A stretch of DNA of 64,000 nt from Flavipsychrobacter stenotrophus (GTDB taxonomy: Bacteria > Bacteroidota > Bacteroidia > Chitinophagales > Chitinophagaceae), in the NCBI RefSeq assembly GCF_002954265.1, contig NZ_PPSL01000003.1, positions 868,001 to 932,000 on the forward strand. Reading direction: 5' to 3'. Below the pieces are notes generated by a model, which saw only the letters and a program-made list of their open reading frames with translations, was not told the DNA's origin and did not search any database. How positions within the stretch are numbered: position 1 is the stretch's first letter; each line of letters starts with the position of its first letter. Below are positions 1 to 64,000 of the stretch, in pieces. A program made the position numbers and the translations under genes.

Positions 1-2007
1 ATTCTTGGTCCTTTCTACAAGTAGCTTGAACTGTGCCGCATGTCCCTTATCTATTGTTGTCTTCAGTTTAGAGAAGCCACTAAATCCAAATCCTTCCGTT
101 ACCCTGAAATTATCAGTTACTATCGTACGGTCTTGTGCATATACTTCTATACGCTCTTTAGAGTAAGACTTTGAGCCATTAGAGAAGTAGTTGATCACTC
201 CTGTACTTCCGTTTTCATACTCCAGCAGTATCGATGCACTGTCTGTATTGGCCTGCGGATTCAATCCCATAGCATTCATACATACACTCTTTATCTTGCT
301 TCCGGTCAGGAAGGTGATCAGGTCCATGTAGTGACAAGCCTCACCTACTATACGGCCACCACCTACTTTCAGGTCATGCACCCATACGTTAGCAGGTATA
401 TGTCCCGCGTTCATTGTGGCTATTACATTCATCTGCACATTGCCCGTCAGTTGCTTTACCTTCTGCATGTGCGGAGAAAAACGCCTGTTAAAACCAACGG
501 TCAGCATTTTATCGCCCTTATATGCTTTTATCACGCTGTCCAGTTCTTCTTTGTTCAGCGCAAGTGGCTTTTCTACAAATACGTGCTTACCCGCTTCCAG
601 TGCTTCTCTCACCATCTTCGCATGCTCATTATGCCTTGTTGTGATCACAACAAGATCAATAGAAGGGTCGTTGATGATGCTCTTATAATCGGTGGTGCTC
701 TTACCTATCTTATGTTTCTTGGCAAGCGTTGTGCCTGTAAGGCCCGATGCACTGGCTATAGAGTAGAGTGGTGCATTGATCTCACTCAGCACAGGCAGCA
801 TGGTCATACTGGTAAAATTACCCGCACCTATTATCCCTATTCCTCCTTTACCTGCGCTAAACTGGCCATCGGTGATCGATACAGTTACAGAGTCACTGCT
901 CTTTTCAGGATACTCCAGCAATGAAGCTATTGAATCCTGGCTGCTTATGTTATTATATATCTGTTCAAAATTACTCAGCTGTACACGCTCTGTGATAAGA
1001 CTGGCTACATCCAGCTTCTTGGTAGATATCGCCTGTAGTATCGCCATGAAATTGCGCTTCTCGGTCCACCTTACAAATGGCAGCGGATAGTCTATGCCCT
1101 CTTTCTCATAGCGGTCATCATATCTGCCGGGGCCATAAGAGCAAGATACCTGGAAGGTCAGTTCCTTTTCATAAAAATCTGTTCTGCTTATGTTCAGTCC
1201 TATTACACCCACCAGCACTATACGGCCGCGTTTACGGCTCATCTTGGCAGCCTGCGCTATGATCTCATCGGTCTTGGCACTTGCTGTGATGATCACACCA
1301 TCAGCACCGAGTCCGTCCGTAATGGACTGCACATATTTTACAGGGTCTACGCCTTCGCTCGGATTAATAGCTATTATTCCCTTGGTCTTGGCCATAGCCA
1401 CTTTCCTCGCATCAAGGTCTATACCCACCACTCTGCAACCATTGGCCACAAGCAGTTCCGCGGTTATCAAGCCTATCAATCCAAGGCCCACTACTACTAT
1501 AGTTTCTCCCAGCTGTGGTTCTATCAATCTTATACCTTGCAGGCCTATAGAGCCAATTACCGTAAATGCAGCTTCATCATCGCTTACATTATCTGGTATG
1601 CTGGCCACAAGATTTTTAGGTATGCATACATATTCCGCATGCGGGCCGTTAGATGCTACTCTGTCGCCTGTTTTAAATTCATTTACACCATCTCCTACAG
1701 CTATTACCTTGCCCACATTACAATATCCCAGCGCCAACGGCTGACCTAGTTTATTGAATACCGCATTGATCGTCGGCTTTAGCCCGTCGGTCTTTATCTT
1801 CGCAAGTACCTCTTTCACCCTGTCCGGCTGCTGCCTGGCCTTCTGAAACATGTTTGCCTTGCCAAATTCCACAAGCATACGCTCAGTACCCAAAGACACC
1901 AGGCTGCGGGTAGTCTGTATCAATACGCATCCCCTTTTCACTGCCGGCGCAGGTACTTCTTCCAATACGGTAGCTCCTGTCTTAAACGATTGTATGATCT
2001 GTTTCAA
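1..2007 (-). CDS. Two-domain oxidoreductase: zinc-type alcohol dehydrogenase fused to Gfo/Idh/MocA dehydrogenase (3' end cut by window)
   Basis: The 669 visible residues hold two NAD(P)-binding units. Residues about 1-345 resemble medium-chain (zinc-type) dehydrogenases, with the Rossmann motif GLGLIGLITAELL near residue 167. From about residue 385 a Gfo/Idh/MocA domain begins (GIGIIGAGNFTS), with the family motif EKPLALN near 477. Fusions of this kind are often found in cell-surface sugar loci, so a role in sugar modification is an inference; the substrate is unknown. No ATG lies between the upstream in-frame stop and the conserved LKQIIQSFKTG start, so a TTG at 2005-2007 is chosen. A TACCTTTG box lies 91 bases upstream. 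The C-terminus runs off the left edge. Confidence 0.85.
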   Translation of the reverse strand, partial: MKQIIQSFKTGATVLEEVPAPAVKRGCVLIQTTRSLVSLGTERMLVEFGKANMFQKARQQPDRVKEVLAKIKTDGLKPTINAVFNKLGQPLALGYCNVGKVIAVGDGVNEFKTGDRVASNGPHAEYVCIPKNLVASIPDNVSDDEAAFTVIGSIGLQGIRLIEPQLGETIVVVGLGLIGLITAELLVANGCRVVGIDLDARKVAMAKTKGIIAINPSEGVDPVKYVQSITDGLGADGVIITASAKTDEIIAQAAKMSRKRGRIVLVGVIGLNISRTDFYEKELTFQVSCSYGPGRYDDRYEKEGIDYPLPFVRWTEKRNFMAILQAISTKKLDVASLITERVQLSNFEQIYNNISSQDSIASLLEYPEKSSDSVTVSITDGQFSAGKGGIGIIGAGNFTSMTMLPVLSEINAPLYSIASASGLTGTTLAKKHKIGKSTTDYKSIINDPSIDLVVITTRHNEHAKMVREALEAGKHVFVEKPLALNKEELDSVIKAYKGDKMLTVGFNRRFSPHMQKVKQLTGNVQMNVIATMNAGHIPANVWVHDLKVGGGRIVGEACHYMDLITFLTGSKIKSVCMNAMGLNPQANTDSASILLEYENGSTGVINYFSNGSKSYSKERIEVYAQDRTIVTDNFRVTEGFGFSGFSKLKTTIDKGHAAQFKLLVERTKN

Positions 2008-2098
2008 TATATTGCTCTTAAAGTACGCTAAATGTTTCTTTTACCTTGATTATCATAGACAAATATTGCCTGCTACACAAGGGGTGTTTTTCGGAGTG

Positions 2099-2106
2099 CA
2101 AAGGTA
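2099..2106 (-). promoter_or_regulatory. Promoter -7 box for the two-domain oxidoreductase
   Basis: TACCTTTG followed by CAC on the minus strand matches the Bacteroidota -7 consensus TAnnTTTG. It predicts a leader of roughly 85-90 nt before the TTG start. No clear -33 TTG was found. Confidence 0.55.
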
Positions 2107-2280
2107 ATTTATTATCACCACCTTTAATAACTAACCCCTATTATACAATTCTTAATAATGACAATTTTTCGTTATTTGGAACGTATCAATATCTCCCTGC
2201 CACTAAAATACCTTCTTTATCACAATAAATTGCTCAAGCAGGGGTTTTATACTTATCCTGATTTGAATCCCTCTGTCGTT

Positions 2281-2742
2281 ATGAGACTATTGCTCGCTGT
2301 TTTCTTTGCCATAAGTTTTTTATGCCTGGCAACCTGCTTTCTTTGTTTATTAGGTATGATTATTCCCTCCGGTAGCTCTGAAGATGAACTAGCACCCAAA
2401 ACAAAGTTTGACAGAAAGGTTAGTACCGCTTTCTGGCAGTATTATCATGACCGTTACATGTATGGCAATAGAAATTTATTTATTGAGTCTAGTAGAATTG
2501 AGAAAGTAGATACTGTTTACGGTCCATATCTACCCAATGTCTTCAACTCTTTTCAGGCCTGTAGCCTTACCGAATATTCAGCTATGAAGGCTGTTTACGG
2601 GTATAATATAATGCTGATAGTGGGCGTTTGGGACAATGGCCGCCTACATGACCAGCAATTTTGCACCTTTATGACCGGCAACTTCGGACAAGTCATTGAG
2701 TTGGACTCTTGTAGGGTAGACATTGTACATTCATGGCATTAA
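2281..2742 (+). CDS. Hypothetical membrane-anchored or secreted protein
   Basis: This 153-residue protein has a hydrophobic stretch over about residues 2-25, compatible with a membrane anchor or uncleaved signal, followed by a polar domain rich in Tyr and Asp with a few Cys. The frame is open upstream to 2158, but those 41 residues do not look like a signal sequence, so the internal ATG at 2281 is preferred; the choice is uncertain. No family was recognised. It stands alone between the divergent oxidoreductase and a repeat island, and has no obvious promoter box. Confidence 0.5.
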   Translation: MRLLLAVFFAISFLCLATCFLCLLGMIIPSGSSEDELAPKTKFDRKVSTAFWQYYHDRYMYGNRNLFIESSRIEKVDTVYGPYLPNVFNSFQACSLTEYSAMKAVYGYNIMLIVGVWDNGRLHDQQFCTFMTGNFGQVIELDSCRVDIVHSWH

Positions 2743-2834
2743 TACTATACTTTTCCCGCCGTGGGAATCTGTCGCGTCTGTGCAATCTCCTGTCGCGAGA
2801 GTTAGCGCAGCGCTCTCGTGACGACATAAATTAA

Positions 2835-2873
2835 CGGGTATCTGACCCGAACTCCCGGCCGGTCCTCTTTGAG
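2835..2873. repeat. Hairpin-plus-GCCGGT element, copy 1
   Basis: Arms CGGGT/ACCCG enclose the loop ATCTG (2835-2849), followed by GGCCGGT and CCTCTTTGAG. Related copies lie at 4298-4339 and 4500-4526, with a degenerate one at 3007-3056. Confidence 0.5.
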
Positions 2874-3006
2874 ATGCGCAGCCATGACACACAACATTTG
2901 TCAACAAGTAGAATGACAACCATTTAAAACTGTCAACTTTTTTCAGGACGATACAACATTGGGCATCCTGTCCTTCCTTTAATCCTATAAATCCTGCCTG
3001 TCCCAA

Positions 3007-3056
3007 CCGAAGGTCGGGAGTTCAGACCAACAACCATCCGACCGGTCCTCTTTGAG
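3007..3056. repeat. Hairpin-plus-GCCGGT element, degenerate copy 2
   Basis: The tail ACCGGTCCTCTTTGAG is well kept. The hairpin part is rearranged (GGTC...GACC with a longer loop, or CCGA/TCGG), so it is only partly comparable to the other copies. Confidence 0.35.
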
Positions 3057-3164
3057 TACGTAATTACTCCCGCCGTGGGAATCTGTGCAATCTTTCTGAT
3101 CTGTGATTCTGATAATTAAACCACAACATTATCTGCCACAAACGCTGTCAATATCATTTTTACC

Positions 3165-3172
3165 TAATTTTA
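3165..3172 (+). promoter_or_regulatory. Close -7 box at mlaE
   Basis: TAATTTTA ends 7 bases before the ATG at 3180. It fits TAnnTTTR, so the mRNA would have almost no leader. No -33 TTG is clear. Confidence 0.4.
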
Positions 3173-3179
3173 CCGTAAC

Positions 3180-3920
3180 ATGAGAACATTTTTTGAGCAC
3201 TTTGGTAAGATTTTCCTGATGATCAAGGGCGGTTTTACCAAGCCTGAAAATATGAGGGTTTATTGGCTTGAGTTCATGGAGCAGTGCAACGACATTGGCA
3301 TCCGCTCCCTACCCATCGTTATTATCATATCCTTATTTATAGGTATGGTTATGACTGTGCAATTCTCTTACCAGTTAGTTAGTCCATTTGTTCCTAAGTC
3401 TATTATAGGTACCCTCGTCCGCGATTCAGCCATTCTCGAGTTTTCCCCAACCGTCACCTGTATTGTCCTTGCTGGTGTGGTCGGATCAAAGATTGCTTCC
3501 GAATTGGGCAATATGCGCGTCAGTGAGCAGATCGATGCGCTGGAGATCATGGGTATCAATACCAAATCATACCTTATTATACCTAAAATATTGGCGGGAA
3601 TGATCGTTGTTCCTTGCCTTATTACACTGGCAATTGCTATCAGCATAGCAGGTGGCTACTTGGCCGGCTTGTTCTCCAATATACTTACCAAGCAGCAATT
3701 TATGCTGGGGCTTACGAACAACTTTGTACCCTATAACCTATTCTTTGCAATGGTCAAATCCTTCACATTCTCCCTTATTATTACCATTATTCCATCATAT
3801 TACGGCTACTATGTAGAAGGTGGTGCACTCGAAATTGGCCGCGCTTCAACAACAGCAGTAGTAATTTCCTGTATCCTCATCCTCTGCGCCGACTACGGAT
3901 TGACAATTTTGCTGCTGTAA
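3180..3920 (+). CDS. mlaE: MlaE-family ABC transporter permease
   Basis: This 246-residue integral membrane protein matches MlaE/YrbE permeases, the membrane subunit of the Mla system that moves phospholipids between inner and outer membranes. Typical features are the hydrophobic segment IVIIISLFIGMVMTVQF near residue 47, the conserved central SELGNMRVSEQIDALEIMG (the cytoplasmic coupling helix that contacts the ATPase) and further hydrophobic segments to the C-terminus. Length is normal. Oddly, no MlaF-type ATPase or MlaD-type substrate-binding gene follows; the next gene, over a kilobase of repeats away, is amidophosphoribosyltransferase. The partners must lie elsewhere. Confidence 0.9.
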   Translation: MRTFFEHFGKIFLMIKGGFTKPENMRVYWLEFMEQCNDIGIRSLPIVIIISLFIGMVMTVQFSYQLVSPFVPKSIIGTLVRDSAILEFSPTVTCIVLAGVVGSKIASELGNMRVSEQIDALEIMGINTKSYLIIPKILAGMIVVPCLITLAIAISIAGGYLAGLFSNILTKQQFMLGLTNNFVPYNLFFAMVKSFTFSLIITIIPSYYGYYVEGGALEIGRASTTAVVISCILILCADYGLTILLL

Positions 3921-4005
3921 TCGAAGGGAACTACCTTATATACCCTAAAGAAATATTCAACTTCAATTAACCATCCCCAACTCACTGATCCATCAGCATT
4001 TAGCT

Positions 4006-4040
4006 AAAGATGTTCACATTTTTGTGAATATCTTTATTTT
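4006..4040 (+). terminator. Likely terminator after mlaE
   Basis: AAAGAT-TTCACA pairs with TGTGAA-ATCTTT around a short T-rich loop and is followed by ATTTTC. It lies 85 bases past the mlaE stop. Confidence 0.5.
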
Positions 4041-4297
4041 CACAAGACACTTTCTGGTAGTATTTTACACTCTTTGGTAACGACGCCCGATCCGATCCCC
4101 TAAACAATAACCAATACCCCAACCACATTGTAGGGGCTGAACATCTTCAGTCCTGCATTAACCCTACCTAAACCCCAAATCGGGCACAATCGGGCATCCA
4201 CATTTTCTATAAACACTTAACTATGAATAACTTATCAAATCCACCTGCCCGATTATTTTTATTTTTTTATCGGGCATCTCTCCAAAGAGCGCCTGTT

Positions 4298-4339
4298 GTC
4301 GGTCTCTGACCGACGACCATCGGGCCGGTTCTATTTGAG
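4298..4339. repeat. Hairpin-plus-GCCGGT element, copy 3
   Basis: Arms GTCGGT/ACCGAC enclose CTCTG, followed by GGGCCGGTTC and TATTTGAG. It sits between array units A and B. Confidence 0.5.
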
Positions 4340-4499
4340 GCACCACAAAGACGTCTTCGCCACCATACTCAGTAAATTAAGCGGGCACGATCGGGCATCC
4401 ACATTTTCCATAAACAATTAACTATGAATACCTTATCAAATTTCCATACCCGATTATTATTTCATTTTCATCGGGCATTATGCAAAAAATGGTGCTGAG

Positions 4500-4526
4500 C
4501 GAAGTCTCTGACTTCGTTCGGCCGGT
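4500..4526. repeat. Hairpin-plus-GCCGGT element, copy 4
   Basis: Arms CGAAGT/ACTTCG enclose CTCTG, followed by TTCGGCCGGT. It sits between array units B and C. Confidence 0.5.
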
Positions 4527-5085
4527 AGGGAATCTCCCGATTCCCGAATCTGAATTGCACCATCATCGGGTATCCACCTTTTCCACTCATCCCGACCATC
4601 CTGATTCAGGTAAACCAAATCGGGTACAATCGGGCATCCACATTTTACATAAACAATTAACTATGAATAACTTATCAAATCCCCATGCCCGATTATTATT
4701 TCATCTTCATCGGGCATCCTCCTTTTCCCGCCATCCTGACCATCTTGATTCAGACAAAAACATAACGAATCTGCGATATCTGTGCAATCATTTTAATCTG
4801 TGATTCAGACAAACCACATCGGGCACGATCGGGCATCCACGTTTTCCGTAAACAATTAACTATGAATAACTTATGAAATTTCCATGCCCGATTATTATTT
4901 CATTTTCATCGGGCATTCTCCTTGTCCCGTCATCCTGACCATCTTGATTCAGATAAACACATAAGGAATCTGTGAAATCGGAGCAATCATCAAAATCTGT
5001 GGTTCAGACAATCCCCCTTCCATTTTTAACACAAATTGAGAACATCATGTGTACAACACAAATTCTTTTTGTTCATTTCACTTAG

Positions 5086-5093
5086 TACCTTTG
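5086..5093 (+). promoter_or_regulatory. Close -7 box at purF
   Basis: TACCTTTGCACC is an excellent TAnnTTTG match ending 7 bases before the ATG at 5101. A TTG at 5069-5071 is nearer than the usual -33 spacing. Confidence 0.55.
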
Positions 5094-5100
5094 CACCCTC

Positions 5101-6948
5101 ATGTCCGACGCAATACAGCACGAATGTGGTTTGGCGTATATCCGCCTGTTAAAACCACTTTCTCATTACCACGTAAAGTACGGCACAGCCGTATATGGTC
5201 TGAATAAGTTATACCTGCTTATGGAAAAGCAGCACAACCGCGGCCAGGATGGCGCAGGTATAGCAAGTGTTAAACTAGATGTGGCAGCCGGCCACCAGAA
5301 TATGCACAGGCTCCGCGTCAGTGGACAGCAGGCTATCGGCAAGATCTTCCAGAATATTAATGAAGAGGTTGGCGAACTCGAAAAGATGTACCCAAACATC
5401 CTCCAGCACCCGGGTTTCCTGAAGGGATACATGAGGTTTGCGGGAGAAATACTACTTGGCCATCTCCGCTACGGTACGCAGGGTAAGAATAATATCGAGT
5501 TCTGCCATCCGTTCATTAAACCACATATCAATCCTACCCGTAACCTGGCTATGGCGGGCAACTTCAATCTGGTTAATACAGATGAGTTATTCAATATGCT
5601 CGATAGCCATCCTACCGGTACCATGCGCGAAAGCGATCTCGGAGCCATGATCGAGACCATACACTATTATCTATGTATGGCCGATGATACCAATCCTGAA
5701 TCATTGAATATTGAAGGCGTACTGAAACAAGCTACAACCCATTTCGATGGCGGTTATGTGTTCAGCGGGCTGATAGGTAATGGTGATAGTTTTGTAATGC
5801 GTGACCCTAACGGTATTCGCCCTTGCTATTATTATGTAAGTGATGAGGTAGTAGTAGCGGCATCAGAACGTGCAGCAATTATGACCGCATTTAATGTTAC
5901 AAAAGAGCAGGTTATAAAGCTGGCTCCTGGTCATGCCATTATCATTTCTGCAGATGGTACTTTCAAAGATGTAGAGATATTGGCACCACGCCAGCTTACT
6001 GCATGCAGCTTCGAGCGTATCTATTTCAGCCGTGGTAGTGATCCTGAGATCTACCGCGAACGTATGCAACTGGGCCGCAACCTGGCCGACACAGTTCTGA
6101 AATCACTCGATTACCATCTGAAACATACCATTGTTTCTTTTATACCAAATACGGCCGAAACCGCTTTCTATGGCCTTATCAAAGGGCTGGAAGATTACCT
6201 GAAGGACATTACCCTCCAAAGGATCTATGCCCGCAAGGATAACATTACTGAAGATGAAATGCGCGAACTGGTTTACCGCCGGGTACGCATAGAAAAAATA
6301 GCCATTAAAGATGCCAAGTTGCGCACCTTCATTACAGAAGATGCTTCGCGCAATGAGATGGTGCAGCACGTTTACGACATTACCTATGGTACCGTAGAGC
6401 GTGGTGTGGACACCCTGGTAATTATAGATGATTCTATAGTAAGAGGAACTACGCTGAAAGAAAGTATCATCAAGATGCTCGATCGTCTTGGCCCTAAGCG
6501 CATCATAGTAGTATCATCTGCCCCGCAGATCCGCTACCCCGATTGCTACGGTATAGACATGAGCCGCATGGGTGACTTTATTGCCTTTCAGGCTGCAGTT
6601 GGCCTGTTGGCCGATACCGGTAGGGAACATATTCTCACAGATGCTTACAATCGTTGTAAGGAAGCAGAAGCAAATGGCGGCCTTAAAGAGGAGAACTTTG
6701 TAAAAGCAGTCTACGAGCCATTTACAGCCGAAGAGATCAGCAACAAAATAGCCCGAATGCTCAAGCATAAGGATGTAAACACAGAAGTAGATGTTATCTA
6801 TCAATCAATAGAAGGCCTCTACAATGCATGCCCTAATGACCGCGGCGACTGGTACTTCACCGGCAACTACCCAACCAAGGGCGGCAACCGTGTAGCCAAC
6901 AAAGCATTCATGAACTACATGGAACAAAAAGAAGGCAGAGGGTATTAA
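5101..6948 (+). CDS. purF: Amidophosphoribosyltransferase (long form)
   Basis: It catalyses the first committed step of purine synthesis, transferring ammonia from glutamine to PRPP. The N-terminal class II glutamine amidotransferase domain has its likely nucleophile at Cys9 (HECGLAY), implying removal of an eight-residue propeptide, as in some other PurF proteins. Further motifs are the KQHNRGQDGAGIA segment and, in the phosphoribosyltransferase half, the PRPP loop VIIDDSIVRGTT at 440-451. At 615 residues it is about 100-140 longer than the E. coli enzyme; the extra length is spread through the middle and C-terminus. I believe this long form is common in Bacteroidota. It is transcribed alone from a close TACCTTTG box. 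Confidence 0.9.
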   Translation: MSDAIQHECGLAYIRLLKPLSHYHVKYGTAVYGLNKLYLLMEKQHNRGQDGAGIASVKLDVAAGHQNMHRLRVSGQQAIGKIFQNINEEVGELEKMYPNILQHPGFLKGYMRFAGEILLGHLRYGTQGKNNIEFCHPFIKPHINPTRNLAMAGNFNLVNTDELFNMLDSHPTGTMRESDLGAMIETIHYYLCMADDTNPESLNIEGVLKQATTHFDGGYVFSGLIGNGDSFVMRDPNGIRPCYYYVSDEVVVAASERAAIMTAFNVTKEQVIKLAPGHAIIISADGTFKDVEILAPRQLTACSFERIYFSRGSDPEIYRERMQLGRNLADTVLKSLDYHLKHTIVSFIPNTAETAFYGLIKGLEDYLKDITLQRIYARKDNITEDEMRELVYRRVRIEKIAIKDAKLRTFITEDASRNEMVQHVYDITYGTVERGVDTLVIIDDSIVRGTTLKESIIKMLDRLGPKRIIVVSSAPQIRYPDCYGIDMSRMGDFIAFQAAVGLLADTGREHILTDAYNRCKEAEANGGLKEENFVKAVYEPFTAEEISNKIARMLKHKDVNTEVDVIYQSIEGLYNACPNDRGDWYFTGNYPTKGGNRVANKAFMNYMEQKEGRGY

Positions 6949-6999
6949 TCCATGGCCTTCTTTCAAGATGCAAAGCCTTGACAGGGCTGGTTATGTTAG

Positions 7000-7121
7000 C
7001 CCGGGGTGTTAACCCCGGGTATAATGAAGCCTAGACTACAAGCCCTGAAAGGGCGGCATAAATAGCGAGGGGTTTCAACCCCTCGACCACGAACAAGTCA
7101 AGACACTAGCCCTGAAAGGGC
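7000..7121. repeat. Cluster of short intergenic palindromes
   Basis: Between purF and the next gene lie CCCGGGGT/ACCCCGGG (7000-7019), GCCCTGAAAGGGC (7042-7054), CGAGGGG/CCCCTCG with loop TTTCAA (7066-7085) and a second GCCCTGAAAGGGC (7109-7121). The GCCCTGAAAGGGC units are each followed by a CATAAAT phrase and look like an interspersed family. Confidence 0.6.
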
Positions 7122-7147
7122 GACATAAATTTCGGAACAGCACAAAA

Positions 7148-7176
7148 AATTACCCGGAGTTCAATCCCGGGTAATT
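7148..7176 (-). terminator. Terminator for the T9SS cargo gene
   Basis: AATTACCCGG pairs perfectly with CCGGGTAATT, and on the minus strand it runs into TTTTTT. It lies 30 bases beyond the stop of the gene ending at 7207. Confidence 0.75.
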
Positions 7177-7206
7177 ACCTAAAATTCTCTTTTACTATGA
7201 AACCTC

Positions 7207-8271
7207 CTATCTCACTATCTGCACATAAGTCACATCATTACCCGACACCACCTGCGCCACATAAGTGCCCTTCGCCAGTGCCTGCAAATTCAGCACATTC
7301 TGGTTGTCTACTTCCAGCACCAGCTTAGACTGCATATCATATACCGCTACATGGTACTGCTTCCAGTCTACAGGTAGTTTCAATGTGGCCACACCATTAA
7401 CAGCCGGGTTAGGGTAGGCTTCCACATTATAGCTCGCTCTGTTGGTAGTGGACACGCCGACATGAAGGTCGCGCGCCATGTCCCTGTATCTTATGGTGGT
7501 GATAGTTTCGGTACTGCCGGTAAGGTTGGTCGTCACCCACAATATCGGGTAATGCTCGCCGTTGGCCAGCCACCTGTACTCCACGGTATTCCTTGGGAAA
7601 CCCAGAGGGAACCCGCTTATGGTCACAGAGTCTATCTCATGTATTTCAGATCTTACCCTCAGGCAGTTTACCGGAGTGGTAAAGAAAGGAGTTACTATCG
7701 TGCCCCAGCCATCTACCCTTGTCTTTCTGTAGCCTTTTTGCTTCAAGGTGGCTGTGCCGGTAAGACCAATGGTAAGAGCAAAGTTCGAACTGTCGTTGTT
7801 CAGGTAGTTGAGCGGGAAGTAGTACCAATCGTCATCAGTTGTATAGTTGAATGGCGTAGGTATGCCTGCAATTTTGGCCGCGAAGGCAGTGGCGGAAAAG
7901 CGGCTTGGGCTGGTCTTTTTCTCAAAAAAGGTATACAGCTGATTGATGCTCACCGGCAGAAATGTACCACCGGGAAATGTATCTGACACCTTGTAACCAT
8001 ACGCACTTAGCGATATAAGTGCATAGGTGAAGCTCACACTCAGAGCTGTTTTATAAGTATCAACTGCTTGTGTTCTTGGTACTAATGCACTGTAGTCCCA
8101 AACCATATTGGTGCCACTATCGCCCAGGTTTATGGTACTGCCTATTGGAGATGCGGTACTATATCTGAGCGTATCTCCAGAAATAGGCATATCACTGGCT
8201 GTAACCGTTATCTGTGCGTACGATGCGCTGGTTATCAACAGGGTAAACAGTAGTAAAAATACTTTGTTCAT
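7207..8271 (-). CDS. Secreted protein with T9SS type A sorting domain
   Basis: The 354-residue protein starts with a clear signal peptide (MNKVFLLLFTLLITSASYA, cleavage before QITV). It ends with a type A T9SS C-terminal domain from about residue 275: NVEAYPNPAVNG, a YDMQSKLV strand and the final KGTYVAQVV...VQIVR. It should cross the outer membrane by T9SS and be attached at or released from the surface. The middle has no recognised domain; it is rich in Thr, Ser and aromatic residues, as expected of a beta fold, and carries no catalytic motif I can name. It is a single-gene unit with a TATATTTG box 16 bases upstream and a perfect terminator. Confidence 0.8.
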   Translation of the reverse strand: MNKVFLLLFTLLITSASYAQITVTASDMPISGDTLRYSTASPIGSTINLGDSGTNMVWDYSALVPRTQAVDTYKTALSVSFTYALISLSAYGYKVSDTFPGGTFLPVSINQLYTFFEKKTSPSRFSATAFAAKIAGIPTPFNYTTDDDWYYFPLNYLNNDSSNFALTIGLTGTATLKQKGYRKTRVDGWGTIVTPFFTTPVNCLRVRSEIHEIDSVTISGFPLGFPRNTVEYRWLANGEHYPILWVTTNLTGSTETITTIRYRDMARDLHVGVSTTNRASYNVEAYPNPAVNGVATLKLPVDWKQYHVAVYDMQSKLVLEVDNQNVLNLQALAKGTYVAQVVSGNDVTYVQIVR

Positions 8272-8287
8272 ATAATCGTGGTTTTCT

Positions 8288-8295
8288 CAAATATA
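8288..8295 (-). promoter_or_regulatory. Promoter -7 box for the T9SS cargo gene
   Basis: TATATTTG on the minus strand, 16 bases before the ATG at 8271. Confidence 0.5.
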
Positions 8296-8380
8296 CTCTT
8301 TTGTGATTATGATTCATATTCTGACCCATATATTGTTGGCATCACAGCGCAGATTCACCCGGCTCGAATTTGCTGTTATG

Positions 8381-8457
8381 ATGCCGAAGGTATCAGATGT
8401 TTGTAGTGAGACAAATGACAGATCCTGAAACGATGCCGAAGGTATCGAATGTCTGTA
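8381..8457. repeat. 26-base direct repeat upstream of metH
   Basis: GATGCCGAAGGTATC followed by a GATGT/AATGT and CTGTA/TTGTA phrase occurs at 8381-8406 and 8432-8457, 51 bases apart with a few mismatches. Each core folds as GATGCC/GGTATC with a GAA loop. Confidence 0.6.
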
Positions 8458-8517
8458 TAAGCGAATATCTCCTGTGATGAGGCCCATTAACGGCCGCCAT
8501 TGCACTACGATTATATG

Positions 8518-8525
8518 TATCTTTG
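8518..8525 (+). promoter_or_regulatory. Promoter -7 box for metH
   Basis: TATCTTTGCGCAC, 21 bases before the ATG at 8547. Its position rules out the alternative TTG start at 8523 and leaves no room for a riboswitch in the leader. Confidence 0.6.
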
Positions 8526-8546
8526 CGCACCTTTCTAAATAATATA

Positions 8547-11261
8547 ATGTCTGTAATAAAACCTTTTTTAAGACTGAGTGGACTGGAACCACTTGTTGTA
8601 CGCCCTGAGATGAATTTTGTCAATGTGGGAGAGCGCACCAATGTAACTGGTTCCAAGAAGTTTGCCCGTCTTATCCGCGAAAACAAATACGAAGAAGCAC
8701 TGTCAGTGGCCCGCCAACAGGTAGAAAGCGGCGCACAGATACTGGATGTGAACATGGATGATGCCCTGCTTGATGGGGTTATGGCAATGACCACATTCAT
8801 CAATCTGCTACAGGCCGAACCCGATATCGCCAAGATACCGGTCATGCTCGACTCCTCTAAATTTGCCATTATTGAGGCAGGTCTCAAATGCATACAGGGT
8901 AAGTGTATAGTCAACTCCATCTCCCTTAAAGAGGGCGAAGAAAAGTTCATTGAGCAGGCCAATATTTGCCATAGCTATGGTGCGGCGGTAATTGTTATGG
9001 CCTTTGATGAAACAGGCCAGGCCGATACATTGCAGAAGAAGGTAGATATATCGCAGAGGGCATATGATATCCTTACTCAGCAGGTGGGTTTTGATCCCCA
9101 GGATATCATTTTTGACCCCAACATATTTGCTATAGCAACGGGAATAGAAGAACATAATAATTACGGGGTAGATTTTATTGAGGCTACTCGCATTATCAAG
9201 CAGCGCATGCCGCTTACCAAGGTTAGCGGCGGTGTAAGTAATATATCCTTCTCCTTTAGGGGTAATGAAACTATGCGCGAGGCTATGCACAGCGTATTCC
9301 TGTATCATGCTATTAAAGCAGGTATGGATATGGGTATTGTAAATGCCGGGCAGCTGGTGGTATATGATGAGATAGAACCAAAGCTGAGGGAGCTTTGCGA
9401 GGATGTGATACTCAACCGCCACCCAGATGCTACTGAGCGCCTGGTGGCATTTGCAGAAACAGTAAAGGCAAAAGATAAAGAAGAAAAGGTAGACGATGTG
9501 TGGCGCGGCACAGCAGTTGAAGAACGGCTGAAACATGCGCTGGTAAATGGCATCACCGACTTTATAGATGCCGATACAGAAGAAGCCCGTATAAAGTATC
9601 CAAAGCCACTCGATGTGATAGAAGGACCTTTGATGGATGGTATGAATGTAGTGGGCGACCTGTTTGGTAGCGGAAAGATGTTTTTGCCACAGGTGGTAAA
9701 GAGTGCCAGGGTAATGAAGAAGAGCGTAGCATACCTCTTCCCTTTTATTGAAGCGGAAAAAGAAGAACGCAGGCTGGCACACATTGCCGCCGGAACTATT
9801 AATGAAGAGAATGCAGGCGCCGCCAAAATACTCATGGCAACCGTAAAGGGCGATGTACATGATATTGGTAAGAACATAGTAGGTGTGGTGTTGGGTTGTA
9901 ATGGTTATGACATTATAGACCTTGGTGTCATGGTGCCTGCTGATAAAATATTAGATACAGCTGAAAGAGAAAAGGTAGATATCATTGGTTTGAGTGGCCT
10001 GATCACTCCATCGCTCGATGAGATGGTGCACGTGGCGCGCGAGATGAAACGCCGTGGTATGAAGCAGCCGCTAATGATAGGTGGCGCTACAACCAGCCGT
10101 ATGCATACTGCGGTAAAGATCGCTCCGCAATACGATAATGGTGTAGTGTATGTGCTCGATGCCAGTCGTAGTGTTACGGTAGCAGGTAATCTGTTGAATA
10201 AAGAGCAAAAGGAGCCTTTCTTAGGTAATATAAATACCGAGTACGATAAGCTGCGCGACGACTTTAATAATAAGCGCACAGCTAAGCAGTACATAACACT
10301 GGCTGAAGCGCAGGCCAATCCTGTAGCCATTGAATGGAACGGTTATACGCCACCAAAGCCGCAGCAGATGGGTGTGCAGGTATATCCTGATTATGATCTT
10401 TCTGAGATAAGGCAGTATATAGATTGGGGGCCATTCTTTATTGCCTGGGAAATGAAGGGTAAGTTCCCCGACATTTTGAGCGATGCGACGTTCGGAGTAG
10501 AAGCAACAAAGCTCTACAATGAAGCCAACCTGATGCTCGACAAGATCATCAGTGAAAAGTGGCTCACGGCAAAGGGCGTTACAGGCTTCTGGCAAGCAGA
10601 TAAGGTTGCGCCGGATACCATAATAATAAGAAATGAAGAAGGCGGTGAACTGGCTACTTTAGAGATGCTGCGCCAACAGATAAAGAAAGCTGCTGGGCAG
10701 CCAAGTATGTCGTTAGCAGATTTTGTAAAGCCTGTAGCCGTAAACGCGGGCGTTGATGATTATATGGGTGCCTTTGCGGTAAGCATACACGGCATAGAGC
10801 CACACCTCAAGGCTTTTGCAGATGATCATGACGATTTCCATAAGATACTTTTACAGGCCCTAGCAGACAGACTTGCAGAAGCATTTGCAGAGGTGTTGCA
10901 CAAGAAGGTAAGAACAGCAACATGGGGCTATGCAAAAGACGAGCAGATAGCGCTAGCCGAACTGGTGCATGAAGAATATCAGGGCATAAGGCCTGCCCCC
11001 GGCTATCCTGCCTGCCCCGACCATACAGAAAAACTGAAGTTGTTTGAACTCCTCAATGCAACTGGCAATGCAGGCATAGAACTTACAGAGTCATTGGCCA
11101 TGTACCCTGCTGCCTCAGTTTGTGGCTGGTACTTTAGCCACCCGCAGAGTGTGTATTTTGGTATCAATAAGATCACCCAAGACCAGTTAGAGAACTACAC
11201 CCACCGCAAGGGCATGAGCATAGAAGAAGTAAGTAAGTGGTTGTCGCCGATTTTGGAGTAA
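8547..11261 (+). CDS. metH: Cobalamin-dependent methionine synthase lacking the homocysteine-binding domain
   Basis: The 904 residues cover three of the four MetH modules. A pterin (methyltetrahydrofolate) binding domain begins at once ([15 protein letters not shown]) and spans about 25-290. The helical cap and cobalamin-binding domain follow, with [10 protein letters not shown] containing the axial ligand His438. The S-adenosylmethionine-binding reactivation domain covers about 570-904 and has the typical [18 protein letters not shown] segment. The roughly 330-residue homocysteine/zinc domain is missing and no such gene is adjacent. Split MetH proteins are known in Bacteroidota, so the missing half is expected elsewhere. 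ATG 8547 is chosen because the promoter box overlaps the upstream alternative. Confidence 0.93.
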
Positions 11262-11300
11262 GAGTCGTAATTAATAAGAAGTAAGCCAAAAGAGATAAAG

Positions 11301-11993
11301 ATGTTACAGGAAAACCAGGTAAAAGAAAATATTGCGACAGATCCGATAGTTGACAACCAGCAACCCAAGGCATTAAGGGTGGTGGCGAGTATAGTATCGT
11401 ATATATGTCACCCGGTATTTATGCCATTGATCATGGCGTTTACATTGAGTTTGTTGTCGCCGGTGAGCTTTGCAGGGATCACACCTAAACAGCAGGGAAT
11501 ACTCTTGTTGAATGTGCTGATATCAGCAGTTATATTTCCCTTGTTCAGTATAGCATTGATGAAGCCGCTGGGCTTTATCAATAGCTTTCATATGCGCACA
11601 GCAAAGGAAAGAACCATACCGCTTATGGTGACCATGATCTTTTATTTCTGGCTCAGCCATGTATTCAATAGCATGACTGCCGTTCCTGTGCCGCTCATTC
11701 TTAAAGTACTGATGCTGGGTAATTTCTGGGGTGTTATTGTATTGTTTGTTGTCAATATTTTTACCAAGATAAGTATGCACACAGCTGCTGCGGGTGGTAT
11801 GCTCGGCATCATCATAGTATTGATGATAAGTAGCCCTGTAAATATGGTAATACCTTTCTTTGTAGCCATGGCTATAGCAGGCTTCATTGGTACTGCACGT
11901 CTTATACTGGGTGCTCACCAACGTGGTGATGTATGGTTAGGTTACCTGGTGGGTATAGCTGTGCAGATAGCTGCCTACTATTATATGAAATAG
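11301..11993 (+). CDS. PAP2-like integral membrane protein
   Basis: The 230-residue protein has about six hydrophobic segments from residue 28 onward. Three weak PAP2 phosphatase-like motifs are visible: RTAKERTIP (99-107), KISMHTAAAGG with His160, and ARLILGAHQRGDVWLG with Arg200, His206 and Asp210. These resemble the K-RP, SGH and SR-H-D signatures, but the first two are altered, so enzymatic activity is not assured. Lipid or isoprenoid phosphate hydrolysis would be the family role. It begins 39 bases after metH on the same strand and may be cotranscribed with it; a functional link is not evident. Confidence 0.6.
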   Translation: MLQENQVKENIATDPIVDNQQPKALRVVASIVSYICHPVFMPLIMAFTLSLLSPVSFAGITPKQQGILLLNVLISAVIFPLFSIALMKPLGFINSFHMRTAKERTIPLMVTMIFYFWLSHVFNSMTAVPVPLILKVLMLGNFWGVIVLFVVNIFTKISMHTAAAGGMLGIIIVLMISSPVNMVIPFFVAMAIAGFIGTARLILGAHQRGDVWLGYLVGIAVQIAAYYYMK

Positions 11994-12117
11994 ACTCACT
12001 ATAGGTCTTAATATTATAGAGTCGGCTAACCTGCAGATAAAAATGCGGATTGTGGGAATGGGAGAGTGCGATAATGGCTTAATGAGTGCCAATAAATCCA
12101 AAACGAATACGCCCCGA

Positions 12118-12140
12118 CGCGAGACTGCTTCGTGCCTCGC
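12118..12140. repeat. REP-like palindrome
   Basis: GCGAG/CTCGC arms enclose a GCTTCGTGC centre, followed by AGTGACTGC. This resembles a dispersed intergenic palindrome common in genomes of this group. The rest of the 300-base gap shows nothing else beyond the terminator. Confidence 0.5.
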
Positions 12141-12242
12141 AGTGACTGCATAGTGAGTCTGAGAGAGCTGCGCCGTGATAAGCAGTTGGTCAGACTGAAA
12201 GCAGGCAACAATAAACAACAGTGTTTGTGGTCACTGAACATA

Positions 12243-12272
12243 AAAGCCGCCCTGTATATACAGAGCGGCTTT
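12243..12272 (-). terminator. Terminator for the M16 peptidase gene
   Basis: AAAGCCGC pairs with GCGGCTTT, with an inner CTGTA/TACAG stem, and reads into TTTTA on the minus strand. Confidence 0.7.
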
Positions 12273-12294
12273 GGTATCAGTGTTTGTTGGTCAA

Positions 12295-15117
12295 CTATGA
12301 TTCAGGATAAAGAATAGCAGTGAACTCATTATTGTTGGTGAACAGCTTCTTTGCTGCGTCCTGTACATCTGCAGGAGTTAGCTTGTTCAGGTAAGTTTCA
12401 TAGTTCAGTATCCTGTCCTTATCTCTTCCCCAGAACATAGAACCTGTCATCTTTTCAGTCCAGTACTTATTCTCCTTGATCTCGGTCTTATACTTTTCTA
12501 TCCACTGACTCTTTACTTTGTCCAGGTCTTTAGCATCAGGGCCTTTATCTTTCAGGTTCTGGATCTCTTCCTTAGCTGCGGCAAGTAGCTTGTCTACATT
12601 CTCTGGTCCGCAAGGCAGTGCCAGCTGTATAGTGTAACGCTCATATGGTTCCTTAGCCATATTGCCGTTAAAACCACCACCATAGATAGCGCCCATCTTT
12701 TCACGCATCTCTTCTATCACCTTTATGTTCAGTATCTCTGCAACAGCTCTTGTTCTTAAAGACATGTCTTCGCTATATGGTATTTCGCCAGAGTATAGGG
12801 TAAGGATAAGGCTCTTCTTTTCCTTGCCTTTATGTACGGTCATCTGGTTTGTTCCCTTTACTGCACGAACGCCATTATCTTTATAGGATACCGCTTTGTT
12901 CTTGGCAGGTATGCTACCCAGGTAGGTTTCCAGCATTGGTATAGCAGTTTCGGCCTTTACATTACCCACCAGGAAGAAGTGATAACCATCTGCGCTGCCA
13001 AACTCATCGCTGTAGATCTGTATGGTCCTCTCCAGGTTTATCTTATCAAAGTCTTCCTTCTTAGGGAATGCGGTACGTGCCAGTGGATTGTTGTTGAACA
13101 ATACCTTCAGCATAGTGTCTGCAAACGCTGCCTGCGGGTTACCTGTCACGAACTGTAGCATTGCAGCAGACTTATCTTTGAATGCTTTGAACAAGGCTTC
13201 ATCCTTGCGTGGCTGCATGATCTGCAGGTACAACAACTGCAGCATTGGCTCGAAGTCCTTTACGGTGCTGCTGCACTTGATATCATCACTGATCTCGCCG
13301 ATGGTCATAGATGCTTCTATCTTCTTGCCTGCCAGTATCTTTTCTATCTCGGTAGGATCATAAGCGCCGTAGCCCATGTTGTCCATGATCTCGGTAGCAA
13401 ACTTTACGTTATTCTTATCTTCTACACCGTAGTTGTTAGAACCGCCTTTTTTGATACCTGTCATCAATATCTCATCGCTCTTAAAGTCAGTAGGCTTAAT
13501 GGTTACCTGTATGCCATTGCTTAGTGTATAAGTAGTGGCACCAAATCCTTCTTCCATCTGCTGGCTTACTACCTTGCCTGCTACTGGCTTAGTTGTCATC
13601 AACGACGCAGCTACTTTCTTCTCTTCGTCTTTCTTCACTACCTGCTTGAAGCCCTTGGTGGTCATTGCCAGCAATTCCTTATCAGATGGAAATTTCAGCT
13701 CCGCCTTATCCGGACCGGTGATGAGTGTAAATGTGTTAGGGCTGGCTGTCCACTTCTTTATCGCCGCGTTAACTTCGGCAGTGGTGATGCCCGCAAGCAT
13801 TGTTTTATGGTAGTTATATTCATTAGCGATACCCGGGTAAGCTTCACCGTTCAGGAATGCACGGATGTATTCTTCTACATAAGCTTTGCTGTCGGTAGTG
13901 GTTCTTTCGTTATAAGATTTTTCCAGACCGCTGAGTATGTTTTTGCGGGCTACTTCCAGCTCATTGCTGTTGAAGCCAAATTGCTTGATCTTCAGCAATA
14001 CTGCGGTAGCCGCATTAAGCGCGGTAGACACATTGTCTCCGCTGATGCCTGTAGAAACTATAAAGCACTCATAGCCATGTATCAGGTTATCTGTACCGGC
14101 ATAACCATAAGGGAATGGAGGTTCGGCACTTTGTGTCAGTTCAGACATACGTCGGTTGATCATCTGAATAGCAAGGTTGCGTACCAGGCTGCTACGGTAG
14201 TCGCCAAGGGTCTTATCTTCCGCCTTCTTGGTGTAAGGGAACATGATGGTCAGCTCCGCATTAGTAGCTTCTTTGTCGGTAACTACCATAGCTTCCGGCA
14301 CCTTGCGGGCTACTACATCTACATATTTGCGTGCGCGCTCGTTTGCAGGGTTCTTAAAGCTGCCAAAGTGCTTTACTATCATTGCCTTGGCAGTAGCCAC
14401 ATCTATGTCGCCCACTACTATTACTGCCTGCAGGTCAGGGCGGTACCAATCGCGATAGAAGCTGCGGATGGTCTCATACTTAAATGTCTTCAGGATATCA
14501 TCCTTACCAATTGGCAGACGCTGTGCGTATAAAGAACCTGATGCCAGCTTAGGGAAATACTTCTTCAGCATACGGTCATCAGCACCTTTACCCAGGCGGC
14601 TTTCTTCCAATACTACACCGCGCTCTTCGTCAATGTCCTTGTCTGTCAACAGTGCATTGTGTGACCAGTCTTCAATGATCTGGAAACCTTTCTCAAGGTT
14701 GCCTGGCTTGTCGGTAGGAATAGGTAATATATAAACTGTCTGGTCGAAGCCTGTATACGCGTTAAGATCGGCACCAAACTCTACGCCAATAGATTGCAGA
14801 TAGCTTACCAGTTCATTCTTCTGGAAGTTCTTTGTGCCATTGAAGTTCATGTGCTCCATGAAGTGCGCAAGACCCAGTTGCTGCTCATTCTCCAGGATAG
14901 CACCTGCTTTTACCGCCAGGCGCAGTTCCACTTTATTGGCAGGTTTGTGATTATTGCGGATGTAAAAGGTCAACCCGTTATCCAATTTGCCCGTTACAAC
15001 ATCGGGGTCTTTGGGTAATGGTGCTTTCATATCCTGGGCGTAAGAAATGCCCGGTAATGCTGCCGCAATGGCAATACATACTGCGGTACTCCGCAGATAG
15101 TAACTAATGTGTTTCAT
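12295..15117 (-). CDS. M16 (pitrilysin-like) zinc metallopeptidase, two-lobed, secreted
   Basis: The 940-residue protein has a signal peptide (residues 1-27, ending ISYA before QDM). The N-terminal M16 lobe carries the inverted zinc motif HFMEH at 85-89 in LAHFMEHMNFNG. A distal acidic segment, ERGVVLEESRLGKG, near residue 165 supplies the third zinc ligand by family analogy. The second half repeats the M16 fold without the motif, giving the usual four-domain clamshell. It probably degrades peptides in the periplasm. It is monocistronic and bounded downstream by a strong hairpin. A TACTTTAG box lies about 19 bases upstream. Length is normal for this Bacteroidota subfamily. Confidence 0.92.
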   Translation of the reverse strand: MKHISYYLRSTAVCIAIAAALPGISYAQDMKAPLPKDPDVVTGKLDNGLTFYIRNNHKPANKVELRLAVKAGAILENEQQLGLAHFMEHMNFNGTKNFQKNELVSYLQSIGVEFGADLNAYTGFDQTVYILPIPTDKPGNLEKGFQIIEDWSHNALLTDKDIDEERGVVLEESRLGKGADDRMLKKYFPKLASGSLYAQRLPIGKDDILKTFKYETIRSFYRDWYRPDLQAVIVVGDIDVATAKAMIVKHFGSFKNPANERARKYVDVVARKVPEAMVVTDKEATNAELTIMFPYTKKAEDKTLGDYRSSLVRNLAIQMINRRMSELTQSAEPPFPYGYAGTDNLIHGYECFIVSTGISGDNVSTALNAATAVLLKIKQFGFNSNELEVARKNILSGLEKSYNERTTTDSKAYVEEYIRAFLNGEAYPGIANEYNYHKTMLAGITTAEVNAAIKKWTASPNTFTLITGPDKAELKFPSDKELLAMTTKGFKQVVKKDEEKKVAASLMTTKPVAGKVVSQQMEEGFGATTYTLSNGIQVTIKPTDFKSDEILMTGIKKGGSNNYGVEDKNNVKFATEIMDNMGYGAYDPTEIEKILAGKKIEASMTIGEISDDIKCSSTVKDFEPMLQLLYLQIMQPRKDEALFKAFKDKSAAMLQFVTGNPQAAFADTMLKVLFNNNPLARTAFPKKEDFDKINLERTIQIYSDEFGSADGYHFFLVGNVKAETAIPMLETYLGSIPAKNKAVSYKDNGVRAVKGTNQMTVHKGKEKKSLILTLYSGEIPYSEDMSLRTRAVAEILNIKVIEEMREKMGAIYGGGFNGNMAKEPYERYTIQLALPCGPENVDKLLAAAKEEIQNLKDKGPDAKDLDKVKSQWIEKYKTEIKENKYWTEKMTGSMFWGRDKDRILNYETYLNKLTPADVQDAAKKLFTNNNEFTAILYPES

Positions 15118-15218
15118 ATAGTGCGTTAATATTCGGCTAAAGTATTATGTTTTTAAATTATTGCATAATTATAAGGGGCTAATGGGGATATTTTAACATT
15201 CGCCGAAGTAAAACTTCC

Positions 15219-15950
15219 TTAATGTAAAATTGCCTGTAATACCTGTAATGACCGTATGTTCCCCATGTGCTGGCTGTGGCGTTGCAGGAAAGCTATATAC
15301 CATTCTGTGAGGCGCATACGGGTAGCTGCGCCCATTTCGGTATGTTCGAGCGTTTCATAGCTATTGGTTTCCATTAGTCTGCTGAGCATGCGGCAGTCGT
15401 CATCGGTCATAAATGGGGCGAGAGCGGGGGAGTTATGTGTGTAGCCGCCTTCCTGCAGGTTGAGGTGCGGTGTTTCTTCAGAATAACTACCCTTGAGGTC
15501 GAAGCCCAGTTCACGGCTGCAATTGATCATAAAGAACAAGGGGAAGTTGGCCACTTGTCTTTGTGGTGTCTTGTCGAGAATGGAAAAGTAGTCAAAGGCG
15601 AAATCGAACAGGTCGGGTAGTGGGGCGGAGTCCGGAAGCAAGCGAAGTAATACCTCTACGGAGAATAGTGCTACGCTGTTTTTGATGACATCCTGCAATA
15701 TAGATTGGTAGATAACAGCCGGTTGATACTCTCGCATGCGCTGCATATTCTTCATTGGCTGGTGATAGACGACCATATCCAGTAGCATGCCGGGTTGCAA
15801 TAGTCCGGACCTGTTGCGCGATGCCTTAACGCTGCGCACACCCTGAACCATGAAGGGCTGCACACCATATAGTGATGTGAATATGGTGGTGATGAGGCTT
15901 GTGTCACCATATTTTACGGAGCGGAGTACTATGCCCTGGGTATTGTGCAT
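15219..15950 (-). CDS. recO: DNA repair protein RecO
   Basis: The 243-residue protein begins MHNTQGIVLRSVKYGDTSLI, the typical RecO OB-fold start, followed by LYGVQPFMVQGVRS. RecO works with RecR to load RecA on SSB-coated single strands in the RecF pathway. The zinc-finger cysteines of some RecO proteins are not apparent here, as is usual in this phylum. The frame is open up to 16007, but that extension is encoded by repeat DNA, so ATG 15950 is chosen. A weak TACCTTCA box lies 7 bases before it. It lies downstream of the PorZ-like gene on the same strand, separated by palindromes. Confidence 0.88.
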   Translation of the reverse strand: MHNTQGIVLRSVKYGDTSLITTIFTSLYGVQPFMVQGVRSVKASRNRSGLLQPGMLLDMVVYHQPMKNMQRMREYQPAVIYQSILQDVIKNSVALFSVEVLLRLLPDSAPLPDLFDFAFDYFSILDKTPQRQVANFPLFFMINCSRELGFDLKGSYSEETPHLNLQEGGYTHNSPALAPFMTDDDCRMLSRLMETNSYETLEHTEMGAATRMRLTEWYIAFLQRHSQHMGNIRSLQVLQAILH

Positions 15951-15988
15951 TTGGTGGTGAAGGTACGAAAATGGCGGCGTGTATATAC

Positions 15989-16033
15989 GGGCGTTACAAA
16001 CGCCCATCTATAGCACCCGCGATACAATCGCGG
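15989..16033. repeat. Pair of intergenic palindromes between porZ and recO
   Basis: GGGCGTT/AACGCCC lies at 15989-16005 and CCGCGAT/ATCGCGG at 16018-16033, joined by CATCTATAGCA. This looks like a dispersed repeat rather than a terminator, because no T run follows on either strand. Confidence 0.55.
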
Positions 16034-16079
16034 ACGAGTATGCTAGAGTGTTTTATGTAGGTATATTGGTTATCTCAGG

Positions 16080-18368
16080 TTAGTTCATGAAGATCATTTT
16101 GCCGGCGTATGTTTGTGATCCATCGGCATTGGTGGCGAAGATGAGGTATACACCTGATTGCGGTCTGTGGCCCTTGTAATCCATGCCATTCCAAACGGCC
16201 TGTCCACCCAATGCCACAGTGCGATAAACTAATTGACCGTTGATATCGGTGATTCGTACGTCGGCATTTTCGGTGAGCCCTTTTATGGCAATAGTGCCCT
16301 TGAAGCCGCTAGGAACAGGGTTGGGGTAGGTGATCACATTACTGTTAGACTCGCTGCCTTCGGTAGCGGTACTACGGTAGCACATAAGTCCTGCGTCGGT
16401 ACCAATGTATACGTCTCCTGTTACTTTGTCGACAGTGATTTTACGGATCTTATTAGATGGCAGCGGACTGTTATCTACTGTAAAGCGATAAATGATGCTG
16501 CTGTTGCCTGCATCAGGAGAGAGTAACCACACACCATTGGTAGTGCCGATCCATTTGCGGTTAGCGCCATCAACAGCTATGGTCTGTATACTTTCTCCGG
16601 CAAACAGGTAGCCTGCATATTTGTCGTACTGAACAATTGGTATTTCTGCATCGGCCCGTTGTGTGATGGCACTGGATGCATTGTAAAGGATACCTATGCC
16701 ATTTGCAGTGCCTATCCAAAGATTGTCATTCTTGTCTATAGCTATGCAGGAAACACCATTGTCGGGCAGATTGCCGGCATTGGTGCCGGTTGTTAGGTGA
16801 TATATGGCATCATCGCTGGCATCGCTCAGCGTGTTCTTTGTGTCGTACCCCATAACTCCGCCCTTGTTCATACACACATACCATACATGGCCTGCATTAT
16901 CAAATGTTAAAGGGCCTCCGGAATGGGCATAAAGGCGGGGCACGCTCACGTTAAAATTGTACCAGTTATTGGTTGCCTTTTCACGTACATACAGTTCATC
17001 GAAAGAGCCGTACATGGTTACCCACAAGTTGTCGTTCTGGTCAATACCCGTACCTACTACCTGGTAGAAATTGCTACCACCATTAGGTCCACTGATCTGC
17101 AGTGGTGAGCCTTCTTTGTAAATGTGAAATGAGTCATTACTCTTCAGCTCGAAAAGGCCGTCGGTAAAGGAGCCTGCGTATAACGTGCCATCTTTCTGGT
17201 CCTTCGTGATGGTGACAAAGTCATACATTTTATAACTGATCGGTGAGCTATTATCGCGGTTGAATAACTTCCATTTACCATTGTTGAGATTAGAGAATCC
17301 ACTGCCACTGGAATTCCATTTAAAGCCATCATCGTAGCCACCGTGTGCTATCCACAGGTCCTTATTGTGGGCGTAGAGATCATAGCTGTAAGGGTCAGTG
17401 GGGCCGTCGGGGTGAGCAAAGTACTGAATATCATCTTTAAACCTCCTGGCGAGGCCGTGAAACATATTGCCTATCCAAATGGTGCTATCCATAAGCTGCA
17501 CTACCTGTGCTACACTATCCTGCGTATGAACAGAGTCTATGATGTTGTAGTTAAGGTCCATTACCCTAAGGTCGCCATAGCGGCCAATAAACAGCTTATT
17601 GTACCCCGGGTCTATGTTGGAGATGTGCTGTGGGCTTGTAAAAACCGCATGAGCAGTATCATTCATGAGGACATAAACTGTGTTGGCCGTCATCATGAAC
17701 AGCTTATCGTTTACCGTGGTGATAGAGGTGAAGTTATGTACGCTATCTACCTTCTGCCATGCCTGAAAGTCCTGAAGCCTTGGGCTGTTCTTTGGCGCTC
17801 TGAATAAGCCGGACTGGGTAGCTGCATAGAAATAAGTGCCCAGGCCTGTAAAACCTTTAATAGGAATCAATTGATTGTTGGCAAAGAACTGGTAGGTCTC
17901 TTCGAAGTTCTGATCTTCCATATTGATGACCACAATACCAAGCGATGTGCTGAGGTATGCCCTGCCATTTTCTGTATAGATGCGATAGACAGTCTTAGCA
18001 CCGGCTACCGTCTTTAACTTGAAGTCGGGGATGTTGTAAAAAGTGTTGTTCTTAAACAGATCGATATTACCGTTGCTGTATACAAGGATAACAGTGCCTG
18101 ATACATTGTCGTACGCCACACATTGCATACCTATGTCTGACATGCCGCTTACTTTGCTGTAAGCCACCTTTTCATCTGTCAGTGTATTTTCTGTAAAAAA
18201 AGCCTGTTGGCAGATGGTGAAAATGTTGGTGCCGTCGGTAGCCAGGCCCATACAGGTATTGTACGGAAGTAGTGAGCTCCAGTAACCGATAGGTTTATCC
18301 TGAGCAGTAGCTATAACTGAGCAAAGTAGAAATGCAAAAAGTATGTATGTATGTTTCCTGAAATTCAT
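16080..18368 (-). CDS. porZ: PorZ-like T9SS protein: two beta-propellers plus type A sorting domain
   Basis: The 762-residue protein has a signal peptide (1-22, ...SVIATA) and starts like PorZ with GYWSSLLPYNTCMGLATDG, then KVSGMSDIGMQCVAYD and VYSNGNIDLF. Two propeller domains follow, the second with DNLWIGTANGIGILYN and RKWIGTTNGVWLL repeats like two-component-regulator propellers. A type A T9SS sorting domain ends it (VITYPNPVPSGFKG...VYLIFATNADG). PorZ acts at the cell surface in the T9SS attachment complex, delivering A-LPS to the sortase in Porphyromonas. The match rests on domain order and remembered motifs. No other T9SS core gene is in the window. Confidence 0.75.
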   Translation of the reverse strand: MNFRKHTYILFAFLLCSVIATAQDKPIGYWSSLLPYNTCMGLATDGTNIFTICQQAFFTENTLTDEKVAYSKVSGMSDIGMQCVAYDNVSGTVILVYSNGNIDLFKNNTFYNIPDFKLKTVAGAKTVYRIYTENGRAYLSTSLGIVVINMEDQNFEETYQFFANNQLIPIKGFTGLGTYFYAATQSGLFRAPKNSPRLQDFQAWQKVDSVHNFTSITTVNDKLFMMTANTVYVLMNDTAHAVFTSPQHISNIDPGYNKLFIGRYGDLRVMDLNYNIIDSVHTQDSVAQVVQLMDSTIWIGNMFHGLARRFKDDIQYFAHPDGPTDPYSYDLYAHNKDLWIAHGGYDDGFKWNSSGSGFSNLNNGKWKLFNRDNSSPISYKMYDFVTITKDQKDGTLYAGSFTDGLFELKSNDSFHIYKEGSPLQISGPNGGSNFYQVVGTGIDQNDNLWVTMYGSFDELYVREKATNNWYNFNVSVPRLYAHSGGPLTFDNAGHVWYVCMNKGGVMGYDTKNTLSDASDDAIYHLTTGTNAGNLPDNGVSCIAIDKNDNLWIGTANGIGILYNASSAITQRADAEIPIVQYDKYAGYLFAGESIQTIAVDGANRKWIGTTNGVWLLSPDAGNSSIIYRFTVDNSPLPSNKIRKITVDKVTGDVYIGTDAGLMCYRSTATEGSESNSNVITYPNPVPSGFKGTIAIKGLTENADVRITDINGQLVYRTVALGGQAVWNGMDYKGHRPQSGVYLIFATNADGSQTYAGKMIFMN

Positions 18369-18384
18369 AGAACAATTGAAGATC

Positions 18385-18392
18385 CAAATTTA
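18385..18392 (-). promoter_or_regulatory. Promoter -7 box for porZ
   Basis: TAAATTTG on the minus strand, 16 bases before the ATG at 18368. Confidence 0.45.
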
Positions 18393-18530
18393 TTACAAAT
18401 AACGGATAGGTGGCGTTAATATTGCCTCTTGTGTGATGGTGGGGTCACTCAATGGGCGCAAAGAAGCGCAAAGAGTTAACGCAGCCGACAAGATGTGAGA
18501 TATCTGTGCATTCAAATGCCATTAACCAAT

Positions 18531-18538
18531 TATCTTTA
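18531..18538 (+). promoter_or_regulatory. Close -7 box at murI
   Basis: TATCTTTA ends 4 bases before the ATG at 18543, and so supports that start over an upstream in-frame one. Confidence 0.45.
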
Positions 18539-18542
18539 CTGT

Positions 18543-19370
18543 ATGGATAACAGCCGTCCTATTGGCATTTTCGATTCGGGTTATGGTGGCCTCACAGTGT
18601 TTAAGAGTATTGTGGCAAAGATGCCTCATTATGACTACGTGTACCTTGGGGATAATGCCCGGGCGCCATATGGCAACCGATCGTTTGAAACTGTTCATGA
18701 ATATACCTTACAGTGTGTAAAGTGGTTTTTTGAGATGGGCTGCCCATTGGTAATACTGGCGTGTAACACTGCGTCGGCGAAGGCATTACGTACCATACAG
18801 CAACAGGATCTGCCTGATATCGACCCTGCAAAGCGGGTGCTGGGCGTAATAAGGCCAACCGCTGAAATAATTGGCGACTACACGAAAACAAGATCGATAG
18901 GGGTGCTAGGTACCCGCGGTACTGTAACCTCAGGCTCTTACGAGATAGAGATCAATAAATTCTTTCCTGATGTAAAAGTTCACTCAATGGGGTGCCCTAT
19001 GTGGGTGCCGCTGATTGAAAATGGGGAATATGCATCTATCGGGGCAGACTATTTTGTAGAAAAATATCTGGACGAACTGATGACCAGTGCGCCGGATATT
19101 GATACTATATTGCTGGCTTGTACCCATTATCCGCTATTGATGGATAAGATCAGGAAGTTTTTACCCGCACATGTGCAGGTAGTTGCACAGGGGGGAATTG
19201 TGGCCGATAGCTTATCGACCTACCTGGATAAGCACACTGAAATGGAGCAGCGACTAACCAAAAGCAGCGGCGTGCGCTTTTTTACTACAGATGACACGTC
19301 CGATTTTGACAGGCATGGAAGCGCTTTCTTCGGGCGCAATGTACAATCGGAGAAGGTGCATTTAAAATAA
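18543..19370 (+). CDS. murI: Glutamate racemase
   Basis: It makes D-glutamate for peptidoglycan. The 275 residues begin with the signature PIGIFDSGYGGLTV and carry both catalytic cysteines: Cys74 in ACNTASAKAL and Cys193 in LLACTHYPLL. The YLGDNARAPYGNRS segment is also characteristic. The frame extends to 18495, but the promoter box and the family N-terminus favour ATG 18543. The gene is monocistronic. It converges with the YtxH/holin operon, and the shared hairpin overlaps the last codons of the opposite gene. Confidence 0.95.
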   Translation: MDNSRPIGIFDSGYGGLTVFKSIVAKMPHYDYVYLGDNARAPYGNRSFETVHEYTLQCVKWFFEMGCPLVILACNTASAKALRTIQQQDLPDIDPAKRVLGVIRPTAEIIGDYTKTRSIGVLGTRGTVTSGSYEIEINKFFPDVKVHSMGCPMWVPLIENGEYASIGADYFVEKYLDELMTSAPDIDTILLACTHYPLLMDKIRKFLPAHVQVVAQGGIVADSLSTYLDKHTEMEQRLTKSSGVRFFTTDDTSDFDRHGSAFFGRNVQSEKVHLK

Positions 19371-19372
19371 TA

Positions 19373-19394
19373 AAAGCGGCTTACAGAGCCGCTT
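19373..19394. terminator. Terminator shared by murI and the convergent operon
   Basis: AGCGGCT (19375-19381) pairs with AGCCGCT (19387-19393) and is followed by TCTTTCTTTTC on the plus strand. The stop codon of the minus-strand gene lies at the edge of the loop, so the downstream arm is coding sequence. Confidence 0.65.
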
Positions 19395-19845
19395 CTTTCT
19401 TTTCTTTCCTTGTCTTAATTACGTGCTTCACGCCCTTGTAAGTAAGCTCAATTGCTTTCCATTTCAGGTAACCGGTGATCAGTTCAAAAGCTACCGATTT
19501 GGCCACTTTTTTTACTTTTTTACCCACCGGTTCGTGGTAAGGTTCTGCAGAAACGTAGTTCTGAATGACCTTTTTTTCTTTGGCTTCTTTCTTTCTGAAA
19601 ATGAACTTCTGCGCCAGTTTAATAGCTGGCCCAACAAGTGGGTTAGAGATGGGCAGGAACGAGAGAACAGTAGACATCAGGTCAAAGTCAGCAGCTGTTT
19701 CACCACTACTTTTTGAACCTTTACCCATGATACCTTCCATAGAAAGGATCTCTTGTTCACCTAGCTCTTTCAACTGTTTGTGGAGCTTACGTTTTTCCTG
19801 CTCCAGTGCTTTGAGGCTATTCAGTTCCTTGGGGTAGAGTTTCAT
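19381..19845 (-). CDS. Hypothetical protein, third gene of the YtxH/holin-like operon
   Basis: The 154-residue protein is basic, Lys- and Glu-rich at both ends, with a predicted helical N-terminus (LNSLKALEQEKRKLHKQLKELGEQE, likely coiled coil, residues 8-32). A mildly hydrophobic centre follows (MSTVLSFLPISNPLVGPAIKLAQKFIF). No known domain was recognised. Its ATG lies 2 bases after the TAG of the holin-like gene, so the two are almost certainly cotranscribed and translationally linked. A role at the membrane alongside its neighbours is an inference. Confidence 0.7.
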   Translation of the reverse strand: MKLYPKELNSLKALEQEKRKLHKQLKELGEQEILSMEGIMGKGSKSSGETAADFDLMSTVLSFLPISNPLVGPAIKLAQKFIFRKKEAKEKKVIQNYVSAEPYHEPVGKKVKKVAKSVAFELITGYLKWKAIELTYKGVKHVIKTRKEKKEAAL

Positions 19846-19847
19846 GG

Positions 19848-20219
19848 CTATTTATCTTTGGCATTTTCTTTTTTGTCGTCATCTTCCTCATGGTCTTCGG
19901 TGAGTATCTTAAGGAATGTTCCGGCAAAGAAGTTAGTGATGTTGTTGCGCAGGCCAAATACAATACCCAATATGAGCACAAATACGCCCATGGTAGCAAA
20001 GCTTGCACCAACCCGCGATAAGCCCATTTCTACAAACCCTTCTAAAATACCCAGTCCCATTAGTAACATGGTAATGAAGACAATGAACATGCATATAAGC
20101 GTGAACATGACATAGCTCAGCAACTTTGCTGTACTACCCATAAAATTGAGTTTGAAGAATTTTATGTAGACCTCAATGTACTGAGTTACCTTATCTTTCA
20201 GCGAGCCGAATATACTCAT
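19848..20219 (-). CDS. Phage-holin-superfamily-like small membrane protein
   Basis: The 123-residue protein has two long hydrophobic segments: about 34-58 (LLSYVMFTLICMFIVFITMLLMGLG) and 68-88 (VGASFATMGVFVLILGIVFGL). The C-terminal tail is charged (EDHEEDDDKKE). This layout matches the chromosomal holin-X/putative holin superfamily III proteins found beside YtxH genes. In such contexts they are envelope-stress-type membrane proteins, not phage lysis genes; no phage genes are nearby. It is the middle gene of a three-gene unit. Confidence 0.7.
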   Translation of the reverse strand: MSIFGSLKDKVTQYIEVYIKFFKLNFMGSTAKLLSYVMFTLICMFIVFITMLLMGLGILEGFVEMGLSRVGASFATMGVFVLILGIVFGLRNNITNFFAGTFLKILTEDHEEDDDKKENAKDK

Positions 20220-20237
20220 GAGAGCGTTGGGGATTGA

Positions 20238-20432
20238 TTAGGAGTGATAGATTTCTTCTTCCAGGTCTGCAGCCTTCTTAGCGAATTTGCCTTTCAGGTT
20301 GTCTAAAGATTTCTTTACCTTATCCAGATCTTCCTGGCGTGTTTCTTTGTCTGTTGCCAATACATAACCTACTGCTACTCCTACTGCAGCGCCGATCAGC
20401 AATGTTGCGATGGTATTACCTGCTTTTGCCAT
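20238..20432 (-). CDS. YtxH-domain small protein
   Basis: The 64-residue protein starts with a glycine-rich hydrophobic helix (TIATLLIGAAVGVAVGYVLATDK), then a charged helix of coiled-coil character (DLDKVKKSLDNLKGKFAKKAADLEEEI), the hallmark of YtxH/gas-vesicle-like stress proteins. It is first in the operon, with a TACCTTTG box at 20487-20494 and a leader of about 50 nt. Its function is unknown; related proteins respond to general or envelope stress in other bacteria. Confidence 0.8.
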   Translation of the reverse strand: MAKAGNTIATLLIGAAVGVAVGYVLATDKETRQEDLDKVKKSLDNLKGKFAKKAADLEEEIYHS

Positions 20433-20486
20433 AAAATAACTGATTAAAAATGAATGATGTTTATTACTCGTACTAAAATATCATGC

Positions 20487-20494
20487 CAAAGGTA
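20487..20494 (-). promoter_or_regulatory. Promoter -7 box of the YtxH/holin operon
   Basis: TACCTTTG on the minus strand, 54 bases upstream of the YtxH ATG. It lies just beyond the end of nadD, so the operon has its own promoter. Confidence 0.5.
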
Positions 20495-20511
20495 CGAAAA
20501 GGTACATTTAC

Positions 20512-21084
20512 TTATTTTGCATAATACCTGTTATCAATAATATATTGTTCTACCGCGGGTGGAACAATGTATTTAATAGATTTCTTGTCTTTTATCTGCC
20601 TGCGGATGTAGGTTGAGGATATCTGCAGCAAAGGCGCTTCCAGTTTTTTGATGTTGGCTCCATAGGTGTCTTCTATCTCAAATCCCGGCCTGTTGTATAC
20701 AATAAAAGAGTGTCGTTCTACCAGTTGCTCAAAGTTTTTCCAGCGATGAATGTTCTGGAAGCTATCGGCACCCATGATCACAGAGAATTTTTCAAGCGGA
20801 AATTTCTCAGTGAGGTAGGCGAGCGTATCTATGGTATAAGATGGTTTTGGTAGCTGAAATTCCACACTACTGGCTCTGAATTTGGGGTTGCCCTCAATAG
20901 CGATATTGACCAGGTGCAGGCGATCATGCTCATTGAGCAGTGAGTGTGAGTCTTTAAGCGGATTGTGAGGAGATACTACAAACCATACTTTATCAATGTC
21001 TGTATATTCAATAACATGGTTGGCCACAATAAGGTGACCTATGTGAATGGGGTTAAAACTGCCGAAATACAATCCGATATGCAT
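20512..21084 (-). CDS. nadD: Nicotinate-nucleotide adenylyltransferase
   Basis: It adenylates nicotinate mononucleotide in NAD synthesis. The 190 residues show the nucleotidyltransferase motif GSFNPIHIGHL near the start, the VVSPHNPLK segment, and the ISSTYIRRQI signature near residue 150. ATG 21084 is chosen over an in-frame start at 21114 because the family begins at MHIGLYFGSFNP and a TATCTTTG box ends 4 bases upstream. Together with nnrE/nnrD at 33 kb it is one of two NAD-related genes in the window. Confidence 0.94.
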   Translation of the reverse strand: MHIGLYFGSFNPIHIGHLIVANHVIEYTDIDKVWFVVSPHNPLKDSHSLLNEHDRLHLVNIAIEGNPKFRASSVEFQLPKPSYTIDTLAYLTEKFPLEKFSVIMGADSFQNIHRWKNFEQLVERHSFIVYNRPGFEIEDTYGANIKKLEAPLLQISSTYIRRQIKDKKSIKYIVPPAVEQYIIDNRYYAK

Positions 21085-21088
21085 AAGG

Positions 21089-21096
21089 CAAAGATA
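21089..21096 (-). promoter_or_regulatory. Close -7 box at nadD
   Basis: TATCTTTG on the minus strand ends 4 bases before the ATG, predicting a leaderless or near-leaderless transcript. Confidence 0.5.
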
Positions 21097-21262
21097 AAAA
21101 GACGGGCGACACAAATTGCTAAAGAGCGATTAATCATTTTTAGTTAACGTTTTATGCCCTGAAAAGGTAAAAGTGTTTACTTTGCAACAGCCTCACCCCG
21201 ACCCTCTCCAAATGGGAGGGAGTTGTAAAGTATTGTATTTATAAATAACGTATTTTAGCATT

Positions 21263-22288
21263 ATGTCTGCGAAAAAGAAGAAGAAATCACGGTTGCCCCT
21301 CATCATTACCATCGTAGTCATAGTGCTGCTTTTAGGTGCTGCTTATAAGATATTAGGGCCTAACAGCGGAAAGGCGCAGTTTCTTTACATAAGAACGGGA
21401 ATTACCTATGAGCAGTTGCTGACGCAAATGAAGGATGGAGGCTACGTGAACGATATAAATAGTTTTGATTTCCTGGCAAAAAGAGCGGGGCTCCCTGAAC
21501 ATATACACCCAGGTAAATACCAGATGAAGTGGGGTATGACCAATTACGAACTGGTGAAAAAATTACGCAATGGGCGCCAGGTACCGGTAAAGCTGGTGAT
21601 CAACAAGCTACGTACGAAGGCAGATTTCATAAGATTGGTGTCTACTAACCTGGAGATAGATTCGCTGCAACTGGGTGCGCTGATGCGGGATAAGGATTTC
21701 CTGGATAAAATGGGACTGGATAGTAATACTGTGATGTGTGGTGTAAGGCCCGACACTTACGAGTTTTACTGGAATACAACTACCGATAAACTGTTTAAAA
21801 AACTGAAAGAAAGTTATAGTCGCTTCTGGACCGATGCCCGCAGAGAGCAGGCTAAAAATCATGGATTAAATCCGGTTAAGGCAACTATTATGGCCTCTAT
21901 CATAGACGAGGAGACCAATCTACCGGCAGATAAATTGAATATAGCGAGCGTGTACCTTAACCGAATGGATAAGGGCATGAAGCTGCAGGCCGACCCGACC
22001 GTGAAATTTTCTATAGGTGACTTTACGATAAAGAGAGTAACGGGAGCAATGCTGAAAACAGAATCTCCTTACAATACTTATCAAAACGTGGGATTGCCCC
22101 CAGGGCCCATATGCACGCCATCGAACGGATCTATTGATGCAGTGCTGAATGCACCACAAACCACCTACATATATTTCTGCGCAAAGGCTGATCTGAGTGG
22201 GGCTTCGGTATTTGCTACCACCGATGCAGAGCATCTATTGAATGCAAGGTTGTACCAGCAGGCGCTTAATGCGAGGGGGATACATTAA
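21263..22288 (+). CDS. mltG: Endolytic murein transglycosylase MltG
   Basis: The 341-residue inner-membrane protein cleaves nascent glycan strands and is thought to set their length. It has a basic N-terminus (MSAKKKKKSR), one transmembrane helix at about 11-28, a LysM-like region and the YceG catalytic domain. The core motif ASIIDEETNLPADKLNIASVYLNRM starts at residue 211, followed by KLQADPTVKFSIGD and SPYNTYQNVGLPPGPICTPS. The first acidic residue of the cluster is Asp215, where I recall Glu in many homologues. TATTTTAG ends 4 bases before the ATG. Confidence 0.92.
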   Translation: MSAKKKKKSRLPLIITIVVIVLLLGAAYKILGPNSGKAQFLYIRTGITYEQLLTQMKDGGYVNDINSFDFLAKRAGLPEHIHPGKYQMKWGMTNYELVKKLRNGRQVPVKLVINKLRTKADFIRLVSTNLEIDSLQLGALMRDKDFLDKMGLDSNTVMCGVRPDTYEFYWNTTTDKLFKKLKESYSRFWTDARREQAKNHGLNPVKATIMASIIDEETNLPADKLNIASVYLNRMDKGMKLQADPTVKFSIGDFTIKRVTGAMLKTESPYNTYQNVGLPPGPICTPSNGSIDAVLNAPQTTYIYFCAKADLSGASVFATTDAEHLLNARLYQQALNARGIH

Positions 22289-22362
22289 GGGAGTCGTAAG
22301 TCGTAAGTCGAAAGTTCTCGACGGATTAAGCTGGGACTTCTGATGTGGATATAATAAGGGGC

Positions 22363-22833
22363 ATGAAAATAACTGAGACCATATTTTTAGATGCAGCGCA
22401 AAAGGAGGCTATTTACAGGCTTTGGAACAATGAGTATCCAAGCCAATTGGGGTATAGCGCGCATGTGGAGCTGGATGTGTATCTCGAAAATCTAAAGGAA
22501 CCTCACCACTATTTTGCTGTCAATGATGCGGATGACATAGTTGGCTGGGCATTTTCATTTGAACGGGAAGGGGAGCGATGGTTCGCTATCATTGTTGATA
22601 GTATGTTGCATAGATCGGGGGTAGGTCCTATGCTCTTGAATAAACTGAAGGCGAATAGTACCGTGTTGAATGGCTGGGTAACTGATCATGATAAGTATGT
22701 GAAGGCGGATGGTAGTCCCTATCCATCGCCAATGGGGTTTTACCTGAAGAATGGTTTTGTGGTATGTGAGGGTATTCGGTTGGAGTTTGAAAAGTTATCT
22801 GCAGCTAAAATATGGTGGACGGCTGATGCATAA
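22363..22833 (+). CDS. GNAT-family N-acetyltransferase
   Basis: The 156-residue protein has the GNAT layout: an N-terminal helix, the strand WAFSFEREGERWFAIIVD, a degenerate acetyl-CoA loop HRSGVGPMLLNKLKA, and the C-terminal GFYLKNGFVVCEGIRLE strand typical of the fold. Its substrate cannot be told. ATG 22363 is preceded by AAGGGG, one of the few clear Shine-Dalgarno-like sequences in the window. It follows mltG by 74 bases, which contain a short GTCGTAAGTCGTAAGTCG microrepeat, and may be cotranscribed. Confidence 0.75.
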   Translation: MKITETIFLDAAQKEAIYRLWNNEYPSQLGYSAHVELDVYLENLKEPHHYFAVNDADDIVGWAFSFEREGERWFAIIVDSMLHRSGVGPMLLNKLKANSTVLNGWVTDHDKYVKADGSPYPSPMGFYLKNGFVVCEGIRLEFEKLSAAKIWWTADA

Positions 22834-22892
22834 ATAAATGCGTAATGAAAAAGAACCAATAGTGTTATAAGGTTTCTTTTGGCATCTATGCT

Positions 22893-22900
22893 TACCTTTG
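22893..22900 (+). promoter_or_regulatory. Promoter -7 box for proline dehydrogenase
   Basis: TACCTTTGCACC, 21 bases before the ATG at 22922. An upstream TTG start at 22898 would lie inside the box. Confidence 0.55.
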
Positions 22901-22921
22901 CACCCTATTTATACAGATAGT

Positions 22922-24088
22922 ATGCTGCCACAGTTTGAAAATACCGAAATAGCGTTTAAATATCGTAGTGATAAGGAGATGAAACTGGCTAAGTTCCTGT
23001 TTTCATCAATGGGCAACCCGGCGCTGAGTAGCCTGGGAATGAAACTGACACAGTTTGCATTGTCGTGGAAATTGCCGGTAAAAGGGCTGATCAAAAAGAC
23101 ACTTTTTGATCAGTTTTGCGGTGGTGAAACGATGGACGAGGCTGCACAGACAGCGGCTGTAATAGGCAAATATGGCGTAGGTACCATATTGGACTACGGT
23201 GTAGAGGGTAAGGAGAGTGAAGAAGATTTTGACCGTGCGGTGCCTGAGTTTGTAAAGGCCATAAAGTATGCGGCTACCAATAAGAATATTCCTTTTATAA
23301 GTTTGAAGGTAACCGGTTTTGCTAGGTTCGCATTGCTGGAAAAGATACACTCGGAAGCAACGCTGAGCACCGAAGAGCAAGGTGAGTGGAAGCGTGTATA
23401 CGACAGGATAGATTTTATCTGTAAGGCAGCAGCACAGGCCAATGTAATGGTACTGGTAGATGCAGAAGAAAGCTGGATACAGAAGCCGGTAGATGATCTT
23501 ACTGATGCTATGATGGCGCAGTATAATCAGGTGAAAGCTATTGTGTTCAATACCTTCCAGATGTACAGGCACGACAGGTTGTTATTCCTTCAGGAATCAG
23601 TAGCATTTGCAAAAGCACATAATTACCAGTTGGGTGCTAAACTGGTGCGCGGCGCTTATATGGAAAAAGAGCGCAGGCGCGCTGCTGATATGGGCTACCG
23701 TGACCCTATACAGCCAAGCAAAGAAGCTACAGATAAAGACTATGATGCTGCGGTATTGTATTGTCTTGAAAACCTTTCAGGGTTGTCGGTATTTATAGGA
23801 ACACATAATGAGGAGAGCTGTATGAAGGCTGCCCGCTATATGGAGGCTAATGGTGTGCCTGCAACTACCGAACATGTATACTTCTCGCAGTTGTACGGCA
23901 TGAGTGATAACATATCCTTCAACCTGGCCAATAGCGGCTACCACGTGGCTAAATACCTGCCTTATGGCCCGGTAACGGATGTGTTGCCCTACCTGATGCG
24001 CCGTGCGCAGGAGAATAGCTCTGTAGCCGGACAAACAGGCAGGGAGCTATCGCTGATAGAAAAAGAGATTGATAGAAGAAGGATCTAA
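22922..24088 (+). CDS. putA: Proline dehydrogenase
   Basis: This FAD enzyme oxidises proline to pyrroline-5-carboxylate in catabolism. The 388-residue protein is the monofunctional form, without the aldehyde dehydrogenase half of PutA. Recognisable motifs are the barrel strands ISLKVTGFARF and VLVDAEESWIQ, the LGAKLVRGAYMEKERRRA segment near residue 245, and the C-terminal GYHVAKYLPYGPVTDVLPYLMRRAQEN, all typical of the family. It is a single-gene unit with a good TACCTTTG box and is followed by a near-perfect 14-bp inverted repeat. A separate P5C dehydrogenase gene is not in the window. Confidence 0.9.
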   Translation: MLPQFENTEIAFKYRSDKEMKLAKFLFSSMGNPALSSLGMKLTQFALSWKLPVKGLIKKTLFDQFCGGETMDEAAQTAAVIGKYGVGTILDYGVEGKESEEDFDRAVPEFVKAIKYAATNKNIPFISLKVTGFARFALLEKIHSEATLSTEEQGEWKRVYDRIDFICKAAAQANVMVLVDAEESWIQKPVDDLTDAMMAQYNQVKAIVFNTFQMYRHDRLLFLQESVAFAKAHNYQLGAKLVRGAYMEKERRRAADMGYRDPIQPSKEATDKDYDAAVLYCLENLSGLSVFIGTHNEESCMKAARYMEANGVPATTEHVYFSQLYGMSDNISFNLANSGYHVAKYLPYGPVTDVLPYLMRRAQENSSVAGQTGRELSLIEKEIDRRRI

Positions 24089-24108
24089 GAATGAATTCCT
24101 GAATCAAG

Positions 24109-24137
24109 ATGTGGCACACTTTAAAAGTGTGCCACAT
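24109..24137. terminator. Perfect inverted repeat after proline dehydrogenase
   Basis: ATGTGGCACAC/GTGTGCCACAT with TTTAAAA between them. The T run after it is weak, so an operator role for the next gene, which starts at 24156, is also possible. Confidence 0.55.
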
Positions 24138-24155
24138 CTGTTTAAGGTCCAACGG

Positions 24156-24776
24156 ATGAACAAAGGTTATGATAATGTTTCGTGGTTTTATGATCGCCTT
24201 AGCAGGTTGGTATTTGGTAATAAATTACATGCAGCCGAATGCTACTTCCTGTCAGCGATAATGCCTGCTGATAATATCCTTATTGCAGGCGGCGGCAGCG
24301 GACTTATATTAGAGGATATTACCAAACTTCATCCGCGCGGTCTGAGTATTACCTATATCGATGCCTCGCCCAAAATGATAGCATTGGCCCAACAACGTAA
24401 TGCAGGTGATAATAAAGTATCGTTTATAACTTCGCCCGTTCAAAACATAAAACTGAGCAGCGATTATGACCTTATCATTACACCCTTCCTGTTCGACAAC
24501 TTTACCGGACAAACAGCAGCAGAAGTATTCAAACACCTCGATCGGTCACTTCATTGCAATGGCCAGTGGCTCTATACCGACTTCCGCAACACTGGCAGAG
24601 CTAAACACGGGTTATTACTCAAAAGTATGTATATGTTCTTCGGCACGCTGTGTGGCATACGCAATTCTACGCTGCCCGATATGGACATGCTTTTTGCTCA
24701 ACATGCTTATCAGCTAAAAAAAGAAAGCAGTTCTATGAATGGCTTTGTGGCTTCTATGGAATATATCAAACAGTAA
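24156..24776 (+). CDS. Class I SAM-dependent methyltransferase
   Basis: The 206-residue protein begins MNKGYDNVSWFYDRLSRLVFG, as in UbiE/Methyltransf-25-like enzymes. The SAM motif I is ILIAGGGSGLILEDI (residues 45-59), and an acidic residue follows in ITYIDASPKMI. The rest resembles quinone- or lipid-type methyltransferases, but the substrate is unknown. The frame is open back to 24069, but that part overlaps the end of putA and the inverted repeat, so ATG 24156 is chosen. It converges on a minus-strand gene 8 bases away without a visible shared terminator. Confidence 0.75.
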   Translation: MNKGYDNVSWFYDRLSRLVFGNKLHAAECYFLSAIMPADNILIAGGGSGLILEDITKLHPRGLSITYIDASPKMIALAQQRNAGDNKVSFITSPVQNIKLSSDYDLIITPFLFDNFTGQTAAEVFKHLDRSLHCNGQWLYTDFRNTGRAKHGLLLKSMYMFFGTLCGIRNSTLPDMDMLFAQHAYQLKKESSSMNGFVASMEYIKQ

Positions 24777-24784
24777 AGTGCGAT

Positions 24785-25654
24785 CTACTTTTGTGATTTA
24801 CCTGCTTTCTTCAATGCAGCCAGTATTATTTTAGGATTGTTTTGCAACAACACTTTAACCTTGTGAGTCCTGCAATTTTCCGTGCGCAGCAATACGCAAT
24901 TATTGTTCATGCACGCTTTTGTATCGATGGTCTTTATTGTACCGATTTCCTCACAGGTCTTTTTAGAGAAAACCCATTTTTCCATGTTCTCCGTTATAGT
25001 AAACCACGGACATCCTTTTTGATGATCTATGATGATATCCATCTCCCTATCATAGCAGTCGCAGCCTTGTTTTTTGTCTTTGCAGCCGCTGGCCGTGTTC
25101 GATGATACTGTCTCTTCGACACAGATAGGTGTCAGAGTATCGCGTCCTATTAATGCATATCCAGTATTAATGGTGAGGATACCTTCTATTACGTAGTTAG
25201 TGGTTTGCCGGTAAATAAGTGAGCTGTCTTTCAGAAAGAAAAACTCGTCAGTATCCAGGTCCTGATTCTGATCCAACTGCCGATGGGTTACCAGCCACCC
25301 TTTAGGTGTCAGCCGCAGGAAAACGTAGTTATACATAGAGTAGTAATGATCCCACATAGACCCGCTTTGTCCTGCAAGAACTAACACACAATTAATGATT
25401 CCTTGTCTTTTATAAGTGATCTTATTCAGTATACGCATAGCGGCAGAATCTTCCGGGCCCATCCAGTGCTCTTCGTCAACATCAGCTCTGTACATTATGC
25501 CGGCAGTTGAGTCTCCTTTGCCAATTGTGTGGTTGTAAAGCGCCTTCATCAATGTGGCTGTGGAAGTGTCTTTCAGATATCTGTGCTCCCGGGACAATGC
25601 ACTATTAAATGATAAGGCAAAGCAAACAATAAAAAGGCATAGTGTTCTCACCAT
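24785..25654 (-). CDS. Hypothetical secreted protein
   Basis: The 289-residue protein has a signal peptide (MVRTLCLFIVCFALSFNSALS). The mature part is polar and contains ten or so cysteines clustered in the second half (CKDKKQGCDCYDRE, KKTCEEIG, KACMNNNC, ENCRTHK), suggesting disulphides or metal binding in the periplasm or outside. No family was recognised. It ends 8 bases from the convergent methyltransferase and seems monocistronic. About 340 bases with a possible gene remnant lie upstream. Confidence 0.65.
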   Translation of the reverse strand: MVRTLCLFIVCFALSFNSALSREHRYLKDTSTATLMKALYNHTIGKGDSTAGIMYRADVDEEHWMGPEDSAAMRILNKITYKRQGIINCVLVLAGQSGSMWDHYYSMYNYVFLRLTPKGWLVTHRQLDQNQDLDTDEFFFLKDSSLIYRQTTNYVIEGILTINTGYALIGRDTLTPICVEETVSSNTASGCKDKKQGCDCYDREMDIIIDHQKGCPWFTITENMEKWVFSKKTCEEIGTIKTIDTKACMNNNCVLLRTENCRTHKVKVLLQNNPKIILAALKKAGKSQK

Positions 25655-25994
25655 AATGTATCTGTTGTCTTGTCTTAATTGATCAAATATATTGATTAAA
25701 AAGTAATAGTGCTATGGCTGCAAAACTCAAACGTGCACAATACGTTCTAACCGCTATTGCCGCTTTGGGAAATTAGGAGTGGGCTAGTCTCTCGAAAGGG
25801 GGAGTAGATAAACTGACAGAAACAGAAGTGCAGGATTCCAGTACGCTAAGGTAGGTACCTGATGTGGGCTTGCAATTTGCTATACAAGGCTATGAGCTAA
25901 AGGATGAAAGGGGGTTTGTGAAGGGGTTTGTGGAGAGCAGTGTGTGGGTGAAATAAGGTGGGTATCAACTTCGCCTTTAAGTACCCAATATTTA
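25655..25994. other. Gene-free stretch with a possible gene remnant
   Basis: No complete gene was found. The plus frame 25855-25956 reads as a protein-like C-terminus (GYELKDERGFVKGFVESS, then VWVK and a stop) after an in-frame TAG. It may be the decayed end of a lost gene. G-rich phrases such as GAAAGGGGGAG and GAAGGGGTTTG are also present. No promoter or terminator was seen. Confidence 0.3.
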
Positions 25995-26855
25995 TTAAGG
26001 CGCCACATATGTAGGTAACTGCATAAAGTAGTAAACATACGCACCTGCAAATGGTGCAGCAAGAAGTAATGAATCAAAACGGTCCAGCGCTCCACCATGG
26101 CCAGGCATCAGGGTTCCCGAGTCTTTTACATCTGCCATACGTTTTAGCTTAGATTCAACAAGATCGCCCAGAGTACCTGCCACGCTTGCGCAAAGGCCAA
26201 GCATCGCCCAGTCGACCAACCTGTAACGGCCTGAAAAATAACCGTAAGCCATTGCGCCTATCATCGTTAACAGAGCTCCTCCGCCGGTCCCTTCCCATGT
26301 TTTTTTAGGAGATATAGGAGAGAATGGGGTTTTGCCGATGAACGAACCTACCAAGTAGGCCATAGTATCATTTGTCCAGATCAAAAGGATGAGTGCAATG
26401 GGGATGATCATATCGTTGCCCCTCATAAACATCATGAATACCATAGGTACAGTAATATAAAACAGGCCTCCGAATGCCTGCATAACAGAGTTGACCGTAT
26501 TTTTGTTGTTGAGGACACCGGTGATCAACATAACGGCAGGGACAACAAAAGCTATTGGTAAAAAATAATTAAGTAATTCAAATGGAGTTCCTTCTTTAAC
26601 GTGAAGCCAGTTATAAGTGACAGCTATAAAATATAATCCCAGAAGTTGTATCGTTATTGGCAACCAAATCGGCCATGCTGAAGCCGAGTCGATTTTTTTC
26701 ATCAGTCTTATATAATCTCGGAGACACAATACGCCGATAAGGCTAATCAGGGCCAGGTACGACCATTGATTCCAAAACAACCCCACAAGCATTACTGCTG
26801 CAAAAACTATAGCACTGCCGGTGCGTTGGTAGAATACAGGGAGGTTGAGCGCCAT
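25995..26855 (-). CDS. cdsA: Phosphatidate cytidylyltransferase
   Basis: It makes CDP-diacylglycerol, the precursor of phospholipids, at the inner membrane. The 286 residues form about eight hydrophobic segments and carry the family signature near the C-terminus: SKLKRMADVKDSGTLMPGHG followed by GALDRFDSLL. The NDTMAYLVGSFIGKTPFSPISPKKTWEG segment is also typical. Length is normal. A TACTTTTA box ends 7 bases before the ATG. The short gap upstream holds AAAAGT-type simple repeats, and the CPBP gene lies next on the same strand. Confidence 0.95.
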   Translation of the reverse strand: MALNLPVFYQRTGSAIVFAAVMLVGLFWNQWSYLALISLIGVLCLRDYIRLMKKIDSASAWPIWLPITIQLLGLYFIAVTYNWLHVKEGTPFELLNYFLPIAFVVPAVMLITGVLNNKNTVNSVMQAFGGLFYITVPMVFMMFMRGNDMIIPIALILLIWTNDTMAYLVGSFIGKTPFSPISPKKTWEGTGGGALLTMIGAMAYGYFSGRYRLVDWAMLGLCASVAGTLGDLVESKLKRMADVKDSGTLMPGHGGALDRFDSLLLAAPFAGAYVYYFMQLPTYVAP

Positions 26856-26904
26856 AAAAACTTAAAAGTAAAAAGTGAAAAGTAAAAAGCCGTTGGTACG
26901 TTTC

Positions 26905-27861
26905 TTAGTTAAAGATAGCAGGATTTTCGTCTGTTGTGCTATTTTGTGGTTGGTCAAAATCATCAGACCAATTACGGGGTAATGGTGTTCTTGTTTTCCA
27001 GAGCATATAAAATGCACCGGCAAACAATACTACGCCGCCTGCTACAAAGCCCCATTGTATGCCGGTATCTGTTGGTGCTGCTCCTGTATTTGTGTTTCCT
27101 TTCTCTACGTAGGCAAATATGATCTGCAAGCCATTGAAGAACAGGTGAGCAGCTATGCCGCACCATAGCGAGCCGGTAAGGTTGTAGATAACAGCAAGCA
27201 ATGCGCCTGCCAGGAAGATAGACGGCAAGCCTGTATAGCTGGCATGCACAAAGGCAAACATAATGGCCGAAAAAAGCACAGCCAGCACTATGTTGTGCGA
27301 CGACTTATGCGTGAATCTCATGATCATACCCCTGAAGAATAGCTCCTCGCCAATAGCCGGCAGAATAGCTACTATCAAAAATGTGCGGATAAAATCGGCA
27401 AAGGTGGGCATGGTGAGATAAGCACGAGCAACTGTTTCGGCCGCCTCTTGTTTTGCCTGTACCTCGGCACCAAAATTTATATGCCCCATAAGGGTTTGTA
27501 ATGCCATAAATACAGGCATGGCTCCCAGCATCACCAATACTGCCAACAGCAGGTGAATTGGTTTTTGTGGAGCCTTAAGTCCAAGGTATTTAATGGGTTT
27601 GGGGTGGGCCAGATAGGCGAATAAAAGCGATGGTGCGGCGAACATCATAAGGCTGCCAATGCCCTGTGCTACTAATGAAACATGAATGAGTACAGGAGCG
27701 CTTTTATCGGTGATGTTCTGGATGGCACTGGTGGGTACGCCATATACCTTGGGTAGCATTACACCTATGAAGGCAAGTGCCAATGAAAAAAGGGTGAAAG
27801 TCATCAACAGGAACAGTAGTAATTGCATACCCGGCGGGTATGTACGAAAGTACTTCATCAT
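26905..27861 (-). CDS. CPBP-family intramembrane metalloprotease
   Basis: The 318-residue multi-pass protein carries all motifs of the Abi/CAAX-protease (Rce1-like) family. They are EELFFR (Glu172, Glu173, Arg177), the FAFVHASY histidine motif about 30 residues later, and HLFFN further on. These would place the active site within the membrane. Substrates are unknown; bacterial members process peptides or act in immunity and envelope functions. ATG 27861 is used because an in-frame TTG at 27870 lies inside a TACCTTTG box that ends 6 bases upstream. The C-terminal tail (DDFDQPQNSTTDENP) is acidic and soluble. Confidence 0.88.
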   Translation of the reverse strand: MMKYFRTYPPGMQLLLFLLMTFTLFSLALAFIGVMLPKVYGVPTSAIQNITDKSAPVLIHVSLVAQGIGSLMMFAAPSLLFAYLAHPKPIKYLGLKAPQKPIHLLLAVLVMLGAMPVFMALQTLMGHINFGAEVQAKQEAAETVARAYLTMPTFADFIRTFLIVAILPAIGEELFFRGMIMRFTHKSSHNIVLAVLFSAIMFAFVHASYTGLPSIFLAGALLAVIYNLTGSLWCGIAAHLFFNGLQIIFAYVEKGNTNTGAAPTDTGIQWGFVAGGVVLFAGAFYMLWKTRTPLPRNWSDDFDQPQNSTTDENPAIFN

Positions 27862-27867
27862 ATGCAG

Positions 27868-27875
27868 CAAAGGTA
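27868..27875 (-). promoter_or_regulatory. Close -7 box at the CPBP protease gene
   Basis: TACCTTTG on the minus strand ends 6 bases before the first ATG at 27861. Confidence 0.5.
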
Positions 27876-27913
27876 TTTAAACAAAAGCTGAAATATGTGC
27901 GGATGCATATGTA

Positions 27914-28993
27914 TTAGTACTCAGTGCCTTTGTAGTACACCTTGAAGATGCCCTGGCCGATCTGGTAGTTAATGACGTCGTAGTTGAGCTGCCAGTTGGT
28001 GAGATCGGCATTGGTTACGTCATATACTTCGCCTTCAGTAAACAGGCGCAAGGTATTGTTGGTATTGATATAGGCGAGGGAGTTGTATTGTATCAATACA
28101 TTCTCGGGGTAGTAATTCTCCATGTCGGTGAACTCGCCTTTATAAAAAATTTTAAAATAACCTGAAGGGTCTCTGTAGGCTACAATATTATCTACCGCCT
28201 GGTAAGACGGGTTAAAGAAGCCTACCGTTTTTACTGCATCGTTATAGAATATCTTGAAATATCCATCGCTGCTTACAAATGCCACAACATTATCTGCTAC
28301 ATGGTAAGATAGTGGGGGGAAGTTGTCTATTGTAAACGTTTGTCCGTTATGAAATATCTTAAACCTGCGGTCGGCATCTACATAGGCAACCGTGCTACGG
28401 CCTGCTTCAAATGTGCTTACCGGATAGTCTTCCTGATTTAGCTTTACACCTCTGAAGAAGATCTTGAACTGGTTGGCAAAATTATTATAGGCGATGATAT
28501 TGTCTGACAAGCTAAGACCTGATAATACACTGTCCGGTACAAATGCTTCTAACTGCTGTATTTGTCCGTTGTAGTATACCTTATAGTCGCTTTTCATACC
28601 ATCCAGGTACATTACCAGGCTGTCGCCGATGTAATACTGTTCACAGATCGGTGTCAGGTTTTTAACTAGGCCTTTGTCAAATACATTCAGTGATTTCTGG
28701 TTGAGGAAAACAACAAGATTGTCTGTAGCATAGAAGGCATTGGTGAAACCTGCATTTACCTTTTGGGTGGCGTTGTTGTAGTAGATCTTAAAGGTGCGTG
28801 AGTTGTCGAGGTAGGGTATTGCTATGCGGCCGGTTTTAAGCAGCGTTGGCGGCATGTAGTCGATCTTGTGGATCATGCCCTTGTCCCATACCATTAATTC
28901 ATTTTGTTGAGTAACATAGGTAGCATAGGGCTGCGCCAATGCGGTTGTGCAGGAGAGGTATATAGAGAGCAGTACAATAAATATTCGCTGCAT
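27914..28993 (-). CDS. Secreted repeat protein, probable beta-propeller
   Basis: The 359-residue protein has a signal peptide (MQRIFIVLLSIYLSCTTALA). The mature part is made almost wholly of about eight degenerate repeats of 40-48 residues with the core D-N-x-V-A-Y-x-D...FKIFYNG, for example DNVVAFVSSDGYFKIFYND and DNIVAYRDPSGYFKIFYKG. Such repeats fit a beta-propeller exposed outside the cytoplasm. There is no T9SS sorting domain and no lipobox, so a periplasmic site is most likely. Function is unknown. The gene stands alone, downstream of the small-RNA-like elements. Confidence 0.7.
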   Translation of the reverse strand: MQRIFIVLLSIYLSCTTALAQPYATYVTQQNELMVWDKGMIHKIDYMPPTLLKTGRIAIPYLDNSRTFKIYYNNATQKVNAGFTNAFYATDNLVVFLNQKSLNVFDKGLVKNLTPICEQYYIGDSLVMYLDGMKSDYKVYYNGQIQQLEAFVPDSVLSGLSLSDNIIAYNNFANQFKIFFRGVKLNQEDYPVSTFEAGRSTVAYVDADRRFKIFHNGQTFTIDNFPPLSYHVADNVVAFVSSDGYFKIFYNDAVKTVGFFNPSYQAVDNIVAYRDPSGYFKIFYKGEFTDMENYYPENVLIQYNSLAYINTNNTLRLFTEGEVYDVTNADLTNWQLNYDVINYQIGQGIFKVYYKGTEY

Positions 28994-29036
28994 GGAAGGG
29001 GCAAATTTGCTGTGAATATACTAGTTTTCTAAAATA

Positions 29037-29089
29037 AAAAAGCCAGCCTGAGAACAGGCCAGCCCCTATAAACCCTATCACTATGAAAA
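29037..29089 (-). ncRNA. Small-RNA/terminator-like unit, copy 1
   Basis: This 53-base stretch is repeated at 29169-29221 with one difference. Read on the minus strand it ends in the hairpin GCTGGCCTG-TTCT-CAGGCTGGC followed by a T run, a good intrinsic terminator. Two stem pairs are G-U on this strand but would be C-A mismatches on the other, which points to minus-strand RNA. No clear promoter of its own was found. Confidence 0.5.
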
Positions 29090-29168
29090 TCTTTGCAAAC
29101 AGATGGTTTGCGTAATTACTTCAAAGCTTTTACAAAAATTATTTTTTTCAAAACTGAAGAGTTTTTTG

Positions 29169-29221
29169 AAAAAGCCAGCCTGAGAACAGGCCAGCCCCTA
29201 TAAACCCTATCACCATGAAAA
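29169..29221 (-). ncRNA. Small-RNA/terminator-like unit, copy 2
   Basis: It has the same 53-base unit and hairpin, followed by TTTTT. A near-ideal promoter (TTG, 21 bases, TATCTTTG) lies upstream at 29270-29301, so a transcript of about 95-100 nt ending at this hairpin is predicted. It could be a free small RNA or a leader that continues into copy 1 and the repeat-protein gene. Confidence 0.55.
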
Positions 29222-29269
29222 CTTCTTTATGCTGAGAGCTAAATTATTTCGTTGGTTACTTTAACTGTA

Positions 29270-29301
29270 CAAAGATAGGACAGTTTTTATTAGTTGTGCA
29301 A
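29270..29301 (-). promoter_or_regulatory. Strong promoter upstream of the tandem small-RNA-like units
   Basis: On the minus strand TTG (29301-29299) is followed after 21 bases by TATCTTTG (29277-29270), matching both parts of the Bacteroidota promoter consensus. No gene starts within 270 bases downstream. Confidence 0.6.
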
Positions 29302-29363
29302 TTTTGTAGAAATATTTTTTTGTTAAATACCTACTACATTGTATTGCATTTTCTTACAAAGTA

Positions 29364-29927
29364 CTAAGCTTTGCCTTTCTTTTTAGGTGAGAAGATGACC
29401 AGCATCCTCTTGCCTTCCATTTTAGGCATAGATTCCAATCCGCCAAACTCTGCCAAACGCTCTGCAAATTTCAGCAACAACAGTTCGCCACGCTCCTGGA
29501 ACATGATCGCACGTCCTTTGAACTGAACATAGCATTTTACTTTATTACCATCCTGCAGGAATTTTTCTGCATGTTTGGCTTTAAAGTCAAAGTCATGATC
29601 ATCTGTATTCGGTGTGAAACGAATTTCCTTTACTTCACTTTGCTTAGCCTTAGCTTTCTGTTCCTTGTCTTTTTTCTTCTTTTCGTAAAGGAACTTTTTG
29701 TAATCGATAAGCTTACAAACGGGAGGTACTGCATTTGGTGAGATCTCCACCAGGTCTACTTCCTGAACTTGCGCCATCTTTATGGCATCAGCTATTGGAT
29801 AGATACCCGGTTCTATATTATCTCCTATAACACGAACCTGTGGAGCTGTTATTTCATTGTTTAAGCGATGTTCGTTTTGTGGTACCCTGGGCCTGAAAAA
29901 TGGTTTACCTTTTGGTCTTTTCTGCAT
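29364..29927 (-). CDS. infC: Translation initiation factor IF-3
   Basis: IF-3 binds the 30S subunit and checks start-codon pairing. The 187 residues show the N-domain (NEHRLNNEITAPQVRVIGDN and KMAQVQEVDLVEISPNAVPPVCKLIDYKKF) and, after a lysine-rich linker, the C-domain with KEIRFTPNTDDHDFDFKAKHAEKFLQDG and VIMFQERGELLL-like strands. It lies downstream of thrS as in many bacteria, but a 16-bp perfect terminator separates them. It has its own promoter, and the usual rpmI and rplT genes do not follow. ATG 29927 gives a short N-terminal extension (QKRPKGKPFFRPRVPQ). Confidence 0.96.
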   Translation of the reverse strand: MQKRPKGKPFFRPRVPQNEHRLNNEITAPQVRVIGDNIEPGIYPIADAIKMAQVQEVDLVEISPNAVPPVCKLIDYKKFLYEKKKKDKEQKAKAKQSEVKEIRFTPNTDDHDFDFKAKHAEKFLQDGNKVKCYVQFKGRAIMFQERGELLLLKFAERLAEFGGLESMPKMEGKRMLVIFSPKKKGKA

Positions 29928-29951
29928 TAATTGATTTTAGAATTTTATTGG

Positions 29952-29985
29952 CAAAAATAAAATATTTGTTTGTTAATTACTCAAA
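29952..29985 (-). promoter_or_regulatory. Promoter of infC
   Basis: On the minus strand TTTG (29985-29982), 22 bases, then TATTTTTG (29959-29952). The box ends 24 bases before the infC ATG. Together with the thrS terminator it makes infC a separate unit. Confidence 0.55.
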
Positions 29986-30093
29986 GCTAATGTATAAAAT
30001 TTTTATTGTTACGGTTTTTACCTAAAGCCTACAGATAATTCTTTATTTCTTAACTAAAACTGTACCTGTTTTCTCATTGAGTATTGTTTATTT

Positions 30094-30128
30094 AAAGAAA
30101 AAGTTCGCATAGTGCGAACTTTTTCTTT
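30094..30128 (-). terminator. Terminator of thrS
   Basis: A 16-bp perfect stem, AAAGAAAAAGTTCGCA with TGCGAACTTTTTCTTT, around the loop TAG, 17 bases past the thrS stop. Confidence 0.8.
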
Positions 30129-30144
30129 AAATCATTAGTCTGTA

Positions 30145-32109
30145 TTAGTTGGCATTCGTTTCTGTTTTCCTCTTTCCCTTCATCTGCTCCTTAACGATAT
30201 TGCGCATTTCGGTAGCGAAGTCAGCTATAGATACGGCACCCTTGTCGCCATCGCCATGTTTGCGCACGGAAACGGTCTGGTTTTCCTGTTCTTTTTCACC
30301 AACAATAAGCATGTAAGGCACCTTCATCATTTCTGTGTCGCGGATCTTACGGCCTATTTTTTCGCTTCTGTCGTCTATTGTAGCGCGTATGTCTTCTGAC
30401 CTGAGTGCAGCAATAACGCTTTTTGCGTATTCGTTGTACTTGTCGCTGATAGGTAACACCTTCACCTGCAGCGGTGCCAGCCAGAAAGGCAGGTTACCTG
30501 CGCAATGCTCCAGCAATACTGCTATGAAGCGCTCCATAGAGCCGAACGGTGCACGGTGTATCATTACCGGGCGCTTGCGGGTATTGTCGCTATCTACGTA
30601 CTCCAGTTCAAAGCGTTCAGGCAGGTTATAATCTACCTGTATAGTACCCAACTGCCATTTACGGCCCAGGGCATCCTTCACCATAAAGTCTAGCTTAGGG
30701 CCGTAGAATGCGGCTTCGCCGTATTCTGTAACTGTCTTCAGTCCCTTTTCTGCGGCGGCTTCAATGATCGCATTCTCAGATGTTTCCCAGTTTTCATCGC
30801 TGCCTATGTATTTGCTGCGGTCTTCCAAGTCGCGTAGAGATATCTGTGCAGTATATTCTGTAAAGCCCAGTGATTCGAAGACGAACAGCACCAGGTCAAT
30901 TACTTTTTTGAACTCATCTTTTACCTGCTCGGGTGTGCAGAACAAGTGGGCATCATCCTGAGTAAAGCCGCGAACACGTGTAAGGCCATGCAACTCTCCA
31001 CTTTGCTCATAACGGTACACTGTACCAAACTCAGCAAGGCGGTAAGGAAGGTCTTTATAAGACTTAGGGGATGATTTGTATATCTCGCAGTGGTGCGGGC
31101 AGTTCATTGGTTTCAGCATGAATTCTTCACCTTCCTGCGGGGTAGTGATAGGGTGGAAACTATCCTTGCCATACTTCTCCCAGTGGCCTGAAGTTACATA
31201 CAACTGCTTGCTACCTATGTGCGGAGTGATAACCGGAAGGTAACCGGTTTCCAACTGCGCTTTCTGTAAAAACTGTTGCAGTCTTTCGCGAAGCATAGCG
31301 CCGTTAGGCAACCATAATGCTAAACCGCTACCTACTTTTTCTGAGAAGGTAAACAATTCCAGCTCCTTGCCTAGCTTGCGGTGGTCGCGCTTCTTGGCTT
31401 CTTCCATCAACAAGATATACTCATCCAGTTCCTTCTGGTTAGGATAAGTAACACCATAGATACGGGTAAGCATTTTGTTCTTTTCATTACCTCTCCAATA
31501 AGCACCGGCAATGTTGGTGAGCTTAACAGCTTTAATGAAACCGGTATTAGGAATGTGCGGTCCACGGCACAGATCGGTGAAGCCGCCCTGTGTGTAGAAA
31601 GTGATGCTGCCATCGTTCAGTCCGTCGATCAGTTCCAGCTTGTACTGGTCCTGCTTTTCGGTGAAATAACTAACTGCATCGGCCTTAGAAACATCCTTAC
31701 GAACGTATTCAGACTTGGTGCCTGCCAATTCCTTCATCTTATTTTCGATCTTCTTCAGATCTTCCTCTGTAATGCTGCGATCGCCCAGGTCAATATCATA
31801 ATAGAAGCCGGTTTCGATAGCAGGGCCAATACCCAGTTTTACGCCCGGGTAAATAGCTTCCAAAGCCTCAGCCATAAGGTGAGCAGAAGAGTGCCAGAAG
31901 GTAGATTTACCTTCTTTGTTGTCCCATGTTAATAATTTCAGCGTAGCATTGGTATTGATGGGGCGGGACGCGTCCCATACTTCACCATTAACTTCTGCTG
32001 CCAGTACCTTACGTGCCAGGCCTTCACTTATTGATTTTGCTATATCTCCCGCTGAAACGCCTGCTTCATATTCGCGTACCGCGCCATCGGGTAAAGTAAT
32101 TTGTATCAT
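30145..32109 (-). CDS. thrS: Threonine-tRNA ligase
   Basis: The 654-residue protein has the full order of bacterial ThrRS domains. A TGS domain covers 1-62 ([17 protein letters not shown]). The editing domain has [11 protein letters not shown] and RGPHIPNTG. The class II core has the zinc-site [10 protein letters not shown] near residue 337, [32 protein letters not shown] (motif 2) and a motif 3 [11 protein letters not shown]. The anticodon-binding domain has [14 protein letters not shown]. No T-box-like leader is seen; a TACCTTTG box lies 23 bases upstream. Confidence 0.97.
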
Positions 32110-32132
32110 AAAAATTGTTCTTATAAAGGTTG

Positions 32133-32140
32133 CAAAGGTA
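32133..32140 (-). promoter_or_regulatory. Promoter -7 box of thrS
   Basis: TACCTTTG on the minus strand, 23 bases before the ATG at 32109. The short leader leaves no room for a T-box or a structured autoregulatory leader. Confidence 0.5.
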
Positions 32141-32175
32141 CGAACTATATGAGGGTGAAAAAATCCTCTTATAAA

Positions 32176-32204
32176 AAAACCACCGGCGCAGGGCTGGTGG
32201 TTTT
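32176..32204 (-). terminator. Terminator of the lipoprotein gene
   Basis: AAAACCACC pairs with GGTGGTTTT, and on the minus strand it reads into TTTTTT. It is 20 bases past the stop at 32224. Confidence 0.7.
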
Positions 32205-32223
32205 CCTGTCGCTTATTATATTT

Positions 32224-32823
32224 TTAATGGCCGTATGTGACGTTGAATATGAACGTATCAGGACGCAATATCGGCGTTGTCCAATGCGTTAAAGTAGTGT
32301 CATTATACTGACCTATCAATGAGTATTCTATTGTAAATGAAGTTTCAGACACATTACTCAACTTGCCATTTCTGATATCTTTAACATGCGATACTGCAGT
32401 ATCGTAACGTGCGCTATATCCATTAGGACCTGCTGCGTCAGGATAAATGACCTGAGCCACAGAATCTATGATCTTGTAGGCATTGAAGAAATCGAAATTG
32501 GCATCGTTGTTTTTGATGACGTAGTTAAAGCCAACAGAATCCGGATCGCCAACATCAGAGCGTTTGCTATTGTTATAAACAAAAGCATAGCCAGAGGAAT
32601 CGAAACGAATTTCATCATCGCGCAGGTATTGTTTCCTGAGGTTAGGATAATAGGTCTGCGCTGCTTTTACACCATTAGGGCCCCTCATTGTAACGGTACC
32701 CGATGTAATGTGCCATTTTCCCGTTCGGAGCATGGTAATAACGTCTAACTGAGGGTCAGGAGTCTTATTACAGGCAATTAAAATTGAAAATAAGGCCAAT
32801 AAGAGCAGTAGCGATCTTCTCAT
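32224..32823 (-). CDS. Hypothetical lipoprotein
   Basis: The 199-residue protein has a lipoprotein signal peptide with the lipobox LIAC (Cys18 in MRRSLLLLLALFSILIACNK), so it should be lipid-anchored in the periplasm or outer membrane. The mature part (TGKWHITSGTVTMRGPNG, DDEIRFDSSGYAFVYNNSKR) looks like the lipocalin-like small lipoproteins common in Bacteroidota, beginning with a GKW-type motif. That fold assignment is tentative. TATTTTAG ends 3 bases before its ATG. It is monocistronic. Confidence 0.7.
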   Translation of the reverse strand: MRRSLLLLLALFSILIACNKTPDPQLDVITMLRTGKWHITSGTVTMRGPNGVKAAQTYYPNLRKQYLRDDEIRFDSSGYAFVYNNSKRSDVGDPDSVGFNYVIKNNDANFDFFNAYKIIDSVAQVIYPDAAGPNGYSARYDTAVSHVKDIRNGKLSNVSETSFTIEYSLIGQYNDTTLTHWTTPILRPDTFIFNVTYGH

Positions 32824-32982
32824 ATACTAAAATAAGTTTCTTACAATTTGAAGCATAAAGCTACTAAATATATTGATGATGCAAAAAAAGAGCACTTATA
32901 TGTCGTTCGGGCAGGGTAGTGGTATATGCAGCGTGCTAAAATCTTTACAAAATCATAAGAACATTAAATACCTTGCATACAC

Positions 32983-32990
32983 TATTTTAG
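32983..32990 (+). promoter_or_regulatory. Close -7-like box at nnrE/nnrD
   Basis: TATTTTAG ends 4 bases before the ATG at 32995. It deviates from TAnnTTTG at one position; the same octamer occupies the same place at mltG and at the lipoprotein gene starting at 32823. Confidence 0.35.
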
Positions 32991-32994
32991 AACC

Positions 32995-34497
32995 ATGAAA
33001 ATCTTCACTTCAGCACAGATAAGGGAATGCGATGAGCAAACCATAAAAGTATCCGGTATCCGCTCAATAGACCTGATGGAGAGGGCTGCCAATAAGTGTG
33101 CTGACTGGCTGAAGGCAAGTTTTCCAAAGGAGACATTATTCATAATACTCTGCGGGCCGGGGAACAATGGAGGCGACGGACTGGCAATAGCCCGCATGCT
33201 GCATTTGCGGTCTTACGGTGTAAAAGCATTCCTGCTCAATTTTGGCAATGAATTATCTGCCGATTGCGCTACCAATTTTCAGAAACTGAAGCAGGTAAAT
33301 GAGCAGTTGGTTACAGTTGTAGAGCCCGATACTTTTCTGAGCGATCTTCCACCGCATGTGGTGATCATAGATGCAATACTGGGTGCAGGTTTGAGCAGGC
33401 CCGCATCGGGTTGGGTAGCTGCATTTATTGAGCGGATCAACAAGATGCCCAATCGAAAACTGGCCATAGATATCCCAAGTGGCATGGCTGCCGATATAGT
33501 AGGCGACAGGGATGCCGCTGTGCTGAAAGTGCGGGATACACTCACCTTCCAGTTTTATAAGCGTAGTTTTCTGCATCCTGAAACTGCACCTGCGGCCGGT
33601 AATATACAAGTGCTGGATATAAGGCTGGATAAAGGGTTTATTGATACCACCCATACTAATTACCGTACGCTGGAGCGGGAAGATATATTGGCATTGTACA
33701 AGCCAAGGAACAGATTTGCTCACAAAGGTACCTATGGTAGTGTACTCATATGTGGTGGTGCCCATGGTAAAACAGGAGCAATAGTGCTGTCGTCAAGAGC
33801 GGCGTTGCGCAGTGGGGCGGGGTTGGTAACTGCACTGGTGCCTGAATCAGGCTACCAGGTCATGCAATCATCAGTGCCGGAGGCCATGTGCCAGACCAGT
33901 GGCCGTGAGGCGGTTGACGCTATACAGAATTGGAATAAGTACACCGCAATAGGCATTGGGCCGGGTATGGGTACAACTTCTGATAGCGTACGTGCTTTAT
34001 CTGACTTCCTGGAAGATTGTAAGCAACCCGTAGTACTGGATGCAGATGCATTGAATATTATAGGCAGGCATAGCGACCTGCTGGCTAAATTGCCTAAGAA
34101 CTCTATTCTCACCCCACATCCTAAGGAATTTGGCCGTTTGTTTGGTGAGAATACTAACAGCATGATACAGGTAGACAATGCCCGGATCCACGCTATGCGG
34201 TATAATATAAACATAGTGCTTAAAGGCCATCATACAGCCATTATCAATACAGAAGGCGAATGTTGGTATAATATGACCGGCAATGCTGGGATGGCCACAG
34301 GTGGCGCCGGCGATGTGCTCACCGGTATCATTACCGGGCTGCTGGCGCAGGGTTATGAGCCGCAGGCTGCGGCAATGATGGGTGTATACCTGCATGGCAC
34401 AGCCGGTGATCTTGCCGCAAAAGAACTATCGGAGGAAGCAATGATTGCGGGTGATATAATTGATTATATGGGGAAGGCGTTTTTGTCGCTCGCTTAG
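32995..34497 (+). CDS. nnr: Bifunctional NAD(P)H-hydrate epimerase / ADP-dependent dehydratase
   Basis: It repairs hydrated NADH and NADPH. The 500-residue fusion has the epimerase (YjeF-N) domain at about 1-215, with GPGNNGGDGLAIARML from residue 54. The ribokinase-like dehydratase domain (about 230-500) has HKGTYGSVLICGGAHGKTGA, the PVVLDADALNI strand, and GGAGDVLTGIITGLL with the likely catalytic Asp440. Length and order are those of the common bacterial fusion (YjeF/Nnr). It is monocistronic, with a close TATTTTAG box. Confidence 0.94.
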   Translation: MKIFTSAQIRECDEQTIKVSGIRSIDLMERAANKCADWLKASFPKETLFIILCGPGNNGGDGLAIARMLHLRSYGVKAFLLNFGNELSADCATNFQKLKQVNEQLVTVVEPDTFLSDLPPHVVIIDAILGAGLSRPASGWVAAFIERINKMPNRKLAIDIPSGMAADIVGDRDAAVLKVRDTLTFQFYKRSFLHPETAPAAGNIQVLDIRLDKGFIDTTHTNYRTLEREDILALYKPRNRFAHKGTYGSVLICGGAHGKTGAIVLSSRAALRSGAGLVTALVPESGYQVMQSSVPEAMCQTSGREAVDAIQNWNKYTAIGIGPGMGTTSDSVRALSDFLEDCKQPVVLDADALNIIGRHSDLLAKLPKNSILTPHPKEFGRLFGENTNSMIQVDNARIHAMRYNINIVLKGHHTAIINTEGECWYNMTGNAGMATGGAGDVLTGIITGLLAQGYEPQAAAMMGVYLHGTAGDLAAKELSEEAMIAGDIIDYMGKAFLSLA

Positions 34498-34572
34498 CGA
34501 GTAGTATATAATCTAAAGTAAAAGGTAGAAAGCTGTTTGGTCCGATATCTTTGGTGCAAACATTATTATTAC

Positions 34573-35301
34573 TTAGTACAGATCGAGCCCCAGCGTAAAT
34601 CCAATCGATGGCTTTCCCTGGTAAATCCAGTCGCCGGCATTTTTATCAAGAAGATGATCGAAGCCGAAGGCTACACCGAAAGAAATTTTATCCATAGCAA
34701 TATTTGCAGAAACGCCTGATATTAATGTTACTCCTTCATATTCCAAATCGAAATGAGGATCTCTAATCACCCATGGATTTATCAACGCACTGCCGAGCCC
34801 AACAAATAGTCCGCCGCTGTAACCAAAATGTTTTGATGTTTGTTTGTAGATGTTAAGTGGTGTGCGCCTATAAGTAAGTTTATATTCATCAATACGGTAG
34901 CCACCAAATAGTGCCCCATTGAAGTTAGTCACCAATTGGTTGGGTATGTTGGATGTGGCCGGCCTGTACTTCAACGGTATGGTCATCACATCAAAATCGA
35001 ATGAAGGTTTGTAAAAGTTATGTTGCAGCTTTTTGTCTTTAAACCTGCGTTGCATACTGGTATAGTTTACTCTCTTGCTGGTAATTATGGCAGTTGAATC
35101 CTTAAATTCCTGTATTGGGAATACTGCTATAGTATCTTCATCTACATGGAGTACGTAGACCTTTTCTCTCGAGAACCTTTTGGTGCTGTATTCTCCGTCG
35201 TTAAAATTATATTTAGCATTCTCCTTCAGCACTAGGCAACTGCTGAATGAGCACATAAATATAACGGCCGGTAAAAGGTTTTTGATAAAAGTGTGTATCA
35301 T
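34573..35301 (-). CDS. Hypothetical outer-membrane-associated lipoprotein
   Basis: The 242-residue protein has an N-terminal hydrophobic stretch ending in a lipobox-like FSSC (MIHTFIKNLLPAVIFMCSFSSC), so it is probably a lipoprotein. The C-terminal half alternates hydrophobic and polar residues with many Gly and aromatics (GYSGGLFVGLGSALINP, KISFGVAFGFDHLL, KPSIGFTLGLDLY). That pattern, ending in a tyrosine, resembles beta strands of outer membrane proteins. No family was recognised. It is convergent with nnr and divergent from fbp. Confidence 0.6.
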   Translation of the reverse strand: MIHTFIKNLLPAVIFMCSFSSCLVLKENAKYNFNDGEYSTKRFSREKVYVLHVDEDTIAVFPIQEFKDSTAIITSKRVNYTSMQRRFKDKKLQHNFYKPSFDFDVMTIPLKYRPATSNIPNQLVTNFNGALFGGYRIDEYKLTYRRTPLNIYKQTSKHFGYSGGLFVGLGSALINPWVIRDPHFDLEYEGVTLISGVSANIAMDKISFGVAFGFDHLLDKNAGDWIYQGKPSIGFTLGLDLY

Positions 35302-35454
35302 TTAAAAGACCAGTTGTAAAAAATAATGCCAGACGTGGCACTCGCAGTCAAAAATACGGAAGCAATGCAGAACCAACGGTATATTCGGCCATTCGTACCG
35401 ATTATTTGGGCAATTTTATTAATTTTGAAGAGAAAAGAAATAATATAAACTATA

Positions 35455-36477
35455 ATGCTACAAGGACAACTGATAACACTGGATGAATTTACTATCCAGG
35501 AAACGAGGAAATTTCCACAAGCTACGGGTGAACTGTCTTCTCTACTGCGCGACATAGCGCTGGCAGGTAAGATCATCAACAAGCAGGTACGTAAGGCAGG
35601 TTTGTCTGATATATTGGGCAAGCAAGGTACATCTAACATACAGGGAGAAGAGCAGATGAAGCTGGATGTAATAGCTGATGAAACGCTGATACATGTTTTA
35701 AAGAACAGTACTGACTGTGCGGGTATAGCATCGGAAGAAAATGATGATCACGTTTCTTATGAGGACACCTTCTCTGCAAACTCTAAGTATGTAGTATTAT
35801 TCGATCCATTGGACGGTTCATCTAATATAGATGTCAACGCATCAATAGGTACTATATTCTCTATTTATCGCCGTGTAAGTGAATTGGGTACTACCTGCAC
35901 TGAGGCAGACTTCCTGCAGCCGGGTAACAAGCTGATGGCAGCGGGTTACATTATTTATGGCAGCAGCACTATGATGGTGTATGCTACACGCCTGAGTGTG
36001 AATGGTTTTACACTGGAGCCATCTATAGGTGAGTTCTGCTTGTCACACCCAAACATTAAATGCCCTGAAAATGGTAAGATATACTCTGTGAACCAGGGTA
36101 ATATGAATAAATTCAGCGACGGACTGAAGTCTTATCTTGAATACTGTATGGAGGTCAATAAGGAAGAAGGTCGCCCTTATTCTCATCGTTACATTGGCTC
36201 AATGGTGGGTGATCTTCACCGCACATTGATAAAGGGTGGTCTGTTCATGTACCCTGCCGACAAGAGCTCACCTAACGGTAAGCTGCGCCTGCAGTACGAG
36301 TGCAACCCAATGGCATTTATAGTAGAAGCAGCAGGTGGTATTGCCAGCAATGGTGATATAGATATTCTGGATATCATGCCAACAGAACTACACCAAAGAG
36401 TACCGGTCTACATCGGCTCTAAGAAAATGGTAGAGAAAGTACTGGCTATGGCACATGCTAAAGATGCAGTTGCATAA
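35455..36477 (+). CDS. fbp: Fructose-1,6-bisphosphatase class I
   Basis: It is the key gluconeogenic phosphatase. The 340 residues carry the metal and phosphate motif FDPLDGSSNIDVN (116-128), preceded by SEENDDH. The C-terminus has GKLRLQYECNPMAFIVEAAGG and a ...PTELHQRVPVYIGSKKMVEKV ending, all as in class I enzymes. The class I aldolase at 53 kb serves the same pathway but is not linked. It is a single-gene unit closed by a strong terminator. No clear TAnnTTTG box is close to the start. Confidence 0.96.
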   Translation: MLQGQLITLDEFTIQETRKFPQATGELSSLLRDIALAGKIINKQVRKAGLSDILGKQGTSNIQGEEQMKLDVIADETLIHVLKNSTDCAGIASEENDDHVSYEDTFSANSKYVVLFDPLDGSSNIDVNASIGTIFSIYRRVSELGTTCTEADFLQPGNKLMAAGYIIYGSSTMMVYATRLSVNGFTLEPSIGEFCLSHPNIKCPENGKIYSVNQGNMNKFSDGLKSYLEYCMEVNKEEGRPYSHRYIGSMVGDLHRTLIKGGLFMYPADKSSPNGKLRLQYECNPMAFIVEAAGGIASNGDIDILDIMPTELHQRVPVYIGSKKMVEKVLAMAHAKDAVA

Positions 36478-36505
36478 TAAGTCACAACTTAAAAGTGAAA
36501 AGTAA

Positions 36506-36543
36506 AAAGCGGCTGATTCGTGAGGATCAGCCGCTTTTTTTTT
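36506..36543 (+). terminator. Terminator of fbp
   Basis: AAAGCGGCTGAT pairs with ATCAGCCGCTTT and is followed by six more T. The bases before it (AAAAGTGAAAAGTAAAAAG) are a simple repeat also seen near 26865 and 54095. Confidence 0.85.
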
Positions 36544-36583
36544 GCAGGCAATCAGTGGTGCTGCAACAATCAAGTTTTTACTT

Positions 36584-37738
36584 TTAGAGCATCGGGTGGC
36601 GCTTAAACTCTTTTGATCTGTCGAACAGGAAACGGTAAGTGCGTAGTGTGCGGCTGCGATGGGTGCCGAGGCTTTCAGCTATGTTGATCATCTTAGGATT
36701 AAAATCGCCGATCCACAACATTTCATAATCATCATACCTGGCCATGGGTTGTATCACCTTGGCGCCCTCCACTATAATATATGCATCTACGCCTTTGCCT
36801 TGGAATTCGGGTATGATACCGAACACCAGACCCACAAACCGACTGCATTTGCCAAATTGTTTGATGAGTAGAAATCTTACCTTTTCAATGATGCCAAATT
36901 TTCCATTAAGGTGTTTGAAATACTGGTTAAGATCCGGCAGGTTTATCCAAATGGCTATTGGTTCGTCTTTATAGTATACAAACCAGGAGACATGCTCATC
37001 AATTACCGGTTTCATGGTGGCAAACATCTTCTGTACCGTACGTTCTTCCAACGATTTTCCGCCGCCATGGCCTGCCCATGCCTTGTTATAGACGTAGGTA
37101 AAGTCTTTGGCGTATTTCTGAATGTTACTTTTCTTTATCATTTCGGCCCTGTAATTTGGGTCGGACGCTATGGCCGCATGTCGCGTATAGAATTTGTCAT
37201 CCAGCTTTTGTTTCACCTTCATTCCAAAACAGATCTGGTTGAAGTAAGTTTCGAAACCATAGGTTTCAAACAGTTGTACATAATAAGGAGGGTTGTAGTT
37301 CATGTTGTATAATGGGCTGTAAAACCCATCTACCACAAGCCCCCACCATTTGTCACGTTCGCCGAAGTTTATTGGCCCGTCCATGGCTTCCATGCCACGT
37401 TCCTGAAGCCATTTCTTACAATGGTCGAGCATAAAATTTGCTGCCTGCTGGTCATCGATACATTCGAAGAAACCAATGCCGCCGGTTGGTTGCTCCATTT
37501 TGTATTGCTTATTTACAAACGTAGCTACGCGACCAATATTTTTGCCGGTACCATCTCTAAATAACCAACGGGTACACTCTCCGCCACGCTTAAAGAACTT
37601 ATTTTTTTCTGTATCAAAGACCTCTTCTATATCCTTATCTAATGGGCGTATCCAGTTGGGGTCGTTGGCATAAATGTCAACGGCTACCTGTAAGAATTGT
37701 TTTTTGTCAGCTGCGGTTTTCACCTCGTGCATCTGCAT
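36584..37738 (-). CDS. GNAT-like conserved protein
   Basis: The 384-residue protein looks like a double GNAT fold. The N-terminal part (DIYANDPNWIRPLDKDIEEVF, KNIGRVATFVNKQY, GGIGFFECIDDQQAANFMLDHCKKWL, GPINFGERDKWWGLVVDGF) and the C-terminal part (GIIPEFQGKGVDAYIIVEGAKV, with a QGKGVD acetyl-CoA-type loop) match a conserved Bacteroidota N-acetyltransferase-like family. I know no established substrate for it. It is monocistronic. It converges with fbp, and a palindrome at 37795-37837 lies upstream. Confidence 0.7.
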   Translation of the reverse strand: MQMHEVKTAADKKQFLQVAVDIYANDPNWIRPLDKDIEEVFDTEKNKFFKRGGECTRWLFRDGTGKNIGRVATFVNKQYKMEQPTGGIGFFECIDDQQAANFMLDHCKKWLQERGMEAMDGPINFGERDKWWGLVVDGFYSPLYNMNYNPPYYVQLFETYGFETYFNQICFGMKVKQKLDDKFYTRHAAIASDPNYRAEMIKKSNIQKYAKDFTYVYNKAWAGHGGGKSLEERTVQKMFATMKPVIDEHVSWFVYYKDEPIAIWINLPDLNQYFKHLNGKFGIIEKVRFLLIKQFGKCSRFVGLVFGIIPEFQGKGVDAYIIVEGAKVIQPMARYDDYEMLWIGDFNPKMINIAESLGTHRSRTLRTYRFLFDRSKEFKRHPML

Positions 37739-37794
37739 AATAGGTAAGTATTTTATTGCGCTAAAGTATGAAATTATGTAAGGCTATAAACAAG

Positions 37795-37837
37795 TACCGC
37801 CCCCGATAGTGCCGTAGCGGCAAGTTCGGGGGCGGTA
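37795..37837 (-). terminator. Large GC-rich palindrome after the wecB operon
   Basis: TACCGCCCCCGA pairs with TCGGGGGCGGTA, with an inner TGCCG/CGGCA hairpin. It lies just beyond the wecB stop, and on the minus strand CTTGTTT follows. It may be a terminator or a REP-like element. Confidence 0.5.
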
Positions 37838-37888
37838 TTAACGAAGAATTATAGATATTGTTGTCAGTTGCAGACAAACATTTATCAA

Positions 37889-38995
37889 TTACATCTTTAG
37901 CATTGAATCCAATATTCTCTGAGATGCTTTACCATCGCCATATGGGTTAGACCTCATGGCCATTCCATCATATGCGCTCTGATTGGTCAACAGATTCATC
38001 GCTTCTTTATAGATCAGTTCTGTATCGCTACCAACTTTTGAAACTGTACCCGCTTCTACTGCTTCGGGACGTTCTGTAGTGTCTCTTAAAAGCAATACCG
38101 GTTTGCCCAGTGAAGGCGCCTCTTCCTGTACACCACCGCTGTCGGTAAGTATCAGTTTAGAGTTATTCAGCAACCATAAGAACTCGGGATAAGCAGCAGG
38201 AGGGATGAGGTGTATCATCGGGTTGTTGCCCAATATTTCATGCACTACATCTTTTACATTGGGGTTAAGGTGTACCGGGAAGATGACCGGGATCTTAGCG
38301 TCTTCTGATATCCTTCTTACTGCCTCGCAAATATTCTGAATGCCGGAGCCGTGGTTTTCGCGGCGGTGCATTGTGATCAGAATGTAGTCCTTTACATCCT
38401 GTAATTTTAGGTCGAGAATGCCCTGCGGAATAGCATTTTCTATTTTTTCCAATCCCAGGAACAGCGCATCAATAACAGTATTGCCGGTGACCAATATTTT
38501 GTCGGCTGGTATGCCCTCATCTAATAAATTGCGTTCTGACTGGTCTGTAGGCGGATAATGGAAATCGCTCAGACGGGTTGTAATCACGCGGTTGATCTCT
38601 TCAGGAAAGGGAGAGAATTTATTAAATGTTCTTAACCCGGCTTCAATATGTAGCACAGACACTTTGTTGTAGAACGCTGCAAGTGACGCCGCCATAGTAG
38701 TGGTAGTATCGCCCTGCACCATTATGTAGTCCGGCTTTTCTGCAAGTAAAAGGTCATTTATTTTTACCAATAGTTTGGATGTAAGCCCTGCCAATTGCTG
38801 GTTAGGTTCCATCACTTCAAGGGAAAAATCAGCTGTGATCTTGAAAAAATCAAGCACCTGCTGTAACATTTCTTTATGCTGGCCTGTGGAGCAAACGAGC
38901 GTTTCGAAATTGTTGTCAGCCTTTAATAATTCAATTACCGGGGCGAGCTTAATAGCTTCCGGGCGGGTACCTAAAAAAACGATTACTTTTTTCAT
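37889..38995 (-). CDS. wecB: UDP-N-acetylglucosamine 2-epimerase (non-hydrolysing)
   Basis: It converts UDP-GlcNAc to UDP-ManNAc for surface polysaccharide. The 368 residues begin KKVIVFLGTRPEAIKLAPVI and contain VQGDTTTTMAASLAAFY, HIEAGLRTFNKFSPFPEEINR, VTGNTVIDAL, the TMHRRENHG motif and the SGGVQEEAPSLGKPVLLLRDTTERPEA nucleotide-binding segment, all diagnostic. It is the last gene of an operon: GT2 (40484-41230), GT39-like (39006-40460), then wecB, with gaps of only 23 and 10 bases. Confidence 0.95.
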   Translation of the reverse strand: MKKVIVFLGTRPEAIKLAPVIELLKADNNFETLVCSTGQHKEMLQQVLDFFKITADFSLEVMEPNQQLAGLTSKLLVKINDLLLAEKPDYIMVQGDTTTTMAASLAAFYNKVSVLHIEAGLRTFNKFSPFPEEINRVITTRLSDFHYPPTDQSERNLLDEGIPADKILVTGNTVIDALFLGLEKIENAIPQGILDLKLQDVKDYILITMHRRENHGSGIQNICEAVRRISEDAKIPVIFPVHLNPNVKDVVHEILGNNPMIHLIPPAAYPEFLWLLNNSKLILTDSGGVQEEAPSLGKPVLLLRDTTERPEAVEAGTVSKVGSDTELIYKEAMNLLTNQSAYDGMAMRSNPYGDGKASQRILDSMLKM

Positions 38996-39005
38996 TTGTT
39001 CTAAC

Positions 39006-40460
39006 TTATGAAATTATTCTGATCACCTTAATGGTATCTGTTCCACTTTCGTGAAACAATACAAAATTGGTAGAAGCAGAATCAATTTTGTATTCGATCT
39101 TATAACCTGATGGCAAAAAACTTTGTAATAGAAAGGCGTCTGTCCAGTCGGGTATAGTTACTTTATTTATTTTTTCTGTTGTTATTTTCCTAGCTACTTC
39201 CAGATGATTATATTTTACCTGGGTTTTACGTTTTATCACTCCTATTGCTAACAGTGCTAAACAAGGTATTAATATGATTGCTACTAACCCAGTGGCTAAT
39301 GTTTTATTAACACCATCGTATAATACTTTTAAAGCGTAGGCTACAAACAACGTAGCGAACGGGACACAAAAAGTATGATAGCGGGAATATAAAGCGGTAT
39401 AGTGATGCGACTTTATACTAAGGGCCGCGAGAAAGAAACTGCTGCTGACACCTAAGATAAATAACAAATGGAGGTTCCTTTTTTCCGTTGGAGTCTTTGA
39501 AACTTTAAGCGCACCAAAGTATAACGCAATAACCATAAGAAAAGACACGATAACAATTCCTGCCGAACCATTAAATGCCGGGAAAACGGTTTTGAAATTT
39601 AATGCGCCAAATTTGAGACTTCTCAATACCACTTGCGTCACACTAAACATTTCTTCAGATTGTTTAGCTTTAAGGGCACTATTCTGATTCTGCATTGTAC
39701 CAAATCCCTTGGCAGCGAAGTAAAAATATATACTTACTATAACGACGGGGACCGCAATGGCCAAAATATTTTTCGCTGTAAACAATAATCCCCTTTTCAC
39801 GAATAATATATATGAAAGCAATACAAGTATAATATATGCACTTAGATAGTGCGAAAGAATAGCAGCAACTGCAAAGAGGCCAGTAAGAAAAAGGTGAAGC
39901 GTCCTGTCGCCCTTGTACATATACTTATAGAAAAATGTAGTTGCGAGTGTTACCATCAACATTCCCATTTCGTATGCTCTTACCTCCTGGGCCATACCCC
40001 AGAAAATGGTATCGGATGCAAGCAGCAGCAGTGCGAGTGAGGTGAAGATGCTGCCTTCCATAAACAAGCTACAAAGCACAAAAAAAGCTAAAAGAGTGGC
40101 AATGGCACAGAGTTTTGAGTAAAACAGGTAGCCGCTAAAGGAATTTCCGGACAGCATTGTGAAAAAATGCAGCCCTTCGTTGTACAGCAAGCTGTTGCCA
40201 TTATCTATAACAGTGCAGGTATATGCTTTTGAAAGATTATTTTGCTGCTCCAGAGCAACAGACGTGTTTAACTGTAAGGCTGTTAGTGCATTGCCATCTG
40301 TATAATACAATCCTTTAGCGCAGAGAACTGATACCGTCTCATCATACCAAATATTTTTTTTTGCAGGGTAAAACAGTACGCAACAAATAACTAACAGCAG
40401 ACAAGCGATGTTGAGCTTTTTAATTGTATCTGAACTGAAAAGGGATTTTTTTTCCTGCAT
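39006..40460 (-). CDS. GT39/ArnT-like membrane glycosyltransferase
   Basis: The 484-residue protein has about ten to twelve hydrophobic segments and a short soluble C-terminus. The first periplasmic loop holds the acidic pair of this superfamily, IWYDETVS (Asp40, Glu41), where the catalytic base lies. Such enzymes move sugars from polyprenyl-phosphate donors to lipids, proteins or glycans outside the cytoplasmic membrane. The neighbouring GT2 enzyme could supply the lipid-linked sugar, an inference from gene order. Acceptor and sugar are unknown. Confidence 0.75.
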   Translation of the reverse strand: MQEKKSLFSSDTIKKLNIACLLLVICCVLFYPAKKNIWYDETVSVLCAKGLYYTDGNALTALQLNTSVALEQQNNLSKAYTCTVIDNGNSLLYNEGLHFFTMLSGNSFSGYLFYSKLCAIATLLAFFVLCSLFMEGSIFTSLALLLLASDTIFWGMAQEVRAYEMGMLMVTLATTFFYKYMYKGDRTLHLFLTGLFAVAAILSHYLSAYIILVLLSYILFVKRGLLFTAKNILAIAVPVVIVSIYFYFAAKGFGTMQNQNSALKAKQSEEMFSVTQVVLRSLKFGALNFKTVFPAFNGSAGIVIVSFLMVIALYFGALKVSKTPTEKRNLHLLFILGVSSSFFLAALSIKSHHYTALYSRYHTFCVPFATLFVAYALKVLYDGVNKTLATGLVAIILIPCLALLAIGVIKRKTQVKYNHLEVARKITTEKINKVTIPDWTDAFLLQSFLPSGYKIEYKIDSASTNFVLFHESGTDTIKVIRIIS

Positions 40461-40483
40461 ATCAACTTCTATGGTAAGTATAG

Positions 40484-41230
40484 TTATGGGTTTATCCTGC
40501 CCAATTTATAATCCATAAGCAGTTTTAGTGTCTGGCTCATGGTTTTTTGTACGTTCATTTTAGATTCCCCCTGCTTAAGGTCATACCTCAGTATCATAGG
40601 CACTTCGTGTATAATTGCACTTTGTCCACCTATCTTTATTAGTATCTCCACCATGCAGCCAAACCCTTTTTGAGTGATGAACTTGTCACCGTACAGTGCT
40701 AGTGTTTTGTTGATCATAGTTACTCTGTAAGCTCTGAATCCACAGGTATAGTCTTTAACACCTTCAAAACCCACAAATACCCGGAATAGTAAACCGGCAG
40801 CCCAGCTAAAGAACTCTCTTGATTTTTTAAGACCTCTTATTCTTGCACCTGGCTGGTAGCGAGATGCAATTACCAGATCACTCCCTTCAGAGAACTGCTG
40901 AACCATGCGCTGTATAAGGAATGGATTCTGACTGTCGTCCGCATCTAGCGTTACTATTACATCTTCGTCGGTGAGATCTTTTACTGCGGTTCTGATCCCC
41001 TGATTGATTGCATTTGCCAGTCCGCCGTTAGGATAGATATCCAATACATTTACAGGGATCTGTCCCTGGAAATTTCGCGCAACTTCAGAAGTTTTATCCT
41101 TGCTGCCATCATTTACCACCAGTACACTAGCGTTCCATCCATATACACTATAGGCGTCATTTATTCGCTTAAGTAGTGGCGGTAAAGATTCTTCTTCATT
41201 GTAAGCAGGTAAAACTATCCGTATGTGCAT
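40484..41230 (-). CDS. GT2 glycosyltransferase, dolichol-phosphate-mannose-synthase-like
   Basis: The 248-residue GT-A protein has LPAYNEEESLPPLLKRI at the start, VVNDGSKDKTSEVA, and the acidic metal site VTLDADDSQNP near residue 92. It lacks C-terminal membrane helices, like the soluble class of polyprenyl-phosphate sugar synthases. SRYQPGARIRGLKKSREFFSWAAGLLFR further resembles that family. It is the first gene of the surface-sugar operon. About 180 AT-rich bases lie upstream without a clear promoter box. Confidence 0.85.
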   Translation of the reverse strand: MHIRIVLPAYNEEESLPPLLKRINDAYSVYGWNASVLVVNDGSKDKTSEVARNFQGQIPVNVLDIYPNGGLANAINQGIRTAVKDLTDEDVIVTLDADDSQNPFLIQRMVQQFSEGSDLVIASRYQPGARIRGLKKSREFFSWAAGLLFRVFVGFEGVKDYTCGFRAYRVTMINKTLALYGDKFITQKGFGCMVEILIKIGGQSAIIHEVPMILRYDLKQGESKMNVQKTMSQTLKLLMDYKLGRINP

Positions 41231-41413
41231 ATCTTTCTATTTCGTGGAGGTATATTTAACTATTTATACATTCATTAAATATTTAATAAATGTAGCCGGT
41301 ATATATTGCGCTAAAGTAAGCTATTTCTTAAAATTAGTGCTTGAAAAGGGCAAAAAAGTCATTAATAAATTATTACACTTAAATATTAGGTATTAATTGC
41401 TTTGTGCGTTTGC

Positions 41414-42517
41414 TTATTCTTCTTTCAGCAGTAGTGGCTCATAGCGGTAATAATATATTGCAAAAAGTATGATAGCGATAATAAATTCGAGGGTGATAAA
41501 CAAAAATAGACTGAACGATGCGAGTAAAATGATGGTGATAAAGAACATTATGAATATGATGCCGGTGTATTTATTGAGGTCGAGCTTTGGGATGTACTGA
41601 ATAGTAGTGTATAGTGATAAACGCACAACTGCAAGCATATATATGGATAGAATAACAGAAAGTGATATTATGCTTATTTCATTGTATAGTAAGAAGATCA
41701 ATTCCGGTAACAATATAGCTGCGTACGTAAGTGTAAATTGCGACAATCGTTTGGGCAGAGGGATGGGTAGATTGCGTAAAAAACTCATTTCTGTTTCCAG
41801 AAACCTTACATAGTAAGTGGGAAGGAGGGCGTGTGCAGAAATAGATAACAAAATGAGAAAACATATATTTTCCCTGCTTACTTTGTCAGCGTTAAGTGCA
41901 ACAAGAAGCTGCAATGCCAGCATGGAAAAGATCTTAATGGAAATAAAAGGTCCTTTTTTTTCATTTAGAGAATAGTGGAGGAGGTAGGTAAAGAATCCCC
42001 TATTCCGGAATATTGATATTGACGGTAAGACAAAGGCAGGTTTCTTCCAGGTAGTGTTAATTCGATGGAATGACGTATAAGTTCCGGCAATGATCATGAT
42101 GAGTTGTATGAGTAGCATCAAAATGCTACCAGCAATATGTTGTGACTGAAAACCAACAAAAACTGCAATAAGACTGTAAATGAGGATGGGAGCGTATAGC
42201 GAAATGTGGGTAATTGCTAATAGTCTGTATTGCCGGGAATTACTTAAGCCTTGTAAATTATAAAGGAATTCATTTTCGGGAAGGGTCAATTCCCGCTGGG
42301 CGAAGGATATGCATTTAAGATTATATAACGAGGAAATAGTAGCAGCTACTAAAATATTGGTTGAAGAAGATACCGCGGCCAGCATTAGTCCGTGGTGTAA
42401 TCGAATAGTATCAGGGCCGGGTAATATGGCAAACAAGATAAGGAAGGAGAACAGGAAAAAACCTGCGTTCACCTTATAAAACCTGCTGGCTATTAATGTG
42501 GATAATAATTGAGACAT
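41414..42517 (-). CDS. Unknown multi-pass membrane protein
   Basis: The 367-residue protein is very hydrophobic, with about nine to ten membrane segments and short loops. It begins MSQLLSTLIASRFYKVNAGFFLFSFLILF and ends in a charged tail (YYYRYEPLLLKEE). The overall shape recalls ABC-2-type permeases without a partner ATPase, or polysaccharide membrane proteins, but no signature was found. AT content is high and codon use seems looser than in its neighbours. An 18-bp perfect terminator separates it from the operon upstream. Its link to the surface-sugar operon downstream is unproven. Confidence 0.6.
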   Translation of the reverse strand: MSQLLSTLIASRFYKVNAGFFLFSFLILFAILPGPDTIRLHHGLMLAAVSSSTNILVAATISSLYNLKCISFAQRELTLPENEFLYNLQGLSNSRQYRLLAITHISLYAPILIYSLIAVFVGFQSQHIAGSILMLLIQLIMIIAGTYTSFHRINTTWKKPAFVLPSISIFRNRGFFTYLLHYSLNEKKGPFISIKIFSMLALQLLVALNADKVSRENICFLILLSISAHALLPTYYVRFLETEMSFLRNLPIPLPKRLSQFTLTYAAILLPELIFLLYNEISIISLSVILSIYMLAVVRLSLYTTIQYIPKLDLNKYTGIIFIMFFITIILLASFSLFLFITLEFIIAIILFAIYYYRYEPLLLKEE

Positions 42518-42532
42518 ACACAGCGATGAAAT

Positions 42533-42570
42533 GTAAAAAGCTATAATTCTACAGAATTATAGCTTTTTAC
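42533..42570 (-). terminator. Terminator of the VOC-DoxX-YdeI operon
   Basis: An 18-bp perfect stem (GTAAAAAGCTATAATTCT with its complement) around an AC loop, ending in TTTTTAC. Confidence 0.8.
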
Positions 42571-42599
42571 TGAAATAATTAAATGGAGACTGTTAATAC

Positions 42600-43064
42600 T
42601 TATTTTCCTTCTTTCAACTGTATGATCGCTTTCTCAATTCTACGTTGCCTGGTTTCTTCATTTTTTGTCTCGCCAATAGGCAATACGTAGCTCTGCCTTT
42701 TGCTAAAAGACAGTCTTTCAAATGCATTATTTGCTGCGGCATCTTTATCAAGTGCTTTTTGAAATTGCGGGTGCACTGTTACCAACCGCTCTTCGGTATC
42801 TAGTTCCAGCATTACGTCTATTTTGTCACCACCTGCTATACCAGTTTTTTCGCGCACTGCGGCACTAACACCTATCATATATACACCACCCATTACCGCT
42901 ATACTGCTGCGGTAGGTATACCCATTGACAGTAATTTTTACAGGTGGTTTTTTACCTGCGCCTAATTGATCTACAACTTCAGCTGGAACCTCTATTCCCG
43001 TTGCTGTTTTTTTCGCCAGTAGTAGCGTGGTGCTGAATTCTATTTTCTTATTTGTATTTGCCAT
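42600..43064 (-). CDS. YdeI/OmpD-associated (DUF1905) family protein
   Basis: The 154-residue protein has the DUF1905 barrel at about 5-95 (EFSTTLLLAKKTATGIEVPAEVVDQLG, PVKITVNGYTYRSSIAVMGG, AGGDKIDVMLELD). A C-terminal helical YdeI-type segment follows (ALDKDAAANNAFERLSFSKRQSYV and GETKNEETRQRRIEKAIIQLKEGK). Members are small cytoplasmic proteins of unknown role, often near DoxX and VOC proteins. It is last in a three-gene unit, 22 bases after DoxX. Confidence 0.85.
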   Translation of the reverse strand: MANTNKKIEFSTTLLLAKKTATGIEVPAEVVDQLGAGKKPPVKITVNGYTYRSSIAVMGGVYMIGVSAAVREKTGIAGGDKIDVMLELDTEERLVTVHPQFQKALDKDAAANNAFERLSFSKRQSYVLPIGETKNEETRQRRIEKAIIQLKEGK

Positions 43065-43086
43065 ATTATGGTCTTTTTGTTAGGAT

Positions 43087-43476
43087 TTAAACAGCTGTAG
43101 TCTTATATTTTTTATGGTAGAGCACATAAGCTGCAAATCCAAGACCAATAAAGAGGAACATGGGTGCCCACTCGATTGGGCTCTTGCCAAGAGCGTCAAA
43201 TGAATAGGTAGCACTTATGAGGTCGAACATAAGCCCTGCATAAGCCCACTCCTTTATTCTCGGGAAGCCGGGGATGATAATAGCCAGTCCTCCCAATAAC
43301 TTGGCAACACCGATAAACTTGAGGAAATACATCGGATAGCCCATATCATCATGGATCATTTTTACGGCATCCGGGTTCATCATTATATCGGGTATAGCGG
43401 AGAATATCATAAAACCTCCGAATAGTACGACCACGATCCAATATGCGATGTTCATTTTTTTGTTAGCTGTTGACAT
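43087..43476 (-). CDS. DoxX-family membrane protein
   Basis: The 129-residue protein has four hydrophobic segments (IAYWIVVVLFGGFMIFSAI; FLKFIGVAKLLGGLAIIIPG; EWAYAGLMFDLISATYSF; WAPMFLFIGLGFAAYVLY), the layout of DoxX/DoxD-like proteins. The GVAKLLGG motif is common in the group. Its role is unclear; relatives are tied to redox or sulphur metabolism. It lies between VOC and YdeI genes with gaps of 24 and 22 bases. Confidence 0.85.
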   Translation of the reverse strand: MSTANKKMNIAYWIVVVLFGGFMIFSAIPDIMMNPDAVKMIHDDMGYPMYFLKFIGVAKLLGGLAIIIPGFPRIKEWAYAGLMFDLISATYSFDALGKSPIEWAPMFLFIGLGFAAYVLYHKKYKTTAV

Positions 43477-43500
43477 AAGTGTGTGTTTTGAATAGTGAAA

Positions 43501-43917
43501 TTATTGTTTTTCTTTCGTAAAGTTAAGTAACCAATGATTGCCGTATTTGTCTGTGAGGTCGCCAAATGTAGCGCCCCAGAAAGTTTCTTCAAGCGGATGG
43601 TCTGCAGTTCCACCCACCACAAGTTTATCATAGTAGTCTCTGACCTCTTCTATGCTCATGCAGTCGAGCACCATAGATACATTATTGCCTTTTACAAGCC
43701 CTTTATCGTTGACCATATCAGAGCCCATTAAGACCGTGCTGCCATTGGTGAGCGTAGCATGCAGAATGTTGTCTTTCAGTACCGCTGGCATATGGGCTGC
43801 CATAGGCGATTCACCAATGGTTTGTAGGAGCAATTCGCCACCAATGCATTCCTTATAGAAATTCATGGCCTCCCTGCAATTACCATTGAATGTCAGGTAT
43901 GCGTTAATCTGTTTCAT
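43501..43917 (-). CDS. VOC/PhnB-like protein
   Basis: The 138-residue protein matches the PhnB-type glyoxalase fold. It starts MKQINAYLTFNGNCREAMNFYKECIGGEL, then has HATLTNGSTVLMGSDM, and ends with the metal-site-like GATFGDLTDKYGNHWLLNF. It is probably a small dimeric protein of unassigned substrate. It is the first gene of the unit, with a TACTTTTG box 17 bases upstream, and is divergent from the GlxA-type regulator across 109 bases, which suggests that the regulator controls this operon. Confidence 0.85.
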   Translation of the reverse strand: MKQINAYLTFNGNCREAMNFYKECIGGELLLQTIGESPMAAHMPAVLKDNILHATLTNGSTVLMGSDMVNDKGLVKGNNVSMVLDCMSIEEVRDYYDKLVVGGTADHPLEETFWGATFGDLTDKYGNHWLLNFTKEKQ

Positions 43918-43934
43918 TGTTTTATTTTCTTTCG

Positions 43935-43942
43935 CAAAAGTA
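43935..43942 (-). promoter_or_regulatory. Promoter -7 box of the VOC-DoxX-YdeI operon
   Basis: TACTTTTG on the minus strand, 17 bases before the ATG at 43917. It lies in the 109-base divergent gap shared with the regulator gene. Confidence 0.45.
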
Positions 43943-44014
43943 TCTAACCATTTCTATAGGAACAGGTTATGGAAATGACAATTGAAAGGGTGTATTACGA
44001 CAACGAAATATTTT

Positions 44015-44022
44015 TATCTTTA
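44015..44022 (+). promoter_or_regulatory. Close -7 box at the GlxA-type regulator gene
   Basis: TATCTTTA ends 4 bases before the ATG at 44027. Confidence 0.45.
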
Positions 44023-44026
44023 ACTC

Positions 44027-44995
44027 ATGAAGCACATTTCTATACTCATTCCTCATGGTCCGTCAAGCACAGTAAACATAGATGGCAGCCACCAAATATT
44101 GACTATGGTAAACAGTATTTTGGCGCAATTTGGAAAAGAGCCGGCATTTAATGTGCAACTAGTAGGACATGCACATAGAGCGACAGTACCAACGGGTGCG
44201 GTTACTATTACACCTGATGCATCTATAGATGATATTACACATACTGATCTTGTCATTATCCCTGCTATGTATGGAGAGCTGGAACAGGCAATGACGCTCA
44301 ACAAAGATTTTATACCCTGGATAAAGAAGCAACATGACAAGGGGGCGGAAATAGCCAGCATGTGCATTGGTGCGTTCCTGCTTGCTTCTACCGGCTTATT
44401 AGATGGTAAGCGGTGTTCTACTCACTGGAGGATGGCTGATGAATTCAGGCAGATGTACCCCGCTGTAAACTTGATAGATGAGAAGATGGTAACGGAAGAT
44501 AGCGGCATTTATACAAGTGGCGGCGCTTATTCTTACCTAAACCTGCTGATGTACATTATTGAAAAGCATGCTGGCAGGGATATGGCTATTATGATAGCTA
44601 AGAGTTTTGCAATAGACATTGACAGGGATAGCCAATCGCCATTTATGATCTTCCAGGGACAGAAGGGGCATAATGATGAAGAAATAAAGAGAGCGCAGCA
44701 GTATATAGAGCAAAATTTCAGTGAAAAGATCTCTGTTGACGAACTTGCAGATATGCATGCGGTTGGCCGTCGGAGTTTTGAGCGCAGATTTAAGAAAGCT
44801 ACCAACAATACTATAATAGAATATGCACAGCGGGTGAAAGTTGAGGCGGCAAAGCGCAGCTTTGAGACCAGCCGCAAAAATATAAATGAAGTAATGTACG
44901 AGGTGGGTTATACTGATTCTAAAGGCTTCAGGGATGTGTTTAAGAAACTCACCGGATTGACGCCGATCGAGTATAGAAATAAATATAGTAAGTAA
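44027..44995 (+). CDS. GlxA-type transcriptional regulator (DJ-1/PfpI domain plus AraC HTH)
   Basis: The 322-residue protein has a DJ-1/PfpI-like sensor domain at about 1-190, with the nucleophile-elbow motif SMCIGAFLLASTGLLDGKR (Cys113) and CSTHW. An AraC-type double helix-turn-helix covers about 220-322 (ISVDELADMHAVGRRSFERRFKKATNN and VGYTDSKGFRDVFKKLTGLTPIEYRNK). GlxA-type proteins are usually activators responding to small molecules; the ligand here is unknown. Its divergent position makes the VOC-DoxX-YdeI operon the best target. Confidence 0.92.
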   Translation: MKHISILIPHGPSSTVNIDGSHQILTMVNSILAQFGKEPAFNVQLVGHAHRATVPTGAVTITPDASIDDITHTDLVIIPAMYGELEQAMTLNKDFIPWIKKQHDKGAEIASMCIGAFLLASTGLLDGKRCSTHWRMADEFRQMYPAVNLIDEKMVTEDSGIYTSGGAYSYLNLLMYIIEKHAGRDMAIMIAKSFAIDIDRDSQSPFMIFQGQKGHNDEEIKRAQQYIEQNFSEKISVDELADMHAVGRRSFERRFKKATNNTIIEYAQRVKVEAAKRSFETSRKNINEVMYEVGYTDSKGFRDVFKKLTGLTPIEYRNKYSK

Positions 44996-45005
44996 CTGTT
45001 TAAAC

Positions 45006-45515
45006 ATGATAACAAACCACCCCATAGCGGTCACCATTTTAATAGTTATAGTGATAGTTGTTTACAGGTTAAGAAGAATAAAAAAGCGCAGGAGGGTTGA
45101 AAATCCGCCGGTAACATTTGAGGAATGCGAACAAGAATGGTTGAACAAGATAGAAGAGTTGGGCGTTGCTTTTCCTGTTCTATATAGAGATAATGATGAG
45201 GTGCCGGAAGCAAGAGGTTTTGAGTCGCTTGAAGATCTGTTGGGAGATTATGATACCGTAAGCTTTGATAATGACGATAGAAGCATGCTCATTGACCAAA
45301 ATGGTAAAATTGTTTCCCTGCAATACAATGAGTTGCAAAGACTGATATTCCCGAACGAAATAATTGACTGTAAAAGAACACCACTTGAGTTGTTGGAATA
45401 TCTTCATCCGATCATAGATCACATGCTATCTGCCGAAGAATATGACCACGTGAAAACACTTCCTGATGTTTCTGAAATTATCACGTACTTGTCTGCAACA
45501 TTGGAATTAGAATAA
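45006..45515 (+). CDS. Hypothetical membrane-anchored protein
   Basis: The 169-residue protein has one N-terminal transmembrane helix (PIAVTILIVIVIVVYRL, residues 6-22), then a strongly basic stop-transfer stretch (RRIKKRRR). The rest is an acidic cytoplasmic domain (FEECEQEWLNKIEELG, LEDLLGDYDTVSFDNDD). No family was recognised. It begins 10 bases after the GlxA-type gene and is probably cotranscribed. A 17-bp terminator follows. Confidence 0.65.
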   Translation: MITNHPIAVTILIVIVIVVYRLRRIKKRRRVENPPVTFEECEQEWLNKIEELGVAFPVLYRDNDEVPEARGFESLEDLLGDYDTVSFDNDDRSMLIDQNGKIVSLQYNELQRLIFPNEIIDCKRTPLELLEYLHPIIDHMLSAEEYDHVKTLPDVSEIITYLSATLELE

Positions 45516-45543
45516 GGTAATTTATAGTTGTAAGATAGGCTAC

Positions 45544-45583
45544 AATAAAATGAGCCACACGTTTATGTGTGGCTCATTTTATT
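45544..45583. terminator. Bidirectional terminator
   Basis: AATAAAATGAGCCACAC pairs perfectly with its complement around a 6-base loop. A and T tracts on both sides serve the two convergent genes ending at 45515 and 45605. Confidence 0.85.
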
Positions 45584-45604
45584 GCTTGTTCATGGTAAGT
45601 ATTT

Positions 45605-47467
45605 TTAGTGCTGAATGGCCACCTTTATCGTTTGTGCTGCACCACTCTTGTCGGCAATTTTTACGAGATATACTCCTGAAGCAAATTTAGAAGTGTTGAT
45701 CTCTGCAATGCCATTAGTACCAGCGCCTGCATAAAGTGTACGACCCATCATATCGGTCAGCACGATCATGAAATTATCTTTGCCATCGGCATGTGCAAAC
45801 AATTTATCTCCGGCAGGGTTAGGATAAACAACTGCGTTCATTTCATTGTTTATTTTGGCTACTCCCACGTTGTTATTGATTGTATTCAATACTTTATTTG
45901 TAGCTACACCCGGATTGTAATCGAAGAAGATATTGGCACTGTTATAGATCTGCGTGCCGGGAGCAAGACCTGGCTTTGGCAATACGCTGTAGGTAAACGA
46001 ACCAATGCTGCCGTCAGGGTTGCTGATACTATCTGGAAGATTGATGTTGTTAAATCTGAATCTAACCGCGTTGCCGTCTTTATAAACTTCAACCGGTGAG
46101 CTGCTGTTCATCATGTGCAAGGTTCTTACATCAAGGTTGGCGCTTAGGGTATCATCTACAGTTATGTTACGTGCCGCAGCAGTACCAGTATTCTGGAAGT
46201 GTACATTGTAGACAAGTTGGGTGTTGTTCGCAATGTAACCCTGCGCACCCACACCTTGCGGGCATACAGCAATTTCGTTGGGATCCCATGATGATGTGAC
46301 TACTCTGGTAAATGTTTGTGTGTTATTGGCGAGGTTAGGGTCGGTATAGGCAGTTGGTGTTGCAGATACTGTGCAGGTTACTACCGATCCCAAAGTGGCA
46401 CTTACATCAGTGTAAACTTTTATTCTCGGATAGAAATAGAAATAACTGCCCACAGTGCTCGCATTCCAGGTAAGTGTGTTGCCGGATACCGATGTGGGAG
46501 GTATTGTGGCATAGCCTGCATAGTGGAGATGCGGATCGAGCGTAAGTGTTACTGTATTAGAGAATGCGGTGCATGAATAGCCCCAGTACCACCATGCATG
46601 ACCTTCTACTATCTGCACCCATGTTGTGTCACCAGGCACTACGCCATATGTGCATCCGCCGGCCCACACATCAAATGTGGAGAGTGGGACACAAGTATCG
46701 GCAAAATCCTGGCTGTAAGTTCCGCCTACTGCAACGGTAAGGGTATAGAGTCCGTTTGCAGGGCAAGACGGTGCAGCATTACCTGTGGGGGTAGGGCCGG
46801 TTGCGGCCCAATAAAGTGAGTATGCGTATGCGGGGTTTGCCAGTATAGTGTAGTTACCTGCAGGAGCTACAATGCTGTAGAAGCCACTATCGTCGGTATA
46901 GCCATAAAGCGATGTGTCTAATGTCACATTGTTGATAAGAAAGATAGGTGCCCATACAAGACCCTGTTCACCTGCATCGCGCACGCAATTGTGGTTATTA
47001 TCCATGTACAGGTGGCCGGTTATTGGGGCGCATGTGTTGCTAAGCACAGTCGGCGACATAGCCACCCATGTGTTAGATACTCCACTGGTTGCGGTGACGG
47101 TTGCAGCCTGGGTAAATGATCCCGGTATAGTATAAACATGGGTGAATGAGCCATCAACAAAAGATGAGTCTCTTACCCTGAGCGAGCTGCTTGTACCGTC
47201 TCCCCAGTTCACGTATAGTGTGCATGAGTCTCCTGGTACAGCGGTGCCGGTCATCCATCCTACTACCAGCATACTTACAGTGTCAGGCAATATGCATGCG
47301 GTTCCCCCGGGAGCAAATCCGTAAACGTTTGTCGTTACACTTGTCCACTGTGCGTTACTTTTTTCTGCTTTGAAAGCGAACAGCAGCGCTATTATGAAAG
47401 CCGCCAGGTAGGTAGTTCTAAAGGAACTACTTCTTGTTTTCGATGGTTGAATAAATGTGTTTTTCAT
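45605..47467 (-). CDS. Large secreted T9SS cargo with SdrB-like and DUF7619-type domains
   Basis: The 620-residue protein has a signal segment ending ...FKAEKSNA before QWTSV. A PKD-like N-terminal part is followed by a cysteine-rich SdrB/Cna-B-like domain (ITGHLYMDNNHNCVRDAGE). Then comes a repeat-type domain known from many Bacteroidota surface proteins (SWDPNEIAVCPQGVG, LVYNVHFQNTGTAAARNITVDDTL, IFFDYNPGVATNKVLNTI). The type A sorting domain closes it (VVYPNPAGDKLF, LTDMMGRTLY, FASGVYLVKI). It is probably a surface adhesin or structural protein. The upstream extension to 47521 is not signal-like, so ATG 47467 is used. Confidence 0.85.
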   Translation of the reverse strand: MKNTFIQPSKTRSSSFRTTYLAAFIIALLFAFKAEKSNAQWTSVTTNVYGFAPGGTACILPDTVSMLVVGWMTGTAVPGDSCTLYVNWGDGTSSSLRVRDSSFVDGSFTHVYTIPGSFTQAATVTATSGVSNTWVAMSPTVLSNTCAPITGHLYMDNNHNCVRDAGEQGLVWAPIFLINNVTLDTSLYGYTDDSGFYSIVAPAGNYTILANPAYAYSLYWAATGPTPTGNAAPSCPANGLYTLTVAVGGTYSQDFADTCVPLSTFDVWAGGCTYGVVPGDTTWVQIVEGHAWWYWGYSCTAFSNTVTLTLDPHLHYAGYATIPPTSVSGNTLTWNASTVGSYFYFYPRIKVYTDVSATLGSVVTCTVSATPTAYTDPNLANNTQTFTRVVTSSWDPNEIAVCPQGVGAQGYIANNTQLVYNVHFQNTGTAAARNITVDDTLSANLDVRTLHMMNSSSPVEVYKDGNAVRFRFNNINLPDSISNPDGSIGSFTYSVLPKPGLAPGTQIYNSANIFFDYNPGVATNKVLNTINNNVGVAKINNEMNAVVYPNPAGDKLFAHADGKDNFMIVLTDMMGRTLYAGAGTNGIAEINTSKFASGVYLVKIADKSGAAQTIKVAIQH

Positions 47468-47933
47468 TTTGTTTGGTTTTAAACGTTGAAGATATGGTTC
47501 GGTATATAAGACCATCTTCACGCTTTAAAGGTTGGGAATTTATTTTATAAAATGTTGATTTGCAAATATTTACGATTGGTCTTGAAATAGCAACAGTTCA
47601 TCAATGCTTATTGATGAACAGGGAGGAAAAGTGGAGTAGATCTTGCCCGAAAACGTTATTTTCGAAATATTACCTCTACAACTAAAACACAAATGTGTGG
47701 CATATTACTAGCCTCGCAAAGCTGTATTGTATCGTGATGTACTTTCATTGTATAAGTGTGTAGTGGCTTTTATTTGCAAAAAAAAGAAAAGAATAGATTG
47801 CTTTAATTGTTGCTTTTTTAGCTACTTTACTATCATAAACGCATAGCAGACTGTCTTGTCTTTAGCATAGAAATTATATTGGATTTCGATGCGAAATGAC
47901 GCACTAAATACTGAAGGGAGAGGGTAACTATTC
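47468..47933. other. Long divergent gap with a perfect inverted repeat
   Basis: 466 AT-rich bases separate the T9SS cargo gene from the sensor kinase gene. The one clear structure is GTTCATCAAT/ATTGATGAAC around GCTT at 47596-47619. It has no T run, so an operator or RNA hairpin is more likely than a terminator. No gene was found in the gap. Confidence 0.5.
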
Positions 47934-50885
47934 ATGAAATCAACGTTGGCTACCATATTGTTTGCTTTTTTTGTGCTGTTCTGCGGCGGTGCGTTATTTG
48001 CACAGCAACAGCAGTCACGCAACTATGGTATGAAAGATGGCCTGGCTGGTAACACTATATACAGTGTTCTTGCCGATAACAGAGGGTTTCTTTGGTTTGC
48101 AACGGACGGTGGTGTGAGTCTATATGATGGATCAACCTTTAAGAATTTTTCTGTAAAAGATGGGCTGGAAGATAATGACGTGCTCAGTATGTTTCAGGAT
48201 AATGACGGGCGGATATGGTTCTATTGTTTCAATAAGCAACCCTGCTTTTATTACAAGGGCCAATTCTTCAATTCTAAAAACTCAGCTGAATTACGGAAGA
48301 TAAAAGATTACAACTGGCATATATTGTGCATAGCGGCTCACGAAGTTTGGTTTCAGGGAGGTGGAAATATGTATAGGTTCAGAGATAATAAGGTCACTTC
48401 TTTTCATCTGCCTATAACAGAGGGATTGAATATAGTTACAGAAATAAATTCGGTTATATACATCATTTCTCAGACTGCGTTTTATGCATTTAACGCTCGA
48501 ATCGGAAAGTTTGAAAAAGACAATAAACTCATAAGGGATAATCGTTTTGATTCGCATATTGTAGATGCGGGCAATGGTGTATTTCTTCTAATTGACAGGA
48601 GTGCAGACAGAGGTGCGGCTGATATTTACAGGTGCGTGGTTGACCCTGAAAACCATACTGTGGTTACAAAAAAGTGTGGCTATTTAGACAGACAGATGAA
48701 GAATTTTGTTGTGGATCGAACGAATAAAAGGTTGCTTGTCTTGTTTGCAGACAATACTGCCATTGAAAAAAATATGACTTCTGACACATTAGCTACATTA
48801 CGATCTTATAAACTGCCATCACTGGCATCAGACATAGCAACAGACATTCAGGGCAATAAGTGGGTGACAATGCTGGCGGGTGGCGTAGAGGTATTTCCCG
48901 GTAATCCATCAACAACTATTGCAGTTTCCGGCACAAAGGGGGCGTTAACTTGTATCTGTCTGCTCAATATGGACGGTAAGATTGTAGCAGGAACCAGCGA
49001 GAATAGCCTGGTATTTCTTGATAAAGGGAGAATGAGCAATTTGATACATTTTCATCAATACAGAGATATAAGCCGGGTAATTGATGTAAAAGCCGATAAA
49101 TACCATAGGCTGTGGGTAGGTACAGACAATGGTATTTGTATCTATGACCCAAACAAAAGGAGCTTCAACTATGTTGGTGTGGCCAATAGCATCAAAGACA
49201 TTAAGTACGATTCAGTTTACGACTGCATGTTGTTTGCCTCCAGTTTTGGATCTTTCTATATACCATGCGACAACACGAAATTCACGGCAACAATTACCAG
49301 CGAAAGAACAACGTGTATTGCCAGCAACCGCGGAATAAATTGGTACGCCACATTAGATAATTTATATAACAAATCAGGCGGCTTTTTTGAATATAAGTCT
49401 ACTTTGCCCAAGGTGCAGCAACAACTATACAATCAACTCGGCAGCCGGATAACCTGCATGGAGCCGGATGCCCAAAACAGGCTGTGGGTAGGCACTTCGG
49501 GTAATGGGGTATTTGTTGTTGATAATAAAATCATCTTATTCCATTTTACTACTGAATCGGGTCTTACCTCCGACATTTGCAAGAATCTTTATCTTGATAG
49601 CAAAGGAGAGGCCTGGGTGAGCACTAATCAAGGCGTTGCCCGTATCACCCTGTCAGGCAAACAATTCAGCATTGTCAAGTATAATGATAAAAATTGTCTG
49701 CCAGATAATAATATCAACGATGTCCTGGTAGTCAATGACACAGTTTATGTGGCTGGTGGCAGCGGTATTACGTACTTCAGTAAAGACAGGATCACTAATC
49801 GCTATGCTCTTCCTACATACATTACAAGGGTAAAGTCCGGTCCCGATGAGTTCGCTATTGCTGATAGTACTATGGCCATCAAAAGTCGGCACAATACCAT
49901 TAGTATATCCTTCTCGGGGTTGTCTTACGTAAGTAATGGCGATATCAAATATGAGTATTTCATAAAAGAGCTTAATGATAAGCCGCTTGTCACTAAAAAC
50001 ACAATAGTCACCTACAGCGGTCTTGGGCCGGGTACTTATAATTTCTATGTAAGCGCTATCGATATTTTTGGCAACAGAAGTGTTCGCCCTTCACACATCA
50101 CCTTCACCATTTTGCCGGAATGGTATCAACAGCTATGGTTGCGGTGGCTGGCAGGGTTGCTTGTAGTAATGGCTGTAGCGGGTATCACATTTTATTACAG
50201 CAAGATCCATGAAAAGCGCCGTAGAGTGCGCTCCGAATTGTTGCAAACCATATCCAGGCTGGAGCTGGAAGCAATACAGCAGCAAATAGATCCGCATTTT
50301 ATTTTCAATTGTCTTAATGCCATACAGGGTGTTATTTACAAGAATAATACAGACGTAGCAAGCTATTTTATTAATCGCTTTGCCAAGCTCATGCGCAAGG
50401 GATTAATGCTATCGAAGGAAACATTTATATCTGTTGAAGAAGAGTATGAATTCATCAACAACTACCTGGAGGTGGAACAATTAAGATTGAACAATAGTTT
50501 CGATTTTACTATTGTTGTGGATGGCTCCATCAACAAAAGTCAGCCGTTGGTTCCGGCATTCATACTACATCCATTTATAGAAAATGCTATTAATCATGGT
50601 ATCAAATATCTTAAAGGAGAGCGAGGTACTATAAACGTTGAGTTTGTGAAAACAGATAGGATGGAGATTCGGCTTACCGACAATGGTATAGGCGTTAACG
50701 CATCTAAGAAGATAAAAGAGCAGCGCTTATCAGGTCATACGTCAAAGGGGACTGAACTGATATTGGCAAGGGTGGAGTCTTTGAACAAAATATACAACAA
50801 GGATATAGGAGTGGAGATCTTAGACAGAAGTGACCAGGGACCAGGGGAACGGGGTACAATCGTTATTATTTCATTTGGTTTTTAA
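47934..50885 (+). CDS. Propeller/Y_Y_Y sensor histidine kinase of the LytS type
   Basis: The 983-residue protein has a signal peptide (1-23). A two-component-regulator beta-propeller spans about 25-640, with repeats such as DNRGFLWFATDGGVSLYDG and NRLWVGTSGNGVFVVDN. A Y_Y_Y Ig-like domain follows at about 660-725, then one transmembrane helix near 735-755, a short coiled coil and a LytS/His_kinase domain with the phosphoacceptor in QQIDPHFIFNCLNAIQ (His788). The ATPase end is VPAFILHPFIENAINHGIKYL with LTDNGIGV. It senses something in the periplasm and signals to the next gene. Confidence 0.93.
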   Translation: MKSTLATILFAFFVLFCGGALFAQQQQSRNYGMKDGLAGNTIYSVLADNRGFLWFATDGGVSLYDGSTFKNFSVKDGLEDNDVLSMFQDNDGRIWFYCFNKQPCFYYKGQFFNSKNSAELRKIKDYNWHILCIAAHEVWFQGGGNMYRFRDNKVTSFHLPITEGLNIVTEINSVIYIISQTAFYAFNARIGKFEKDNKLIRDNRFDSHIVDAGNGVFLLIDRSADRGAADIYRCVVDPENHTVVTKKCGYLDRQMKNFVVDRTNKRLLVLFADNTAIEKNMTSDTLATLRSYKLPSLASDIATDIQGNKWVTMLAGGVEVFPGNPSTTIAVSGTKGALTCICLLNMDGKIVAGTSENSLVFLDKGRMSNLIHFHQYRDISRVIDVKADKYHRLWVGTDNGICIYDPNKRSFNYVGVANSIKDIKYDSVYDCMLFASSFGSFYIPCDNTKFTATITSERTTCIASNRGINWYATLDNLYNKSGGFFEYKSTLPKVQQQLYNQLGSRITCMEPDAQNRLWVGTSGNGVFVVDNKIILFHFTTESGLTSDICKNLYLDSKGEAWVSTNQGVARITLSGKQFSIVKYNDKNCLPDNNINDVLVVNDTVYVAGGSGITYFSKDRITNRYALPTYITRVKSGPDEFAIADSTMAIKSRHNTISISFSGLSYVSNGDIKYEYFIKELNDKPLVTKNTIVTYSGLGPGTYNFYVSAIDIFGNRSVRPSHITFTILPEWYQQLWLRWLAGLLVVMAVAGITFYYSKIHEKRRRVRSELLQTISRLELEAIQQQIDPHFIFNCLNAIQGVIYKNNTDVASYFINRFAKLMRKGLMLSKETFISVEEEYEFINNYLEVEQLRLNNSFDFTIVVDGSINKSQPLVPAFILHPFIENAINHGIKYLKGERGTINVEFVKTDRMEIRLTDNGIGVNASKKIKEQRLSGHTSKGTELILARVESLNKIYNKDIGVEILDRSDQGPGERGTIVIISFGF

Positions 50886-50894
50886 TAAGCAATT

Positions 50895-51635
50895 ATGATA
50901 CAGGCATTGATTGTAGAAGATGAACAATATAGCAGGGATATACTAGAGGGGCTGTTATCGAAATACTCGCCGCAGGTGGAGATACTTGACTATGCGTGTG
51001 ATGCCAATGAAGCTGTGGAAAAGATAGAAGCATTGAATCCGGAACTGGTGTTTATGGATATAGAGCTGCCTTACGGCAATGCCTTTGATATACTGGCAAG
51101 ACTTAAAGACATATCGTTCCACATAGTATTCACTACAGCATACGATGAGTATATTTTAAAGGCACTCAAGGCCGGTGCAACCGATTACCTGCTAAAACCG
51201 CTTGACCACGCGGAGCTGACAGAAACTATTGCACGCGTAGAAAAGAAAATTGGAGAAAAAAAGAAGTATGCCAATATAGAGCAGTTGCTTGCGGCATTTT
51301 CGAAACAGTTCAATACCAACACGCTTGCCTTGCCTACAATGGATGGCTACAATTTTATCAAGTTTGAAGATATTATTCGCGTAGAGGCCGATGGTAACTA
51401 CTGCAAGATATTCTGTCTCAATAAACAGAGCTACACAGTTACACGGCAAATACATGAGATAGAAGAAAAGTTACCCGCTGTTGCATTCAGCCGTATACAC
51501 AATAGTCACATAGTAAATGTGGGCTTTGTGAGGGAATATATAAAAGGGCGTGGTGGCTATGTAATTATGTCCGATGGATCTCAGGTTGATGTCTCTAATC
51601 GCCGGAAAGACCAATTTCTCGAACGATTACTGTAG
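50895..51635 (+). CDS. LytTR-family response regulator
   Basis: The 246-residue protein has a receiver domain with the phosphorylation site Asp55 (LVFMDIELPYG), the acidic pocket VEDEQ, and a conserved Lys in YLLKPLDH. A LytTR DNA-binding domain follows from about 145 (FIKFEDIIRVEADGNYCKIF, FSRIHNSHIVNVGFVREY, DVSNRRKDQFLERLL). It starts 9 bases after the kinase and forms a pair with it. The divergent T9SS cargo gene upstream of the kinase is a plausible target. Confidence 0.95.
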   Translation: MIQALIVEDEQYSRDILEGLLSKYSPQVEILDYACDANEAVEKIEALNPELVFMDIELPYGNAFDILARLKDISFHIVFTTAYDEYILKALKAGATDYLLKPLDHAELTETIARVEKKIGEKKKYANIEQLLAAFSKQFNTNTLALPTMDGYNFIKFEDIIRVEADGNYCKIFCLNKQSYTVTRQIHEIEEKLPAVAFSRIHNSHIVNVGFVREYIKGRGGYVIMSDGSQVDVSNRRKDQFLERLL

Positions 51636-51646
51636 TCTTTATAAAA

Positions 51647-51688
51647 TACAAGAACCCTGAAGAGGGGATACTCTTCAGGGTTCTTGTA
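51647..51688. terminator. Bidirectional terminator between the LytTR and aminotransferase genes
   Basis: An 18-bp perfect stem (TACAAGAACCCTGAAGAG with its complement) around a 6-base loop, between convergent genes. Confidence 0.8.
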
Positions 51689-51701
51689 TAGAACTGGATC
51701 A

Positions 51702-52892
51702 TTAATTTTTATACACTTTTAGTGCCGCTTCCAGACAATCCATTGCGCCGTTTATGTCTTCTTTGTTGAGTACGTAGGCCATACGAACTTCATTGCGACC
51801 TTTACCAGGTGTGGCATAGAAGCCGGCGGCAGGTGCCATCATTACTGTAGCGCCATTATGACTAAAGTCTTCAAGTAGCCATTGACAGAAACGCTCTGCA
51901 TTTTCTACAGGGAGTTGAGCCATTGCATAAAATGCGCCTCCAGGTAGAGGGCAAAGCACTCCGTCCAACTTCTTCAGGCGGTCTACTAACACGTCTCTAC
52001 GCGATGTGTATTCTGCATGTACTTCATCGAAGTAGTCAGCTGGCAGATCTACTGCAGCTTCACCCAATATCTGAGCAAATGTTGGCGGGCTAAGGCGTGC
52101 TTGTGCAAACTTCATAGCGGCATCCAATACCTGCTGATTGCGGGTAACGAATGCACCTATACGGCCACCACATGCGCTGTATCTCTTAGATATTGTATCC
52201 AGTAAAATGGCATGTTCTTCAAGGCCCGGAATAGACATTGCAGATATATGCTTGCTGCCGTCGTAGCAAAACTCGCGGTACGCTTCATCGCTGAACAGAA
52301 ACAGATCATGCTTCAGGCATATTTCCTTCAGTACGTTCAGCTCGTCCATGCTATAGAGGTAGCCGGTAGGATTGTTGGGATTGCAGATCATTATAGCCTT
52401 TGTCTGCGGTGTTATTGCCTTCTCAAAGGCCTCAATAGCAGGTAATGCAAATCCGCTCTCAATGCTGGACGGTATAGGTACTACCTTTACTCCAGAGCTT
52501 GTTGAAAAGCCATTGTAGTTGGCATAGAACGGTTCAGGAATAATGATCTCGTCACCTGCATCAAGGCAACTCATTATAGCAAACATGATAGCCTCTGAGC
52601 CACCTGTTGTTACTATGATCTGGTTGGCAGTAACGTCAATATCATTGCGCTTGTAGTATTCCACAAGCTTTTTGCGGTAACTATCGAAGCCTGCACTTGG
52701 GCTGTATTCCAGTACGGTCATGTCTGTGTGACGCACAGCATCAAGTATTGATGGCGGCGTTACAATATCAGGCTGACCTATGTTCAGGTGATAAACTTTG
52801 ATTCCTCTTTTTTTAGCAGCGTCGGCAAATGGTACCAACTTGCGAATAGGCGAAGGGGGCATCATGGCCCCGCGATGTGAAATAACCGGCAT
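51702..52892 (-). CDS. PLP-dependent aminotransferase, class I (aspartate type)
   Basis: The 396 residues match class I aminotransferases. They include GQPDIVTPPSILDA, the NPNNPTGYLYSMDEL loop, SDEAYREFCYDG with the PLP-contacting Asp, and the Schiff-base lysine in DTISKRYSACGGRIG (Lys236), which is the AspC/AspAT I-gamma pattern. It probably makes aspartate or a related amino acid; specificity is unsure. The frame is open to 52958, but the TATCTTTG box ends 5 bases before ATG 52892, which is the conserved start. Confidence 0.9.
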   Translation of the reverse strand: MPVISHRGAMMPPSPIRKLVPFADAAKKRGIKVYHLNIGQPDIVTPPSILDAVRHTDMTVLEYSPSAGFDSYRKKLVEYYKRNDIDVTANQIIVTTGGSEAIMFAIMSCLDAGDEIIIPEPFYANYNGFSTSSGVKVVPIPSSIESGFALPAIEAFEKAITPQTKAIMICNPNNPTGYLYSMDELNVLKEICLKHDLFLFSDEAYREFCYDGSKHISAMSIPGLEEHAILLDTISKRYSACGGRIGAFVTRNQQVLDAAMKFAQARLSPPTFAQILGEAAVDLPADYFDEVHAEYTSRRDVLVDRLKKLDGVLCPLPGGAFYAMAQLPVENAERFCQWLLEDFSHNGATVMMAPAAGFYATPGKGRNEVRMAYVLNKEDINGAMDCLEAALKVYKN

Positions 52893-52897
52893 AAAAA

Positions 52898-52905
52898 CAA
52901 AGATA
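52898..52905 (-). promoter_or_regulatory. Close -7 box at the aminotransferase gene
   Basis: TATCTTTG on the minus strand ends 5 bases before the ATG at 52892. Confidence 0.5.
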
Positions 52906-52940
52906 ATGCTAAATGTGAAGTACTGTATTTTGTTTAAAGA

Positions 52941-52974
52941 AGAAGCCCATGAATACAATGCATCATGGGCTTCT
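52941..52974 (-). terminator. Terminator of the aldolase gene
   Basis: AGAAGCCCATGA pairs with TCATGGGCTTCT around a 10-base loop. On the minus strand TCTTTAAAC follows. It lies 23 bases past the stop. Confidence 0.65.
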
Positions 52975-52996
52975 CTTATATTGTCATTTTTGGGAA

Positions 52997-54055
52997 TTAA
53001 GCTATCGTAACGCCATTATCCAGGTATACATCCTGTATAGTGTTGAGTAATTCAACACCAACCTTCATATCCTTCTGGAATGCCTTACGGCCACTGATAA
53101 GACCCATACCACCCGCGCGCTTGTTGATAACCGCTGTAGTTACTGCTTCTGCAAGGTCAGTTGCTCCCTTAGACTCACCACCTGAGTTGATCAGTCCTGC
53201 ACGGCCCATGTAGCAATTAGCTACCTGATAACGGGTAAGATCGATCGGGTGATCTGTAGTCAGTTTATCGTAAACCAGTTTGTGTGTTTTACCGAAGTTC
53301 AATGCATTATAACCGCCATTGTTGCTTGGCAATTTCTGCTTGATGATGTCTGCCTGTATTGTTACACCCAGGTGATTAGCCTGTCCAGTAAGGTCTGCAG
53401 CAGTATGGTAGTCAATACCATCTTTCTTGAAACCGCCGTTACGCAGGTAGCACCAAAGGATGGTAGTCATACCCAGTTCGTGAGCATATTCAAATGCCTT
53501 AGCTACTTCTACTATCTGGCGAGCGCTCTCGTCTGAACCAAAATAGATAGTTGCACCTACTGCTGTTGCTCCCATATTCCATGCATCCTTGATAGTACCG
53601 AACATGATCTGGTCGAACTTATTAGGGTAAGAAAGGAATTCGTTATGATTGATCTTAACGATCATTGGTATTTTGTGAGCATACTTGCGTGCTACTGCAC
53701 CCAGTACGCCATAAGTAGAAGCAACAGCGTTGCAACCACCTTCTATAGCCAGTTTTACAATGTTCTCAGGATCAAAATAAATAGGATTAGGAGCGAAAGA
53801 AGCACCAGCGCTATGCTCTATTCCCTGATCTACAGGAAGGATAGATACATAACCTGTACCACCTAAACGACCATGAGACATAATGCCATTAAGGCTGCGC
53901 AAAGTCTGTACATTACGGTTTGAGATACCCCATACGTCATCAAGATGTGTAGGAGAAGGTAAGTGAATAGCAGATTTGTCAATAGTCTGGCACGTGTGGC
54001 CTAAGTAGTACTCGGCTTTATCGCCTAATAATTCATTTATTTTGTTAGATGCCAT
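52997..54055 (-). CDS. fbaB: Class I fructose-bisphosphate aldolase, DhnA/FbaB type
   Basis: The 352-residue protein is a class I (Schiff-base) aldolase of the DhnA family, unrelated to the zinc-dependent class II enzymes. It has [30 protein letters not shown], the strand [24 protein letters not shown], and the likely catalytic Lys239 in [10 protein letters not shown] glycine-rich phosphate site ([10 protein letters not shown]) follows. It acts in glycolysis and gluconeogenesis together with Fbp. ATG 54055 ([13 protein letters not shown]) is preferred to 54082, since a TACCTTTG box lies 24 bases upstream of it. Confidence 0.92.
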
Positions 54056-54079
54056 AATATGGTTTTTTGAATTCGAGTG

Positions 54080-54087
54080 CAAAGGTA
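54080..54087 (-). promoter_or_regulatory. Promoter -7 box of the aldolase gene
   Basis: TACCTTTGCAC on the minus strand, 24 bases before the ATG at 54055. The bases beyond it are AAAAGTTAAAAG-type simple repeats. Confidence 0.5.
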
Positions 54088-54170
54088 TTTTAAAAAGTTA
54101 AAAGTTAAAAGTGAAATATTAAAAGTAATAAGACGTAATAGGTATAATTAATTACTACTACGTGGCCATT

Positions 54171-54482
54171 TTACTTTCTGAATTTCTTTTTAGGATGCAG
54201 TTTTTGGTGATGGATGGAAGAGATGAAGATAAGATTCTTAACGGGCTGTATTTTATAAACTATCGTATATGGGAAGTCTTTGAGCGATGCTTCTCTGTAA
54301 GTTTTCCTGAATTTTACGCCATAAATTTCTGGAGAAGCCAGAATCTGGTCTAGTTTTTGACTGATCTGTGTTGCAAATCTTTCCCCAAGATTTGCATCTT
54401 GTGCTTTATACCAGGTGTATGCTTCATCAAAGTCTGCATCAGTTTCAGGATGGAAGAAAAAAGAGTATTTATTTATACTCAT
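54171..54482 (-). CDS. RelE/ParE-family toxin
   Basis: The 103-residue protein matches ParE/RelE toxins: an early helix pair (ETDADFDEAYTWYKAQDANLGERFATQISQKLDQIL), then the strands YGVKFRKTYREASLKDFPYTIVYKI and LIFISSIHHQKLHPKKKFRK. The last segment carries the basic and His residues typical of the group. Targets would be gyrase (ParE) or ribosome-bound mRNA (RelE). It overlaps the upstream antitoxin gene by ATGA, the classic coupling in such modules. Confidence 0.85.
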   Translation of the reverse strand: MSINKYSFFFHPETDADFDEAYTWYKAQDANLGERFATQISQKLDQILASPEIYGVKFRKTYREASLKDFPYTIVYKIQPVKNLIFISSIHHQKLHPKKKFRK

Positions 54483-54733
54483 TTAGCAGGCTTTATTTTA
54501 GCTTCATGTCTGTTTTTTGCTCTTGTCATGAATTCATCAACGGTGAGAATAATGCCTTTTCCCTCGTCCATTTCTTTAAAACGACGATCTATTTCTTCCT
54601 CAAAAGCGTCTGCCTCATTATCCTGCTGCTGCACTTCCAGCATGGCATGGATCATTCTTACAGTTGTATCGTCGGCAAGATCAATGCTTTTCTTTACCTG
54701 CTTCTTCAGCTCTTTAATTGCCATCACAGTCAT
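54479..54733 (-). CDS. Putative antitoxin of the RelE/ParE module
   Basis: The 84-residue acidic helical protein (MAIKELKKQVKKSIDLADDTTVRMIHAMLEVQQQ, then DAFEEEIDRRFKEMDEGKGIILTVDEFMTRAK) resembles addiction-module antitoxins with a helical N-terminus and a toxin-binding C-terminal tail. No clear HTH is seen. Its stop overlaps the toxin start by 4 bases. Start choice among three close ATG codons is uncertain; 54733 is used. Confidence 0.7.
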   Translation of the reverse strand: MTVMAIKELKKQVKKSIDLADDTTVRMIHAMLEVQQQDNEADAFEEEIDRRFKEMDEGKGIILTVDEFMTRAKNRHEAKIKPAK

Positions 54734-54756
54734 AACCACTAATTTATGTAAAAATA

Positions 54757-55242
54757 CTAAATTTTGTTATCTGAAAAAGGGTTGGCACCTCTTTCTATAC
54801 TCCTTATGTGTTTCAATTTGAAATGGTCAGGTGCTGCATAAGACATGAATTGTTCTCGGTCTACTGTGAAAGTGGATCTTATAGACAGGTCGAGTGAATT
54901 GTCTGTAAATTTTTCAACGAGCAATTTTGCTGCCTGCATGTGTGGCGAGTGGAAGTCGTGCAGGCTCACCAATAAAAAGATATGATAGGTAGCATCGACA
55001 TCTACTGTCAAATAAGCTACCTTAACCATTATATCTTGCTGAGCCGCCAATTGATCCATAAGGTCTTCCGACTTTTTGGTAGCCTGTGGTAGCGTGTTGT
55101 CAATATAGGTTATAAATTCCTGGGTGGTATTATAGGCCTTGTTCGGGCTATTGCGAATATCTTCTTCTGTAAACCATCCGTTCGGGGGATTGATATCGCT
55201 GAGAATATTTTGGTGTGTTTCTAGTTTGTTAGTGTTTGGCAT
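54757..55242 (-). CDS. Hypothetical soluble protein
   Basis: The 161-residue protein has no signal peptide or membrane helix. It is Asn- and Asp-rich at the N-terminus (MPNTNKLETHQNILSDINPPNGWFTEEDIRN) and has an alpha/beta-looking core (ATYHIFLLVSLHDFHSPHMQAAKLLVEKF). No family was recognised. It lies 23 bases upstream of the antitoxin start on the same strand, so it could be cotranscribed with the module, but no evidence ties it to toxin function. Confidence 0.6.
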   Translation of the reverse strand: MPNTNKLETHQNILSDINPPNGWFTEEDIRNSPNKAYNTTQEFITYIDNTLPQATKKSEDLMDQLAAQQDIMVKVAYLTVDVDATYHIFLLVSLHDFHSPHMQAAKLLVEKFTDNSLDLSIRSTFTVDREQFMSYAAPDHFKLKHIRSIERGANPFSDNKI

Positions 55243-55325
55243 TAGTTATTATTTAGGATGCAATATTCAACCTATAATAACTCTAAAATCATGCCCGCAA
55301 TCATTTGGTAGATTGATGCAAAACA

Positions 55326-56894
55326 CTAGTCTTTGATGCGGTATATCTTCAATCCTGTAATGTTGTGCATCTTCAATTCAGGAAAAGGTTTTCCCTGTTC
55401 ATTTATGAGCGCTCTTGTCATGCCTGATCTGCTTTCATCAAAGACAATGTAATAATCTATATCGTACCGCCTTATTTCTTTAAGCAGCTCTTCTGAGGTT
55501 ACTTTGTCGGGGTACGGAATGCTGTAGTATGAATTGCCACTGAAGTAGGCTATCCGCGCTACCGATTGCATTTGCCTGGAGGTATTTAGGTTGCTGGTAA
55601 ATTTACCACGTATACCATTTGCTTTCAGTGCACTCGCCATTTGTGCATCTCTGTCGGCACCGGAGTTGGCTATTTTCCATATTTGGGCAATAGGATAAAC
55701 AGTAAGACTAAGCGCAAGCATCGCATAGATGGTGTTCAAACCCGTTCTTTTGGTGAGAAAAGGTATGTTTCGCTTTACTATGTAATCTATCAGCACCAAA
55801 CTAATTGGCAACATGTACCACAAATAACGAGACTCAAAGTTTATGGGCAGGTAACCTAGCGGAAATAAAAGGAATGATAATGCAATTACCCGAATGGCTA
55901 TGGGGTAATTCGACCATAGCTTACGGCGACGAAGCGCACCTAATACTACTAAGCCGGTCACCGTAAAGAATATAGACAACTGCAATGAACTTATCAGCAA
56001 CCTGAATAAGTTGATCCCTATTCTTACAAACTGTAATCCAAACAAATGCCATGAACTCCAGAAGTGCGGTGTGACTCCGTTAGATGCATAAGGGTCTTCC
56101 CAGTAATATGGACTATCGGGGTAGGCGGGAGGCAATAAGTGTTTGATGTTGCCCGTCCAGTAAGGGTGCCCCACCAGGTACCAGGACATGTTGAGCGAAC
56201 CAGCAGTTGATGTTGTCCATATGCCATACTTGTAGTGCAGTGCATAGATCCATGGGAAGCTGAACAATAGCATTGTTGCTATACATGTGAGAGATATTTT
56301 TAGCCATTGTTGTTTGTTTTCAGACAATAGGTAAACACAACACAATATGTTTAAAATAAAGAATGGAAATGAATAGGCTTTGGCGAAGTAGGCTAATGCG
56401 CCAATGAACCCCGTTCCTATCCAAAGTTCCGGTTTTGTAGTGAAGCTCTTTGCAAGCATGATTCTTAGTGCAGCAAGTAAAAAAAAGCATTCCCAAAGAT
56501 CATCGAAAGACTGTGCGAATACTGCATAACAAAGAAATACAACCAGTGCTCCATTGAACCACCACTGTAGTTTACTTGCAACATCGAATTTTAGTAGGAA
56601 TGACTGTGTGATATATAAAAATCCTGTGGCGCCAAGTGTGTTGATAATAACTGAGGCAGGTATAGGTTGCAACCCATATCTAATAAGAATCGCTGTAAGC
56701 CAGCAACTCCAGGGACTCCAGTATCCGTTTATAGCTTGCACATAAACGCCTTCCGCATACCGGCGTGCAATTGTCAGATATGCAGTGCCGTCGGGGTCTA
56801 CATAATATTGAAAGGCAGGGTATATAAAGTACAGCACTATCCACATCAGCATGGCCGACACAAAAAAAGGCGTGTATTTATTAGAGGTCTTCAT
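55326..56894 (-). CDS. Membrane glycosyltransferase-like protein (GT39/GT83 type)
   Basis: The 522-residue protein has about eleven hydrophobic segments and a soluble C-terminal region. The first loop has an acidic motif YVDPDGTAYLTIARRYAEG, and the next loop reads WSPWSCWLTAILIRYGL, both resembling protein-O-mannosyltransferase-like enzymes that use polyprenyl-phosphate sugars. Donor and acceptor are unknown. Its ATG follows directly after the TAG of the preceding membrane protein gene, so the two are translationally coupled. It is the last gene of the prmC unit. Confidence 0.7.
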   Translation of the reverse strand: MKTSNKYTPFFVSAMLMWIVLYFIYPAFQYYVDPDGTAYLTIARRYAEGVYVQAINGYWSPWSCWLTAILIRYGLQPIPASVIINTLGATGFLYITQSFLLKFDVASKLQWWFNGALVVFLCYAVFAQSFDDLWECFFLLAALRIMLAKSFTTKPELWIGTGFIGALAYFAKAYSFPFFILNILCCVYLLSENKQQWLKISLTCIATMLLFSFPWIYALHYKYGIWTTSTAGSLNMSWYLVGHPYWTGNIKHLLPPAYPDSPYYWEDPYASNGVTPHFWSSWHLFGLQFVRIGINLFRLLISSLQLSIFFTVTGLVVLGALRRRKLWSNYPIAIRVIALSFLLFPLGYLPINFESRYLWYMLPISLVLIDYIVKRNIPFLTKRTGLNTIYAMLALSLTVYPIAQIWKIANSGADRDAQMASALKANGIRGKFTSNLNTSRQMQSVARIAYFSGNSYYSIPYPDKVTSEELLKEIRRYDIDYYIVFDESRSGMTRALINEQGKPFPELKMHNITGLKIYRIKD

Positions 56895-58232
56895 CTATTT
56901 TACTTGCAATCGCTTTTGAAGGGTTGAAGAAATGCCAATAGTTGCACATCCGATTGCAATGAGTGACACGGGTAGAAAATACCGCGTATTGGCTATAGGG
57001 CCAGCAATCACTGCAAAGTATAATAAAAGCAGTAGTGCAGATAACCTGATGTGTTTATTGATAGATCGGTCAAAAAAGAATAACACCATACCGCAGAGCC
57101 TTAATAAGTTGAAGAGGAGTATAGGGATGATAAAGATCATAGACCTATTGGCAGATAAATAACTGCCGAGCCCTGAAATGCCTTTTTCTTTCATTGTTGT
57201 AGCAAGACCTGTGCTTTGTTTTGAATACAATCCGCCATAAGTAAGATGGCCTGTAAACAGGTCCATTTCTGCTTTCCCCGGATCAATAAAAATGCGGCCT
57301 GCACTTTTTAGGTGAAACAGCATGTAAGGAGCAAAGTGTTCTTTTAGGAGTGCTATGCCTCGGTTATTGGCATAATCATATCTGTCTTTATATTCCGGAA
57401 ATGCATCAATGTCTGCCCGCTCATTTGCCAGAAATTTCGCAGCGCTGTCCGCACCCTGTGTTGCGGTGTAATAGGCATTGAAATAGTAAATGGCATTAAA
57501 TGACTGGTTACTGGAGAAGTGTGATTTGCCGGTACGCAGTTCATTACTGTAGTTGTAGCAAAGTACTACGCAAACAGGTAGCGACATGATAAGTAATGGT
57601 CTCTGCATTTTGATGTTCCATCGGAGAAACAAAATGAACAACGTAAGAAAGTGAATGGAAACGAAAGGGTATAGCACAGGTTTCACAAATAGTCCTGCTA
57701 TCAACCACAAACACATATACCACCCATGGCGAAGATTGCGGGTTTTATATAACGCTATAAACTGGCCAAAGTAGAGCAGTGTAAATGATTGTAGCAGTAT
57801 GTCAGGCGCAATGGTATTGGCGTTGATAAATTGCGATGGACTGGCTATTACTAATAGAAGCAGTAGCCAATCATATCTGCGGTTAAAGCCGAGATGCAGG
57901 AATAGTTTTCGGGCATAAACAATATTACCTATTGAGATCAAATTTTGCAACACCAATACTATCCAGTTGTTCACTGAAAAAAGATAAACGCCGCTAAGAA
58001 ATAATGGATACAATGGTTGCCTTTGCGTCATATACTCCGGCTGAATGGGCATAGCCGGGTTGCCGCTGTAAAAGAAAAACAAGTTCTTTATATTCATCGC
58101 TTCATAGATATACTCATAAGAGTCGCCCATGTATATACGGGTATAGTGCAGCGCCAGCAGGAAAAATACAGCATGTACCAGCACTAATGCGCTGATAAAA
58201 CTTCTGTCTTTTTTACTGTACCTGAAACTCAT
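56895..58232 (-). CDS. Membrane glycosyltransferase-like protein
   Basis: The 445-residue protein has about nine to ten hydrophobic segments. Its first loop carries IYMGDSYEYIYEAMNIK, with an acidic residue in the place of the GT-C catalytic motif, followed by TQRQPLYPLFLSGVYLF. A large non-membrane portion (about 225-310) would face the periplasm. It has the same architecture as the next gene, so the two may work as a pair, for example building a short glycan. It lies 18 bases after prmC. Confidence 0.65.
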   Translation of the reverse strand: MSFRYSKKDRSFISALVLVHAVFFLLALHYTRIYMGDSYEYIYEAMNIKNLFFFYSGNPAMPIQPEYMTQRQPLYPLFLSGVYLFSVNNWIVLVLQNLISIGNIVYARKLFLHLGFNRRYDWLLLLLVIASPSQFINANTIAPDILLQSFTLLYFGQFIALYKTRNLRHGWYMCLWLIAGLFVKPVLYPFVSIHFLTLFILFLRWNIKMQRPLLIMSLPVCVVLCYNYSNELRTGKSHFSSNQSFNAIYYFNAYYTATQGADSAAKFLANERADIDAFPEYKDRYDYANNRGIALLKEHFAPYMLFHLKSAGRIFIDPGKAEMDLFTGHLTYGGLYSKQSTGLATTMKEKGISGLGSYLSANRSMIFIIPILLFNLLRLCGMVLFFFDRSINKHIRLSALLLLLYFAVIAGPIANTRYFLPVSLIAIGCATIGISSTLQKRLQVK

Positions 58233-58250
58233 AGTTTTTTATTGTAGTAT

Positions 58251-59102
58251 TTATTCTTGGGCCTTCAGCATGCGCCAGTTGCCGTGCATGTCCTTGCGCA
58301 TCTCTACATTGCTATAGCCCATCAGTTCAAATAGTGCTTTTGTCTCCTGCGCGTGCGATGATTCCAATTCGCAATATATGAATCCCTTTTCAGCAAGGTG
58401 CGTTTTTCCAAATTGTGCAATAGCCCTGTAAAATAGCAAAGCATCATCATTTGGAACAAACAAAGCTATTTCGGGCTCATGGTCCTTTACATTACTGTGC
58501 ATGTTAGCCTTCTCAGCAACAGGAATGTACGGGGGATTAGATACGATTACGTCGTACACGCCGGTATTATTTTGTTGCTCTGTGTCAAGTATATCCATCC
58601 CTATAAAATGGATGTTGGCCATTAGTTTCTTCGCATTGGCGGCGGCAGTCTCTAAGGCCATTTCACTTATGTCGCAGGTAGTAACTATAGCTGCAGGTAG
58701 TGCCAGCTTTAACGATATAGGTATACAGCCACTGCCAGTGCCTATATCGAAGATCGTTAGATTTTCCTTCTTATTGTCATCAATGATCCACTGTACCAGT
58801 TCTTCTGTTTCTGGGCGCGGAATAAGTACATGTTCGTTGACTATGAATTCCCTGTTCATAAACCATGCCGATCCAGTTACATATTGCAGAGGTTTGCCGG
58901 TTAGCAGGTCTATACAGGCTTGTGTGAATAAGGTCTGCTGTTCCCCTGTAAGTTCTTTGTCCTTGTGTACCAGTCGTTCCAATTTGTCAAGGCCGGTTAC
59001 ATGCAGCATTACTTCATGGGCTATTGCCGAGGCTTCGCGCTCATCATACATGGGAGTTAATTCTTCTTTCAGCGCATAAAATGCCTGGCTGTAAGTATGC
59101 AT
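58251..59102 (-). CDS. prmC: Peptide chain release factor N5-glutamine methyltransferase
   Basis: It methylates the GGQ glutamine of release factors. The 283 residues have the PrmC N-terminal helical domain and the LTGKPLQYVTGSAWFMNREFIV segment. The SAM motif IFDIGTGSGCIPISLKLALP and the catalytic VSNPPYIP are diagnostic (NPPY). TATCTTTA ends 5 bases before the ATG. It heads a unit with two membrane glycosyltransferase-like genes, an unusual combination that may be chance. Confidence 0.95.
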   Translation of the reverse strand: MHTYSQAFYALKEELTPMYDEREASAIAHEVMLHVTGLDKLERLVHKDKELTGEQQTLFTQACIDLLTGKPLQYVTGSAWFMNREFIVNEHVLIPRPETEELVQWIIDDNKKENLTIFDIGTGSGCIPISLKLALPAAIVTTCDISEMALETAAANAKKLMANIHFIGMDILDTEQQNNTGVYDVIVSNPPYIPVAEKANMHSNVKDHEPEIALFVPNDDALLFYRAIAQFGKTHLAEKGFIYCELESSHAQETKALFELMGYSNVEMRKDMHGNWRMLKAQE

Positions 59103-59107
59103 AGTTG

Positions 59108-59115
59108 TAAAGATA
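59108..59115 (-). promoter_or_regulatory. Close -7 box at prmC
   Basis: TATCTTTA on the minus strand ends 5 bases before the ATG at 59102. Confidence 0.45.
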
Positions 59116-59371
59116 GTTTATACAAGATAGTAGTTGGCACGTAAGCACGAAATCCATGATCTTACATTTCAGTTTGGTGGATAACTTCACGTTTTTAGTA
59201 CTTTCAAAAAGTGATGGGGTGAAAGTACTCTTGTATACCACAGTAAAATGGTGAATTAGGTTTGTTGGTAATGTTGAGGTAGCTACGCATGTATGCAAAC
59301 GAACTAATTCTCTAATGGTGTTATGAGCCTCTTATTGATCAGAGGTAGTGAATGCGGATCGGTATAAAGCA
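59116..59371. other. Gene-free stretch with an inverted repeat
   Basis: No gene was found between prmC and the XRE gene. AGTACTTTCA (59197-59206) and TGAAAGTACT (59220-59229) form a perfect 10-bp inverted repeat with a 13-base spacer, which could be an operator or an RNA hairpin. Confidence 0.45.
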
Positions 59372-59407
59372 AACTGCCCAATGCTCATTGAAAAGCATTG
59401 GGCAGTT
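59372..59407 (-). terminator. Terminator of the XRE regulator gene
   Basis: AACTGCCCAATGCT pairs perfectly with AGCATTGGGCAGTT around an 8-base loop, 19 bases past the stop. The T tract on the minus side is short. Confidence 0.7.
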
Positions 59408-59425
59408 GTATAATTGAATACGTTT

Positions 59426-59749
59426 TTAGTTCTGCATTTCACCTACCAGGTTGATGTGCTCTGCACTTACCATTTGTAGTGCAAGGCTCTTAATAGAAGG
59501 GTATACAAGATCGTATATGCCTCTTTTGCTTGCTGGCACATCTGCTTCCTGCATCGCTACTATATAGATAATAGATTCAGGGATATCCAATACCTGACAT
59601 ACTTTGTTTATTGTCCTCTGACTAGGGCGCTTTACGCCGGTTTCAATTTGCGATAGAGAGGTTTGAGAAATTTCACACTTTTCAGCAAGTTCATACTGAG
59701 TAATAGATAATTTCTTTCTGATGGATTTAATAGCTAAGCCAATATTCAT
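59426..59749 (-). CDS. XRE-family transcriptional regulator
   Basis: The 107-residue protein has a classic HTH_3 domain at about 3-60: IGLAIKSIRKKLSITQYELAEKCEISQTSLSQIETGVKRPSQRTINKVCQVLDIPESII. The short C-terminal helix region has no known ligand-binding domain. Its target is unknown. It stands alone between the 320-base gap and a 200-base AT-rich gap that shows no clear promoter box. It is not part of a visible toxin or phage module. Confidence 0.9.
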   Translation of the reverse strand: MNIGLAIKSIRKKLSITQYELAEKCEISQTSLSQIETGVKRPSQRTINKVCQVLDIPESIIYIVAMQEADVPASKRGIYDLVYPSIKSLALQMVSAEHINLVGEMQN

Positions 59750-59950
59750 GATCGGTGATTTAAGAAAACGTTAGAGTAGTAATAATTGTATAGAAACTTT
59801 AAAATTGGTGTGTTGCATATAAAGACGTAAGAACAATTGCTTTCGTTGGGAAAATGGAAATTTTATTTTGTTAAAATTTATTAACCAGTAGTACTATTGA
59901 TAATGTGAAAAAATAATTGTCGATGGAATTATAGATATTTCACAGTATTG

Positions 59951-60544
59951 TCATTTCAATGTCACCGCAAGCCCTATTCCCAAGGCTTTCGGGTAAACTA
60001 CCGGTTGCACATTTAGTGATATGTCACGCGATATATCGAAGTTCTTTAAATGGGCACCAGTTATTGCTTCAAGTACTTGTAAAGTATATCCTACCCCCGT
60101 GAAAAGCACAGTAAGGTTAAGAAATTTATTATAGTCATTTTGCAGTTGTTGTAGCTGATCCTGAGTGTAGATGTTTACATACTTATCAGTAGGGTATGGG
60201 TTATTTATCCTGCCTATGTATGCTTTTCTGAATGCTTGATAATTATTGAGGTTATCAACAAAATAATATCCGGCTACTGCAAGGCCGGCATATATAACCG
60301 GTATCTTCCAGTATTGTCTGTTATAAAACTGGCCGACGCCAGGCAGTATAGCCGAATAAAGGCCAGCCCTTTTGGGATTTGGTTGGAAGGGAAGGCGTTT
60401 TATAATGAGATCATTATTGCTATTGCTGGCTATGGTGTCTGCCGGCGCACTATCCGCAGATTGGCATTTGGCGGCTATTGGTGTTAGAACCAGAGCCGAG
60501 GAAAACACCAATGTATAGAGCAATAAAATAAGTGAAGATTTCAA
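59951..60544 (-). CDS. DUF5683-domain protein
   Basis: The 197-residue protein has a signal peptide (MKSSLILLLYTLVFSSALVLTPIAAKC) and the DUF5683 core KRAGLYSAILPGVGQFYNRQYWKIPVIYAGLAVAGYYFVDNLNNYQAFRKAY, with two hydrophobic stretches. Members occur in Bacteroidota near cell-envelope and cell-division genes and have no assigned function. The start is TTG at 60544; no ATG allows the full signal peptide, and a TAACTTTG box lies 22 bases upstream. Confidence 0.85.
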   Translation of the reverse strand: MKSSLILLLYTLVFSSALVLTPIAAKCQSADSAPADTIASNSNNDLIIKRLPFQPNPKRAGLYSAILPGVGQFYNRQYWKIPVIYAGLAVAGYYFVDNLNNYQAFRKAYIGRINNPYPTDKYVNIYTQDQLQQLQNDYNKFLNLTVLFTGVGYTLQVLEAITGAHLKNFDISRDISLNVQPVVYPKALGIGLAVTLK

Positions 60545-60566
60545 ACTGATTTTTATTAGGCGAGGG

Positions 60567-60574
60567 CAAAGTTA
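60567..60574 (-). promoter_or_regulatory. Promoter -7 box of the DUF5683 gene
   Basis: TAACTTTG on the minus strand, 22 bases before the TTG start. Confidence 0.5.
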
Positions 60575-60635
60575 TAGATTATTAAATAAAGTCTATCAAA
60601 TTGGTATGCTATTCAATATTTATATGAAAATTGTA

Positions 60636-61268
60636 TTACATGCCGCTGCGCTTATTATACAGCGCGAACGAGAAGCCGAACCCGAACATAAATCCACCCG
60701 GGGCTAAAATATTAACAGCCTTGTGGCTATTTTCTGTAATGGGATTGCCATTTACATTGATCTGTTCAAAATGAACACCTGTCAATGGTATAGATCTGCC
60801 TAATTCCAGGTAGAAACGGTTATTGTATTTACCTACTGTCCAGTAGTGATATGCACCGAGGAATATATTAGCTTGCGACTTTAAGTTAAGCGTAACTTCT
60901 TGCCTGTCGTTGTATATTGTCTCGAGCCTGGTTTTGAAATTATCGGCACCTGAATTAAATGTAAGTCCTCCGCCAAATGCAAATCCGCGTTGGGGAGATC
61001 TGAGATAATATTTCCCGCCAACATATAATTTGTTACCCCAGGTACTTGTTCCCGCGCCGCCATCTAAGGTCACATTGCTGGTAAGGGGTATGTTCACATC
61101 AAATCCAAGTACGCCTGAAGGGTTGTTGATACCCATACTGAAGCCTATATAACAAACGGGTGGTTTTGATCTGTACTGTTTTTTTGTATTCTCTTTTGAA
61201 TTTGTTTGCTGGGCAATAGCCCCGGTACTTAATGATAGTAAAAGGCAAATAGAAATCAGCTGCTTCAT
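60636..61268 (-). CDS. Hypothetical outer-membrane-like protein
   Basis: The 210-residue protein has a signal peptide (MKQLISICLLLSLSTGAIA) and a glycine- and aromatic-rich alternating pattern (CYIGFSMGINNPSGVLGFDVNIPL, YVGGKYYLRSPQRGFAFGGGLTFNSG, GGFMFGFGFSFALYNKRSGM). This fits a small beta-barrel. The protein has no recognised family. It is upstream of the DUF5683 gene on the same strand, but the 91-base gap and the separate promoter there suggest independent units. Confidence 0.6.
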   Translation of the reverse strand: MKQLISICLLLSLSTGAIAQQTNSKENTKKQYRSKPPVCYIGFSMGINNPSGVLGFDVNIPLTSNVTLDGGAGTSTWGNKLYVGGKYYLRSPQRGFAFGGGLTFNSGADNFKTRLETIYNDRQEVTLNLKSQANIFLGAYHYWTVGKYNNRFYLELGRSIPLTGVHFEQINVNGNPITENSHKAVNILAPGGFMFGFGFSFALYNKRSGM

Positions 61269-61453
61269 ATTTAGATGAGTTATTTATTTATGCATAAAGA
61301 TATTAAAATATAGACACTATCGAATTTTTTCTACAACCTGTAGCAATATTTATGCCACAATCTTTCGAAGAGAAATATTAATCATGTTATTTATGTATAA
61401 GTTAAAATACGTTCAGAAGCTTTAGTCGCACTGTAATTGTCAATATTTAAACG

Positions 61454-61461
61454 TAACTTTG
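61454..61461 (+). promoter_or_regulatory. Promoter -7 box of the DEAD-box helicase gene
   Basis: TAACTTTGCGGC, 29 bases before the ATG at 61491. The following leader is A/T-rich, as is usual for well-translated genes in this group. Confidence 0.55.
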
Positions 61462-61490
61462 CGGCTTCATATATTTAAAGTTCTTTATTA

Positions 61491-63245
61491 ATGGATTCTT
61501 TTTCTTCCTTCCCAATGCGGGAAGAGCTTAAACAGGCGTTAGCAGACCTCGGGTTTGAAACGCCAACACCAATTCAACAGAAAGTCATACCTTATCTTTT
61601 ATCGGAGCCGAAGGATATCATCGGCCTTGCACAAACAGGAACAGGTAAAACTGCCGCCTACGGACTTCCTTTGTTGCACCATACAGATGTTAATATAAAA
61701 TCTGTACAATGCCTTGTATTGAGCCCTACACGTGAATTGTGTATGCAAATACAGACAGAAATGCAGAAATACGGCAGCCAGATGCGTGGCTTGCGTATAG
61801 CAGCAGTATATGGTGGCGTGCCTATTATGGGCCAGATACGCGATGTGCGTGCCAATCCACAGGTTATAGTGGCTACTCCGGGTAGGTTGATAGACCTTTT
61901 GGAGCGTAAGGCAATATCTTTAGAAAGCCTTCAGTATGTCGTTCTCGATGAGGCCGATGAGATGCTGAACATGGGTTTCCGTGAAGATATTGAGCTTATA
62001 TTGAAGAATACTCCGGCTGAAAAGAAGACGTGGTTGTTCTCGGCAACTATGAGCAATGATGTGCGTAACATAGCTAAGCGCTTCATGAAGGAGTGGCAGG
62101 AATTCTCAGTAGCAGCAGCCAATGTTACTAATGAGAATATCGACCATCAGTATTTTGTAGCTAATCACCACAACCGTTTCGAAACATTGCGTCGTTTGCT
62201 AGATTTCGCTCCGGGTATCTATGGTATCATCTTTACACGTACCAAGCAAGATTGCCAGGAAGTGTCTGAAAAGTTGATGAAGATGGGCTACCATGTGAGT
62301 CCTTTGCATGGCGATATGGATCAGAAGATGCGTAGCAAGGTAATGGAGCGTTTTAAGAGCCGCCAGTTACAGGCTATCGTAGCTACCGATGTTGCTGCAA
62401 GAGGTATTGACGTAAATGACATTACTCACGTAATCAATTACGAATTGCCAGATGATCCTGAAGTATACACGCATCGTAGTGGTCGTACCGCTCGTGCCGG
62501 TAAATCAGGTATTTGTATGTCTATCGTTTCTCCTAAGCAGATAGGTAATATCCGCCAGATAGAAAGGTTGGTTAAGCAGAAATTCCACAAGACAGATATA
62601 CCTGATGGTGCTGAAGTAGTACGCAAGCGTTTGTTCTTCTACATGGAGCAGATTGCTAACGCTGAACCTAAGGACGAATTTGCTAAGATCTACTACGATT
62701 CTATGCACGACCAGTTCGCTAACGTGGACAAGGACGAACTTATTCGTAAACTTATCTGGTTGCAACTGAAGGATACAATTGATGCCTATTCTGATTCTGA
62801 AGACCTGAATGCAGGTTTTGAGCGCAAGGGTGGTGCAGCAGGAAATAGCGGTGGCAGCAGGTTTACCCGTCTGTTCATCAACCTTGGTGAAAAAGATGGC
62901 TTGAACTCACAGCGTTTGCTGCAGTTCATCACTGAATCTACAGATATTGAAGCCAACATGATCGATCGTATTACCGTACGTGACATGAGCAGCTTCTTTA
63001 ATGTACCAACTGATGCAGCTGAATACATAAAGGAACATTTGTCAAACAAAAAATTCAAGACCCGTAAGGTTCGTCTTGAAGAAGCAGATCAGCCAAGAGG
63101 CGGTAGTGGTGGCGAAGGTCGCCCTTATGCTAAGCCAGGCGGTGGCGGACGTTTCACCGGAGAGCGCTCTTATGGCAGCAGACCACCAAGTTCAAGTGGT
63201 GGCAGCTATGGCGGTAGCAAAGGTAGAAGCCGCAGCAGAGATTAA
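61491..63245 (+). CDS. DEAD-box RNA helicase with DbpA-type RNA-binding domain
   Basis: The 584-residue helicase has the Q motif (FETPTPIQQKVIP), Walker A AQTGTGKT (47-54), DEAD (153-156), SAT (FSATMS), and the C-terminal lobe motifs VATDVAARGIDV and HRSGRTARAGKSG. A DbpA/CsdA-type RNA-binding domain follows (FTRLFINLGEKDGLNSQRLLQFI...KTRKVRLEE, about 465-545). A Gly/Ser/Arg tail ends the protein. This layout is that of CshA/DeaD helicases for ribosome assembly, RNA decay and cold response. It is monocistronic. Confidence 0.95.
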   Translation: MDSFSSFPMREELKQALADLGFETPTPIQQKVIPYLLSEPKDIIGLAQTGTGKTAAYGLPLLHHTDVNIKSVQCLVLSPTRELCMQIQTEMQKYGSQMRGLRIAAVYGGVPIMGQIRDVRANPQVIVATPGRLIDLLERKAISLESLQYVVLDEADEMLNMGFREDIELILKNTPAEKKTWLFSATMSNDVRNIAKRFMKEWQEFSVAAANVTNENIDHQYFVANHHNRFETLRRLLDFAPGIYGIIFTRTKQDCQEVSEKLMKMGYHVSPLHGDMDQKMRSKVMERFKSRQLQAIVATDVAARGIDVNDITHVINYELPDDPEVYTHRSGRTARAGKSGICMSIVSPKQIGNIRQIERLVKQKFHKTDIPDGAEVVRKRLFFYMEQIANAEPKDEFAKIYYDSMHDQFANVDKDELIRKLIWLQLKDTIDAYSDSEDLNAGFERKGGAAGNSGGSRFTRLFINLGEKDGLNSQRLLQFITESTDIEANMIDRITVRDMSSFFNVPTDAAEYIKEHLSNKKFKTRKVRLEEADQPRGGSGGEGRPYAKPGGGGRFTGERSYGSRPPSSSGGSYGGSKGRSRSRD

Positions 63246-63263
63246 TTATTGACCTAATAATAG

Positions 63264-63293
63264 AACAGCCTGTATCGTGAGATGCAGGCTGTT
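63264..63293 (+). terminator. Terminator after the helicase gene
   Basis: AACAGCCTG pairs with CAGGCTGTT, with an extension of ATC/GAT through a wobble, 18 bases past the stop. The T tract is weak (GTCGTT). Confidence 0.55.
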
Positions 63294-63330
63294 GTCGTTA
63301 ATGGAAGATGAAAAGTGTGTACTTCTTCAT

Positions 63331-63735
63331 TTACCACCGGTCTATGTCATCGTCTTTATCTTTATCACGTGCATTGAGGTCAGTATTCAGGCGCTCATTT
63401 TCAGCTTGCCACAATGTGTTCAACAAACCAACATAAATTGCTCCATCCCTTATTTCTACAGGGAACGTAGTCATTTTATATCCTTCCCCACTGGTATTAC
63501 GTCCATTAGCCGGATCGAAGCGATACTTATGCAAAGGGCATACCACACGTCCAAGCGGGTCGACCCACCCGTCGCACATAGGGGCACCTGAGTGTGGGCA
63601 TAGTGCTGCAAACGCAAAGATCTTATCAGCGCGTTTCAACAGGCATACTTTCTTTGCCCCCGTTGTTGTTTCAGTGGGTTTGTCTTCTGCTAAGGAGGCC
63701 AGTGTTGCCGTAGTTTTGTGGAAGGTATAGAGCAT
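63331..63735 (-). CDS. Rieske [2Fe-2S] ferredoxin-type protein
   Basis: The 134-residue soluble protein has the full Rieske signature CPHSGAP (Cys46, His48) and CPLHKYRF (Cys66, His69), spaced as in ferredoxin-type Rieske proteins (NirD/bphF-like). It would carry electrons to a partner enzyme, none of which is adjacent. The N-terminus has no signal peptide. The frame is open to 63771; ATG 63735 is chosen because a TATCTTTG box lies 21 bases upstream, inside that extension. Confidence 0.88.
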   Translation of the reverse strand: MLYTFHKTTATLASLAEDKPTETTTGAKKVCLLKRADKIFAFAALCPHSGAPMCDGWVDPLGRVVCPLHKYRFDPANGRNTSGEGYKMTTFPVEIRDGAIYVGLLNTLWQAENERLNTDLNARDKDKDDDIDRW

Positions 63736-63756
63736 TATTATAAGTCTATAAGACGC

Positions 63757-63764
63757 CAAAGATA
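63757..63764 (-). promoter_or_regulatory. Promoter -7 box of the Rieske gene
   Basis: TATCTTTG on the minus strand, 21 bases before the ATG at 63735. Confidence 0.5.
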
Positions 63765-63798
63765 GCCACATTCTGAGTACGGCTATCTAAAACAAAAA

Positions 63799-63824
63799 CA
63801 GCATCTGCGGTGAGGCAGATGCTG
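63799..63824 (-). terminator. Terminator of the partial gene at the right edge
   Basis: CAGCATCTGC pairs with GCAGATGCTG around a 6-base loop. On the minus strand TTTTTGTTTT follows. Confidence 0.75.
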
Positions 63825-63867
63825 CACGAACGGTTAAACATGAAAGCTTTAACCGAACAATAATGGA

Positions 63868-64000
63868 TTAGTTATTCATTTTGATGCAGCCATCTTTAAT
63901 GATCACATGATCGCCATCTTTTAGTTCCACTTTGCCACATTTGGTTTCTATAACGCATTTTGTTCCGCTGCCTTGTATGGTTACAGACGAAGTTGCATTG
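63868..64000 (-). CDS. Hypothetical protein, C-terminal fragment (start beyond the window)
   Basis: Only the last 43 residues are visible: a run of short alternating strands with Gly and paired Cys (VTIQGSGTKCVIETKCGKVE, then LKDGDHVIIKDGCIKMNN and a TAA stop). The pattern looks like a small beta-rich protein, perhaps with repeats. No family was recognised. A strong terminator follows it. Confidence 0.55.
   Translation of the reverse strand, partial: NATSSVTIQGSGTKCVIETKCGKVELKDGDHVIIKDGCIKMNN

Follow-up and report, generated by a model that had tools for sequence, protein, structure and literature searches.

Base-pairing small RNAs (sRNAs) of the Bacteroidota have been described mainly from Bacteroides thetaiotaomicron, as far as the available parts of PMC11697453 and PMC7366714 go. 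The closest of them for the present purpose is FopS, which the accessible portion of PMC11697453 presents as existing in 14 copies in that species, with a single-stranded 5' seed followed by a terminator. By binding beside the start codon, FopS blocks the translation of susC mRNAs; the RRM-1 protein RbpB, which binds the 5' part of FopS, relieves this repression; and conservation is reported there within the Bacteroidaceae. Bacteroidota promoters conform to the consensus TTTG / TAnnTTTG, in the form that the available text of PMC7366714 quotes.

The stretch of Flavipsychrobacter stenotrophus DNA that was analysed (64,000 nt, here called the window) contains a 53-nt unit in two copies, at 29037-29089 and 29169-29221, that are 98% identical, with one mismatch, and whose starts are 132 nt apart. 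A 23-nt piece of the unit (up to three mismatches allowed) matches at these two places only in the 64,000 nt, and the expectation from 100 shuffles of the window is 0.00 matches. Read on the minus strand, each copy runs from TTTTCAT(A/G)GTGATAGGGTTTATAGGGG through a hairpin into a T run; in RNA form, the unpaired 5' part ahead of the terminator hairpin is UUUUCAU(A/G)GUGAUAGGGUUUAUAGG in both copies. The hairpin, GCUGGCCUG-UUCU-CAGGCUGGC, makes nine pairs on the minus strand only, thanks to two G-U pairs. The T run behind it is TTTTTC in the 29169 copy (copy A) and TTTTTTATTTT in the 29037 copy (copy B), the latter being the only one of the two reported by a simple terminator scan. An earlier note on this DNA had claimed such a repeat, with G-U pairs specific to the minus strand and T runs behind: alignment and shuffles bear out the first, direct reading and the pair count the second.

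Table 1. Features of the locus and its neighbours (positions in the window)
Feature	Positions	Strand	Basis and remarks
thrS, behind infC	30145-32109	-	ORF
infC, upstream neighbour	29364..29927	-	ORF; InfC in 63 of 137 loci of the sRNA family
Promoter of copy A	29270..29301	-	-33 TTG at 29301-29299, 21 nt, -7 TATCTTTG at 29277-29270
Predicted sRNA A, ~97 nt	29169..29265	-	44-nt leader, seed, terminator; putative 5' end at 29265
Seed, copy A, TTTTCATGGTGATAGGGTTTATAGGG	29196..29221	-	antisense to ATGAAAA; no or almost no variation across 28 aligned copies, partly by construction, the copies having been found through this core
Terminator hairpin, copy A	29174..29195	-	T run 29173-29169; sequence, pair count, fold
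-7-like box of copy B, TCTGTTTG	29096..29103	-	one mismatch to TAnnTTTG
Predicted sRNA B, ~56 nt	29036..29091	-	begins at seed; putative 5' end
Seed, copy B, TTTTCATAGTGATAGGGTTTATAGGG	29064..29089	-	sequence and the same 28-copy alignment
Terminator hairpin, copy B	29042..29063	-	T run 29041-29036; sequence, terminator scan, pair count, fold
10-bladed beta-propeller protein gene, downstream neighbour	27914..28993	-	PF21734, E 9.1e-139

The promoter of copy A, TTG-N21-TATCTTTG, had been noticed before as carrying both consensus parts, and it does match the Bacteroidota form quoted in the available part of PMC7366714; it was read directly from the sequence, the promoter scan being one for E. 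coli-type sites only. Promoter spacing and T run set the extent of predicted sRNA A, for which the covarying family provides a further basis. Its predicted fold (z -1.96) is like that of B, plus a longer, weakly paired leader, and B consists of the unpaired 5' part and a 13-pair terminator hairpin (z -2.18). The wider family bears on where the two RNAs would begin. Its 184 instances fall into a type A with CATGGTG (116) and a type B with CATAGTG (68), 177 of them entering the analysis of promoter boxes and 175 that of hairpins and codons; in the window, copy A, with its ~44-nt leader, is of the CATGG type and copy B of the CATAG type. Of 66 type B copies, 41 carry TANNTTYR at -15 relative to the core and 18 have none within reach; TANNTTTG lies close upstream in 34 of the 66, against 0.86% of 12684 background windows. 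Of 111 type A copies, 69 have TANNTTTG upstream (49 at long range, 20 close by) and 42 lack it altogether. These positions suggest that A is made with a leader and that B starts at the seed. A possible second product, mentioned in the earlier note, is thus more than a guess, given the box at a fixed distance in those 41 B-type copies, and is probably a separate ~56-nt RNA from copy B. That the two tandem genes are a pair of sRNA genes, both presumably transcribed, we regard on the sequence evidence as very likely. Tandem pairs were collected in 43 cases, with A followed by B in 39 and B by B in four, at spacings of 103-292 nt, and with an identical hairpin in both members of 24. To judge from these comparisons, A and B are an old, syntenic pair of paralogues.

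Selection on the hairpin can be followed in 28 aligned copies (24 of them distinct), in which its nine pairs are 99.1% paired, compared with 92.5% in shuffles. Five of the nine pairs have changed on both sides, which 3 of 500 shuffles equal, and the covariation score is 0.388 vs 0.249. Sliding the register leaves only 12.5-50.9% paired; the count of further pair types in the same 28 copies shows no excess (11 vs 11.1 in shuffles). Across the 53 distinct hairpins of the 175 instances analysed, 468 of 477 pairs are kept, and codon changes in the minus-strand frame number 108 non-synonymous vs 52 synonymous. Many of these loci were fetched by means of the fixed core, so that conservation of the core is partly a matter of construction; that of the hairpins and flanks is not. 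Kept pairs together with mostly non-synonymous codon changes argue for selection as RNA and not as protein, and it is as RNA that the minus-strand hairpin is, by its pattern of change, selected.

A covariance model finds eight copies in the genome to which the window belongs (E ≤ 0.01): the window pair, three that cluster on contig C21, and three weaker ones. Two copies of this genome (L004 and L006) look degraded and are without a T run. L004 (G000:C13:151443-151496) and a copy from another species (L023, G008:C260) lie behind similar upstream sequence; by analogy they are possibly 3'-end-derived, as FopS-14 is said to be in the available part of PMC11697453. The core pattern (at most one mismatch) occurs in 13 of 59 genomes, this one included; a pattern scan of named genomes lists at least 118 stretches, Taibaiella and Flavipsychrobacter among them. 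With the model, 91 of 147 genomes of the Chitinophagaceae have matches at E ≤ 0.01, and 27 genomes from 16 genera at E ≤ 1e-10; among 396 genomes sampled evenly from the class, three match at E ≤ 1e-5 (the present genome, another of the Chitinophagaceae, and one weak match elsewhere of 34.6 bits), both searches having been run with stricter filters, at which weak matches are lost. Viral contigs hold no exact match to the family. The search of Chitinophagaceae genomes that had been proposed turned up further copies, and these sequences point to a multicopy family present within a group of bacteria of Chitinophagaceae type. The original reading, a small-RNA/terminator unit on the minus strand that has a promoter of its own, remains the best one, in view of the covarying hairpin, the conserved unpaired 5' part, the Bacteroidota box and the additional copies. 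In the open-licence literature, no published description of this sRNA pair or family was found.

The pair does lie just after infC, whose end at 29364 faces it on the same strand. The usual order of genes is thrS-infC-rpmI-rplT. Here that order is split: thrS and infC occupy 29364-32109 of the window, and rplT is on contig C21 (G000:C21:278540-278860), not beside infC. That no gene follows closely, as had been stated, holds for copy A and fails for copy B, since ~45 nt beyond B the propeller gene starts on the same strand. Where InfC is present, it stands upstream of the sRNAs and on the same strand among the loci listed; homologues of the propeller gene stand downstream in most of the listed loci; and the order infC-A-B-propeller gene recurs across genera. 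In 30 loci behind infC from other genera of the Chitinophagaceae, other genes and no A/B-like pair were found, the place in several being occupied by what we take, by its sequence, to be rpmI.

The proposed Rfam scan matched no family in this region at gathering score. The FopS model (RF04319) gives 20.6 and 16.8 bits on the window copies against a gathering score of 56, short of membership, and nothing above cut-off in 39 genomes. Among 12 core-carrying genomes, at least one of its sub-threshold matches (E ≤ 1) is a member of the present family in nine, and in seven that member is the best match. The tails beyond the common head align with the FopS tail no better than shuffles do (p 0.56, 0.42). 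Sub-threshold matches to the L20 leader, the L10 leader, U12 and SL2 were judged to be chance, since they fit a generic hairpin and T run. A FopS-like candidate of 44.1 bits, below the score of 56, comes from another family of the order (L029, G050:C3:156885-156953) and starts AGTTTTCATAGT. Elsewhere in the window, an Acido-Lenti-1 RNA (RF01687) is matched at 7041-7085 on the minus strand, between two protein genes, scoring 41.5 bits (gathering score 37), and GCCCTTTCAGGGCT-like hairpins recur in the stretch around it.

Other weak FopS matches led to a second, sister version, with the seed pattern TTTTCATAGGATAWGGTTWAA, which occurs (at most two mismatches) in 55 of 117 genomes of the Chitinophagaceae, its reversed control giving nine matches in all. 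In the form TTTTCATAGGATAAGGTTTAA (at most one mismatch) it is found in 49 of the 95 Chitinophagaceae genomes that lack our version and in 1 of the 22 that have ours (a covariance match at E ≤ 1e-10), so that the two versions tend to replace each other; G123 carries both. The anatomy is the same as in ours: of 41 sister copies examined, 40 have a run of at least four T, and in 27 a TANNTTYR box lies no more than 30 nt away. One genome, with ~15 matches, has four sister copies in a row at 194-nt steps (L352, G130:C1:4555494-4556096). The FopS model scores 30.1-31.9 bits in three of ten sister loci scanned; in that scan FopS is accompanied by eight further matches below threshold, of which some have the better E-values. 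The tail of the sister version does align with that of FopS (p 0.010) and with that of our copy B (p 0.044), and less well with that of copy A (p 0.11). The sister version resembles FopS more than ours does, and a chain from FopS through the sister to our version is, on these alignments, plausible.

As a whole, the locus is best explained, in our judgement with somewhat more in favour than against, by A and B being multicopy trans-acting sRNAs, FopS-like, that repress at start codons; for start-codon repression in the manner of FopS, argued by analogy, the balance is even. Both RNAs would be transcribed, with the seed held unpaired ahead of a Rho-independent terminator. The UUUUCAU head would pair with AUGAAAA at mRNA start codons and keep ribosomes from binding, in the way FopS acts on susC mRNAs. 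The single RRM-1 protein of the genome might bind or counteract the A and B RNAs, and A and B, because promoter and leader differ, may respond to different signals.

Searches for targets relied on gene starts from a simple custom caller, in this genome as in G130. ATGAAA begins 16.5% of 593 called genes. In 864 kb, in-register duplexes of -19 kcal/mol or lower form at 24 of 552 real ATGs and at 39 of 1770 internal ATGs (p 0.007); seeds with shuffled tails still give 22.6 +/- 7.2 against the real 24 (40 shuffles), so that the excess at start codons is due to the head alone. Bulk duplex energies for the 593 called genes in the 864 kb are no better at starts than inside genes, and in this bulk test fully shuffled seeds equal the real ones in 14 of 60 cases for A and 22 of 60 for B. 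The antisense core (up to three mismatches) has three non-sRNA places in the genome, one of them opening a frame of ~74 codons, and its reversed control one. Signal-like proteins make up 15 of the top 33 vs 155 of 519 (p 0.049; within ATGAAA genes, p 0.29). In G130, where 30 of the 56 SusC matches were examined, the sister seed shows no overall preference for SusC starts (p 0.16); of four thresholds, only -12 brings p down to 0.03. Seven PKD or PorP/SprF-like genes of G130, picked by regular expressions, give an uncorrected p of 0.012, with tail-shuffled seeds shifting likewise (-2.34 +/- 1.19 vs -4.13), and three such genes in our genome give p 0.49; as targets they are a lead only. The sister search also yields eight loci with a near-complete seed complement at an ATG that opens at least 60 codons, a number that proves nothing, since the reversed control makes nine matches in the 117 genomes; some of these eight genes, in two genera, are presumably for PorP/SprF-like proteins. 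At L349, L354 and L355 the start region is nearly fully complementary to the sister seed, and the genes look to us PorP/SprF-like, which makes this gene type a possible target class of the sister version. That no signal specific to the tail emerges would mean either that targets are few, or that the calling of gene starts and the energy model are not refined enough, or that the tail serves a protein.

A protein may instead be what the conserved 5' part mainly binds, an RRM-1 protein for example, the copies then titrating it and pairing with mRNA being secondary. Conservation extends over the whole 26-nt core, yet the start-codon signal is in the head only; a single RRM_1 protein, of 131 aa, is encoded in the genome, and RbpB binds the 5' part of FopS (PMC11697453, in its accessible portion). 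Such a decoy is nevertheless unlikely in our estimation: the head, an exact antisense of AUGAAAA, is the part in common with the sister version and FopS, which pairing explains best.

The remaining explanations fare worse still. Strong hairpins with T runs behind infC are what one would see if ordinary terminators merely ended infC and a short spurious transcript, with no function in trans, but terminators need neither a conserved unpaired sequence of 26 nt nor promoter boxes of their own nor copies at other loci, and we think this improbable. It is more doubtful again that the units are a cis-acting attenuator or leader of the propeller gene: that gene follows in many of the syntenic loci, but it has two terminators standing before it, and family copies occur at other places in the genome (contigs C21, C13 and C4). 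The ribosomal protein L20 leader is found near infC in other bacteria. Here Rfam leaders stay far below cut-off, the L20 leader (RF00558) at 21.8 vs 58.7 bits, short of membership, with rplT on another contig and with a generic hairpin and T run as what it has in common with our units. A mobile or REP-like element that is dispersed and has no role in regulation would account for the several copies per genome and for the degraded ones, but hardly for two types that can be told apart and that keep the same order from genus to genus, for compensatory changes in the hairpin or for the lack of an exact match in viral contigs, and is given very little credence. A small peptide gene we have rejected as next to impossible. 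The minus strand of copy A does have an open hydrophobic frame, MVIGFIGAGLFSGW, but its changes are mostly non-synonymous, some versions of it contain stops, and B copies have no ATG there; on the plus strand, coding from the ATGAAAA of each unit, which had been named as what might better explain the conservation, is contradicted by frames with a median of 12 codons in 183 instances.

Returning to trans-acting sRNAs that repress at start codons, one may ask how far they extend. It is conceivable, although we incline slightly against it, that sRNAs directed against start codons make up a superfamily extending far beyond the Bacteroidaceae, with FopS as only one branch of it. The UUUUCAU head would be constant, and lineage-specific tails would stand in for one another: GUGAUAGGGUUUAUAGGGG in our version, GGAUAAGGUUUAAUGGUUAAUGG in roughly half of the remaining Chitinophagaceae genomes sampled, and in Bacteroides that of FopS. 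The two paralogues behind infC, with different leaders and promoters, would then provide this clade with one seed and two inputs. If the RNAs are transcribed and FopS-like, start-codon repression by paralogous sRNAs also exists in environmental Bacteroidota, in a genome with one SusC over the cut-off, and the replacement of one seed version by the other would amount to a natural experiment on the joint change of seeds and targets. The A/B pair is small and syntenic and hence directly testable.

Several of the paralogous sRNAs Qrr, LhrC and OmrA/B depend on Hfq. They belong to other phyla and are likened to ours by description, as paralogous sRNAs with a common seed (named in the available part of PMC11697453). 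GibS of Bacteroides (RF04182) uses an unstructured seed in its 5' part to act at start codons, according to what is accessible of PMC7366714; unlike our sRNAs it is much longer and has two seeds, and its model scores 23.3 vs 115 bits here, short of membership. From FopS our sRNAs differ in the seed beyond the head and in their arrangement as an A/B pair after infC; the B box in the window has its one mismatch, and A has a leader between box and seed. Since a single SusC exceeds the family cut-off in this genome, the role of FopS at polysaccharide utilization loci (PULs) is not simply transferable. What is common to both is the UUUUCAU head antisense to AUGAAAA, an apparently unpaired 5' seed with a terminator behind it (PMC11697453, available part, for FopS), a TAnnTTTG-type promoter near the seed in type B, an RRM-1 protein gene in the same genome, and the multicopy habit, with eight copies here and the 14 of B. 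thetaiotaomicron.
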